A stretch of 39,936 nt of DNA, taken from positions 1 to 39,936 of the IMG/VR virus record IMGVR_UViG_3300046331_000266. One strand, given 5' to 3'. The notes under the pieces were generated by a model. It ran no database searches. It was not told where the DNA came from and was given only the letters and a program-made list of their open reading frames with translations. Shown here one piece after another: positions 1 to 39,936 of the stretch. A program made the position numbers and the translations under genes. This DNA is from a virus. Position 1 is the first letter of the stretch; the number at the start of each line of letters is the position of its first letter.

Positions 1-144
1 AGACATCTACACGACCAACAATCCCGGCGGTTACGGGCTTGTAGTGTGGATTCGTAACAAGGAGCTTGGCATCGAGACGGTCTACGGCCACCTCTCCGAG
101 CTTGCTGCTGGTATCAAGAACGGCGAACCGGTACGCGCTGGTCA
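1..144. repeat. Terminal overlap, copy 1 (pairs with 39793-39936)
   Basis: Bases 1-144 match 39793-39936 at 140 of 144 positions, as expected for the ends of a circular or terminally redundant assembly. The mismatches are clustered at 127, 128, 130 and 133. They change Glu-Pro to Asp-Thr in the M23 peptidase (the fourth, in a Val codon, is silent) but keep the frame. Confidence 0.95.
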
Positions 145-541
145 GGTCATTGCTCTCTCCGGCAACTCGGGGTTCTCGACCGGGCCTCACCTCCACTTCG
201 GTATCAGGCGCATCTACTGGATTGCCGGTGGCGCTGGTCCGTACATCAGAGACTACGAGAACGGATACTTCGGGTACATCGACCCGTTGCCGTACTTCAA
301 TGACGGAGTGTTCGACCTCGCCGTTGATAATGGCTACAACCTGAAGCCAGCGAAGAGTGAGTGGGACTGGTACAAGGATGCCGTCTGGTTCTACACTCAG
401 ACCAGACGCCTCCCGACCGTCCGTGAAAAGAAGGCGATGCTCTACGGACGTTGGGACATGCGTACCGTCCTCGACCCCGCAATGTTCGATACTTGGTCAC
501 GGTGGTCGAAGCCTGAAGCCAAGCTACGGAAAGCCATATAA
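1..541 (+). CDS. M23 family endopeptidase (endolysin), C-terminal part
   Basis: This is the downstream part of a zinc metallo-endopeptidase of the LytM/lysostaphin (M23) family, which cuts peptidoglycan cross-bridges. The frame enters at base 2 and joins the start at 39632 across the contig ends, giving 233 aa in total. In full-length numbering this part carries YGHLS (His84) and GPHLHFG (His117, His119), the family's active-site and zinc-ligand motifs. The other ligands (His35, Asp39) lie in the 39632 part. About 110 residues follow the catalytic core, rich in Trp and Tyr, and could bind the cell wall. It is the last gene of the plus-strand arm, behind a holin-like gene, and is followed by a terminator. 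The family call is firm; the lysis role rests on context. Confidence 0.9.
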   Translation, partial: DIYTTNNPGGYGLVVWIRNKELGIETVYGHLSELAAGIKNGEPVRAGQVIALSGNSGFSTGPHLHFGIRRIYWIAGGAGPYIRDYENGYFGYIDPLPYFNDGVFDLAVDNGYNLKPAKSEWDWYKDAVWFYTQTRRLPTVREKKAMLYGRWDMRTVLDPAMFDTWSRWSKPEAKLRKAI

Positions 542-548
542 CAGAAGA

Positions 549-575
549 CCGCCCTTTACGGGGCGGCTTTTGTTT
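549..575 (+). terminator. Rho-independent terminator of the plus-strand arm
   Basis: CCGCCC and GGGCGG form a 6-bp GC stem around the loop TTTACG, followed by CTTTTGTTT. It starts 7 bases after the stop of the M23 peptidase. The opposing minus-strand gene ends at 574, inside the T tract, so the hairpin separates two convergent transcription units. The T tract favours the plus strand; read from the minus strand it is followed only by TCTTCTG. Confidence 0.85.
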
Positions 576-1005
576 AGAATGGGCGTTGACCATGCTCTGT
601 ACGATGACACCAGAAGCAGAGCCAGATTACTTTTAATGGGCTGCGATAGTCACGGTGGTGAGCCTGAGACTTAGACTTAGGCGAGAAGCATCGCTCACAC
701 GGCTTCTTTTCCAGCCTCCCGTCACGAATGGCATTGTTTACAGCCCTCCTTGCTTTGGCCTTTCCGGGATGCAATTCGTTTCTCTTTTTCTGATAGAGTG
801 CCACTTTCATCTTTCGACCAACCTCTCCGCAGCGTCGCTTCTCGTAAGCCCGTATCAGTGCCGAGCCTTCTTCTGAAACGTAACGCAACTTAACATCTTT
901 CTTTGTACACGCCTTACACTTACCCAAGAGGCCATCCTTCATTGCTTTGTGGGCGTAGTAAGAGGTAAGCGGTTTTCTTTTGTGGCACTTGAAGCAAGTC
1001 TTCAT
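574..1005 (-). CDS. HNH endonuclease with N-terminal zinc finger
   Basis: A 143-aa protein with a Cys4 zinc-finger-like N-terminus (C4-x2-C7 and C30-x2-C33) and a C-terminal HNH nuclease motif: C103-x2-C106, the His pair H116-H117, and C130-x2-C133-H134. Free-standing phage HNH proteins of this form are usually homing endonucleases that nick or cut DNA, or packaging-associated nickases; the position here suggests homing. It is the last gene of the minus-strand arm and its stop lies in the convergent terminator. An ATG at 1065 would add 20 residues but overlap the upstream gene by 29 bases, so the 1005 start is preferred. Confidence 0.8.
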   Translation of the reverse strand: MKTCFKCHKRKPLTSYYAHKAMKDGLLGKCKACTKKDVKLRYVSEEGSALIRAYEKRRCGEVGRKMKVALYQKKRNELHPGKAKARRAVNNAIRDGRLEKKPCERCFSPKSKSQAHHRDYRSPLKVIWLCFWCHRTEHGQRPF

Positions 1006-1036
1006 ACGGTGGGAAGTTTTACGACTTTCCCGGGTC

Positions 1037-1330
1037 TTAGTTAAAAGGGAAGTCTTCGACAGCAATCTCTTCCTCCTGCGCTTTCATCATTGTCGGGAAC
1101 TCCGTCTTCGGGGCAAGGAGATTCAGGATGGTATCGAGCTTACGGTGAAGGTTCTGAATCTCTTTTGCGATGTCGTCCATGTCGACTAGTGACTTGTCCT
1201 TCACGTCCTCCCAAATCGGGTCACAAGCGAACGCATCTCCCTTCGGAAGAGCACAGAACCATGCGGCCCACGGACCCTTAGCCGACTTCCCTTCTCTGAA
1301 GTTTCTCTCACCGTGGTCGCATGTCTTCAT
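1037..1330 (-). CDS. Hypothetical protein with possible zinc-binding N-terminus
   Basis: 97 aa, not recognised by name. The N-terminal part has Cys4, His6, Cys26 and Cys36 among Trp residues, an arrangement that could hold a metal. The middle (about residues 48-70) is a predicted amphipathic helix, and the C-terminal tail is acidic. The start overlaps the end of the upstream zinc-ribbon gene by 23 bases in a different frame, as is usual in this arm. I give no function. Confidence 0.75.
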   Translation of the reverse strand: MKTCDHGERNFREGKSAKGPWAAWFCALPKGDAFACDPIWEDVKDKSLVDMDDIAKEIQNLHRKLDTILNLLAPKTEFPTMMKAQEEEIAVEDFPFN

Positions 1331-1502
1331 TCGTTTTAGGCTTAGGTGTTATGCTTGTTGGCTTCCCGCAGTTCTCGCAGACGAACCAGTGCGACGCCCT
1401 TGCTGCCGGACCTGAGCTTCTCTCGACACGCACATTGGCATCGCAGCAAGCACTAGCGTCATCGTTCGTTACCGACTTCATTATGCGTGTGACAGAGTTC
1501 AT
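1308..1502 (-). CDS. Small zinc-ribbon-like protein
   Basis: 64 aa with Cys19-Cys20 near the N-terminus and C42-x2-C45-G-K near the C-terminus, resembling half of a zinc ribbon; the family is unknown. The ATG overlaps the stop of the upstream 39-aa membrane gene in an ATGA junction (1499-1502), which supports the 1502 start over the internal ATG at 1481 and suggests coupled translation. Confidence 0.7.
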   Translation of the reverse strand: MNSVTRIMKSVTNDDASACCDANVRVERSSGPAARASHWFVCENCGKPTSITPKPKTNEDMRPR

Positions 1503-1618
1503 AGTTCAACAGAGTCTTTACCAATGTGAATCTTGTGGCTCTTGAATATCAGGAACAGTACACCGAACTCGATGAGTCCACCAACGGCATGAGCGGCGAC
1601 GTACTGCCAGAAGGTCAT
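1499..1618 (-). CDS. Tiny single-span membrane protein (39 aa)
   Basis: A 39-aa frame starts with ATG at 1618. Residues 8-25 (AAHAVGGLIEFGVLFLIF) form one hydrophobic segment, followed by a short polar tail with Lys and His. Both ends are ATGA overlaps: the start sits on the stop of the 171-aa gene upstream, and the stop sits on the start of the zinc-ribbon gene downstream. Exact coupling at both ends is the main evidence that this short frame is translated. Function unknown; tiny phage membrane proteins often act on the host envelope. Confidence 0.65.
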   Translation of the reverse strand: MTFWQYVAAHAVGGLIEFGVLFLIFKSHKIHIGKDSVEL

Positions 1619-2130
1619 GTTCGTTTCATCAAGTCGAGGACTGCTTGGCGAGCGTTGTTCTGACCCTGCGTAAGACCGTTCACTTCTTCGCTATTGGGGA
1701 TTGTAGGCATGGCGTCTTTCCACTCCGGCACCACCCCCAAAACCTTCTGGTAAATCTCCTGCTCCTTGCGGTCTAGGAGGGAAGTGATGTAGGCCTTTAC
1801 TTCAGGGTAGTGTTCGTCCTGCTTGAAACGCCACTCCACGTCTTCCCCACGATTGTTCTCCCAACGCTCCGTCACCCTCTCTCCGAACTCTTCATCAAAC
1901 TCCTCCCTCCATCCCTCAACGCTGGGCTTCTCCTCACTCACGGGGGAGGGTTCCTTCTTCTCCGTCAGGGGCTTGAGAGCAGACCTTTTCACGCTACACG
2001 AGAGTCCGTCTTCATGCGCCGATAATGGGGCATCGCAGTCGTAGCACTTCTCTTCAGGCTTATTCTCCACCGGACAAGTGCAGACCATGCCGTTTATGGT
2101 GTAGGAGCAGTTAATGGAGTGATTCTTCAT
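1615..2130 (-). CDS. Hypothetical protein, Cys-rich N-terminus
   Basis: 171 aa. Six cysteines lie in the first 45 residues (C8, C17, C19, C29, C32, C45), probably a small metal-binding knuckle, followed by a Pro/Glu/Lys-rich linker and an acidic, Trp-containing region (about residues 70-110) and a helical C-terminus. The family was not recognised. ATGA overlaps link it to the genes on both sides. Confidence 0.75.
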   Translation of the reverse strand: MKNHSINCSYTINGMVCTCPVENKPEEKCYDCDAPLSAHEDGLSCSVKRSALKPLTEKKEPSPVSEEKPSVEGWREEFDEEFGERVTERWENNRGEDVEWRFKQDEHYPEVKAYITSLLDRKEQEIYQKVLGVVPEWKDAMPTIPNSEEVNGLTQGQNNARQAVLDLMKRT

Positions 2131-2468
2131 AGGAGGTTCTTGGATTTCAGTTCGAGCCAGAGTGAGGCGAGAGCTTCGGCGGGTGAACTATGAAGTTCGG
2201 TGGCCGGAACATCAACTTTGCTCACGTTGTCAGGGTCTTTGAACATCGCTCTGTAGGAACCATGGTCGGTTTTGTAGAGATACCCATACGGCAACGCCTC
2301 AAGCAAATCGGATACGTCGGGGGCGGCAACGTGGTCACAATGAATAGTTGGCTCGGGAAGCAAGTGGCGACATTCACCAACAAAAGCGCAGAGGTACTTC
2401 TCCGAGACGTTTTGCGGCCACCCCGCCTCCCTCAATCGCTTTGCAGTCTCCAAACTTGCATGCTTCAT
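2127..2468 (-). CDS. Hypothetical phage protein (LRLREAGWPQ-type N-terminus)
   Basis: 113 aa. The N-terminal stretch ETAKRLREAGWPQ, followed by an aromatic core with LYKTDHGSYRAMF, matches from memory a recurrent type of small phage accessory protein of unknown function. There are no catalytic motifs. It overlaps the next gene as ATGA (2127-2130). Confidence 0.75.
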   Translation of the reverse strand: MKHASLETAKRLREAGWPQNVSEKYLCAFVGECRHLLPEPTIHCDHVAAPDVSDLLEALPYGYLYKTDHGSYRAMFKDPDNVSKVDVPATELHSSPAEALASLWLELKSKNLL

Positions 2469-2479
2469 ATCTCTATCTG

Positions 2480-2692
2480 TCAGTTCTTAGGAGGTTCGAG
2501 GAACAACTTAGCGCAGACGCAATGGGGACGGGGTTCTTCGTACCAACCGTTTTGGTGGCAACTTCTCCAACTTGTACACCTCCACCAATACCACTCCAAC
2601 CACACCACATGCCCCTCAACCTCGGTGGGCCACAGGGCGAAGGCTCTAGCGTAGGGCTTTGGTGGTGCTGGGGGTTTGATGGGCCATTTCAT
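2480..2692 (-). CDS. Small Trp/Cys-rich hypothetical protein
   Basis: 70 aa, with an unusually aromatic and proline-rich make-up (seven to eight Trp) and Cys39, Cys45, Cys58 and Cys60, which could bind a metal. The start overlaps the upstream stop as ATGA (2689-2692), the main reason to accept it as a gene. Family unknown. Confidence 0.6.
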   Translation of the reverse strand: MKWPIKPPAPPKPYARAFALWPTEVEGHVVWLEWYWWRCTSWRSCHQNGWYEEPRPHCVCAKLFLEPPKN

Positions 2693-3063
2693 GTCTCTAG
2701 GTCTTTATCTCCCTCTGTGGGGCGGGGGCCGAACTTTTTAACTGCTGCACGGACGGAAGAACAACATTGGAGAACACCCGAATCGTGGCATTTTTGTCCT
2801 GTCGTTCGGTAATCGTCTTGCCCTTGGCCATCCGCGTAGAGTGAAACTTCTTCCACTGCGTCTACCACCGCCCATGCCCCCTCCGCTCTTGCCTCGTTTA
2901 CGAGGGCTTCGAGGGCGTCAAACTGCTGAGCCTTGATACAGTTACCGTTTTCACAATAACAGAGGTTCTTGCGGTGGCTTTCAGTTGCTCCGCACAACTC
3001 CACGCACCAGTAGTCTCTTTCTGCTATCGCTTTTATCCTCTCCTTCATGCTGGGTTGTGACAT
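2689..3063 (-). CDS. Hypothetical protein with Cys-rich segment
   Basis: 124 aa. The N-terminal half is helical with clustered cysteines (WCVELCGATESHRKNLCYC), the centre is an acidic helix (FDALEALVNEARAEGAW), and a second Cys pair follows (GVLQCC). No family recognised. It lies in the tight minus-strand run, 5 bases after the upstream stop. Confidence 0.7.
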   Translation of the reverse strand: MSQPSMKERIKAIAERDYWCVELCGATESHRKNLCYCENGNCIKAQQFDALEALVNEARAEGAWAVVDAVEEVSLYADGQGQDDYRTTGQKCHDSGVLQCCSSVRAAVKKFGPRPTEGDKDLET

Positions 3064-3068
3064 AGGGC

Positions 3069-3404
3069 TTAGACCTTCTCAACCACTACCCGCACGGTCC
3101 CTGCGAGGATTGCGTCACAGTGGGCTTGGGCTTCGGCTTCGGTACGGAAGATGTTGTTTGATGCCTTGCGCCACTGGTCAACATAATCGTTCTTCCACTC
3201 CCTCCACTCTACGTCACGCATGGAGTCGATGTACCAGTACAGCGTTTCGGTCTTCGGCCACTCCTCCTCTGGCTTATCTAGGTTGAGGAAGGGGGCGATT
3301 GTGGTGATGATTGCGGAGGCGAGTTCGTTAGAGTACGAGCCTGCAAAACCAGTAAGTTTGAGTTTGTTCGCCAGTTCCTCTTTGAGTTGTTCGATGCGGG
3401 ACAT
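3069..3404 (-). CDS. Hypothetical helical protein
   Basis: 111 aa, mostly helical, with an N-terminal heptad-like segment (IEQLKEELANKL) and a Trp-rich middle (WPKTETLYWYI, WREWKNDYVDQW). It looks like a normal soluble protein but no family is recognised. The upstream Cys-rich gene reads into its first 127 bases in another frame, the longest overlap in the window. Confidence 0.75.
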   Translation of the reverse strand: MSRIEQLKEELANKLKLTGFAGSYSNELASAIITTIAPFLNLDKPEEEWPKTETLYWYIDSMRDVEWREWKNDYVDQWRKASNNIFRTEAEAQAHCDAILAGTVRVVVEKV

Positions 3405-3577
3405 GTGGATTTACGTTTAGGTTTCATATCTGCTCCGCATCGGCAGCAGTGGTCTTTCTTGCAGTCATCGGAGCAGCCCCACTCCTTTCCCTTACAACGG
3501 AGATGCCTACCGAACTCTTTGTCCCACACCTTGCAGTGAGAGAAGAGGATACAGACGGTCGACGGATACTTGCTCAT
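3278..3577 (-). CDS. Cys-rich hypothetical protein, C-terminus overlapping next gene
   Basis: 99 aa from the ATG at 3577, which overlaps the stop of the upstream membrane gene as ATGA. The first 55 residues look real: nine cysteines in CILFSHC, LRC, WGCSDDC and HCCRCGAD, typical of a small zinc-binding domain. The last 43 residues lie entirely inside the next gene in another frame and are low-complexity Ser/Pro/Asn. Either this is a genuine long overlap or an assembly frameshift hides an earlier stop near 3410. Confidence 0.55.
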   Translation of the reverse strand: MSKYPSTVCILFSHCKVWDKEFGRHLRCKGKEWGCSDDCKKDHCCRCGADMKPKRKSTCPASNNSKRNWRTNSNLLVLQARTLTNSPPQSSPQSPPSST

Positions 3578-3729
3578 ACCGAGTTCTTTTGAAGTGCGAG
3601 TGCGATACCTATGAACTCGATGTAGAGCATCACACCGAGCGTTCGTCTGAATCCGAACTCCAATGACAGCAGTACGAGAGAGACGGAGAAACAAATTAGC
3701 GCGGCGTATGCTTGGAGTTTTTTCGTCAT
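3574..3729 (-). CDS. Small two-span membrane protein (51 aa)
   Basis: A 51-aa frame starts with ATG at 3729. Two hydrophobic segments, about residues 8-25 and 31-46, flank a short basic turn (FRRT), so a hairpin topology in the inner membrane is likely. Its stop overlaps the ATG of the Cys-rich gene (3574-3577, ATGA), which argues that it is translated. Function unknown. Confidence 0.65.
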   Translation of the reverse strand: MTKKLQAYAALICFSVSLVLLSLEFGFRRTLGVMLYIEFIGIALALQKNSV

Positions 3730-3753
3730 AGTAAGATGATTCGTGGTTCAGGT

Positions 3754-4548
3754 TTACGGTCGTACCAAATCGTGAGAACCTTCCACTTTTTCTCTTCCTC
3801 CTTTTGGGTTGTTTGCATCCTCTCGCCTATGGCACGGCAAGCAGAGCATCTTCCAGTTCACTCTCTCAAGAGATGTTGAGCCAGTCATATTCGCCCACTC
3901 GAAGTAAGTTCGAGTTCTCTCTACTCCTCTTACCGTCAAGCCAGCAGGAGCTTCCTTTACCCCACACATTTCACAATGAGTTGGGTTGCCGTATCTCGTT
4001 CTAACTCTCAGATGCAAAGCCTCATAGGTAAAACCAGTCTTCTTCCAGCTAGAATGGTTCTCCTCAAAAAGCCCCTTCTTTGCATCAGACATCTTTTTTC
4101 GAGTCTCCTTTGTAGGTATTCGTCCTATAGACGCCCTGCCAATAGAGATAGCTCCACACTTTTTGTCGCAATTCTTTCTCGTTTCATAATCTCCCTTTTT
4201 TTCGTTCTTCCTCTGAAACAGAGGTCGATTGCAAGCATCGCAGCGCTTCATGTTTTCCATGTCGATTATGTCAGGTTCTTTTACCCTATCGTAGAAAATC
4301 CATAGCTCCTTTGTGCCACACCCAGCGAAACCTGCAAGCCCCTCCATGTATTCAACCGTTGGCCGTTTACCCGTCTTAACTTGGACCCATCTCGTCATTC
4401 CGTCCTTCACGGCTACCAAGTCCCAAAGGTTGAAGAAGTCCTTGTTACCGAACCGTGTGAAGTTCGGACGCTCAACCTCCCACCCTTCTTTGATGAGGAG
4501 GTCACGCGCTCGGTTCTCATTCCTTCTCCCTTTGGCACGGCTGTTCAT
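3754..4548 (-). CDS. Resolvase-like PD-(D/E)XK nuclease fused to NUMOD3/HNH homing endonuclease
   Basis: 264 aa in two parts. Residues 1-97 resemble short archaeal/phage Holliday-junction resolvases (Hjc-like): Glu11 in a basic N-terminal helix, Asp43 in WDLVAV and Q56-V-K58, the PD-(D/E)XK signature, and the length matches a complete stand-alone enzyme. Residues 100-131 form a Cys4 finger (C103, C106, C127, C131). Residues about 143-159 match NUMOD3 (ETRKKMSDAKKG), a DNA-binding motif of homing enzymes. The rest is an HNH domain (THCEMC, FEWANMTG, MLCLPCHRR). The fusion may be a homing module captured at the 3' end of a resolvase gene. It overlaps its upstream neighbour as ATGA. Confidence 0.8.
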   Translation of the reverse strand: MNSRAKGRRNENRARDLLIKEGWEVERPNFTRFGNKDFFNLWDLVAVKDGMTRWVQVKTGKRPTVEYMEGLAGFAGCGTKELWIFYDRVKEPDIIDMENMKRCDACNRPLFQRKNEKKGDYETRKNCDKKCGAISIGRASIGRIPTKETRKKMSDAKKGLFEENHSSWKKTGFTYEALHLRVRTRYGNPTHCEMCGVKEAPAGLTVRGVERTRTYFEWANMTGSTSLERVNWKMLCLPCHRREDANNPKGGREKVEGSHDLVRP

Positions 4549-4763
4549 GTTCCTTGGACTCGTTGTTTATCAGTGAGTTCGTTCCCGCATTTGCAGACAA
4601 GGACAGTGTAGAGTGTCTTCCCGTACTTCAGTCCCTTCTCGCGCATCTTCTTGTTCGGCTTTTGGAACCGCGTCTCGAAGTGACACTCGCCTCCGTCGCC
4701 ACATTCACTGCACCGAAACAGCGGTCGTCCGTCCTTGTGCCTCGCCGCAATCGGTTTGAGCAT
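4545..4763 (-). CDS. Small zinc-binding protein, leaderless start
   Basis: 72 aa with two Cys pairs: FRCSECGDGGEC near residue 20 and LVCKCGNEL near the C-terminus, fitting a zinc ribbon. The ATG at 4763 is preferred over 4829 because TATACT (4768-4773) ends only 4 bases before it, so transcription would begin almost at the start codon, and because it avoids overlapping the upstream gene. It overlaps the resolvase-HNH gene as ATGA (4545-4548). Partner and function unknown. Confidence 0.65.
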   Translation of the reverse strand: MLKPIAARHKDGRPLFRCSECGDGGECHFETRFQKPNKKMREKGLKYGKTLYTVLVCKCGNELTDKQRVQGT

Positions 4764-4765
4764 GG

Positions 4766-4790
4766 ATAGTATATGAGGGCCGTGAGGCCC
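4766..4790 (-). promoter_or_regulatory. Hairpin-TCATATACTATC module (site 1)
   Basis: Read on the minus strand, GGGCC-TCAC-GGCCC forms a tight 5-bp hairpin and is followed without a gap by TCATATACTATCC and then the ATG at 4763. TATACT matches a -10 box, but no -35 consensus lies 16-18 bases upstream; the hairpin occupies that place. The same layout recurs at 8886-8927, 30605-30630 and 34708-34732. It could end one transcript and start the next. Confidence 0.6.
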
Positions 4791-4800
4791 GTTGATTACC

Positions 4801-5232
4801 TTACTGCTTACGGGAGAGGTTCGGGTCACGAGTGGTCAGCGAACCACCGGGACGCTTGTTCTCCTGTCCGATAGTGTGACCACCCACCCACCCTGAGAGC
4901 TTGACGGGGTTCTCTGGCTTAGAGTCATTCTTGACCGGCTCTGAGGTCTTCGCAGCTTCGACAGGGACATCTGCACTCGGTTCGACTGCGGGCGAAGCAG
5001 AGGCAGTTTCCTCTGGCACCGAGGGCTGTTCTTTTGGGAGGTCGGTCACGTCTTCTGACTTCGGAACGTGTGGCTCCACAGGTGATACTCGTCCGTCATT
5101 GATGGCTTCGTTGAACGCGAGACGCGCTTCGTCGGTGAGTTCGCCGATTTGGTCGGCAGTGATTTCGAGGTCCGTGTCTTTGTCGAACGTCTTGTCGCCG
5201 ATTTTGACTTCCTCATTGAAGTGGTACTTCAC
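4801..5232 (-). CDS. Hypothetical acidic protein with Pro/Glu-rich linker
   Basis: 143 aa. Residues 1-50 look folded (MKYHFNEEVKIGDKTF, then an acidic helix); residues 55-110 are a disordered Pro/Ser/Glu/Val-rich linker; the end is basic with GGHTIGQENKRPGG. No enzyme motif is visible. It lies between an HNH gene and the hairpin-TCATATACTATC module, so it may be the last gene of its transcript. Confidence 0.7.
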   Translation of the reverse strand: MKYHFNEEVKIGDKTFDKDTDLEITADQIGELTDEARLAFNEAINDGRVSPVEPHVPKSEDVTDLPKEQPSVPEETASASPAVEPSADVPVEAAKTSEPVKNDSKPENPVKLSGWVGGHTIGQENKRPGGSLTTRDPNLSRKQ

Positions 5233-5243
5233 AGTGTTTGAAG

Positions 5244-5738
5244 TTAAACTAATCCAAGGATGATTCGTGTGGCAATTCGCCGCACTTTAACTGCTTCTTT
5301 TTTTGTGCCGTAGACTCCGAGCGAGAGGCACTTCTTCTTATAGAAGATTTGTGTTACCCATTTCTCGCCATTTTTACTTTTGAAAACACCAACCTCACCA
5401 CTTCTATTTCTTCTCCCAACAACCCTGTTTAGACAGTTCGCTTGGTGAGAAACAAGACGCAGATTACTTTTTCTATTGTCTAACCCGTCACCGTTAATGT
5501 GGTCAATTGTCTTACCGCTTGGTGGCTTGCCTAGCAAAACTCTATGCATCGGCAGGTACTTACCATGCACCGTCCTGTAAGCGTAGAAACCTAGACACCC
5601 CTTACGCCTTGGTCGGAAGTACCACTTATACTTCAACAACTCCTCAAGGTCACTTGCATCTACCCTTGCTTGCAACGGACCAGCTTTTTCATCTGATACA
5701 CTTGCGAATAAAGGTATCATGGCTGTCCGTTTTGTCAT
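5244..5738 (-). CDS. HNH endonuclease with AP2-like DNA-binding domain
   Basis: 164 aa with the layout of phage HNH_3/AP2 homing endonucleases: an N-terminal segment ending in YKWYFRPRRKG, the HNH core MHRVLLGKPPSGKTIDHINGD followed by LDNRKSNLRLVSHQ, and a C-terminal AP2-like region (GVFKSKNGEKWVTQI, LGVYGTKKEAV). The core His-Asn-His residues are present, so it should be active. It sits directly behind the deformylase gene with an ATGA overlap (5735-5738), a tidy insertion that leaves its neighbour intact. Confidence 0.88.
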   Translation of the reverse strand: MTKRTAMIPLFASVSDEKAGPLQARVDASDLEELLKYKWYFRPRRKGCLGFYAYRTVHGKYLPMHRVLLGKPPSGKTIDHINGDGLDNRKSNLRLVSHQANCLNRVVGRRNRSGEVGVFKSKNGEKWVTQIFYKKKCLSLGVYGTKKEAVKVRRIATRIILGLV

Positions 5739-6298
5739 GTGGTCTTAGGCTCAGGTTGTTTAGTTCCGATGTCTGCGATGCAGACTCCGTTCAGGTGGTC
5801 CACTTCATGCATGAAGACGTGTCCGAAGACGCCGTTCGACTTCTCGGTGTGCTGCTTGCCAGTGAGGTCGTACCAAGTACACCAGACGTACGGCCATCGT
5901 TCGAGTTGATACTCACCATCAGATGAGTAGCAACCCTCGACGACAATCTTCTTTGGCGTACCGTCTTTCGGAGCAACGAACGACGGATTGATGCAGACTC
6001 GTCCGAGAACAATGGCGATGTTCTTGTCGGAGCCAATCTGGTTGGCAGCGAGGCCGAGCTTGTGGCCATGCGTCACCGACCGGAGGGCCATGTCCATCTG
6101 TTTGAGGAGGTCGATAATCTCTCTGTCCTCAGTGTAGTCGTGTCCGGCGATGAGGTCGACAGCCCTCGTCCTGAGTGCGGGGTGAGGCCACTTGAGAATG
6201 GTCGGCATTGGTGGGTTGTACTTCTTCAGGAGGTACATTCCAAGCTTCGCTTTGGCGAGTAGGTACCATCCCTTCACGAGAAGGTAGACGCCTCTCAC
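5735..6298 (-). CDS. def: Peptide deformylase
   Basis: 187 aa. Peptide deformylase removes the formyl group from the initiator Met of new proteins. All three family motifs are present: GLAANQIG (82-89, motif 1), EGCYS (121-125, metal ligand Cys123) and HEVDH (164-168, metal ligands His164 and His168, catalytic Glu165). The first 30 residues are hydrophobic/basic and precede the usual start (MPTILKWP, Met31 at 6208). The 6298 start is used because it overlaps the upstream stop as ATGA, but 6208 is possible. Viral deformylases are known mainly from aquatic phages, where they are thought to support processing of host or phage proteins during infection. Confidence 0.93.
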   Translation of the reverse strand: MRGVYLLVKGWYLLAKAKLGMYLLKKYNPPMPTILKWPHPALRTRAVDLIAGHDYTEDREIIDLLKQMDMALRSVTHGHKLGLAANQIGSDKNIAIVLGRVCINPSFVAPKDGTPKKIVVEGCYSSDGEYQLERWPYVWCTWYDLTGKQHTEKSNGVFGHVFMHEVDHLNGVCIADIGTKQPEPKTT

Positions 6299-6546
6299 GC
6301 CGCGCTTTCGCCACCCTCTCGGGGCCGGAGAGTCGACGGGTCACCGAACTGTTCACCGAAGAGCTTGTCTTTCAGTAGTGGTACTACGTCGTTCACAATC
6401 GCCGCGTCGCCGGTCAGGTGTCCCTGAGCAGCATCACGAGCCTTGTGTTCTTCAGCCAATCGGATTGCATCCGCAGTGGAAGCGGCGTTCGCTTCACTTC
6501 GGGCGGCGAGTTCGGATTCGGTTGGAGCTTTCGGTTCGTCGAACAT
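6295..6546 (-). CDS. Hypothetical acidic helical protein
   Basis: 83 aa, Ala/Glu-rich and helical (ESELAARSEANAASTADAIRLAEEHKARD), with a short folded C-terminal part (IVNDVVPLLKDKLFGEQFG). No family recognised. It overlaps the deformylase start as ATGA and so shares its transcript. Confidence 0.7.
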   Translation of the reverse strand: MFDEPKAPTESELAARSEANAASTADAIRLAEEHKARDAAQGHLTGDAAIVNDVVPLLKDKLFGEQFGDPSTLRPREGGESAA

Positions 6547-6558
6547 GTTGGGTGTGGG

Positions 6559-6918
6559 TTACGCGAGCGGGTTCGTGGGAGCGTTGACGACGTTCGAGAT
6601 GGCGTAGGTCGTTTCGAGCTTGTCTCCCTTGCGAGAGATGTCGAACGACGAGCCAACGTCGATACCGGCTTCGACCATCTCAGAGATGAGTTTGCCGGAA
6701 CCAACCTCAAACACCTTGGCAACGAGGCCGAACTCGGTGTTCACGTCGACGGTGAGCTTGAGTACCGGCTTTGCCTTACCGGAGGGGTCAGTCTTCTCTG
6801 CGTCAGTGACGGAACGGACACGCTCGATGTGGACGGTCTGGCCATCGGCGACCTTGAGGAAGGTCGACATGGCATCCTTCTTGGCGAGCGTCTTCTTTGC
6901 GAAGTCAGCGAGGGACAT
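6559..6918 (-). CDS. OB-fold-like protein, possible ssDNA-binding protein
   Basis: 119 aa from ATG 6918 (MSLADFAKK); an ATG at 6966 would add 16 residues but overlap the HTH gene by 62 bases. After a short helix, alternating beta-strand-like segments (FLKVADGQTVHIERVRSV, PVLKLTVDVNTEFG, AKVFEVGSGKL, SSFDISRKGDKLETTYAI) resemble the N-terminal OB fold of phage ssDNA-binding proteins such as T7 gp2.5-like proteins. This is a pattern match by eye, not a named family. The neighbouring nuclease and HTH genes fit a DNA-metabolism role. Confidence 0.7.
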   Translation of the reverse strand: MSLADFAKKTLAKKDAMSTFLKVADGQTVHIERVRSVTDAEKTDPSGKAKPVLKLTVDVNTEFGLVAKVFEVGSGKLISEMVEAGIDVGSSFDISRKGDKLETTYAISNVVNAPTNPLA

Positions 6919-7150
6919 GTGGGAGGTTGTTAGTTGAGTTGTTTTTAATGGTGCGAATGATTCCACTCGCCACCCGGAACACTTCTTCTCGTGGGATTCG
7001 TATTCGACTACCTATTCGGACGATTCGTTCTGGCAAGAACAACGTGCCTGCCCGTATGTGCCTCTCTAGTGTCTTCCGGTGAAGACAGAGGTACTTGGCG
7101 GCTGTTGATATCGGCCATAAAACCTCCCCGTTCTGGTATCCATCATTCAT
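6905..7150 (-). CDS. Excisionase/MerR-type helix-turn-helix protein
   Basis: 81 aa. Residues 12-60 (WPISTAAKYLCLHRKTLERHI, then FLPERIVRIGSRIRIPREEVF) match the excisionase-type winged HTH (HTH_17): a helix starting with a tether for STAAKYL, a recognition helix, and a wing ending in RIPREE. Such proteins bind DNA as small regulators or recombination directionality factors. No integrase is visible, so a regulator is more likely. It has its own consensus promoter 35 bases upstream, unlike most genes of this arm, which marks it as an independently expressed switch. Confidence 0.82.
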   Translation of the reverse strand: MNDGYQNGEVLWPISTAAKYLCLHRKTLERHIRAGTLFLPERIVRIGSRIRIPREEVFRVASGIIRTIKNNSTNNLPHVPR

Positions 7151-7185
7151 AGCGTTGACGGTTATGAAGGCGACCTTTGCAAAGA

Positions 7186-7214
7186 ATTATACAACATCCG
7201 TTCTATATTGTCAA
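7186..7214 (-). promoter_or_regulatory. Consensus sigma-70 promoter for the HTH gene
   Basis: On the minus strand TTGACA (7209-7214), a 17-base spacer and TATAAT (7186-7191) match the consensus exactly. The expected start near 7179 gives a leader of about 29 bases before the ATG at 7150. The -35 box overlaps the last codons of the upstream gene. Confidence 0.85.
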
Positions 7215-7670
7215 GGGCTTATCAGGAAAGAGTGTGACGAGTTCCTTGTATTCAGGGAGGTCGGACTGTCCACCGTAAACGTATATCACACCATCGTAGG
7301 AGTACCTCTCAGCGTCGTTTTGGAATCTGTCTGATGGAATCCGCTTACCAAGGAGAAGTGCCTGAGTCCCAAGCGATATCACATATTCACCGATGCCGAT
7401 GCCGTTCGGTCGTCCTTCCTTCTGCCACCGGTCAAGGTAGAGCAAGGAGAACTTGTCGATGGCATGGATGCTGATGGAGATGGACTTCTTTCTAAGTGGC
7501 GACGCCTCTACCTTCGCCCTTGCGACACGCGTCACATCTTCAGGGAACTTCTGAGTGAGCATCCACCGGCAGTACGAGAGAGGCAGCTTGTCTGCTGCCA
7601 CTCCCTTGTACTTACCGACCTGCATCACCGGCGCTGTCTTGAACTCAGGCTTCAGATTCGGCTTGTGCAT
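7203..7670 (-). CDS. DUF3820-like hypothetical protein
   Basis: 155 aa. Residues 17-45 (VGKYKGVAADKLPLSYCRWML) match the core of DUF3820-type proteins, in which GKYKG...LP..Y..W is conserved and which often accompany phage nucleases; their biochemical role is unsettled. The remainder (LLYLDRWQKEG, YVISLGTQALLLGKRIP) is not recognised. The start overlaps the coiled-coil gene upstream by 26 bases in another frame. Confidence 0.75.
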   Translation of the reverse strand: MHKPNLKPEFKTAPVMQVGKYKGVAADKLPLSYCRWMLTQKFPEDVTRVARAKVEASPLRKKSISISIHAIDKFSLLYLDRWQKEGRPNGIGIGEYVISLGTQALLLGKRIPSDRFQNDAERYSYDGVIYVYGGQSDLPEYKELVTLFPDKPLTI

Positions 7671-7938
7671 TTTTCTCTCGCATCATTGCCACCATATCGT
7701 CGGCAGCAGCAAGTGTCATCTCGTTGGAGTGTTCAGGGATTTCACCTTCGCGCTTGGCGATGAGAAGTGTGAGGTCGTTCTTCCGGTGAGTGAGGACATC
7801 GAGGATGGCGTTCACACCAGACAGCTCAGCCCTCGGCAGTTCGAGTTCCTTCTCAATATCATTGGCGATTTGGAGGTTGGCACGGTCCTTCTTGATGGCT
7901 TCCTCCATCTGTACGATGTACGCTTCTTTGTATTCCAT
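7645..7938 (-). CDS. Coiled-coil hypothetical protein
   Basis: 97 aa, nearly all helical with heptad-like spacing (YIVQMEEAIKKDRANLQIANDIEKEL, LDVLTHRKNDLTLLIAKREGEI). Probably a structural or adaptor coiled coil. It starts 8 bases after the Cas4/RecB-like nuclease gene and may act with it, but there is no direct evidence. Confidence 0.72.
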   Translation of the reverse strand: MEYKEAYIVQMEEAIKKDRANLQIANDIEKELELPRAELSGVNAILDVLTHRKNDLTLLIAKREGEIPEHSNEMTLAAADDMVAMMREKNAQAESEA

Positions 7939-7945
7939 ACTACTT

Positions 7946-8875
7946 TTAGATTGTCTTATTCATTCTCTTAACCGAGTCCTTGGCTACCACCTCCCAATCA
8001 TCACCGACACACAGACGATGGTGGTCGCATCTCTTCGCAATCCACGACACCTTGTACTTTCCGTTCGGGTCGGTCTTCGTGGCAACGGGGTCGAACTCAA
8101 TCTCCGGCGGTGCTTCGAGCATAGAGAGCGCGTCCTCGTACTGCTTCACTGCGTTCTGCGTCGGGTCGATGGGAGTTGTGAGAGCCTTGGCGTAGGCTGC
8201 TGCGAGCTTGTCGAGCGTTGGCTTCACGATGTTCTCAATGATGTCCGGGTTGTACTTGACGTTCGTCGAGATAACGGTGCAGTCGTCCTTCGAGACGTAG
8301 GCGAACACTCCGTCACGCTCTTCACCGAACAGTTCGCGCTCCATCCAAAGGTAGGTCTGAAGCTGAATCTGATTGTGCCATGCGACCAGTTCACCACGCT
8401 TCTCACGATGCCAGAACGCGTTGGAGTTCACAGACTTCACTTCGAGGACGCGCATCTTCTCTCCGTCGATGACGTATCCATCGGACCTTCCGACGACCGT
8501 GATGCCCTTGTACTCCATCCGATACTCCTGCTGACGTGCGCCTACCTTGTCTCCGAGAGTGTCGATGATGAACTGTTCAAAGAGGTGGCCTGCCTTGTAC
8601 ACGCCCATCTTCCTGACCTTGGTGAACGCCTCGTACTCGGTCGGTGTCGGTGGCTCGATACAGAGAGCGGTCATCAGTTGACCACGCTGGCACGAGTAGA
8701 GTTGGCTGACGTGGAACTCACCGAACTTGGCCCGGTGATACTCGGCGTCCGATGCGGCGTCTCCGGCGATGAGCGCATCGACGACGAACGACTTGACGTC
8801 GAGCTTGCTGTCCTTGTCGTGCGACTTCTCATCGAACGTACGCATGATGTGCTGACCTGCGCTGAAGTATTCCAT
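7946..8875 (-). CDS. Cas4/RecB-like PD-(D/E)XK exonuclease
   Basis: 309 aa. The nuclease signature is complete: His97/Glu100 in AGHLFE, Asp132 in GRSDGYVIDG, E145-V-K147 in RVLEVKS, and the QxxxY motif Q171-Y175. This places it in the Cas4/RecB/AddB superfamily (PD-(D/E)XK, PF12705-like), which degrades or resects DNA for recombination or replication. Cys62 and C283-x5-C289 lie where Cas4/AddB enzymes hold a [4Fe-4S] cluster, but the full C-x2-C-x5-C triad is not present, so the cluster is uncertain. It follows the hairpin-TCATATACTATC module and probably starts that transcript with a short leader. Confidence 0.85.
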   Translation of the reverse strand: MEYFSAGQHIMRTFDEKSHDKDSKLDVKSFVVDALIAGDAASDAEYHRAKFGEFHVSQLYSCQRGQLMTALCIEPPTPTEYEAFTKVRKMGVYKAGHLFEQFIIDTLGDKVGARQQEYRMEYKGITVVGRSDGYVIDGEKMRVLEVKSVNSNAFWHREKRGELVAWHNQIQLQTYLWMERELFGEERDGVFAYVSKDDCTVISTNVKYNPDIIENIVKPTLDKLAAAYAKALTTPIDPTQNAVKQYEDALSMLEAPPEIEFDPVATKTDPNGKYKVSWIAKRCDHHRLCVGDDWEVVAKDSVKRMNKTI

Positions 8876-8885
8876 GATGATGTTG

Positions 8886-8927
8886 ATAGTATATGAGCGT
8901 CACGCAGACAAGCATTGTGCGTGACGC
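8886..8927 (-). promoter_or_regulatory. Hairpin-TCATATACTATC module (site 2)
   Basis: A perfect 10-bp stem (TGCGTGACGC at 8918-8927 in plus orientation and its complement at 8897-8906) encloses an 11-base loop. On the minus strand it is followed at once by TCATATACTATCA, with TATACT at 8888-8893. It lies between the stop of the 27-aa basic peptide and the nuclease start at 8875, so the hairpin fits a terminator and the tail a -10 box. Confidence 0.65.
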
Positions 8928-8933
8928 AGCGGA

Positions 8934-9017
8934 TTAACGCTTGGACTTTGCGGCGGTCTTCTTGACGGCGACCTTGGCGGTCGGCTTCTTGGAGACAACC
9001 TTCTTGGCAACTGCCAT
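8934..9017 (-). CDS. 27-aa lysine/alanine-rich basic peptide (histone H1-tail-like)
   Basis: The ATG at 9017 opens 27 codons made almost only of Lys, Ala, Val, Ser and Thr (ten Lys, one Arg), with KK, SKKP and VKKTAAKSKR. This is the composition of histone-H1-like tails, which bind and bridge DNA without a fold. A stop is followed closely by a strong hairpin. The frame is short, but its regular AAG-rich codon use and defined flanks favour translation. It could compact DNA or shield the phage genome; this is inferred from composition only. Confidence 0.6.
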   Translation of the reverse strand: MAVAKKVVSKKPTAKVAVKKTAAKSKR

Positions 9018-9091
9018 AGTGGTTTGTGTTTCTCCTGCCTAGTGGCAGATAGAACATGAGAGAGTGGCGTCACAAGGTGCAACGCCGAGAG
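9018..9091 (-). other. 74-base gap with two hairpins
   Basis: On the minus strand GGCGT-N11-ACGCC (5 bp) and CTGCC-ACTA-GGCAG (5 bp) lie between the 53-aa gene and the basic peptide. They could slow or end transcripts from above. AGGAG lies 14 bases before the ATG at 9017, too far for a normal ribosome site. Confidence 0.4.
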
Positions 9092-9253
9092 TCACGACAT
9101 CCCGAGAATGTTCTTCTCAAGAGTCACAACGATTTTGTGGTTACGCTTTCTGTTACCGACGTGTATGACTTTCCATCCGATGCTTTTGAAGTAGTGTAGG
9201 AACTCTTCAAGGTCGGTGGTTATGTCGACGGACACTTCAATGCGCGTTGCCAT
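9092..9253 (-). CDS. Small hypothetical protein (53 aa)
   Basis: 53 aa from the ATG at 9253 (MATRIEVSVDITTDLEEFLHYF), with a beta-alpha-beta-like pattern ending in HKIVVTLEKN. The longer 9310 start would add a basic tail that lies in a folded RNA region, so it is less likely. Family unknown. About 180 bases of untranslated, strongly folded sequence precede it. Confidence 0.65.
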   Translation of the reverse strand: MATRIEVSVDITTDLEEFLHYFKSIGWKVIHVGNRKRNHKIVVTLEKNILGMS

Positions 9254-9289
9254 GACTGGCCTCTTTTGTTTTGTGCGCCGCTCATTCGG

Positions 9290-9425
9290 CAACACACGAT
9301 GCTCGCGCATCGTCGCCTGTATCCGTCAGCTCCCATGCACGAGCTTACGCGACAGCCCTAGCCTATGGCTCCTCGGGTGTACATCCCTGCCTAGACACCA
9401 CGGAATCAAGATACAGACGGCGAGG
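9290..9425 (-). ncRNA. Candidate structured RNA or folded 5' leader
   Basis: The 180 bases between 9254 and 9433 hold no convincing gene but fold well on the minus strand. CGATGC-GCGA-GCATCG (9297-9312) is a 6-bp hairpin with a GNRA tetraloop. Next to it an outer stem joins 9313-9323 with 9410-9423 (5 plus 6 bp around a 3-base bulge). Inside are AGCTC-N8-GAGCT (9328-9345) and AGCC-N3-GGCT (9360-9370), plus alternative GGTGT/ACACC and CCC/GGG pairs. A multibranched RNA is suggested, either a small RNA or a leader of the 53-aa gene. It matches no RNA family that I recognise. Confidence 0.5.
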
Positions 9426-9433
9426 CACGATGC

Positions 9434-9676
9434 CTACGCTGCTCGCTTCAGTGCGGCCCGGCAGTCGGAGCAACGCTTCGGTTCCTTGACACGCTCGATG
9501 AGTCCTTGCGTTTTGAGGTTCTGCATGAACTCCTGCTCACCGACGGTCCACGTCTTGTGCATCTTGCACATCACGCAGATGAACGGCTTGTCGCTGAGTT
9601 CAAGGGCAGCGTCCTTCGACGCCACGTCGTAGTCGGTCGGGTCGTCGCTCACTTGATTGTCGAGTTGTTCATCCAT
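9434..9676 (-). CDS. Zinc-binding protein (PF13451-like), leaderless
   Basis: 80 aa. The C-terminal 50 residues (FICVMCKMHKTWTVGEQEF, then KRCSDCRAALK) match the small zinc-binding domain PF13451, with C-x2-C...EQ.F...RC-x2-C-R. The first 28 residues are acidic and probably disordered. The function of the family is unknown. The gene has its own consensus promoter, whose predicted start lies 1-2 bases before the ATG at 9676, so the mRNA should be leaderless. Confidence 0.82.
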   Translation of the reverse strand: MDEQLDNQVSDDPTDYDVASKDAALELSDKPFICVMCKMHKTWTVGEQEFMQNLKTQGLIERVKEPKRCSDCRAALKRAA

Positions 9677-9684
9677 ATGAAGGA

Positions 9685-9713
9685 AGTATACACTATTAAA
9701 TTTCGTTTGTCAA
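9685..9713 (-). promoter_or_regulatory. Sigma-70 promoter giving a leaderless transcript
   Basis: On the minus strand TTGACA (9708-9713), a 17-base spacer and TATACT (9685-9690). The -10 box ends 8 bases before the A of ATG 9676, so transcription should start at or next to the codon. The -35 box overlaps the stop of the upstream gene. Confidence 0.85.
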
Positions 9714-10153
9714 GTGCCGTGCTGCTCGTTGCCGTATTGGTCGTAGTAACCCTTTCTGAATGGGCAGTAGTCGTAGGTCGATTCGATTCTCCTACGAGTA
9801 ACTTTGTTGTACTGCTCAATCTTCCTGCCCTGAAAAGCTGCCCACACGACACCCTCCCCACCTGAAACGATGTCGCTTCCAGTGAGGCGTATCGTGCGTA
9901 CGCCGTGATTCGCAAGGATGTACGCATCCCTCCGAGCGTCCTTCTCCTTATCGAGATGGAACTCCGCTCCGTCACACTCGATGATGAGGTTTACCTCCGG
10001 CAAGAAGAAGTCAGCGAAGTAGGGGCAGAACGGTTCCTGTTGACGGAACTCTATGTTCAGTTTGTACAGCGTGACAGCTACCATTCTTTCGATAGGAGAC
10101 TCGCTGACAGGCTCCCGTAAACGACTGATGATTTTCTCTGCTCTTGTTGACAT
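9710..10153 (-). CDS. DUF559/VSR-like endonuclease
   Basis: 147 aa. The core (residues about 40-100) reads YFADFFLPEVNLIIECDGAE, FH..K.KDARRD, then a helix and GVRTIRLTGSDI, the pattern of DUF559 and VSR-like nucleases of the PD-(D/E)XK fold: Asp48 in ADFFLP, Glu60 before CDG, His65 and the KDARRD helix. Such proteins are putative DNA nickases or repair nucleases. The C-terminal 45 residues are specific to this protein. It lies just downstream of the replication initiator. Confidence 0.8.
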   Translation of the reverse strand: MSTRAEKIISRLREPVSESPIERMVAVTLYKLNIEFRQQEPFCPYFADFFLPEVNLIIECDGAEFHLDKEKDARRDAYILANHGVRTIRLTGSDIVSGGEGVVWAAFQGRKIEQYNKVTRRRIESTYDYCPFRKGYYDQYGNEQHGT

Positions 10154-10158
10154 ACGCC

Positions 10159-11013
10159 CTACCGGTAGGTCAGACCGGCCAACGAACCGATGTACTTCCG
10201 GTGTTCTCCTGTCGATAGGATGACGTTCCAGTTACCTTGCGCGTCTTGGTAGGCACGGTCGCCGTCGATGTATGCCTTCTTCTTCCTGACCTCAGCGGTT
10301 GGATTTTCGAGGGCGTCCCACTGCTTGAAGATTGTTTCGAGCGACCACGAAAGCTCTCGCTCGTCGGCCCAGCGCTTAACGAGGTCTATCTTGGCACACG
10401 CACCCTCAACAGAGCCGGTTGCGTCGATGAGGTCTTTCGCCGGACGGACGAACGATGAGAACGTCCGACCGGGGAGGCTGCCCTTCTCCCAGCCCTTGGC
10501 TCGGAAGAAGTGTTCGACTACCTCTACGACCGGCGTTCGTTTCTTCACTGCCGGAACGTCGGCGTTCACAGTAACCGGTTCAAGCACCGCCTCCGTCGAA
10601 GACGGCAGGGTGTTACTTACGTTGTTTGTTTCTCCGTTTACTTGTTGCTCCGTATCCTTGTTACTTACCGGTGCGCTTTTGCCCGGTGCGAAAACGCACG
10701 GTGCGCTTTTGCCCGGTGCGTTTTCTGCACTCGGGAGCTTATTAAGTATGTAGTCCACCCTCCCTGAGTTGTGTCGAACACGAGTCAAGAGGTTAACTGT
10801 TTCGAGTTCCTTGAGTGCGGCGAGGACTGCCCTCTTACCGTCGTCTGACATGGCGGCGATGCGCTCGGCTGAGAAGTCCCAGCCATCAGGCTTGGACATG
10901 AGGTGTGCGTACACCCCCTTCGCTGAGAATGAAATCCTCTTGTCGTCGAGGACTGCGTTGGCTACCTGCGTGAATGGTATCTTGTCTGACTGGAACAGCT
11001 TGGTCTTTCTCAT
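10159..11013 (-). CDS. Replication initiator with N-terminal winged helix
   Basis: 284 aa. Residues 1-85 form a winged-helix HTH of the phage replication protein type (FTQVANAVLDDKRISFSAKGVYAHLMSK, SDDGKRAVLAALKELETVNLL). Residues about 95-150 are a low-complexity linker containing APGKSAP twice. Residues 160-240 are a helical domain (VVEVVEHFF, SFVRPAKDLID, WSLETIFKQWDAL) of the kind that binds a replicative helicase or its loader. Lambda O and Gram-positive phage replisome organisers share this layout. The linker DNA carries four iterons, so the protein probably binds its own gene. It is translated from a folded leader. Confidence 0.8.
   Translation of the reverse strand: MRKTKLFQSDKIPFTQVANAVLDDKRISFSAKGVYAHLMSKPDGWDFSAERIAAMSDDGKRAVLAALKELETVNLLTRVRHNSGRVDYILNKLPSAENAPGKSAPCVFAPGKSAPVSNKDTEQQVNGETNNVSNTLPSSTEAVLEPVTVNADVPAVKKRTPVVEVVEHFFRAKGWEKGSLPGRTFSSFVRPAKDLIDATGSVEGACAKIDLVKRWADERELSWSLETIFKQWDALENPTAEVRKKKAYIDGDRAYQDAQGNWNVILSTGEHRKYIGSLAGLTYR
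10615..10728. repeat. Four 15-bp iterons plus AT-rich stretch (candidate origin)
   Basis: CGGTGCG occurs at 10669, 10684, 10699 and 10714, exactly 15 bp apart. Units 1 and 3 are identical (CGGTGCGCTTTTGCC); units 2 and 4 are variants. Units 2 and 3 form an inverted pair (GTGCG-AAAA-CGCAC). The adjoining 10615-10667 is T-rich on the plus strand and could melt. The repeats encode the APGKSAP linker of the initiator. Iterons plus an AT-rich block inside the initiator gene is the arrangement of lambda ori in gene O. Confidence 0.65.
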
Positions 11014-11135
11014 GCAAAAAACGTCCGATAAGTGTTAGCCGCAGTGAGTTGGATGGCGGGGTCTGCTTTGCCAAACAACCCTTGCGGGTCGATGTGAGAA
11101 GTACTCACTACGACCAACACTCATGGGACGTTTTA
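11014..11135 (-). promoter_or_regulatory. Switch-like structured 5' leader of the replication initiator
   Basis: Directly before ATG 11013 the minus-strand RNA can form nested long-range stems: AAAACGTCC/GGACGTTTT (9 bp, 11126-11134 with 11018-11026), AGTGTT/AACACT (6 bp) and AGTGAGT/ACTCACT (7 bp), with an inner ACCC-GCAA-GGGT GNRA hairpin. A competing hairpin uses the same bases: GGTCG-TA-GTGAG-N5-CTCAC-AT-CGACC (11087-11115). The two folds exclude each other. The 3' strand of the outer stem ends in TTTTTT, 2 bases before the ATG. This is the architecture of an attenuator or riboswitch; no ligand or family can be named. Confidence 0.6.
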
Positions 11136-11464
11136 CTTGGCAGACTCTCTTCTCCACTGGTTCTCACGCCAGACCTACTACAATCCCGTGGGTTGGGGTT
11201 GATATGCCGAGTGGTACCTCTTGACCTTTTATGGGTCTATCGTTCAACCTACCCCCCTAATTTTGACAAATCCGGGGGTGTCTGTAGCCACGCTCCACCG
11301 TCCAGCCACAAGGTGTTCACCGTTGGGCCGGACAGGAGTGGTGGCTTGGCCAGAAAGAACAATGTCATTCGCGCATCGGAACGACTTGAGTATCCGACGG
11401 TGGAACACGGCGTGAAAGCAATGTCCGGTGTGGATAAGTGGTCGATGTGCGACCTGACTACTGA
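11136..11464. other. Untranslated stretch with a DnaA box and inverted repeats
   Basis: No convincing gene. It continues the leader of the initiator mRNA (promoter at 11465-11494). TGTGGATAA at 11429-11437 is a perfect DnaA box. ACCCCC (11251-11256) pairs with GGGGGT (11274-11279), with an inner ATTT-TGAC-AAAT stem. AGGTG-TT-CACC lies near 11311. The position next to the initiator suggests replication control. Confidence 0.5.
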
Positions 11465-11494
11465 ACTATACCACGAAAAGGCTACTGATGTCAA
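11465..11494 (-). promoter_or_regulatory. Sigma-70 promoter upstream of the initiator leader
   Basis: On the minus strand TTGACA (11489-11494), an 18-base spacer and TATAGT (11465-11470) with an extended TGG before the -10 box. Transcription would start near 11458 and give a leader of about 445 bases before the initiator ATG. The -35 box covers the stop of the upstream gene. Confidence 0.78.
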
Positions 11495-11886
11495 TAGCCT
11501 CTGGTCGCATTTTGGATTCTGCGTGTCGTTCCTGCCTTGTACTTGGTCTTCTTGCCGAGGCCGACCGCCGGAGTATCTCGGTTGGCGTTCTCTCTTGCCT
11601 CTGCCTTCGCCCCTTCATTGGCCGTGTGTGCAATGACACCGGCACCGACGAGGGCTGCGCCTGCAATCGCACCCATAGCGGTCGCTGAGGCTGCACGAGC
11701 AGGCTTCAGTAGGTCGGCACCGAGAGGGGATACAATCCTCTGACCGAGGTGATTGGAGAACTTCGCTGTACCACCGAGCGGATTCTTGACCGCGCTCATT
11801 GGCTTGGCGAAGTTGGCCCCCATACCGATAGCACCGACGCTGTTGGCGAGTACTGCCACGATACCTTCGTTCATCTTCCGCTTCAT
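11491..11886 (-). CDS. Gly/Ala-rich protein with one membrane segment
   Basis: 131 aa from the ATG at 11886 (MKRKMNEG). Residues about 82-104 (SATAMGAIAGAALVGAGVIAH) form a Gly/Ala-rich hydrophobic helix; the C-terminus is basic (KKTKYKAGTTRRI). No family recognised. The ATG follows immediately a 7-bp hairpin (AAGTGTC-N9-GACACTT, 11887-11909), which may affect initiation. Longer starts fall in or before this hairpin and are not preferred. Confidence 0.65.
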   Translation of the reverse strand: MKRKMNEGIVAVLANSVGAIGMGANFAKPMSAVKNPLGGTAKFSNHLGQRIVSPLGADLLKPARAASATAMGAIAGAALVGAGVIAHTANEGAKAEARENANRDTPAVGLGKKTKYKAGTTRRIQNATRGY

Positions 11887-11909
11887 AAGTGTCTCTGTTA
11901 TTGACACTT
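11887..11909 (-). promoter_or_regulatory. Hairpin abutting a start codon
   Basis: AAGTGTC and GACACTT form a 7-bp stem around 9 bases. On the minus strand the last paired base is directly followed by ATG 11886. It could protect the 5' end of a processed mRNA or limit initiation. Confidence 0.45.
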
Positions 11910-11923
11910 CCCAGCGTAGCAGA

Positions 11924-12115
11924 CTACGCAACAACGGTCAAGAGCAGAAGTCCAATGGCAGGGAAGACATACAAAACAGAGATGGCGAGTGCCATCTGAA
12001 ACGTGGTCATATACAATGGTAGCCTTGGCCTTACCCTCGTAGCGTCGGTCTGTTTCGTCCATCCGTAGAACGAGATGATGATGAGCGCGGCCCCCCAAAT
12101 CTTAGCGAGAATCAT
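11924..12115 (-). CDS. Small two-span membrane protein (63 aa)
   Basis: 63 aa with two hydrophobic segments, residues 3-18 (LAKIWGAALIIISFYG) and 38-61 (TFQMALAISVLYVFPAIGLLLL), joined by a basic loop (RVRPRLP). It could be a holin-like or host-envelope protein; nothing more specific is visible. It overlaps the end of the upstream gene by 14 bases. Confidence 0.65.
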   Translation of the reverse strand: MILAKIWGAALIIISFYGWTKQTDATRVRPRLPLYMTTFQMALAISVLYVFPAIGLLLLTVVA

Positions 12116-12485
12116 GGCTTAACTTGGTGAAGTCGTACGGACGACCCTTCTTAAACGCCTTGGCGAGCGACCCGACGAGGTAGTAGGTGTTCTTGAGCAT
12201 GGCGGTGGGACAGTTCGACATGTCCTTCCCTCGTGCCGTGACGATGTTCACGCCGTACTTCCGGCGAAGGGTGAAGATGATGGCACCGAGCCTGAGCATC
12301 CTCCCTCTCGAAGCGAATGGTCCTTTGGCATCGACGGCATCGAAGTTGGCGACGTAGCCCTGTGTTCCTAGGATGTTGGCCACGCCCTCAAGTTGAGTGT
12401 CGAGGCGAGCATCAACGAACGCAAAGTTGATGGCACTTTTGTCAGACCTTGATAGGCCGGGCGCAATCCAGCAATGATTAATCAT
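12102..12485 (-). CDS. Hypothetical protein
   Basis: 127 aa, soluble, basic C-terminal half (LRLGAIIFTLRRKYGVNIVTARG). No family recognised; the core has the look of a small alpha/beta domain. It starts within an ATGA overlap (12482-12485) with its upstream neighbour. Confidence 0.72.
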   Translation of the reverse strand: MINHCWIAPGLSRSDKSAINFAFVDARLDTQLEGVANILGTQGYVANFDAVDAKGPFASRGRMLRLGAIIFTLRRKYGVNIVTARGKDMSNCPTAMLKNTYYLVGSLAKAFKKGRPYDFTKLSHDSR

Positions 12486-12856
12486 GGGAGTAAGACCTTG
12501 CCGGTAGCAAGGAACGTAGACATGAACTTAGCCGCGTCTTTGTTGCTTGCCTCGTAGTTCCCACCGAAGACCACCTCGTTCGGGGTGTCGCTGGCGAGGA
12601 AGACGTGTGAGTTCCCGTACTGGACGATGATGTTATCCTTCTGCGACGTCGGCCAGAACCGAACCGTTCGGTTGATAGACGTGCGCTTGTTGGCAGGAGG
12701 GATGAGCGGGACGTATGTCTCCACAGTGTAACCGGCACCTCGCGCTTCAAGACGGAGAAGGCGATTGTGTGGCACAGCCTTGGCCCTGAGAAGGGAGTTA
12801 CTGAGGTGAGTGAGGATGTCAAGCGCACGTTCCGGTCTTTCGATGTTGAGGCGCAT
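12482..12856 (-). CDS. Hypothetical protein
   Basis: 124 aa with an N-terminal helix (ERALDILTHLSNSLLRAKAV) and then beta-strand-like segments (YTVETYVPLIP, RTVRFWPTSQKDNIIVQYG, HVFLAS). Not recognised. Its ATG shares one base with the upstream stop (TAATG at 12854-12858), so the two are probably coupled. Confidence 0.72.
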   Translation of the reverse strand: MRLNIERPERALDILTHLSNSLLRAKAVPHNRLLRLEARGAGYTVETYVPLIPPANKRTSINRTVRFWPTSQKDNIIVQYGNSHVFLASDTPNEVVFGGNYEASNKDAAKFMSTFLATGKVLLP

Positions 12857-13356
12857 TACACTTTGGGCTTAGCGTTGGTTAGTTTCTTGGCGAGGTTGGA
12901 ACTGACCTGATTGAAGTTCTCCTGCGCCTTATTGAAGACTTCTTGATTGGCCTTCAGCTCAGCGAAGACTGCGCGATTCTCCGGTGTGTCGAGGAAGATT
13001 CTGTCGCCTTCGATGGCCTCCTTCTTCTTGTCGTAGCTGCCCTGAGTCTTCTTCTTCGTGACCCAATACTCCACGCGTGTGCCCCAACGACGAGAGTGGA
13101 CAGCGAATCGAGTGGTCGCCTCGTAGAACCCTCCGTCGTCACGGTACGCCGACTTCCTGACGAGGACATCGACGGCACCAACCTTCTCTTCTGCGACCTC
13201 CGGCTTAAGCCAATCGCGCACGGCCTTCTCTGCTGCTTCCATGGTATCGTACTCACCATCGAGGTCCATGTGGTCGATAGAAAACTTGTTGGTCGTGAGG
13301 TCGAGGACAATCTTGACTTCCTTGTAGTACGCGTCGATGGTTTTTGTGTAGGCCAT
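12856..13356 (-). CDS. Hypothetical protein with C-terminal coiled coil
   Basis: 166 aa. The N-terminal 110 residues look like a compact alpha/beta domain (DAYYKEVKIVLDL, MEAAEKAVRDWL, RTEYW-like strands RVEYWVTKKK). Residues 125-160 are helical (FAELKANQEVFNKAQENFNQV). No family recognised. It lies in the run of small genes after the transglycosylase. Confidence 0.72.
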   Translation of the reverse strand: MAYTKTIDAYYKEVKIVLDLTTNKFSIDHMDLDGEYDTMEAAEKAVRDWLKPEVAEEKVGAVDVLVRKSAYRDDGGFYEATTRFAVHSRRWGTRVEYWVTKKKTQGSYDKKKEAIEGDRIFLDTPENRAVFAELKANQEVFNKAQENFNQVSSNLAKKLTNAKPKV

Positions 13357-13361
13357 AGTAA

Positions 13362-13553
13362 TTAAACTTTATTGTTAGACGACACACCATAGAGCGTGGT
13401 CGCAATCTGTTCGAGAAGGTCAACGTGCTGGTCGCAAAGGTCGTACGCTGAGACAGGCTTGAGGTCGTCGGTCACGCTGGACTTGACCGGACAAGAGAAG
13501 ACAGCGATGGTCGTCTTCGCTTGCTGGGTACACGTTCGTACTTGGCAGAACAT
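13362..13553 (-). CDS. Small Cys-containing hypothetical protein
   Basis: 63 aa from the ATG at 13553 (MFCQVRTC). Cys3, Cys8, Cys21 and Cys44 with a nearby His suggest a small metal-binding fold similar to a treble clef; the C-terminal half is a helix (YDLCDQHVDLLEQIATTLYG). The longer 13625 start would overlap the upstream gene by 71 bases and is rejected. The upstream stop is one base away. Confidence 0.65.
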   Translation of the reverse strand: MFCQVRTCTQQAKTTIAVFSCPVKSSVTDDLKPVSAYDLCDQHVDLLEQIATTLYGVSSNNKV

Positions 13554-13554
13554 A

Positions 13555-13887
13555 CTATAGTATGAAGTCATCGCCTTCATTAAGTTCTTCGTACCTAAGA
13601 CGGCAAGCCTTCCGAAAAGACGCAACCTTCTTGGCGACGTACAGTGGTACGCCGTGCTTGGTCATGGCCTCGATGGACAGGACGCGAGGGACATTGATGC
13701 CACCACCCTTGTCTTCGAGAGAAAAGCCAACCTTGGGAGGAAGGCCGAACGAGTGAAGGACCGGCAAGCCCATGAAGAAGAGTGCGTCGTGCGCCCACAT
13801 TCCATAGAACCCGCCACGCCCGATGTTGTGGATGACCTTGCCACCGTGCTTGCCCTCTTCGAATAGAAGCTTATCGTAAATTTTCAT
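13555..13887 (-). CDS. Hypothetical protein
   Basis: 110 aa with a Gly/aromatic-rich N-terminal half (HNIGRGGFYGMWAHDALFFMG) and a helical C-terminal half (RKACRLRYEELNEG). No family recognised. It is spaced normally in the minus-strand run. Confidence 0.7.
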   Translation of the reverse strand: MKIYDKLLFEEGKHGGKVIHNIGRGGFYGMWAHDALFFMGLPVLHSFGLPPKVGFSLEDKGGGINVPRVLSIEAMTKHGVPLYVAKKVASFRKACRLRYEELNEGDDFIL

Positions 13888-13897
13888 AGGGTTAGTG

Positions 13898-14263
13898 TTA
13901 ACCGTACATTATCTCACCGAACACGGCGCACTGAACGAGCGCGTCGCTGGTGTAGTTGTCGTAGTTGCCGGACACGACATCGTTGAAGTGATGCGGATAC
14001 TTCTTGGCGAGCGCCTTCATGCCACGAAGGACGTGGACCTTGGTGATGGTGTGCTTCTTGTTCGCTTCGTTATCGGTGATAGTCCACGACCCTGAGTTCA
14101 AGAGACACGCGCTATCATAGCCCTTATCCCACGACTGACGACGAGCGGTGATGGTGGACCAATAGTTGCAGGCACCACACTCGAACGCGTCGGCGAGTAC
14201 GTCGCTCACGTTCTTCTGCGGAACGGCGACCTCGAACTTGAAGTCAGGCTTCTTGTTGGCCAT
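13898..14263 (-). CDS. Conserved-type phage protein ending in DALVQCAVFGEIMYG
   Basis: 121 aa. The layout, with FECGACNYWS near residue 30, a central HTITKVHVLRGMKAL helix and the C-terminal DALVQCAVFGEIMYG, is one I recognise from many phage hypothetical proteins with a conserved ...D..VQ.A.FGE..YG ending. The function of that group is not known. The ATG follows AAATAAACGT, a spacer shared with the next gene upstream. Confidence 0.78.
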   Translation of the reverse strand: MANKKPDFKFEVAVPQKNVSDVLADAFECGACNYWSTITARRQSWDKGYDSACLLNSGSWTITDNEANKKHTITKVHVLRGMKALAKKYPHHFNDVVSGNYDNYTSDALVQCAVFGEIMYG

Positions 14264-14267
14264 ACGT

Positions 14268-14435
14268 TTATTTGCTGGGTTGAGCGGTAATAATCATGTC
14301 GAACTTCGGACACTTGACGACACCGCACACACGGTGCGTCGTACCGAAACGTTTAATCCATCGAGCGCGATTGAATCCGCACTCGCAGACCGACGACGTG
14401 TGCGCCCCGTGGTCGGGGAAGTTGCGTTTCTTCAT
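14268..14435 (-). CDS. Small zinc-finger-like protein (55 aa)
   Basis: 55 aa from the ATG at 14435. Cys17-x-Cys19 and Cys37, Cys42 with His9, His12 and His35 nearby suggest a metal site; the protein is basic (RWIKRF). It fills the space between two accepted genes exactly, 4 bases from one ATG and 6 from the other stop. The sequence AAATAAACGTA before its ATG is also found before the next gene. Confidence 0.65.
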   Translation of the reverse strand: MKKRNFPDHGAHTSSVCECGFNRARWIKRFGTTHRVCGVVKCPKFDMIITAQPSK

Positions 14436-14441
14436 GTACGT

Positions 14442-14660
14442 TTATTTAGAGAGCATGGACTTAGCGCGTTCGAGTCCGGCGACGTAGCCGTGCGCCCAGA
14501 TGAGGTTTTCCTCCCGTGTCTGAGGCTCGACGTCCATGAAATCGAAACCGTCTTCAGTGATGAGGTCTACGCGTCCGTCTTCACGGCACCACTGTATCTC
14601 GTCGCACTTGGTGCTTTGAATCTCCTTGTCGATGGACTCGATGAGTGGTTGGTTGTTCAT
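14442..14660 (-). CDS. Small hypothetical protein (72 aa)
   Basis: 72 aa from the ATG at 14660 (MNNQPLIES), acidic, with CDEIQWC and a helical C-terminus (NLIWAHGYVAGLERAKSML). An ATG at 14681 is possible but lies inside the upstream gene. Function unknown. Confidence 0.68.
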   Translation of the reverse strand: MNNQPLIESIDKEIQSTKCDEIQWCREDGRVDLITEDGFDFMDVEPQTREENLIWAHGYVAGLERAKSMLSK

Positions 14661-14670
14661 ATGAATAAAC

Positions 14671-15420
14671 TTACAGACCACTCGCCTTAAAACGAGAGGC
14701 CGTCGCCTTTACGTTGTCGGTGTACCGTGCGGTGTTCAGCGAGCCGTCCTTGTTGAACGTGATTCCGTTGTGCGAGGTAATCCCATACGTCCGGCGACCT
14801 TCGCCGTATCCGTTGTTCATCAAGCGTTCGATGGTCCAGTTAACTGCGAACACATAGTCGCGTGCTTGTTCGACGGAAACGTGAGGGTGCTTGGTCCTAT
14901 AAATTTGGAAGCAACCATGGCTCATGCCTCCGTCGCCAATAGCGTCGCAACGGAAACCGCTTTCGTGCTTGGCGATAGCAAGGAGGTCGGTGTAACACAT
15001 CGACATGAATTCACCACGCGAGGACGACGAGCCGTGCTTCTCGTACGCATGAGCGCAAGCGACCTCGGTCGCGTCTTTCTGTTCTTGCGTCGGCATACCA
15101 GACGAAACGAGCCGGACTTTCTGTTTAGGTTCGACGTACTTCGGCGGTGATACGACCGTGATGACAGCCGTATCCGGTTTAGGTTCGGTCGGTACATAGT
15201 ACGCGTTGACCGCCGGAATGACTGAGCCGATGATACGCTGAGTGATTGACTCGGCCTCTGGCAAGGTCGGCTTGTTCGCACGGGGAAGAGTAACTGTCCC
15301 CATGAAGAAGAACCCAGACAAAGCAAAGAGACTGATACCGATGAGGCCAGTCTCTAAGACGAGTCGCTTCTTCAGTTGTTCGCGCTTACGACGATGATAA
15401 GGGTGAAGTTTCGAGCGCAT
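14671..15420 (-). CDS. Membrane-anchored lytic transglycosylase-like protein
   Basis: 249 aa from the ATG at 15420. A basic N-terminus (HRRKREQLKKR) precedes one membrane segment (residues about 24-45, GLIGISLFALSGFFFMG), so the rest should be periplasmic. After a Pro-rich linker, residues about 150-245 resemble the SLT/lysozyme-like fold: Glu in LLAIAKHESGF (candidate catalytic acid), then MSHGCFQIY, matching the usual ESxF...S.G.FQI order. Such enzymes cleave the glycan backbone of peptidoglycan. It lies among the first minus-strand genes, far from the virion and lysis genes, so its timing is unusual. The 15468 start would overlap the upstream gene. Confidence 0.78.
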   Translation of the reverse strand: MRSKLHPYHRRKREQLKKRLVLETGLIGISLFALSGFFFMGTVTLPRANKPTLPEAESITQRIIGSVIPAVNAYYVPTEPKPDTAVITVVSPPKYVEPKQKVRLVSSGMPTQEQKDATEVACAHAYEKHGSSSSRGEFMSMCYTDLLAIAKHESGFRCDAIGDGGMSHGCFQIYRTKHPHVSVEQARDYVFAVNWTIERLMNNGYGEGRRTYGITSHNGITFNKDGSLNTARYTDNVKATASRFKASGL

Positions 15421-15424
15421 ACCG

Positions 15425-15562
15425 CTAGCGTGTAAGGCCAAGCAACAGCCTGATAGCGGTATGCTCACGGGCGAAGTCGGCGTACGGCTTGCCCTGATTG
15501 ATACGCGTATCGATGATGACGTTCAGACGGTCGAGCCGTGCGAGCAATTCCTTTTTGGTCAT
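15425..15562 (-). CDS. Small helical protein (45 aa)
   Basis: 45 aa from the ATG at 15562: KKELLARLDRLNVIIDTRI, then a short loop and FAREHTAIRLLLGL. It reads as a compact helical hairpin with no recognised family. It ends 4 bases before the transglycosylase ATG, so the two are probably translated together. Confidence 0.62.
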   Translation of the reverse strand: MTKKELLARLDRLNVIIDTRINQGKPYADFAREHTAIRLLLGLTR

Positions 15563-15592
15563 ATGTTTGTTTGTGTTTTTTATCTGACACTT

Positions 15593-15610
15593 GCGAACTG
15601 AAAAGTTCGC
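15593..15610. other. Hairpin between genes (7-bp stem)
   Basis: GCGAACT-GAAA-AGTTCGC on the plus strand, a perfect 7-bp stem with a 4-base loop. On the minus strand it follows the stop at 15611 directly, without a T tract, so a transcript-end or processing signal is likely but unproven. Confidence 0.45.
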
Positions 15611-15988
15611 TTACGCCACCTCTTTACCGTCGCGGTCGATGAGGTGAAACGGAGCCATGACGAATGAGAGGCCGACGCACTGCTGATTACAGAGCAGGGC
15701 AATGTTAGAGGCAAGTTCTTGACACTTGTCCGCGAACTCGCGAATGGTGTCAGTCGGTCCAGCATAAACCTCGACGACCACTGATTCCTCGGGGTTGCCC
15801 TTCCAATAGCCCTTCGCGTCTAGCATAGTGAACCCATCGAAAACGTGCGACACCGCCGAAACGACCGCCGTACGGTCCACTAGTCCAGTGTCATTGTTCG
15901 CGCCGACGTTGAAACGTGCGAGCATAGCGGAGTTATTGTGAATAATGGCGACGTTTAAAACGTCCACCAAAGCCCGCCCATGATTCAC
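15611..15988 (-). CDS. Hypothetical protein, first gene of the minus-strand arm
   Basis: 125 aa if it starts at the GTG at 15988, 104 aa from the ATG at 15925 (MLARFNVG). The body has beta-strand-like segments (YWKGNPEESVVVEVYAGP) and a helix with QELASNIALLCNQQCVGLSFVM. No family recognised. The promoter at 16022-16050 would start transcription near 16015 and makes this the first gene of the arm. Both starts are plausible; neither has a Shine-Dalgarno sequence. Confidence 0.65.
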   Translation of the reverse strand: MNHGRALVDVLNVAIIHNNSAMLARFNVGANNDTGLVDRTAVVSAVSHVFDGFTMLDAKGYWKGNPEESVVVEVYAGPTDTIREFADKCQELASNIALLCNQQCVGLSFVMAPFHLIDRDGKEVA

Positions 15989-16021
15989 TCATGACCGGAC
16001 TTTGAAGGGCGAGGGCATAGG

Positions 16022-16050
16022 CTTATACAGCCGTCCACTCTTGCCGTCAA
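16022..16050 (-). promoter_or_regulatory. Promoter for the first minus-strand gene
   Basis: On the minus strand TTGACG (16045-16050), 17 bases, TATAAG (16022-16027). The expected start near 16015 lies 27 bases before the GTG at 15988. Confidence 0.7.
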
Positions 16051-16474
16051 TCGTTCAGCGGGGCGTGGCTACGCCGTTACCGCCATGATACAGTGAAAGG
16101 TGATTGACGCTAGGGCCATGCGTTGCATACTGCGACAAGGGTGTCATCGGTTCCCGCACAATGACGGGCCGTTCTAACTTTCCTCGCCGATTCCACAAAG
16201 GTGTCTTATCCGTAAACGATTGCACTTGCCGTCTTCCGTTGCTTAACGAGGCTAACGGTACGGGCTTGGCAGTAGGACTTTGGATATAGTCCAGTTAGAC
16301 AACGAAGGTTGTCAGTTCGTCTTCGACCCCGCCAATGGGGTCGTCGGTGGAAGCGTGTATGCGGTGCATGACGTGTTTTCAATCACGCTATTCACGTTGT
16401 CAAGGTATCCTCGTCAGTCGTTGCGCGTCACGATAGTGTATGTGCCGTTCTGGTCAATCCCTAGCGACTCCGTA

Positions 16475-16503
16475 ACTGTACCATGTCTCTCGGTCGTTGT
16501 CAA
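16475..16503 (-). promoter_or_regulatory. Minus-strand promoter in the hub (repeat copy 2)
   Basis: TTGACA (16498-16503), 17 bases, TACAGT (16475-16480), with an extended TGG before the -10 box. Its whole sequence closely resembles the promoter at 16733-16761. A GCGTAC hairpin lies just upstream. No start codon follows closely. Confidence 0.7.
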
Positions 16504-16732
16504 GGCCTGCGCGTACTGCGTACGCTTGGCGACCCCCTCCCCGCCGTCATAATGATGAACACTCGCGCCCGATAAGATATGTATACCTTCTTGGGCCATG
16601 CCTCGCGTTGTCCCTCGAAAGGGGTCGCGTTGGGCAAGCGTTCGATATGCGGTTGGGGAAGGAGCGTGTGCGATGTGGGAAGTGGAGTAGCAGGCACGCC
16701 TTGGCGTTCCCGTTCCGTACTTCCCTGCGGTC

Positions 16733-16761
16733 AGTGTAACATGCCCGTCAGTGGTTGTCAA
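16733..16761 (-). promoter_or_regulatory. Minus-strand promoter in the hub (repeat copy 1)
   Basis: TTGACA (16756-16761), 17 bases, TACACT (16733-16738), with an extended TGT before the -10 box. About 25 of 32 bases match the copy at 16475-16503, including parts of the spacer, so the two are duplicates of one element. Confidence 0.7.
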
Positions 16762-16919
16762 GGGCTTGTCGAGGGTTGTAATCAACAGTGGTTTAAGGGG
16801 AAGGAATGTTCCCGCTTGTTGCAACTTAGTGGCGTTTAGGGTGCTGGAAGATACTCTACCCTTTCACCTCCAATCTAATTCCAAGTCCCGCACTAGGATT
16901 TAAACTTCACACGTCAAGT

Positions 16920-17605
16920 ATTAATTCTTTCGTTGTTGTTTTTTATCTTGTTGTTTTCTTGCAGGTGTCGCATGACTCCCCCTCCCCTCCTTAGTGTATG
17001 TCGTACACGAACTCCCCGCTCTTTCTTGATAACTGTCTGACACTTTTGGGAAGTGGGATTGGGGTGGTGGGTGTTTCCTTTTTAGGATTGGGGGAGAGGG
17101 GAGGGTACGTCCATGGACCGGGACAATAATCACCAACGATTCTCTTGTGGATAACCTCTCATACTTGTCCACACCCTGCCGGGGGCAAGAGGCACTACAG
17201 GTACGACGACTCTCCCAACGCACACAAGGTACGTTAGAGTAAAACCCCTCAGCAGAATGATTGGCGAAGACTTTGTGGTACGAGAACGCACATTTAAGTG
17301 CGCTGCCGGTTGGCTGTCGGACTGACAGTATACGGACTCAAGAGGTCGAGTTCTACAGGAATCCTTGAGATTCACTGAATGTTCTCGTGGGCCGGTCACT
17401 ATGTACCCACTCTTGCTCTCCCCGCTTTTCAGCGTTCGTGACGGTGACAGAGGCAGTCAGCCTTCTGCTCATCGGTAAGTCTCTTGCTTCGCCCTTGAGC
17501 TGCCCCGTTTCATAAGGTACAGCCGTCTGTGCTTCCTGCTGGATTGAGTACGTCATCGACAGGAAGCCCCGTATTCAGTGGACTATGCACGAACTTATCC
17601 ACTGA
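16920..17605. other. Candidate replication origin (DnaA boxes, T-rich tract, G4 motif)
   Basis: A T-rich tract (16926-16962) stands out in a GC-rich region. TGTGGATAA (17146-17154) and TTGTCCACA (17165-17173) are inverted DnaA boxes, one perfect and one with a single mismatch, 10 bases apart; TTATCCACT (17595-17603) is a third. GGGAAGTGGGATTGGGG followed by TGGTGGG (17048-17071) fits the four-run G-quadruplex rule and a second G-rich run follows. GTCCATGGAC is a palindrome near 17110. The site lies between the two divergent arms. Confidence 0.5.
17353..17556 (-). CDS. Possible small protein in the hub (67 aa, doubtful)
   Basis: 67 aa from the ATG at 17556, with reasonable amino-acid composition (QQEAQTAVPYETGQLKGEAR, then SVTVTNAEKRGEQEW). 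It is the first ATG frame after the strong promoter at 17647-17675. The ATG lies in the loop of an 8-bp hairpin (GCTTCCTG at 17531-17538 with CAGGAAGC at 17560-17567). Arg codons AGA, AGG and CGG are commoner than in the main genes. It could equally be chance. Confidence 0.25.
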   Translation of the reverse strand: MTYSIQQEAQTAVPYETGQLKGEARDLPMSRRLTASVTVTNAEKRGEQEWVHSDRPTRTFSESQGFL

Positions 17606-17646
17606 CCGTTCTCTTCCGTTTGTGGGGCCGGACGCCCTTACAAGAC

Positions 17647-17675
17647 AGTATACACACTACCGGGAATCGTGTCAA
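17647..17675 (-). promoter_or_regulatory. Strong minus-strand promoter, divergent to the terminase promoter
   Basis: TTGACA (17670-17675), 17 bases, TATACT (17647-17652). It points into the gene-poor hub and away from the promoter at 17700-17729; the two -35 boxes are 24 bases apart. Confidence 0.82.
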
Positions 17676-17699
17676 GTACCCATCGCCAGTGTCAGGGAC

Positions 17700-17729
17700 T
17701 TGACAACATTCATTGCGTTGTGCTACTGT
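17700..17729 (+). promoter_or_regulatory. Plus-strand promoter of the virion genes, leaderless
   Basis: TTGACA (17700-17705), 18 bases, TACTGT (17724-17729) with an extended TGC. The -10 box ends 6 bases before ATG 17736, so the transcript should begin at the A of the start codon. Confidence 0.8.
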
Positions 17730-17735
17730 CGAACC

Positions 17736-18458
17736 ATGCCAAGAAAAGATGCATCCATGAAAAAGGGGTTCCCCGTAGCGCTGCTTGGATACCCGCCAGA
17801 CCGGACGCCGGAGACGTTCACCGGCCTCATTGAGACGCAGGCAAACCGCGCTCGGTTCGCTGAGTTCTACTTTGAAAACCGCGTGGACCCGGTTGTGAGG
17901 AAGAGCCGTAATATCTTTGACCTCATCATCAAGTATAACGATGAGGTCAAGCCGGACGTTCCTTTCTGGCCGAAGCCTTACTCATGCAGGCAGCTCAATA
18001 AACGACTCAAGGTGGAGTTCGCTGCTCGTCAGGACGCTCTCGAAGCTGAGGGGAAGACAGTCATCAGGGCGAACCCAATCTTCGGGAAGGAGTTGCCGAA
18101 GAAGAGCGCGGTCCCTATCGACCGGAGCCTTGAACAGAGAACAGAGTCTCTCGCCGACCGTCTCATTGACTCGGCTGAGAACGAGCTGTCCTACGCGAGC
18201 GACGACGACGACCCGGAGATTGGTTTGAAGAGGAAGGCCCACGCTCTCGGTGTCTTCGCCTACATCAGCAGGCACGTCCACAAGAAGCAAGACCTCGCAA
18301 TCAAGAAGAGTGCTGCCAAGGTCGGTGAGGCGTCGTTCCTCATGGACCTCCTTGGCCAAGCCGCCTCTGGAAAGCTGACGGGCGAACAGTTAATGCAACT
18401 CGAATCCGCACTCCAAAATGATTCCTCATCAGAGCAAATTGGAGAGAGCAATCTCTAG
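17736..18458 (+). CDS. Putative terminase small subunit
   Basis: 240 aa. The call rests mostly on position, directly before and overlapping the large terminase gene. Residues 1-60 are basic; a helical region (FYFENRVDPVVRKSRNIFDLIIKYNDEV) follows, then RLKVEFAARQDAL, a Ser/Asp-rich acidic segment (YASDDDDPEIG), and a C-terminal helical tail rich in Gln and Glu. The ATG at 17736 is chosen over the long upstream frame because the promoter places the transcript start on it. Small terminase subunits recognise phage DNA and start packaging. Confidence 0.72.
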   Translation: MPRKDASMKKGFPVALLGYPPDRTPETFTGLIETQANRARFAEFYFENRVDPVVRKSRNIFDLIIKYNDEVKPDVPFWPKPYSCRQLNKRLKVEFAARQDALEAEGKTVIRANPIFGKELPKKSAVPIDRSLEQRTESLADRLIDSAENELSYASDDDDPEIGLKRKAHALGVFAYISRHVHKKQDLAIKKSAAKVGEASFLMDLLGQAASGKLTGEQLMQLESALQNDSSSEQIGESNL

Positions 18459-20115
18459 CTTCTCAATGAGCGGCTTGACTCCCGATACCAAACGGGAGTT
18501 CATCCGTCTTTTGAAACTGAACGCTGACTGCCGAAACGACGTCGTTAAGTTCAGTGAGGAGATGCTCGGAATCAAACTCAATTCATTTCAGAAGCGTTAC
18601 CTAGAGCGAAGCTGCACTCCACGCAGCGAGTGGCCGCTCAAGTACGGCGTTGAGGGTTCTGATATCGGCGGGTTCATGTACGGCAAGAATGTCGTCGCTT
18701 GTTCAAACCAAGCAGGAAAGACGACCGCCATCGCCATCAAGCACCTCTGGTTCCTGTACTACAAACACGGCGTCGATGTCAACGGTGAGCTGTTCGACAA
18801 GGTTGCGTATATGTCACTCAACCTGAGTCCTCATAGCCGTCAGGTGAAGCAGGCGTACACCTACGTCAAGACCATCCTCAGCGAGAACTTCATCATCATC
18901 GAGGAAGAAAAGAAGCGCACGAACAAACTCTGCCCTCTTCTCAAGGACTTTCTCGTATCGGAGAACGCCACGCTCGGTGAACTCCGGTTCCGTAACGGCT
19001 CAGTCTTCTACACGGTCCCTACCGGCCACGACCAAGGTTCGTCTCTCGCAGGCGCACAGTTCGGGTTCATCTCGTACGACGAGTGTTCCGAGTCCGACCA
19101 CTTGGAACAGGAACTCCCGGCTCGCATCATGTCGCGCCTCGTCCGGTACGGAGTCGGAATCGACCTGCTCGGTACGCCTGCCGCTGGCTCGAAGTCGCAC
19201 CTGTTCTACATGCGTATCGTCAAGAAGGGTGCCGAGTGCCTCGAAGGTTGGTGGTCCGTCCGTTCGACCATCGACGAGAACACCTTTATTCCAAGGGCGC
19301 AGAGAGAGAGAGCGAAGGCTGAAATCATGGCGACCGACAAGAACAAGTACCGGCAGGTCTTCCTTGGTGAGTTCATCTCAAGCGGCGCGACGTTCTTCGA
19401 TGCCATGGAGATTGACCACATGTACACGCTTCATGGACCATCTCCTTGCCGAGAAGGTCGGAAGTACCTCATGGTCAGCGATTGGGGAATGGCCGACTCG
19501 GGCGACCCGTCGGTTCACTACATCCTTGACTACACCGACTGGATTACCAAAGGAAAGATTCAGCGCGTCGCTCACGAGACAATGACCGGCGGCTCCCCGC
19601 ACCTCCAACTCGCCGTCGCTCGCTCACTCTACGACAGCTACACCTACGACGACCCGGACACGCACAACAAGGTCCGTCCACTCTACGTCATGGACGCAGC
19701 GGCGATGGGAGGAGTCCTCATCAAGAAGATGCTCGCTGACATCTCGCCAAAGGCTCACGACATCCCGAAGGACGAGGCGCTCATGTTCCTCAGGCGTGCG
19801 ATGTCGGAGAACCGGAAGCCACGCGAGGTAGAGGTCGACGGCTCAATCATCGAAGAGAACCCGACGTACGGCGCACTCGAGCTGTACTACATCTCAGAGG
19901 AGTCGGAGCAGCTCGGCGTCTATCACGTCGATGACGACAAGCTGAAGCAGGACTACGTTATGACACTGATGATGGGTGTCGCGTACATCTACAAGAAGTT
20001 CCCGCGAGCAGTGGTCGGAGTCCAGTCGAAGGGAATTGATAGACTCGCATCATACGAACAACGCGGTCCCGGTCGCCTCCATAAGCAGCGAACCGAAGTC
20101 ACTAAGCTCTACTAG
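18418..20115 (+). CDS. terL: Terminase large subunit
   Basis: 565 aa. This is the DNA-packaging motor: an ATPase and nuclease that docks on the portal. Walker A is SNQAGKTT (96-103); Walker B is FGFISYDE (215-222, Asp221 and catalytic Glu222). The C-terminal nuclease domain shows Asp355 in MVSDWG and Asp426 in LYVMDAA, the acidic metal-binding residues of the RNase H-like fold. The length is normal. The start overlaps the small subunit by 41 bases; an ATG at 18466 (MSGLTPD) just after its stop is an alternative. Confidence 0.95.
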   Translation: MIPHQSKLERAISSFSMSGLTPDTKREFIRLLKLNADCRNDVVKFSEEMLGIKLNSFQKRYLERSCTPRSEWPLKYGVEGSDIGGFMYGKNVVACSNQAGKTTAIAIKHLWFLYYKHGVDVNGELFDKVAYMSLNLSPHSRQVKQAYTYVKTILSENFIIIEEEKKRTNKLCPLLKDFLVSENATLGELRFRNGSVFYTVPTGHDQGSSLAGAQFGFISYDECSESDHLEQELPARIMSRLVRYGVGIDLLGTPAAGSKSHLFYMRIVKKGAECLEGWWSVRSTIDENTFIPRAQRERAKAEIMATDKNKYRQVFLGEFISSGATFFDAMEIDHMYTLHGPSPCREGRKYLMVSDWGMADSGDPSVHYILDYTDWITKGKIQRVAHETMTGGSPHLQLAVARSLYDSYTYDDPDTHNKVRPLYVMDAAAMGGVLIKKMLADISPKAHDIPKDEALMFLRRAMSENRKPREVEVDGSIIEENPTYGALELYYISEESEQLGVYHVDDDKLKQDYVMTLMMGVAYIYKKFPRAVVGVQSKGIDRLASYEQRGPGRLHKQRTEVTKLY

Positions 20116-20118
20116 AGT

Positions 20119-21813
20119 ATGTTCCCAATCTTTAAGACCGGGCAACTCGGACTCGACTCACCGGAAGCAAAGCGCTTCGAGTCCGAGTTCAAATTGATGG
20201 AGGCCGACCTAAAGACCGACTGGCAGAAGCGCGTCTCTGGTGACGGCATCTACGTCGGGTATCGCGTTCTTCGTGACTTCTACAAGGGCGCTCAGTGGAC
20301 GTTCCAAAAGCTCTCCGGCAAAGCGAGGACATACAACTACCTCGCAACCGTCGTCGAGAACTACACCGCGTTCCTTACGAACGAGCCGCCGCAGAACACC
20401 GGCGTCGCAAAGCGCGTTGACGACCCGATGGAACGCGCTCTCGCTGAAGCACGGACCAAGATTCTCGATGCCATCCACGAGCAGAACTCGCTGCCGCTCG
20501 TCTTTCAGCGCGGCGGTCGTACCGGCTCGCTGTTCGGTGACACGTTCATCTACGGACCTATTCCTGAGTTCGATGTCGATGACAACGGAAACAAGAATTT
20601 CGTTGGTATCAAATACACGAACGAAGACAACCCGGAATCCATCCTCCCGATTTGGAAGGATGACAACTTCACTGAGCTTGATGGCTTCGTGAAGATTGTT
20701 CGCGTCTCGATGGCGAAGGCAGAACGCCTCGTCGGTGAAGACATGAAGCGCCTTGGCATCAAACTTCAGGCCGACCCCGGTTGGGAGAAGTCGACCGGCA
20801 ACATCTTCCAAACGAATCAGAAGATGGTCACGTTCCGAATGTACTGGACCGGTGAAGAGTACGCGCTCTTCCTTGGGGAAGGGAACCGGATGATTGACTA
20901 CGCGAAGCACGACTTCGGATTCATCCCACTGAAGTTCATCCCGAACATCCACCTTCCCGGCGAGCCGCGTGGTACGTCTGACATCGAGAACGAACTCGAC
21001 GCGCAGCAGGAGTACAACGAGCGAACGACCGACCTTGGCGACCTCATCAAAGAACTTGCCAAGCCGACGTATTGGGGCAAGAACATCGACGCTATCACTG
21101 AAATCAGGTCCGGTGAAACAGTCATCTATCAGCTCGGTGACGACGCGGAACTGAACGCGATGCCTCGAAGCGGTGAGGTCTTCCCGGTTGAGAAGTACAC
21201 TCAGGAACGGAAGCAGGACATTGTGCAACTCAGTGGCATGAACAACGTCCTCTACCCACAGAGCAACGTCATGCAGGCCACGGGCCGTGCGCTCTCGGTC
21301 ATCATGCAGGGCGTCAACAACAAGATTTCTCTCCGCAAGGAGTGGTGGGTCAAGGCTCTCAAGGAACTCAACGAGCAGTCGCTCAGGCTCATGGAAATCT
21401 ACATGCCGGAGTCGAGGCCCATCATCGGCGGGTGGTACGCGACCGACGTGTTCATCTCCTCAGTGTTGGTCCGTTCCGTCTCCGACGAACTCAACAAGTT
21501 CGCACAGAAGACCCAATCGCTCACGACCACGATGCACAACATCGGCATCCCGAACCCGAGCGAGGAACAGAAGCTCATGAAGGAGGAGCTTGCAGACCCG
21601 GTTCTCGCCATCGAAATCAGCAGGCAGCCCGGTATGCAGATGCAGCAAGGAGCAACGAACCAAACGCCGATGATTACGACCGAGGAGGACAGGGAGGAAG
21701 AGATGGCGATGGCAGCTGCAGGTCAGGCGTCGCCGGTCAGCGCTGAAGGCGCTATCGCTCAACGGAACCAACGGGCAGGTCAGCCGAACAGGGTAGCCCC
21801 TACTAAGAAGTAA
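20119..21813 (+). CDS. Portal protein
   Basis: 564 aa, starting 3 bases after the terminase stop. Family features include the N-terminal stem-like part (YRVLRDFYKGAQWTF), the helical core with YNYLATVVENYTAFLTNEPP, the FGFIPLKFIPN and GTSDIENELDAQQEYNERTTDLGDLI stretches typical of SPP1/SU10-type portals, and a C-terminal acidic tail. The ring of this protein forms the DNA gate and binds terminase and the tail. Position and length support the call. Confidence 0.85.
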   Translation: MFPIFKTGQLGLDSPEAKRFESEFKLMEADLKTDWQKRVSGDGIYVGYRVLRDFYKGAQWTFQKLSGKARTYNYLATVVENYTAFLTNEPPQNTGVAKRVDDPMERALAEARTKILDAIHEQNSLPLVFQRGGRTGSLFGDTFIYGPIPEFDVDDNGNKNFVGIKYTNEDNPESILPIWKDDNFTELDGFVKIVRVSMAKAERLVGEDMKRLGIKLQADPGWEKSTGNIFQTNQKMVTFRMYWTGEEYALFLGEGNRMIDYAKHDFGFIPLKFIPNIHLPGEPRGTSDIENELDAQQEYNERTTDLGDLIKELAKPTYWGKNIDAITEIRSGETVIYQLGDDAELNAMPRSGEVFPVEKYTQERKQDIVQLSGMNNVLYPQSNVMQATGRALSVIMQGVNNKISLRKEWWVKALKELNEQSLRLMEIYMPESRPIIGGWYATDVFISSVLVRSVSDELNKFAQKTQSLTTTMHNIGIPNPSEEQKLMKEELADPVLAIEISRQPGMQMQQGATNQTPMITTEEDREEEMAMAAAGQASPVSAEGAIAQRNQRAGQPNRVAPTKK

Positions 21814-21821
21814 GCATCCCT

Positions 21822-23375
21822 ATGGCACAGAACAGAAAACCGACCCGGCTCACCATCGACCTGAACACGGTCGTAGCGAACGCAGCGAACTCGATTCGTG
21901 GCGCTCGCTCCGAGTATGAAGCGAAGCAAGAGCTTGAGTTTCAGAAGGCCATCGCTGACGGCATGAGCTACGAAGACCAAATCAAGTTCAGGCAGAAGCA
22001 GGTTCAGGAACTCAAGGAGTCTCCGTTCTACTCCGTCGGTCAGGAGGCAAGCCTTGAGACGAGCGTGACGCAAACAAAGAAACTTGCTCGGTTTAAGAAG
22101 TTCCGCATGAGTTACGATAATACTCTCGCTGAACTCACTGAGGGAGTTCGTAATAATGAGGAGCAGCTCAACTATCTACGCGACCAGCTCTCTGCCGAGA
22201 CTGACCCGCAGCTTCGTGAGGAAATCAACACGAGAATCTCAGAGACGAGAAAGAGTCTTGAGACTGACAAACGGACACTCATCACCAATCGCTCACTGCT
22301 CGCAGAGAAAGACGGAACACGAGCAGAGCTTGAGAAAGCCATCTCAACTATCGTCTCAGCGAAGTATGAAGCGTCGGTAAAGGGCGACGACGCTGAGGTG
22401 ACTCTCCGAGACGGGCAGCTCCTTGCGCTCAAAGGACAGCTCGAAACCGTGAAGGTTGTTGATGCGGTCAATAGCTGGCGCGTAACATCGACTTCTCGTG
22501 GAACAACGCCAGAGGAGAAGTTGTCGTTTATGAATTCGATGGCGCAGACGACCACCGCCGGGATTCCCGTTACCATCGACGGCAAGCGGTACAACAATGG
22601 CCAAGAGTTCTGGCTTGAGAAGCGCACCAATTTCTTGTCCGGTCAGGATGAGACGTTCGGGAACTTCTTTTCGGAGCTGTCTGATTCTGTAGACAATCGC
22701 ATTAAAAAGGATGCGCTCGTCTCTGGTACTCCAACGGCGGCCACCCTCGATTTCGTGAACGCAACGCTCAACTCCGCTATTCGTCAGCCGGGACTTGAGG
22801 CGTTCGTTGACCGCATCGAGGCTCTCCGTGCCGACAAGCTCGCTCCGTCTGTCGCGGCGTACGCGGGGAAGATTGCTGACATTGCATCCAACAACCTCGA
22901 CCACGTTGGCGGTGCAAGGGAAATCGAAAACATTGGCAAGCGGTACGGTGTCGACGTTACTTCATACCTCGTGAACCTCGCCGCTCGCGCAGCCAACGAC
23001 CTGACGATGGCGATGAATAGCGGTTCAGTAACGCGGGAAGATGCACTCAGGATGGCACCTCAAGTTGACCCGGCTCTTCCGAAGATTGACCCGGAGAAAC
23101 AAAAGAATGGTGAGCCACGCAAGTCTCCGTTTGGAATCAACATTGAGCCGACACCTACGGCAAAATCTGTCTTCCCTGAAACGGAGCAGCCGCAGGAGAG
23201 GCCGGGTCCAATGGTCGTCGAACCGAACCAGCCGAACAATCCTCCGCTCACTGGCGCAAACCCGCCAACGCTCGTCACAATCAAGCGCAAGAACGCAATC
23301 ACTGGCGCTGATGAGACAAACCAAGTCTACGAATCAGACGTGGAGCATTGGAAGACTCAGGGCTGGAACGTCTAA
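21822..23375 (+). CDS. Virion-associated coiled-coil protein, possibly ejected
   Basis: 517 aa, hydrophilic. Residues 55-190 are a long heptad-rich helix region (YEDQIKFRQKQVQELKE, EEQLNYLRDQLSAE, ETRKSLETDKRTLI). The C-terminal 100 residues are Pro/Asn-rich and disordered. No family recognised. It lies between portal and capsid genes where short-tailed phages often place internal or ejection proteins (for example P22 gp7/gp20/gp16), so that role is inferred. Confidence 0.82.
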   Translation: MAQNRKPTRLTIDLNTVVANAANSIRGARSEYEAKQELEFQKAIADGMSYEDQIKFRQKQVQELKESPFYSVGQEASLETSVTQTKKLARFKKFRMSYDNTLAELTEGVRNNEEQLNYLRDQLSAETDPQLREEINTRISETRKSLETDKRTLITNRSLLAEKDGTRAELEKAISTIVSAKYEASVKGDDAEVTLRDGQLLALKGQLETVKVVDAVNSWRVTSTSRGTTPEEKLSFMNSMAQTTTAGIPVTIDGKRYNNGQEFWLEKRTNFLSGQDETFGNFFSELSDSVDNRIKKDALVSGTPTAATLDFVNATLNSAIRQPGLEAFVDRIEALRADKLAPSVAAYAGKIADIASNNLDHVGGAREIENIGKRYGVDVTSYLVNLAARAANDLTMAMNSGSVTREDALRMAPQVDPALPKIDPEKQKNGEPRKSPFGINIEPTPTAKSVFPETEQPQERPGPMVVEPNQPNNPPLTGANPPTLVTIKRKNAITGADETNQVYESDVEHWKTQGWNV

Positions 23376-23386
23376 CCGCACAGACT

Positions 23387-24781
23387 ATGAGCAAGCGAAC
23401 GAATATGATTCTCCGAGGCTTCGGAGGGTCGTCAGGGACAAAGCCATTCACCATTGCACAAGACCGAGCGCAGCTTGCTATCAAGAAAGCTATTCGCGCA
23501 GGAGATAAGGCCAAGGGTCTTGAGGAAGCTATGACCCACATTCTTCCTTGGATTGAGCAAGGGACGATAAAGGAGCGTCTCGATGCCGAGACTCTCTACG
23601 AAGGCTACAACACAGAACTCACAACCATCAAAGAGAAGTCGCGTGAGTCCAATAGGTCTAAGGGTGAGTACGAACTCGCCCTAAACTCGATGTACAAGGT
23701 AGACCAAGACGACGCAATGCGTTCTCCGGCTGCCGTCATCAATGAGATTACGTCCGACTTCGACTTCATTAGTGGCCGCCTCCGTGACGAAATAAACTTC
23801 AAGACTGAGAAGGGTGACGATGCAACTGCGCTTCAGCTTCTTCTTGACGAACACTCGTCAACGGTTGAGTCGCTTCGTGCAATGCAGCGCGACGTACTTG
23901 GCGGTAGTGTGAAGCTCGACGTAAATGGAAAGCCAACAATGCTTGATGGCTTTGGATTCTTGGTAGAGCCTGACCCGATTGATGGGTCAATCGTCTCAAC
24001 CTCTCTGCTTCCGCAATCGAAACTCGCAGGCAAGGGCCGAACATCTGTCTCAGTTCCGCTCGGTTCTTCTGCGGCAATTCCTGTCTATGGGACGATAAAA
24101 CAGGACCAGCAGACTAAATATGTCCAGCTTGGCGATGCGAGGTTCTATCCACCGAAGTCGGTGTTCTCATCGAACACGGATGTCTCAGGTAAAATCTTCT
24201 CTCCCTCAACGGAAAACACAGTTAAGTTTTCTGAGGAGCCGGGAGCCTTCTCACTCACTCCTGAGTTGTTCAAGAAGCGCGAGCGTGGACTCAAGCCACG
24301 CCAAATCGTGTACGCAAATCTCGGTGTCGATGAGGAGACTGGACAGCCTCTCCGCTCATACTTGTACCAGAATGAAGACGGAAAGGTTTTCAAAATGAAC
24401 AAGGAGAAGGTCGACGCTCTTGTCAAAGACCCCGCTTTTACCTACGCCATGAACGGCGGTGATGGCGGTGGTCTTTCAAGACAGTCGCTTGTTTCGTCGC
24501 TCGTCAACATCAGCCCTGATGATTTCGAGGTCCACTCTAAGAACGCCGAAGAGCTATTCAGCGCGGCGAACTTTGATGAAGGATTGATGGCACGAAGAAA
24601 AGCTATACCTGAGAGGGTGCTTCGAGCAACGACAGAGAATCCACCGCAAGGAGCAGAAGCACCGGAGAAGACGGTTTTCTTTGGACAGAAGAATCGCTCC
24701 GTTGGCATCAAGGAGTCGAAGTCAGGGACCACTGAAGGTGTCATGGAACGCGCTAAGTCCTTCTTCCGTAAAGCAGCCTAA
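23387..24781 (+). CDS. Virion-associated protein, possibly ejected
   Basis: 464 aa from the ATG at 23387 (MSKRTNMILRGFGG). The helical N-terminus (residues 28-160) is followed by a beta-rich middle (PLGSSAAIPVYGTIKQDQ, GDARFYPPKSVFSS) and a Ser/Lys-rich tail ending in a helix (GVMERAKSFFRKAA). Not recognised. Second of three large unknown proteins between portal and scaffold. The earlier start at 23348 overlaps the upstream gene and is not preferred. Confidence 0.82.
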   Translation: MSKRTNMILRGFGGSSGTKPFTIAQDRAQLAIKKAIRAGDKAKGLEEAMTHILPWIEQGTIKERLDAETLYEGYNTELTTIKEKSRESNRSKGEYELALNSMYKVDQDDAMRSPAAVINEITSDFDFISGRLRDEINFKTEKGDDATALQLLLDEHSSTVESLRAMQRDVLGGSVKLDVNGKPTMLDGFGFLVEPDPIDGSIVSTSLLPQSKLAGKGRTSVSVPLGSSAAIPVYGTIKQDQQTKYVQLGDARFYPPKSVFSSNTDVSGKIFSPSTENTVKFSEEPGAFSLTPELFKKRERGLKPRQIVYANLGVDEETGQPLRSYLYQNEDGKVFKMNKEKVDALVKDPAFTYAMNGGDGGGLSRQSLVSSLVNISPDDFEVHSKNAEELFSAANFDEGLMARRKAIPERVLRATTENPPQGAEAPEKTVFFGQKNRSVGIKESKSGTTEGVMERAKSFFRKAA

Positions 24782-24784
24782 CCT

Positions 24785-27700
24785 ATGGGAAACGGAGTTA
24801 ACACACTGAACCGCTTTCGTTCCGGCAGTGTGCCGTCTAGCGCTCCGGCCCCAATGATGGCGCAGGAAGCACCGACTATCACGATAGTCCCAAATGCAAC
24901 GGACGACATCAGCTTCGGTGAAGTGGTGCAAAATGTCGGGAATGACGCCTCGACGTTGGTTCGAGGACTTGTTCATCTTGTTCCTATCATTGCAGGAGGC
25001 GCTTTGAAGAGTACCCGCGATTCGTTTCGTGGCCTCGTCCTCGGTGACAAAGAGGCTGACAAAAGGAATGAAGAGCGCGGCAAGCTCGTCAAGGAGGTCG
25101 CTGTCTCTGCTGGAAAGGGGATTGTTCGTTCAACGGAACTTCTTGGAGGTTGGATGGGAGGAGACAGGGCGAAGCGCAATGAGTTCTTGGAGAACCCTCT
25201 CCTGAACTCAATGGACGCAGCAACGCCTGTCATGTTGCTTACCGGTGCGGCTCGCTCTCTCGCAACGAAGGCGGCGACGACAAGTGCAACAAAGGCAGCT
25301 ACTCTTCACGCAGGCGAGGCCGCGACGAAACAGCTCGCTAAGAACGTCGGGTTCCGTTCCGCAATTTCTCAAGCCATCAGAAGTGGAGACACGGCTCCCG
25401 TTCGTGAAGTCGCCACAATCTTCTTGAAGAAGACTGGTCTTACGGATGAGGCTCTCAAGGCATCCGTTGACGCAATCCATGACGCTGTTGGGATGCAATC
25501 AAAAGGAAGCACGACGGGTTTTGCGAGGGCGACACAGGTTGCGTTCGACATCGCTGACGTGGCAGACAATCCGCTTGGTGCAGTCTTCCGTGGAGCTGGA
25601 CAGATTGCAAAGCCACTGACCAAGAAAATCTTTGGAGAAGTTGAGAAGTCGGCCGTCTCTCGCCTGTTCACGAAGGAAGAAATTGCTTCTGATATGGATG
25701 GCGCTCTCGCCCTTGAGAGAGCAGCAGAACAGCAGCTTGCGGAACGCGGCCTACTGAACACTGTCGAAAACCGCTTCCGTATAATGCAGGAGTGGAACAA
25801 GGCTGACCCAGCCTATTCTGCGCTTCCGTTCGCTGAGAAGGTTAAGTATCACGCACGATTCGTTGACGCCTCTAGTAAGGCTCTTGCCTTGACTCAACAA
25901 GCAACTTTCGAGCAGTTGTCTGAAAAAATGTTCGAGCGTTCTGCTGCCCTCAACAAAGGAGTCCCGTCGCTCTCGCTCTCGAAGATGGACCAGACGCTCT
26001 ACATGACACTTCGTTCGGATGCGAGTCGCGCAGCCTTCCTTTGGAAACTGACGAAGGATGGCAAGAACCCACTCTCATTGGGTGAAGATGACATCGCTCG
26101 GTTCAGTAGCTTCATCGACGATACGACAAAATACGTCCCAACAAGAACACTTGACTCTGATACCGTGACCGCAATTTCAAGGACGATTGCCGAGAATAAT
26201 GGCAAAGACTCCCTCAAGTTGGCCAAGGAACTCGAAGACATCTACGGTGAAGACTGGTCAAGAATCGCACACGAAGTCACGGCGAACTGGCCGAAGACTG
26301 GTGCTATCGGAGACGCAGCGAGTAGCTCAGTGAAACTTCTCGAAGAAATTGAGAAAGGGCCGTCGATAGTCGACTTCTCGAAGTTTTCTCCCGAGGTTCA
26401 ACTGCTCGCAAGAGAAGTAGCTGAAAGCGGCTATCGTGTGACTGTCGCTCCGTCGAATAAGCCAATCTCGTACGCAGGCCAACTAACCGACGCTCAGAGT
26501 AGCGTGAGAAGGTCTGACGTTCTCCGTGAAGCTGGAACCGTTGGTCGCGTCTTCGACTACCTTGGACTCTCGATGAAGCCAACGTATGAGGGACTTGATA
26601 CCTTCCTTTTCCGAGAGAACTTCATCCGCAATTCGCAAAAGCTCTCTACATCTCTTGGCCGAACAGTTCGCATCAAGGGCGTTACGATTCCAACAACAAA
26701 GCTCTACGACTACCTCACTCGCAACATTCGTCTAATCGAAGAGGCTGCTGGCGAAAGCGGAGTTTTCACTGGCTCAGCTCGCTCCATCATCGACCTTAAT
26801 GAGAAGACTCTAATCAAGGCGGGACTCGACGCAAAGACGGCGGCGGCAGTGAAGCTGTTGGCTAAGAAGTCGCTCTCAGAGATTCCGGCGAGCGCCATCG
26901 GTGCCGCTGAAAATGCAATCAATTGGGTTCGGTCGAGGAACTCACCGTTCTCTGACTGGTATAGCAACTACATCAAGGCTGTCCGTCATATCGGCTACAA
27001 CTCACGGCTCTCGGCGTTCTTCGCTGGTCAGACTTTCTTGGAAGGCCGAATCAACACAGGACTCATGCTCAAGACAGGCAATGTCCTCCCGTTCGCAGGA
27101 CGTATTCGTAACTGGCTTGCGGATAGTGGCACTCTCGCTAGCAGAGCAACGGCTCCCGTCCTGAACGAAGAGGTTGCAAAAGTTCTTGACGCGGTTGGTG
27201 AAGACTTCGGTACTCGCCTCTCCCTCAACTCTCCTGAGATTCAGCAAATCTACCGAGCGACCAACTTCGACGGGACAGAGACGCTCAAGGACGTCGCAAA
27301 GTTCAAGCGAACAACCGCTTCGGACAACTACTGGCTCAACGCTACCGACAAAACGATGGCGACAGAGATGACGCGAACCGCAAAGCACTTCGCTGAGAAG
27401 TATGACACCACTCTCGGTGAGATTCTCAAGAAGACTGGCGATGGAAAGTACATCAACCCGAACCTCGCCGCTGAACTGACATCGACCCTCAAGAGCATCT
27501 ACACCTACGAACGCGGGATTATGACGTCGCCGTTCATGCGAACCCTGAACGTAGTCCTCTTCCCCGCGAGGTTCAATATCAAGACAATGCAACTGACTGG
27601 CAAATGGCTGAACAGCCTTGAGCCAATGTCGAGAGCAATAGTAACGAACGGACTCATCAACCATGCTCGATGGGCGCAGAGCGATGAGGGGCTTGAGTGG

Positions 27701-28198
27701 CGCAAGAAGAACAAGAACATCCTTGTTCCGCTCGCAGAGTACATCACAGCCTACGGGCAAGTGAGCAACACCATTGACGCGGCGTTTGACGGCAAGCTCT
27801 TCGGCGGTCGTGCAGGACTCGTAGGTGGCATCCCGGCAGGCTTCATCTCAAGGCTCATCGAGAACCTCGCCGTCCTTCCGGGTGACAAGGGAGACGTAAA
27901 CGTGAGGACGGGTAAACCGTTCCCGAGGAAGATACCAACCAACGTCCAAGCAGGTTTCAAGGAGTTCATTGAAACTTTCCTCATGGACCTTGCCCCGTCC
28001 GTTCCGCTCTACTCTCTGTCACTTGGGGGAATCAACTTCTCGACGGAAAGGAACCTCGTCGACCCAGCTCTCCGGTTCGTCTTGCCAGCGATTACCTCTG
28101 GTTTGGGGGCTTTCGAGGACTATGAAAAGGAGAAGAGGAAGTACGACCGAGGACTCCGAACGACCCCGGACGTAGGGAATACCATCTTCGGAAAGTAG
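24785..28198 (+). CDS. Large internal virion protein (1137 aa)
   Basis: The largest gene of the window. It is mostly helical with several Ala-rich stretches (AATKQLAKNVGFRSAISQ, SAIGAAENAINWVRS) and moderately hydrophobic segments near residues 60-75 and 960-1000 (FGGRAGLVGGIPAGFI). There are no enzyme motifs that I recognise. Size, helix content and place before the capsid gene fit ejection proteins of short-tailed phages, which leave the virion with the DNA and cross the envelope. It starts 3 bases after the upstream stop, so three unknown virion genes form one unit. Confidence 0.85.
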   Translation: MGNGVNTLNRFRSGSVPSSAPAPMMAQEAPTITIVPNATDDISFGEVVQNVGNDASTLVRGLVHLVPIIAGGALKSTRDSFRGLVLGDKEADKRNEERGKLVKEVAVSAGKGIVRSTELLGGWMGGDRAKRNEFLENPLLNSMDAATPVMLLTGAARSLATKAATTSATKAATLHAGEAATKQLAKNVGFRSAISQAIRSGDTAPVREVATIFLKKTGLTDEALKASVDAIHDAVGMQSKGSTTGFARATQVAFDIADVADNPLGAVFRGAGQIAKPLTKKIFGEVEKSAVSRLFTKEEIASDMDGALALERAAEQQLAERGLLNTVENRFRIMQEWNKADPAYSALPFAEKVKYHARFVDASSKALALTQQATFEQLSEKMFERSAALNKGVPSLSLSKMDQTLYMTLRSDASRAAFLWKLTKDGKNPLSLGEDDIARFSSFIDDTTKYVPTRTLDSDTVTAISRTIAENNGKDSLKLAKELEDIYGEDWSRIAHEVTANWPKTGAIGDAASSSVKLLEEIEKGPSIVDFSKFSPEVQLLAREVAESGYRVTVAPSNKPISYAGQLTDAQSSVRRSDVLREAGTVGRVFDYLGLSMKPTYEGLDTFLFRENFIRNSQKLSTSLGRTVRIKGVTIPTTKLYDYLTRNIRLIEEAAGESGVFTGSARSIIDLNEKTLIKAGLDAKTAAAVKLLAKKSLSEIPASAIGAAENAINWVRSRNSPFSDWYSNYIKAVRHIGYNSRLSAFFAGQTFLEGRINTGLMLKTGNVLPFAGRIRNWLADSGTLASRATAPVLNEEVAKVLDAVGEDFGTRLSLNSPEIQQIYRATNFDGTETLKDVAKFKRTTASDNYWLNATDKTMATEMTRTAKHFAEKYDTTLGEILKKTGDGKYINPNLAAELTSTLKSIYTYERGIMTSPFMRTLNVVLFPARFNIKTMQLTGKWLNSLEPMSRAIVTNGLINHARWAQSDEGLEWRKKNKNILVPLAEYITAYGQVSNTIDAAFDGKLFGGRAGLVGGIPAGFISRLIENLAVLPGDKGDVNVRTGKPFPRKIPTNVQAGFKEFIETFLMDLAPSVPLYSLSLGGINFSTERNLVDPALRFVLPAITSGLGAFEDYEKEKRKYDRGLRTTPDVGNTIFGK

Positions 28199-28202
28199 GG
28201 AC

Positions 28203-28243
28203 TTGACAAGGACTTGACAATGTGCAGCAAAGTGTGTCATAGT
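28203..28243 (+). promoter_or_regulatory. Promoter with duplicated -35 box before the scaffold gene
   Basis: GGACTTGACAA occurs twice in tandem, giving TTGACA at 28203-28208 and 28214-28219. The second is 18 bases before CATAGT (28238-28243), preceded by TGT. Spacer and extended -10 resemble the terminase promoter. It would raise scaffold and capsid expression above the upstream virion genes. Confidence 0.65.
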
Positions 28244-28285
28244 CCTGACACGGAGCAAACACCGTATTCCATAGGGCTTTGCCCC

Positions 28286-28294
28286 TGTGGATAA
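28286..28294. other. DnaA box overlapping the scaffold GTG start
   Basis: TGTGGATAA, reverse complement of the consensus TTATCCACA. It overlaps the GTG codon at 28287 by all three bases. A single box outside an origin could be chance or could let DnaA affect initiation. Confidence 0.35.
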
Positions 28295-28961
28295 CTACAA
28301 TCAAATGGAAAACGCAGCCACCCCTGCGGTGCAACCGGACGGCACTCCTGCCGCCGCACCAGCAGCCGCCCCTGCCGAGACGAACGCTGACATGGTTCAG
28401 GTCAGCAAGGAGAAACTGGACCAGTTGGAGAGGGACGCCGCCCGTGCCGCCACTGCTCAGCGCGAAGCTGACGCAGCCCGTCGCAAGGCCGCTCTCTACG
28501 ACAGGACTATGGGGAAAGGTCTTGCCTCGCCGTTCAGCCGCCAAGCCGCTCCCGTTGCCGCTCCTACCGAGGACGAGCAGCGCGAACAGGCCAGCCGTGA
28601 AGACGCGAAAGCAGAACGTCTCATCATGCGCCTCGCAGCCGAACCGAAGTATCGAGCGTTGCTCGACTCTGACCCGACGCTCCGTGACCTCATGGTGAAC
28701 AATCCCTTGGCCGTATTGCCGACGCTCGCTCCCGATGCCATCGACGCTGAGGACGCCCTCGCGCTTGTCACCGAGAAACTCGATGCTCGACTTACGACCA
28801 TCAACGCCCCGGCTCCGGCTGCTCCTGCTCCCGCAACCGTACCGGCTCCCGCTGTAAACACACCGAGTAAGTCTGTCGAAGAGCGCGTTGTCGAGGCTCA
28901 GAAAGCCCCGCATCTCCGCGACGCTATCGCAGGCTCCCTCGCCGCTCGCCTTAGCAAGTAA
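28287..28961 (+). CDS. Putative head scaffolding protein
   Basis: 224 aa from GTG 28287, or 218 from ATG 28305. It has the signs of a scaffold: a Pro/Ala-rich disordered N-terminus, a helical core (SKEKLDQLERDAARAATAQREADAARRKA, then RLIMRLAAEPKYRALL), a second Pro/Ala linker and a basic C-terminal helix (RDAIAGSLAARLSK) that could bind the capsid protein. It lies 11 bases before the major capsid gene. Scaffolds rarely align by sequence, so position and composition carry the call. Confidence 0.75.
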   Translation: MDNYNQMENAATPAVQPDGTPAAAPAAAPAETNADMVQVSKEKLDQLERDAARAATAQREADAARRKAALYDRTMGKGLASPFSRQAAPVAAPTEDEQREQASREDAKAERLIMRLAAEPKYRALLDSDPTLRDLMVNNPLAVLPTLAPDAIDAEDALALVTEKLDARLTTINAPAPAAPAPATVPAPAVNTPSKSVEERVVEAQKAPHLRDAIAGSLAARLSK

Positions 28962-28972
28962 CCCCTTACAGC

Positions 28973-30118
28973 ATGGCTCTCGCCGCTGCCGCCGCATCTG
29001 CGTCCTTTGACCAGAATGCAGGCGTATTCCTCGACCTCTCCAACGAACTCGCGCTCATCGTCCATAAGGACAACACCGCCTTCCTCTCCAAGATTGGCAT
29101 GGGTGGTGAAGCCACCGAAGTCCTCCACTCTTGGATGGAAGACGCGCTGAACCCGAACACCGCTACTGCCGCTGAAGCCATCGACAACTCCGAGACGACT
29201 CTCGACGTTGCTGCTGGACATGGCGCTCGTTTCCGCGTTGGTACTCTCTTCAAGGTGAAGTATCAGGGCGCTACGGAAGTCATGCAGGTCACTGGCATCT
29301 CCACTGACGCTCTTACCATCGTCCGTGGCTACGGCTCGACCTCCGCTGAGTCGTACGGCTCCGCAACCGACCTCACGCTTCAGATTATCTCCCACCCGCA
29401 GCAGGAGAACCAAGACTACGACAGCGACGAGTCTACGCTCCGCACGAAGGTGTCGAACTACACCCACATCTTCGCCAAGACCGTCAAGATTTCGCACACG
29501 CTCCGTCAGGTCTTGCAGGCTGGTGTTGCTGACGAGTTCACCTACCAGATTGCTCAGCGCCTCCTCGAAATCCACCGCGAGCTGAACAGCACCGTCATCA
29601 ACTCCATCTCCGGTGCGTCTGTCGGTTCCGACACCGTGTACCGCACGATGGCTGGCCTCATCGAGTTCGCTTCGCAGGCTGGTGGCAACACCAACGCGAC
29701 CGCCGAAGACTTGACCCCGACCGTCCTCAACGTCATGGCGAAGCAGATTTGGGACGACGGTGGCGTGGCCAACTTCGTTCTCGTCTCTGGCTCGCAGAAG
29801 CGCAAGATTTCTGCCTTCGACCAAGCCTACCGTCGCTCTGACTACTCGACCACGACCGCTGGTTACGTCGTCGACAAGTTCTGCACCGACCTCGGCTGGA
29901 TGCTTGAAGTCATCGTCGACCCCTCCATGCCCGATGATGTCATCGTCATGGGCGACCTCTCCAAGATGAAGGTTCTTCCTCTCCGTGGCGACGCCATGCG
30001 TGTTGAAGAGCTTGCTAAGCTTGGCCGCTCGCACCGCGCTCTCGTTACGGGCCAGTACACCTTCGAGTGCCGTAACGCTACCTCGACCTTCGCCATCCAC
30101 ACCAACCTCAACGCGTAA
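28973..30118 (+). CDS. Major capsid protein (SU10/DUF5309 type)
   Basis: 381 aa. It matches the SU10-type HK97-fold capsid family: N-terminal FLDLSNELALIVHKDNTAFLSKIG, LHSWMEDAL with an insertion (residues about 64-140) holding the beta-rich TLFKVKYQG and EVMQVTGIS...RGYGS segments, then the helix LRQVLQAGVADEFTYQIAQRL and the C-terminal strand set (VLVSGSQKRKI, VIVDPSMPDDVIVM). It forms the icosahedral shell. Codon use is the most biased in the window, as expected for the most abundant protein. It follows the scaffold and precedes a folded untranslated stretch. Confidence 0.9.
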   Translation: MALAAAAASASFDQNAGVFLDLSNELALIVHKDNTAFLSKIGMGGEATEVLHSWMEDALNPNTATAAEAIDNSETTLDVAAGHGARFRVGTLFKVKYQGATEVMQVTGISTDALTIVRGYGSTSAESYGSATDLTLQIISHPQQENQDYDSDESTLRTKVSNYTHIFAKTVKISHTLRQVLQAGVADEFTYQIAQRLLEIHRELNSTVINSISGASVGSDTVYRTMAGLIEFASQAGGNTNATAEDLTPTVLNVMAKQIWDDGGVANFVLVSGSQKRKISAFDQAYRRSDYSTTTAGYVVDKFCTDLGWMLEVIVDPSMPDDVIVMGDLSKMKVLPLRGDAMRVEELAKLGRSHRALVTGQYTFECRNATSTFAIHTNLNA

Positions 30119-30187
30119 TCGGTCTTCGATAGACCGATGAGGTGAAGGGCTTGCCGGTTCCCCTCTAAGAACCGGCTCACTCACCTC
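30119..30187 (+). promoter_or_regulatory. Folded intergenic stretch after the capsid gene
   Basis: TCGGTCT-N5-AGACCGA (7 bp, 30119-30137) begins at the stop codon. It is followed by GAGGTGA (30139-30145) paired with TCACCTC (30181-30187) around GCCGGTTC-N8-GAACCGGC (8 bp, 30153-30176). No T tract follows, so partial termination or protection of the capsid mRNA end is more likely than full termination. Confidence 0.65.
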
Positions 30188-30195
30188 CACCAAAC

Positions 30196-30597
30196 ATGGC
30201 TACCAACGAAGGCCAGCAGCGTCTGGTAAAGGTGAACGATGTCGTGAAGCAGGCGCTTACCACGGCTGCGAACGGCGTCTTCACCGCAAAGATTGACCCC
30301 ATCGCCACTCACGTTGCACTCACCTCTGGTGGCGCTACTGAGTACGCGGTTCTCCCTGTCTGCTCGGCAGACACCATCGGACGCCGCGTCGTGATTACTG
30401 TCGGAGCGAACGGCTACGAACTCGTTACTCCCGATTCCTCCGGCAACACGGTCAACCTCGTTGACTGTGACGGAACGAACCAGCTCGACGTAGCCGCAAA
30501 CACCTCTCTCATCTGCGAACAGGTGAGTGCTACCGGATGGATTGCGCTCACTGTCGCCGCTACGACCGTGGTCGCAACTGCCCCCGACAACGACTAA
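30196..30597 (+). CDS. Putative head decoration or fibre-base protein
   Basis: 133 aa, Thr/Val/Ala-rich and beta-strand-dominated (ATEYAVLPVCSADTIGRRVVITVG, NTVNLVDCDG, TGWIALTVAATTVVA). This composition is common in capsid decoration and small tail proteins. It directly follows the capsid gene, the usual place of decoration proteins. A stabilising role is inferred from position and composition only. Confidence 0.75.
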   Translation: MATNEGQQRLVKVNDVVKQALTTAANGVFTAKIDPIATHVALTSGGATEYAVLPVCSADTIGRRVVITVGANGYELVTPDSSGNTVNLVDCDGTNQLDVAANTSLICEQVSATGWIALTVAATTVVATAPDND

Positions 30598-30604
30598 GTT
30601 CGTT

Positions 30605-30630
30605 ACCCCATCGTGGGGTCATATCCTATA
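30605..30630 (+). promoter_or_regulatory. Hairpin-TCATATCCTATA module (site 3)
   Basis: ACCCC-ATCGT-GGGGT is followed at once by the shared tail TCATATCCTATA (30619-30630). TATCCT could act as a weak -10 box 22 bases before ATG 30650. Same layout as the sites at 4766, 8886 and 34708. Confidence 0.6.
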
Positions 30631-30649
30631 ACTCCGTCATACTACCGTA

Positions 30650-31033
30650 ATGACAACCAACGCAACCACGCCAGTCGTTATCCGTACGGCGGCTATCCTG
30701 ACCGGCGCTCTCGTCGCCTCTGACTCGTTTGAAGCAGGGACCGCAGACTACATGCGCCTCATCGTTGACTTCACCATCGGCTCTCTCACGACTCTCGGAC
30801 TCCGCATCGAACACAGCCTTGACAACGGAACGACGTGGGCTGTCATCCCGAACCTTGTCGTCGGAACGACGAACGCCGACTGCTACGCCGCCGAACACAA
30901 GTTCAATGCTACCGACATCTACGAACTCGTCGTCCCTGTGTCTCTCGGAAAGTACCGCGTCCGTGCCATTGGTAACGGTACAGCAACCAGCTCGTCGCTT
31001 ACGCTCACCTACTCGCTCTTCTCTAAGTCCTAA
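30650..31033 (+). CDS. Beta-rich virion protein
   Basis: 127 aa, beta-rich (YMRLIVDFTIGSLTTLGLRIE, YELVVPVSLGKYRVRAIG, SSSLTLTYSLFSKS). It resembles small Ig-like or jelly-roll head/tail proteins but no family is recognised. It lies between the decoration-like and fibre-like genes. Confidence 0.75.
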   Translation: MTTNATTPVVIRTAAILTGALVASDSFEAGTADYMRLIVDFTIGSLTTLGLRIEHSLDNGTTWAVIPNLVVGTTNADCYAAEHKFNATDIYELVVPVSLGKYRVRAIGNGTATSSSLTLTYSLFSKS

Positions 31034-31045
31034 GACCGTAGGTAC

Positions 31046-32191
31046 ATGAACTTTGCAACACGCGTAGCGTACCTCGCCTCAACGCTAGCCACGCTCATCG
31101 TGACCGGCTCTTTCACGTTGTCGTCGATGACGCTGGGCAGCGTCCTCTTTGCAGGAACCGGCGGCCTCGTCAGTCAGGACAACGCCAGCTTCTTCTTCGA
31201 CGACACCAACAACAGGCTCGGAATTGGGACAACTACCCCAGACTTCAATCTTGAAGTGGAAGGGACAAGTCCAGTAATAAGCTCAACTGGCTCAAACTCA
31301 CCGCGTGTATATTTGAGCAAACCGGGAGATACTGATTGGCAGATTAGGTCCAACGCTCTTTCTACAAACGAGTTCAGCATTGCACAGGACGGCAGCTCGC
31401 CTCGAATTACGATTACGTCTGCTACTGGATATGTTGGCATCCACACTGCCGCACCAGCCTCCTTGTTTGAAGTATTCCAAACGCCAACCAACGCCTCAGG
31501 TGTCCTTGCAGATACTCAGAGGCTTCTCATTAGCGGTACAACCACCTCGGCCCTCGCCCGTGGACTTGACTGGTCGTACAATGGCGCGTTCTGGGCGGCA
31601 ATTACGTCCAACGCCTCATCCGGTAAGCACCTTCTCTACGCTGCCCAGCCGAACAACTATTGGGCTATTCAATCTCAAATCACGACTTCAACCTCGCTCC
31701 CCGGCCTCTCTGTAAAAAACGACACTTCATACAGCGCCTCATCGGGTTCACAGGTCGGTGTTAAGATGGAACAAACCATCAACCAGACCGGCACAGCAGC
31801 CTTCGACTCGCTCCTCATCGACCGTACGAACACGGCAGTCGGCTCCGGCAACCAGAATTTCCTCAACCTGACGACGGCTGGGACGTTCCGATTCCGCATC
31901 GACACGGACGGCCACGTCTTCATGGACGCCACGAACACCGCTGGCGGCACGACCGGCAACCAGACCATCAACAAGCCGTCCGGCACAGTCAACTTCGCTG
32001 CTGGAAACTCCACACTCACCGTCACTAACTCGCTTGTCTCAACCTCGTCAATCGTCATGGCCGTCCTTCGCTCGAACGGTGATGCTACCGCGTACGTCAA
32101 GTCGGTAGTCCCGTCGGCTGGGTCGTTTATCATTGAGCTTGGTGGCGCAACTGCGACAGAACGCTCCGTCGGGTTCGTGGTATTCAATTAG
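31046..32191 (+). CDS. Tail fibre-like protein with LGIGTTTP repeats
   Basis: 381 aa. After a hydrophobic N-terminus (residues 5-35) the sequence has FFFDDTNNRLGIGTTTPDF and later GYVGIHTAAPASLFEV, copies of the x-GIGTxxP-x(4)-V repeat typical of phage tail fibres and long bacterial adhesins. The remainder is Ser/Thr/Asn-rich beta structure. The C-terminus (VLRSNGDATAYVKSVVPSAGSFIIELG) may be a trimer-forming end. Such fibres bind the host surface. There is no S74 autochaperone. Confidence 0.8.
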   Translation: MNFATRVAYLASTLATLIVTGSFTLSSMTLGSVLFAGTGGLVSQDNASFFFDDTNNRLGIGTTTPDFNLEVEGTSPVISSTGSNSPRVYLSKPGDTDWQIRSNALSTNEFSIAQDGSSPRITITSATGYVGIHTAAPASLFEVFQTPTNASGVLADTQRLLISGTTTSALARGLDWSYNGAFWAAITSNASSGKHLLYAAQPNNYWAIQSQITTSTSLPGLSVKNDTSYSASSGSQVGVKMEQTINQTGTAAFDSLLIDRTNTAVGSGNQNFLNLTTAGTFRFRIDTDGHVFMDATNTAGGTTGNQTINKPSGTVNFAAGNSTLTVTNSLVSTSSIVMAVLRSNGDATAYVKSVVPSAGSFIIELGGATATERSVGFVVFN

Positions 32192-32197
32192 TCGCAT

Positions 32198-33859
32198 ATG
32201 GCATTTGAAGTACTAGCTAAAGATTCTCGCGGCAACTCTCTTGCGCTCAGGCCGCAAGAGGGTTTGCTGTACTCGCAGATTCCATCCGCTGGTGACTTCG
32301 ATGGACAGGTGAGGGTTCTCATCGGCGGAACGTCCGCCGGTGATGGCGGCGAAGGGCTGATTCGTTGGGACATCAATGCGACTGATACGGCAGACAATCT
32401 TACGGTTTGGGGAACAAGGAGTGGTCGTTGGAAAAGGTTTTCTACCGGTAGCGTGGCGAATGTCAAATGGTTCGGAGCCGATTCCACTGGAAGCACAAGT
32501 TCTACTGACGCGATTAACGCTGCCCTGCTCACAGGACTCGACGTAGAACTCCCACCGGGGACGTATGCTTGTGCTGGCCTCACACAATCCACGGCGTATC
32601 AGTCGATGCGTTGTACGAATGGCAAGGCGGTCCTCGCAAAGAACGCGAATGGGAAGATTTTGACGAGTACTGGGTTGAACTTTTTGATGGAGAACGTTCA
32701 GTTCTACGGAGGATACCCAACCTTTACGGGGGACAACTGCTCCTTCGCAGGTAATGGAGTCCAACTCATCAACTGCTCATCGAACTTCGCGGGTGGTCGT
32801 GCAGTTTTAATGACAGGCGACTCAAACTCCATTCTTGGAACCAACGGTTCGTACTCGACCTCTGCTACCGGAGTGAATTCGTGGGATATTGAGATTGGAA
32901 TTTCCGGAACGCCTACCCTCTATCACAAAATCTTTGGCATTGCGACGCAGCAACACGAAGGAGGAATCCTTCTCGTTGAGACGGGCGGGGCGACAATCTT
33001 AAGCTCGACATTCGGCAAGCTCACATTCAACACCGGAGCCACTAGCGCTGGGTCAGGAGCAGGTCGCGTCATTGGGAACCGCATCCTTGGTGATATCAAT
33101 GTTAACCAGTCAAACGGTGTCTTCACTGCCAACCAGTTCGCAGCGATAAATATTACGATTGGCGCAGGGGTGGGGATGAACATCTTTGACGCCAGCAATA
33201 ATTTCAGCGCAATCACATCGTTCACGAACAACGGAAATGCGAATAGCTTGATAATGAGGGAAACTTCTACTGGCTCGACTAACAAATTAAAATTTGGACC
33301 AGACTCTTCAATTGCAATCTTGGACATTGATACTTTGGACGCGATTTTCAAGTTCCCCGGACAGGTCACGATAAAAAACAACAAAAACTTAGCATTTTTA
33401 GACGCACTCAACGCTACCACTATTGGCGCGGTGAATGTGAATGCGTCTGACAACATGTTCTTCTCATACACTGGAGCAGGGTTCCTGCTTATCTCATCTG
33501 GCGGAACACTCCAATTATCTGGGACGAATGGAATTGTTCTTGACAATCATCTTCGACGGGATAACGACATTGGCGTAGTTGCCAGTACGACGCAAACGCA
33601 AGCTGCTGGCATAGCGCTTGCACTTACTGGCGACATCATCCATGTAGTGACCTGTACCAACGCGAACGACACCATCGCCATTCCAACCGCCGTTGCTGGT
33701 CGGTATGTCACGGTCATTAACAGTGGAGCGCAAACGCTGAGGATTTACCCTTTCACCTCGGACGACCTTGGTGCAGGGGTAGACATCTCGACCACACTTG
33801 TAGCAGGGTCGTCGCGCAGATTCTTCGCGGTGAGTACCTCTTTATGGGTAGTCGCCTAA
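32198..33859 (+). CDS. Tailspike-like protein with pectate-lyase-type beta helix
   Basis: 553 aa. The N-terminal 90 residues may attach it to the virion. VKWFGADSTGSTSSTDAINAAL followed by VELPPGTY is the standard entry to the Pectate_lyase_3 beta helix of phage tailspikes. About 300 residues of repeating Asn/Gly/Val strand-turn units follow. The last 100 residues (IIHVVTCTNANDTIAIPTAV, RYVTVINSGAQTLRIYP) match a C-terminal domain shared by many phage fibres. Such spikes bind and often cleave surface polysaccharides; catalytic residues are not identifiable by eye. Confidence 0.82.
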   Translation: MAFEVLAKDSRGNSLALRPQEGLLYSQIPSAGDFDGQVRVLIGGTSAGDGGEGLIRWDINATDTADNLTVWGTRSGRWKRFSTGSVANVKWFGADSTGSTSSTDAINAALLTGLDVELPPGTYACAGLTQSTAYQSMRCTNGKAVLAKNANGKILTSTGLNFLMENVQFYGGYPTFTGDNCSFAGNGVQLINCSSNFAGGRAVLMTGDSNSILGTNGSYSTSATGVNSWDIEIGISGTPTLYHKIFGIATQQHEGGILLVETGGATILSSTFGKLTFNTGATSAGSGAGRVIGNRILGDINVNQSNGVFTANQFAAINITIGAGVGMNIFDASNNFSAITSFTNNGNANSLIMRETSTGSTNKLKFGPDSSIAILDIDTLDAIFKFPGQVTIKNNKNLAFLDALNATTIGAVNVNASDNMFFSYTGAGFLLISSGGTLQLSGTNGIVLDNHLRRDNDIGVVASTTQTQAAGIALALTGDIIHVVTCTNANDTIAIPTAVAGRYVTVINSGAQTLRIYPFTSDDLGAGVDISTTLVAGSSRRFFAVSTSLWVVA

Positions 33860-33899
33860 GTCTAAACTAAGTCTAAACTAAGTCTAAAGTTCGTCTAAC
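33857..33899 (+). repeat. 11-bp tandem repeat after the tailspike gene
   Basis: TAAGTCTAAAC occurs at 33857-33867 and 33868-33878, with TAAGTCTAAAG at 33879-33889 and a decayed TTCGTCTAAC at 33890-33899. The tailspike stop codon is the TAA of the first unit. About one helical turn per unit would suit a protein bound along one face. Confidence 0.75.
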
Positions 33900-33913
33900 T
33901 AGACACTCTCAAT

Positions 33914-34201
33914 ATGTCCAAAGAACTCCAAGTCAAAGAAGGTCGCGTCGTCGAAGTCACCGAGGTTGAGGTCGATGTGCTCGCAATCAAAGCAAAGATT
34001 GCCACGCTGCGTAACATCGCAGACACGCACAACGCAGCGGCAGACGAACTCGAAGCAAAGCTCGCTCCCGCTCCTATCGCAGCAGTAGTGGCCGAGAAGG
34101 AAGCGGAGGTCGAAGCTAAGGAAGCAGAGGTTGTTGCAGCGAAGGAAGAAGAAGTCGTCATCATCGAAGAGGTAGCTCCTGTCGAGGAGGCCGTCAAGTA
34201 A
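33914..34201 (+). CDS. Acidic Glu/Val/Ala-rich coiled-coil protein
   Basis: 95 aa. Residues 25-50 form a heptad helix (IKAKIATLRNIADTHNAAADELEAKL); the rest is an unusual EVEAKEAEVVAAKEEEVV repeat-like acidic tail. It lies directly before the XhlA-like gene, whose ATG follows its stop without a gap. Function unknown. Confidence 0.75.
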   Translation: MSKELQVKEGRVVEVTEVEVDVLAIKAKIATLRNIADTHNAAADELEAKLAPAPIAAVVAEKEAEVEAKEAEVVAAKEEEVVIIEEVAPVEEAVK

Positions 34202-34426
34202 ATGCTAGGTATGGAAGACAAAGAAGCGCTCCTACAAGGACGCTTCGAGGGCGAGGTACTGGCGAAACTGGATGGACTGGCGATTTCGCTCAAGGACATG
34301 AAGACGGACTACATCACGCTCGAAGGACGTGTCCGTACTCTTGAACAGTGGAAGTTCCTCATCATCGGAGCCGCCGTCGTGTTCAATCAGTTGCTCGACC
34401 AACTACTCAACTACTTCCAACGCTAA
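34202..34426 (+). CDS. XhlA-like membrane protein, lysis-associated
   Basis: 74 aa with the layout of haemolysin XhlA-family proteins: a helical N-terminus ending in ITLEGRVRTLEQWKF and a single C-terminal membrane segment (FLIIGAAVVFNQLLDQLLN). In Bacillus prophages XhlA works with a holin (XhlB) in lysis. The next gene is a small hydrophobic protein, consistent with such a pair. Confidence 0.72.
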   Translation: MLGMEDKEALLQGRFEGEVLAKLDGLAISLKDMKTDYITLEGRVRTLEQWKFLIIGAAVVFNQLLDQLLNYFQR

Positions 34427-34428
34427 CT

Positions 34429-34704
34429 ATGGACATGACTGCACTCGCCTCAATCATCGCGTCGTTCGTCGTCTCGTTCGGCGGCACCAAGCTCGCTAAG
34501 GGAGCGCTCGGGTTGTCCGGCTCAGTGAAGCTCCGCGCTGTCGCCACGCTTCTCTCGGCTCTCGGCGTCGTCGGAACGAAGGTTGCCGCGTCCGGCACGT
34601 TCGACCCAACCGATGTCGATGCCGTCGTGAAGGCCGCTGTCGAAGTCGTCGGCGTCACGTTCGCCGCTCACCTCATGCACAAGGCGACCAAGAAGGACGC
34701 CTAG
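34429..34704 (+). CDS. Holin-like small membrane protein
   Basis: 91 aa from ATG 34429. Hydrophobic segments at residues 5-22 (LASIIASFVVSFGGT) and about 38-54 (RAVATLLSALGVVGTKVA), a possible third at 70-83, and a basic C-terminal tail (HLMHKATKKDA) fit a holin. It follows the XhlA-like gene by 2 bases. The lysin is 5 kb away, and a second holin-like gene precedes it, so which one forms the lethal pore is open. Confidence 0.65.
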   Translation: MDMTALASIIASFVVSFGGTKLAKGALGLSGSVKLRAVATLLSALGVVGTKVAASGTFDPTDVDAVVKAAVEVVGVTFAAHLMHKATKKDA

Positions 34705-34707
34705 TCC

Positions 34708-34732
34708 ACCCCTCTCGGGGTCGTATCCTATC
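34708..34732 (+). promoter_or_regulatory. Hairpin-TCGTATCCTATC module (site 4)
   Basis: ACCCC-TCTC-GGGGT is followed directly by TCGTATCCTATC. TATCCT (34724-34729) lies 20 bases before ATG 34750. It separates the small lysis-type genes from the fibre gene. Confidence 0.6.
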
Positions 34733-34749
34733 CCACTGACATAACCACT

Positions 34750-36084
34750 ATGGCACTCGACCCGACAAAGAACTTTGCCTACGGACTCGTCGAGGCCGGT
34801 GGCCACTCGGCAGCAGCGACCTCGTTCAACACCGTAACCGGCTATGGGACCAAGTTCCCTGCTACCGCTGACGGCGCGTTCAACATCGTCTGGTGGAACA
34901 TCACCGACTACACCAACCCCGCCGAAGACCCGAACGCTGAAATCGTCCGTGTCACCGCAAGGGCTGGCGAGGCGTTTACCGTGACCCGCGCTCAGGAGTC
35001 TACCTCTGCCTCGACGAAGAACACCGTCGGCAAGGTCTACGCCATCGCGCTCTGCATGACAAAGAAGATGATTGACGACATCTCGACGGTCCTCGCTGCA
35101 TCCGATGCCGCCGTTGCTGCTGCCGTCGCTCTCGTTGCTGGCATCTCGAACGCCTCGTCCACGGCCGCCGGACTCGTCGAACTCGCCACGTCTGCTGAGG
35201 CTCTCGCAGGAACGCTGACAGGTGGGACCGGCGCGAAGCTCGTCGTTACGCCCGATATCTTGCAGTCCATCCTTCAGGGTCAAGCGTCGACGTTCTTCAC
35301 TGAAGATGGTACCGGCTCCGACGACACCTACACCGCCGTCTGCACCCCGACGCTCACGGCCTACGTCACTGGCCAAGCGTTCCGTGGCAAGTTCACCATC
35401 GCCAACACGACGGCCTGTACGTTGAACCTGAACAGCCTCGGTGCGAAGTCCATCAAGAAGTACGTCTCCGGCTCGTCGACGAAGGCCGAGCTTGAGACTG
35501 GCGACATCGTTGCCAACCAGACCTGCTTCATCGTCTACGACGGCACCGACTTCGTTCTCCTCAATCCGAGCGCGACGATGCCGACTACAGCCCTCCTCGC
35601 TGAGATGGCGACCTTCTTCGGAGCGACTGACATCACCGGCGCTGAGGCAGAAGACTTGACCGACGGCGGTTCTAGTGTTCTCCACTACCACCCGCGTTTC
35701 GCTACAGCAACGACGTACAACCTCGCAACAGCAACAGGAACCACTGTTCACGCTCACGGCCTAGCTGTTGCGCCAAAGTGGGTTAAGGTTACGGCGTTCT
35801 TGAACTCTACGGGCGGGAGCGCAGGTCAGATGCTTCACTCTGTCGGAACTTGGATAAATAGTACATACGCCTGCGCTTGGATTGGCGGCTACGTTTCTGG
35901 CAGCTTTACAATGACCACAGGCACATCGGCAAGCTATATCGCACATCTCAACCTCGGTGCCGACCAGTCGAGCGACTACGCAGAAGCAACCGTCACGGTT
36001 GATGCGACCAACGTGACCCTCAACTGGACAAAGAACCTTGACCCTGTAGGGACCGCTGTTCTTATCATTGAGGCAGGCTTCTAG
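34750..36084 (+). CDS. Tail fibre/appendage protein
   Basis: 444 aa. The first 110 residues (TKFPATADGAFNIVWWNITDYTNP, AEIVRVTARAGEAFTVTRAQEST, MTKKMIDDIS) match the N-terminal domain found on many phage fibres with the ...EIVRVTxxxGxxFTVxRxQEGT pattern. The centre is a Gly/Ala-rich stem (VELATSAEALAGTLTGG). The C-terminal 130 residues are beta-rich (THAHGLAVAPKWVKVTAFL) and probably bind the host. Fits a receptor-binding or collar fibre. Confidence 0.8.
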   Translation: MALDPTKNFAYGLVEAGGHSAAATSFNTVTGYGTKFPATADGAFNIVWWNITDYTNPAEDPNAEIVRVTARAGEAFTVTRAQESTSASTKNTVGKVYAIALCMTKKMIDDISTVLAASDAAVAAAVALVAGISNASSTAAGLVELATSAEALAGTLTGGTGAKLVVTPDILQSILQGQASTFFTEDGTGSDDTYTAVCTPTLTAYVTGQAFRGKFTIANTTACTLNLNSLGAKSIKKYVSGSSTKAELETGDIVANQTCFIVYDGTDFVLLNPSATMPTTALLAEMATFFGATDITGAEAEDLTDGGSSVLHYHPRFATATTYNLATATGTTVHAHGLAVAPKWVKVTAFLNSTGGSAGQMLHSVGTWINSTYACAWIGGYVSGSFTMTTGTSASYIAHLNLGADQSSDYAEATVTVDATNVTLNWTKNLDPVGTAVLIIEAGF

Positions 36085-36087
36085 GCT

Positions 36088-36261
36088 ATGGCAACCTTTG
36101 GCGGGTCCGGCTACGGCAGCAACATCTACGGCACTACCGAGAACGGCGGGAACGTCCACCGCCTTCTCGCGTACATCGCCACTTATCAGAAAGTGCGAGG
36201 GATGGTGGTCGGTGTACTCACGTCTGTCGGGCGTAAGCTCGGCGTAACCAAGTCAGTATGA
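36088..36261 (+). CDS. Small protein before the tail-adaptor gene (57 aa)
   Basis: 57 aa from ATG 36088, with a Gly/Tyr-rich start (FGGSGYGSNIYG) and a basic, partly hydrophobic C-terminal half (VRGMVVGVLTSVGRKLGV). The stop overlaps the next ATG as ATGA (36258-36261), which supports translation. Its place suggests a virion role. Confidence 0.65.
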   Translation: MATFGGSGYGSNIYGTTENGGNVHRLLAYIATYQKVRGMVVGVLTSVGRKLGVTKSV

Positions 36262-37127
36262 CCTACCTAACATTCATCGAAGAACTGAGAAAACAGCTTG
36301 GCGATAAGGCCAAGCCTTTCTCCGTTTCGTTCGAGGGCGACGGGACATCGACAGTCTTCCAGCTTCCTGAGAACGCCTTTCCCGTTCTCGATGACGCGTC
36401 GCATCGGCTCTACGTCAACAGCGTCTTGCAGGTAGACGACACCGATTACGTCTTCGATGAGTCGACCGGCTCGTTCACCATGACGATTGCCCCGACGAAC
36501 GGCATTGCTGTACAAATGACCGGGTACTCCGTGCGTCTGTCGAACGCCGATTGGCTCGTTCTCGTCAACGACGTCATCCGCTCTCTCGGCAAGGAGTTCT
36601 TCCGCGAGTTCGTCGATACGTCTGTCAGCGCAACAGTCGGTGCCACGACCATCTCACTGACGACCGCGCAGCCGTACTGCATCGACGTCTACGAGTTCGA
36701 GCGCAGGCAATCCACTTCGCTCGATTGGACCCCGATGGAGTACACGTCGAACTGGCGTTACGACAACGAGAACAACGCGCTCCGAGTCGCGTCGCTCTCT
36801 ACGTTCACCACTGCCGACCTGCTCCGTATCCGTGGACTCAAGAAGTACACGCTCGGAGCTACCACAGCAGCCACTCTCGATGTACCAGACGACATGCAGC
36901 AGCTTGTCAAGCTCGGGTGCGAGGAACAGTATTGGCGATGGCGGTACAAGGACGTCATTGAGAGCGTAAGCAAGCTCAGCACCGAGAACACCCGTACTCA
37001 GCTTCAGGAGTTCGTCATGCTCAGTGACCGCGCCCGTCGTCTGTTCGAGGTTGACCGTGCGCGTCTCAAGCCGAAGAAGCCGTCGAGGAACATCCCTAAA
37101 GCAATCGACGGTCAGGGCCGTCCGTAA
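36258..37127 (+). CDS. Tail adaptor (gp11/head-completion-like) protein
   Basis: 289 aa. Beta-strand-rich start (FSVSFEGDGTSTVFQLPENAFP, MTIAPTNGIAVQMTGY) joined to a helical second half with LVLVNDVIRSLGKEFFREFVD and a long helix (MQQLVKLGCEEQYWRWRYKDV). Order and size fit the tail tubular protein A/adaptor of short-tailed phages, which sits under the portal. The next gene is a nozzle-like protein, as in T7 (gp11-gp12). Family match is by layout. Confidence 0.7.
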   Translation: MTYLTFIEELRKQLGDKAKPFSVSFEGDGTSTVFQLPENAFPVLDDASHRLYVNSVLQVDDTDYVFDESTGSFTMTIAPTNGIAVQMTGYSVRLSNADWLVLVNDVIRSLGKEFFREFVDTSVSATVGATTISLTTAQPYCIDVYEFERRQSTSLDWTPMEYTSNWRYDNENNALRVASLSTFTTADLLRIRGLKKYTLGATTAATLDVPDDMQQLVKLGCEEQYWRWRYKDVIESVSKLSTENTRTQLQEFVMLSDRARRLFEVDRARLKPKKPSRNIPKAIDGQGRP

Positions 37128-37139
37128 CGACACGACACC

Positions 37140-39308
37140 ATGAGCCTCCTTGATATCCGCTCGCGGTTTCATACTGCGCTTGATGGTGTCGGCCTCTTGC
37201 TTCACGGCGCACCGAACTACATCGCGTATCGGATGGGCCAACAGTCCGTCTACGGGAACCGGTTTGCGTCTGGCGACCGGTCGTACGACGACCTCTCGAA
37301 GTGGTGGTACTTCGCTCAGACCGATTGGAGCGGTGGAGTACAGACACCTCAGCCGTGGGTCGACACGCAATACTACTACTCAACGAACATCGACGCCTAC
37401 TCTGTCCCCGGCTCGCTGAGGCTCTGCCGCCAATCGTCATCGCACATCGGCTACGCATCTCCGCTCAACGCTGTCTGCGGCGTACAGGGCTACATCGGTG
37501 GTGCGAACAGGCTTCTCATCGGCACCGACGACGACACCGACGGCAGGCCGAACATCTCGTCGTTCCCTTGGACACCGGACGGTGGCGGTTCTGGCATTGC
37601 TGGTATCGAGACGGAAATCGCTGGCACCGCACTCGACACCTCGTGCATCGCCGTCTCGCAGATGATTATTCGTGGAGAAAGGCTCTGGTCGTTCCAGCAC
37701 GGTACGTCCAGCAACACCTCGAAGGTAATGACGTGGGACGGCACAACGTGGACCGACCTCGGTACGTTCATCCAAACGCTCACTGGCGTAGCGTACACGA
37801 CCTGCAACACCGGCGTCGTGGTAGGGAACAGGCTCTACGTCTTTGTCTACGATGCGACGAACAGGCGGTCTGCCATTGCGTCTACTGAGGCCGCGCTCCC
37901 GACGACCGCACTCGGCGTCGACTGGACTGCTACCAAGATTGACTCATCGACCGACTGGATGGCCGTCGACTCGATGCCATTCCTCAATGGGTTCCTCTAC
38001 CTCCTCACTGACTACCAGAACGGACGACGCGCTCAGCTCCGGTATTGGGACATCGCTGAAGGAACCGAGTCCATCCTTCGTGAGTTCGCTGGCGCTGACT
38101 TCGACAGGAAGTACGGCTACGGCGGGAAGATGCTAAAGGAACTCGGTGGCAACGTCATCGTCACCATCCCGAACGCTCAGGTGTGGGCAATGAACCAGTC
38201 GTTCCAGCTCACCAAAATCTACGACCTCGACCGGTTCAAGACGAGCGACCTGACCGGCGTCACGCAGACAGAGAGCATCGAGTTCGGTTGCGTCGATTAC
38301 AACGCTTGCCTCTGGTGGGGAAACCTCATGTTCGACGGGGAGGTGTTCCACAACACGTTCAGGGACAGAGATGACGACACCCAGACCGAGATTGAGCCGC
38401 TCGTCGTCACGTCCGACGGCTACCTCTTCTACGCAAACGATGACAACCGCGACGTCGTGGCGATGAACCTCGACAAGAACGCGGGGACAAGCCTCTACAA
38501 GTCGACGAACGACGCGAACTTCATCGTCCTTGGGAACATCGATACCATCCAAGCCGTCGACAAGTTCCCGTATGCGGTCACTCTATTCTTCGATAAGTTC
38601 ACAGTATCCGGCGAAGAGATTGCCGTCGACTACTGCACGGATGTCATGTCTCCATCGATGACATGGACCGAACTAGGGGCCGCATCGTTCGACCTTGACG
38701 GGAACGCGGTTACGTCGAAGGTTCTCTACTTCCCTACCGGTACGACGTTCAAGAAGCTCTGGTTCCGTATCCGTCTCAACGGACCAATCACGACAACGCC
38801 GGTCCTCCACGACTTCGTGATGGAGTACCTTCCGATGCCGAACCAGAAGAAGGAGTGGAGCCTCACCGTGAACGCAGGCGACCACCTCATGGACCTGTAC
38901 GGCACTCCGTCCGGTGTCACCGGCAGAGAACTCCGCGCCCTCATCGAACAGGCGTGGATGACGAAATCGGCACTTGACTACCAAGACCTCGACTACGGAC
39001 AGACCCTCCTGAACGGCTCGCTCACTGAGACAGCGACGACCATCACCGTCGACTCGACGTCGGGGTTCAATGACCGAGGGAGAATCCGCATCGACAACGA
39101 GGAGATACTATACACCGGCAAGACAGGAACGACGTTCACCGGATGCACGAGAGGAGCGCGTGGGACCGAGGCCGCCAGCCACTCCGACAACACCGTTGCG
39201 TCGAACGCCTACAAGGTCTTGGTGTCGTCGGTTCAAGAGCAGGTTCCTATCATGCTCAAAGGCGTCGGCCTTGAGTACACCCTCACAGTCAACTTGCGCG
39301 AGGTATAG
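37140..39308 (+). CDS. Tail nozzle-like protein with beta-propeller features
   Basis: 722 aa, second largest. Repeating beta segments with WD/YWD/FxD turns (LWSFQHGTSSNTSKVMTWDG, RLYVFVYDATNRR, QLRYWDIAEG, YLFYANDDNRDVVAMNLD) suggest a propeller of about 4-7 blades, as in T7-like nozzle proteins (gp12). Near the C-terminus TVDSTSGFNDRGRIRID and TGKTGTTFTGCTRG form a small beta module also seen on phage fibres. It should form the distal tube through which DNA exits. Confidence 0.78.
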   Translation: MSLLDIRSRFHTALDGVGLLLHGAPNYIAYRMGQQSVYGNRFASGDRSYDDLSKWWYFAQTDWSGGVQTPQPWVDTQYYYSTNIDAYSVPGSLRLCRQSSSHIGYASPLNAVCGVQGYIGGANRLLIGTDDDTDGRPNISSFPWTPDGGGSGIAGIETEIAGTALDTSCIAVSQMIIRGERLWSFQHGTSSNTSKVMTWDGTTWTDLGTFIQTLTGVAYTTCNTGVVVGNRLYVFVYDATNRRSAIASTEAALPTTALGVDWTATKIDSSTDWMAVDSMPFLNGFLYLLTDYQNGRRAQLRYWDIAEGTESILREFAGADFDRKYGYGGKMLKELGGNVIVTIPNAQVWAMNQSFQLTKIYDLDRFKTSDLTGVTQTESIEFGCVDYNACLWWGNLMFDGEVFHNTFRDRDDDTQTEIEPLVVTSDGYLFYANDDNRDVVAMNLDKNAGTSLYKSTNDANFIVLGNIDTIQAVDKFPYAVTLFFDKFTVSGEEIAVDYCTDVMSPSMTWTELGAASFDLDGNAVTSKVLYFPTGTTFKKLWFRIRLNGPITTTPVLHDFVMEYLPMPNQKKEWSLTVNAGDHLMDLYGTPSGVTGRELRALIEQAWMTKSALDYQDLDYGQTLLNGSLTETATTITVDSTSGFNDRGRIRIDNEEILYTGKTGTTFTGCTRGARGTEAASHSDNTVASNAYKVLVSSVQEQVPIMLKGVGLEYTLTVNLREV

Positions 39309-39334
39309 ACGGACCTCGCCAAGTGTGCTACGGT
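39306..39334 (+). promoter_or_regulatory. Possible promoter before the lysis genes
   Basis: TAGACG (39306-39311), 17 bases, TACGGT (39329-39334) with an extended TGC. The segment TGTGCTACGGTC closely matches TGTGCTACTGTC of the terminase promoter, while the -35 box is weak. The leader to ATG 39375 would be about 34 bases. Confidence 0.5.
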
Positions 39335-39374
39335 CAAGAGGTGAAACCTACTCATCCCCAAACAAAACCTACCC

Positions 39375-39665
39375 ATGCTTACTGAGTCGCACAACAAGAC
39401 GCTCCCACTCGAACCGCATGAGAAGGGTCCGTTCAAAGAGAGACTCCTTCAGCCGGTAGCACACATCGCAAAGGCAGGCCGTGAATGGCTCGTCGCGGCC
39501 ATGAAAGCTCCGCTCCAAGCCACGGTCATCGTCCTCGCCACGGCTGGTGCCATCTCAGGCAGGCCGTTCGTCCTCACGGCAGCGGTCATCGTGGCCATAC
39601 TCGTCTACCTCAACGATAAGAACCACGCTCTATGCCTCCGGTCACCAGACTCAACTCCCCGCTAG
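39375..39665 (+). CDS. Holin-like protein before the lysin
   Basis: 96 aa. The hydrophilic N-terminus is followed by two hydrophobic segments at residues about 44-60 (PLQATVIVLATAGAISG) and 63-79 (FVLTAAVIVAILVYL), with only a short turn between them, and a charged tail. This two-span form beside an endolysin gene is typical of holins. Its last 34 bases overlap the lysin start in another frame. Confidence 0.72.
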   Translation: MLTESHNKTLPLEPHEKGPFKERLLQPVAHIAKAGREWLVAAMKAPLQATVIVLATAGAISGRPFVLTAAVIVAILVYLNDKNHALCLRSPDSTPR

Positions 39666-39936
39666 ACGCGCTTCGCATCACGCAGCTCTTCGGCAAGAAC
39701 TACCTCGACTACGGACAGTTCGGGATGAAGGGTCACAACGGACTTGACCTCGCTTGCCCCGTTGGGACCAAGGTCTACGCCACGCACTCGGGAGACATCT
39801 ACACGACCAACAATCCCGGCGGTTACGGGCTTGTAGTGTGGATTCGTAACAAGGAGCTTGGCATCGAGACGGTCTACGGCCACCTCTCCGAGCTTGCTGC
39901 TGGTATCAAGAACGGCGACACCGTTCGCGCTGGTCA
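39632..39936 (+). CDS. M23 family endopeptidase (endolysin), N-terminal part
   Basis: The first 101 codons of the lysin that continues at base 2 of the window. The start ATG 39632 overlaps the holin-like gene. HNGLD (His35-Asp39) is the first zinc-binding motif, followed by LACPVGTKVYA, the usual start of the M23 core strand. There is no signal peptide, so export would need the holin. At the end of the window the codons read Asp-Thr at positions 96-97, where the other copy reads Glu-Pro. Confidence 0.9.
   Translation, partial: MPPVTRLNSPLDALRITQLFGKNYLDYGQFGMKGHNGLDLACPVGTKVYATHSGDIYTTNNPGGYGLVVWIRNKELGIETVYGHLSELAAGIKNGDTVRAG
39793..39936. repeat. Terminal overlap, copy 2 (pairs with 1-144)
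   Basis: Matches bases 1-144 at 140 of 144 positions; see that entry. The four differences are in an 11-base patch starting 18 bases from the contig end. Confidence 0.95.

Follow-up and report, generated by a model that had tools for sequence, protein, structure and literature searches.

The window, by which we mean the whole 39,936-nucleotide stretch of DNA analyzed here (IMG/VR virus record IMGVR_UViG_3300046331_000266), carries head and tail genes on the plus strand; its minus strand contains the early and replication genes. Among these is rep (Table 1), the N terminus of which is matched by PHROG families 37920, 428, 270, 678, and 345 (with matches down to 1e-17 and 4e-13), by RepA-like initiators of phage records, and, slightly under the cut-off, by Pfam HTH_36. 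Four iterons, rendered by the repeat-finding tool as three overlapping 22-mers, lie within the rep coding sequence and are likely to be the replication origin. In phage lambda, the iterons likewise lie inside the initiator gene, O. With both an O-like/HTH_36 N terminus and iterons in its coding sequence, rep has the features of a lambda O-type initiator with an internal origin, in keeping with the first-pass annotation, which had called the gene a replication initiator. The last ∼125 residues of Rep (window 10159-10550) form a domain present in 49 of 384 genomes from the class of a Nomurabacteria metagenome-assembled genome (MAG); in those 49 genomes, it often stands behind a different N-terminal region. 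Because this domain occurs in the MAG class and exonuclease cousins are found in Nomurabacteria and Levyibacteriota MAG contigs, the host of the virus is likely to be a member of the Patescibacteria. Further, we note that a nearly identical M23 peptidase-like stretch is encoded at both ends of the window (1-300 and 39790-39936), which suggests that a circular or terminally redundant genome overlaps at its ends, and that a peptide deformylase gene (window 5735-6298, minus) has a similar-looking counterpart in the cousin phage G001 (L036:3222-3983, minus).

Directly upstream of rep, the minus-strand sequence from 11134 to 11018 folds into a single rod made up of 9 bp, a C·C mismatch, 22 uninterrupted bp, and the apical region. 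The two arms are 32 nt each and, as minus-strand RNA, form 27 Watson-Crick and four G·U pairs around the one mismatch. The leader had initially been described as nested stems of 9, 6, and 7 bp; these pairs are present, but they do not make separate stems, being parts of one 9 + 22-bp rod joined by G·U pairs and by pairs that had been missed. The GNRA-capped hairpin within it, with a GCAA loop, is as first described.

Table 1. Positions of the features discussed in the text (window coordinates unless a locus is named)
Feature	Position	Strand	Basis or content
rep, replication initiator	10159..11013	-	N-terminal HTH_36/O-like domain and C-terminal domain common in the class of a Nomurabacteria MAG
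Iterons within rep	10669..10720		CGGTGCG every 15 bp, four copies
U6 tract	11016..11021	-	adjoins the base stem and is separated from the start codon (ATG 11013) by two bases; order U6-GC-AUG
Rod 3' arm, ACUCACUGCGGCUAACACUUAU C GGACGUUUU	11018..11049	-	fold, inverted repeat
Apical region, 53 nt	11050..11102	-	GCAA-capped hairpin 11091-11086/11081-11076 and small hairpin 11073-11070/11057-11054
Alternative hairpin, GGUCG-UA-GUGAG UACUU CUCAC-AU-CGACC	11087..11115	-	nascent-RNA prefixes, enforced fold
Rod 5' arm, AAAACGUCC C AUGAGUGUUGGUCGUAGUGAGU	11103..11134	-	fold, inverted repeat, genome ranking, shuffles
Upstream leader part, structured	11135..11457	-	5'-terminal GGUCG-CACAU-CGACC hairpin, long-range helices, inverted repeat
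Promoter TTGACA-18-TATAGT, extended -10 (TG)	11465..11494	-	11/12 consensus matches, minus-strand promoter scan
60-nt block and long hairpin in cousin phages	L010:5270-5500; L036:17080-16860	L036 minus	compensatory changes

The predicted energy of the rod RNA is -61.3 kcal/mol compared with a mean of -32.9 for shuffled sequences (z -8.1), and none of 200 shuffles was as good. The rod ranked first among 3,982 windows of the genome in a GC-corrected energy ranking and is the top inverted repeat of the window. Its stem score, the best found (33.0, minus strand), was matched in none of 120 dinucleotide-shuffled genomes, in which the maximum was 24.0; Gumbel extrapolation gave ∼2e-6. The rod is unusually long and clearly non-random, and the hairpin noted in front of rep is not only real but stronger than first thought. 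The score depends on the strand, being 33 for the minus and 23 for the plus strand. Further, all transition-type imperfections are G·U, and none is A·C, in minus-strand RNA; this holds for four of four in the rod and for three of three in a second inverted repeat of the leader (11396-11411/11287-11302, 16 of 16 positions paired), and seven of seven would be expected with a chance of 1/128 if both orientations were equally likely. This bias suggests that selection acts on the minus-strand RNA or on minus-strand DNA in single-stranded form.

The best nearby promoter lies upstream of the rod on the same strand as rep, and the rod therefore sits in the leader of rep itself. Transcription from this promoter would start near 11457, implying a structured leader of ∼445 nt before rep; the z score for structure is -3.6 for the upstream 320 nt alone and -5.8 for the whole 450 nt. 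It is one of six early minus-strand TTGACA promoters scoring 10-12 of 12 (window 7214, 9713, 11494, 16503, 16761, and 17675). One of the others (9713-9685) is so close to the ATG at 9676 that its mRNA would be nearly leaderless, and two similar promoters stand in tandem (16761 and 16503) in a stretch of ∼1.5 kb devoid of convincing genes (15990-17529), possibly a non-coding RNA or control region. The outer stem of the rod ends, as had been noted, in six T just before the ATG of rep, and no other minus-strand T6 occurs in the first 25 kb of the window. The start codon is not part of the stem, and no Shine-Dalgarno sequence precedes rep; such a sequence was seen for two of the 32 ATG open reading frames of at least 150 amino acids in the window and for none of 27 in the cousins (L036, L010, and L012). 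An ordinary intrinsic terminator of this phage is found at 548-567. The rod has a stem and a U6 tract, with a loop of 53 nt, and was not called as a terminator by a standard scan (loop 3-8). The decamer CACATCGACC occurs at the start of the leader (window 11440-11449, minus) and again in the apical region (11087-11096, minus), each copy within a GGTCG...CGACC inverted repeat, a recurrence near chance level for 1.3 kb. Two open reading frames in the leader, of 220 amino acids on the plus strand and 81 on the minus strand, had no Pfam match.

The first-pass annotation had further proposed two mutually exclusive folds, with a local 10-bp hairpin as the alternative. This hairpin exists, as two 5-bp helices around a 2 × 2 internal loop (-13.5 kcal/mol alone), and it takes its bases from the distal stem and the GNRA hairpin, as proposed. 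In predicted minimum-energy folds of the growing RNA, it is present in prefixes ending between 11087 and about 11035, and the rod replaces it in longer ones; the alternative hairpin is therefore plausibly transient during transcription. The nascent RNA favors it, but against shuffles of the loop its excess over chance is only modest (p = 0.018 by minimum free energy and 0.125 by duplex energy). When enforced, the alternative fold gives a three-way junction of -54.5 kcal/mol compared with -61.3 for the rod, and it keeps the outer 18 bp, including the 9-bp base stem, and U6. Because the base stem and U6 are kept, the two predicted folds do not separate a terminator from an antiterminator, as the two folds of an attenuator would, and their exclusion alone would not switch a terminator. 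The first reading is corrected chiefly on this point: two folds there are, and the leader position, promoter, and U-tract of an attenuator-type build stand, but the exclusion that would make a terminator/antiterminator switch does not.

An Rfam search of the hairpin returned no family at the gathering score, the best relaxed match being a microRNA precursor far under the cut-off. The matches to MIR7125 and SNORD47, both far under their cut-offs, were taken as chance matches to a long hairpin, and a group I intron, a riboswitch, or another Rfam family was rejected for want of a match. The suggestion of a riboswitch thus found no known aptamer family in Rfam to rest on, and neither a ligand nor a switch by the two folds alone is supported. 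No homologous leader of the rod was found among the relatives, viral contigs, and 384 MAG-class genomes searched: a degenerate DNA scan for the rod arms in viral contigs gave none, and the leader had one 23-nt match, at chance level, in the 384 genomes. Searches for close relatives via terminase, portal, capsid, and exonuclease found cousins, and those tested had no detectable rep homologue or leader match. An alignment of 11 rep sequences was too divergent for searching, and a five-sequence alignment yielded 10 loci.

Among 29 rep loci compared, the window, L048, and L002 had a top-ranked long hairpin before rep, whose counterpart was suggestive in the group of phages Tank and SilentRX and unremarkable in most others; we therefore rejected the notion that all such reps have a long hairpin. 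L048 is an IMG/VR contig with a distant HTH_36 initiator homologous to rep, and its leader resembles that of the window in having long arms (25 bp), a large loop (47 nt), and a TTTTTTGC tail before the start of the homologous gene. It differs in that its arms have no sequence similarity to those of the rod, a local terminator hairpin lies in the 3' arm, and 55 nt separate the hairpin from the start codon. In this contig (L048:2849-2945), each arm contains a CAATTG palindrome, the 3' arm can fold into a terminator of its own with TTTTTT behind it, and the long fold and the local terminator fold exclude each other. The Arthrobacter phages Tank, Rizwana, AWGoat, and SilentRX have a gap of ∼250 nt before a homologous rep and a hairpin near the start, a layout resembling that of the window, but their stems are of 12-16 bp, their sequences are unrelated, and a true Shine-Dalgarno sequence lies in a hairpin of its own. 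We note that, in the last 90 nt before rep in these four phages (L013, L016, L022, and L023 for SilentRX, Tank, Rizwana, and AWGoat, respectively), a conserved hairpin hides this Shine-Dalgarno sequence (ATCTCC/GGAGAT) and that, in SilentRX, this hairpin and a 13-bp hairpin upstream of it are mutually exclusive because the 5' arm of the former shares bases with the 3' arm of the latter. Hairpins before rep are shorter in L002 and in the Tank and SilentRX phages, the leader of L057 consists of tandem hairpins, and several of the related rep genes lack a leader gap altogether.

The cousin phages L010 and G001, the former with a sequence identical to one in the Nomurabacteria MAG, have a common 60-nt block (93% identity) followed by long hairpins. 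Between the 22-bp arms of the two hairpins, in an alignment hand-fitted to the arms, there are seven double and three single changes and no broken pairs. Sliding the partner by 1-3 columns left 0-2 double changes compared with seven; this control is better than the two-sequence shuffle, which is weak by design. The comparison shows that, in this phage group, pairing is what is kept in at least one long hairpin of an early gap, although it is not homologous to the rod of the window and does not stand in front of rep. In L010, a local hairpin resembling a terminator (AAGGGC-GCAA-GCCCTT, then CTTTTTT) overlaps the 3' arm of this long hairpin. Further very long hairpins, intergenic or early, were seen in related phages at L036:18130-18400, L036:13990-14240, L012:1770-1990, L012:5095-5300, and L038:400-540, and no Rfam match covers these hairpins of L036, L012, and L038.

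Overall, the rod most likely looks like an RNA-level brake on rep, and we tentatively read this brake as terminator-type attenuation, which is favored because a U-tract lies at the foot of the stem and a promoter upstream. From elements computed or seen directly in the sequence (the rod and its excess over shuffled sequence, the promoter, the U-tract, the initiator gene with iterons inside it, and the folding order as predicted), we infer that an RNA is made, that its transcription is terminated or its translation blocked, and that the level of the initiator is thereby set. RNA polymerase would start at the 11494-11465 promoter and make the ∼445-nt leader, a cis-acting brake ending in the long rod and U6 at the start codon. 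The local 10-bp hairpin would form first, and the 9 + 22-bp rod would zip up as its 3' arm emerges with the polymerase at the U-tract, so that the rod would act as an unusually long intrinsic terminator and only a fraction of transcripts would reach rep. In read-through transcripts, an AUG lacking a Shine-Dalgarno sequence stands directly behind the end of the stem, and translation may be limited too. In favor of attenuation, we count the rod beyond chance, the near-consensus promoter, the U6 tract at the base, the one-sided G·U pairs, the z score of the whole leader, the late formation of the rod at the U-tract, the ordinary terminator elsewhere in this phage, and, as indirect support, the L048 leader and the compensatory hairpin of the cousins. 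Known intrinsic terminators have short loops, and a terminator would not usually have so large a tip or a mismatch near its foot; against attenuation, we count the apical region, the C·C mismatch close to the U-tract, and the silent terminator scan, together with the base stem kept in the alternative fold, the failure to find a homologous leader, and the related reps that have no gap.

Attenuation of a plasmid rep leader is known from pT181. In pIP501, transcription of the leader before the initiator gene (RNAII) can end early, and this attenuation needs a 136-nt antisense RNA (RNAIII) from a facing promoter (PMC4981023). The window resembles pIP501 in having a leader before an initiator gene with a candidate early end of transcription, but it has no consensus-like facing promoter, and its two folds both keep the terminator-like base. 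Because no plus-strand site facing the hairpin scored at least 9 of 12 between 10132 and 11989, antisense control of the pIP501 type is not indicated. In phage P4, premature termination occurs in a replication leader, from which the immunity RNA (CI RNA) is processed; the window shares an early leader before a replication gene, with a terminator-like end, but yielded no CI-like RNA or target pairs.

The RNase III-controlled leaders of Escherichia coli pnp and rnc have a double-stranded structure next to the regulated gene (PMC3997798), as the window does, and exemplify the main rival reading, a rather doubtful one, in which host RNase III would cut the 22-bp duplex, or a protein would bind it, and translation of rep would depend on this. 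The uncut rod would hide the region upstream of the AUG, and cutting would yield a short or leaderless mRNA. Duplexes free of interruptions are favored by RNase III for cutting, and the 22 consecutive pairs (four of them G·U) make such a duplex of about two helical turns; in phage genes lacking Shine-Dalgarno sequences, accessibility at the AUG should also matter. This reading leaves U6 unexplained, however, and the AUG is not itself in the stem; unlike the pnp and rnc leaders, the rod ends in U6 and sits on a phage initiator gene, and its cleavage is putative. An unregulated rod, serving simply as a terminator or as a stable structure of the mRNA while rep is expressed from constant read-through, is unlikely: a hairpin with a U-tract and the weak significance of the alternative fold would fit, but with a strong promoter upstream and the rod inside rep's own transcript, an unregulated terminator would waste transcripts. 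We consider it highly unlikely that the promoter makes a ∼445-nt structured RNA ending at U6 that works in trans or exerts feedback on the leader; the promoter, the terminator-like end, and the two CACATCGACC copies, both able to pair with part of the 5' arm, are consistent with this, but the decamer repeat is near chance, and such an RNA has no known target. A DNA-level element (the palindrome as a protein site, a cruciform, or a single-strand initiation site beside the origin) is very improbable, since, for all its distance of only ∼300 bp from the iterons and the identical G·U bias that a single-strand site on the minus strand would give, the imperfections and the stem score favor one strand and the likely origin lies inside rep.

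If the reading of the rod as a terminator-type brake is true, it would represent leader-RNA control of replication in a phage of the Patescibacteria, a huge and barely cultured bacterial branch in which, to our knowledge, little is known of gene control. It is conceivable, though improbable, that Patescibacteria phages control early genes, including initiators, by long rod-shaped leader RNAs that lie in early intergenic gaps, are free in sequence but kept in pairing, and act on elongation or RNA processing in hosts whose phages hardly use Shine-Dalgarno sequences. Even if the rod neither terminates nor blocks, it would still be a natural long duplex at a start codon, useful for studying Shine-Dalgarno-free translation start. 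The compensatory changes in the leaders of the cousins suggest that leaders of this kind are a repeated theme in this branch, and these cousin leaders provide concrete, testable sequences.
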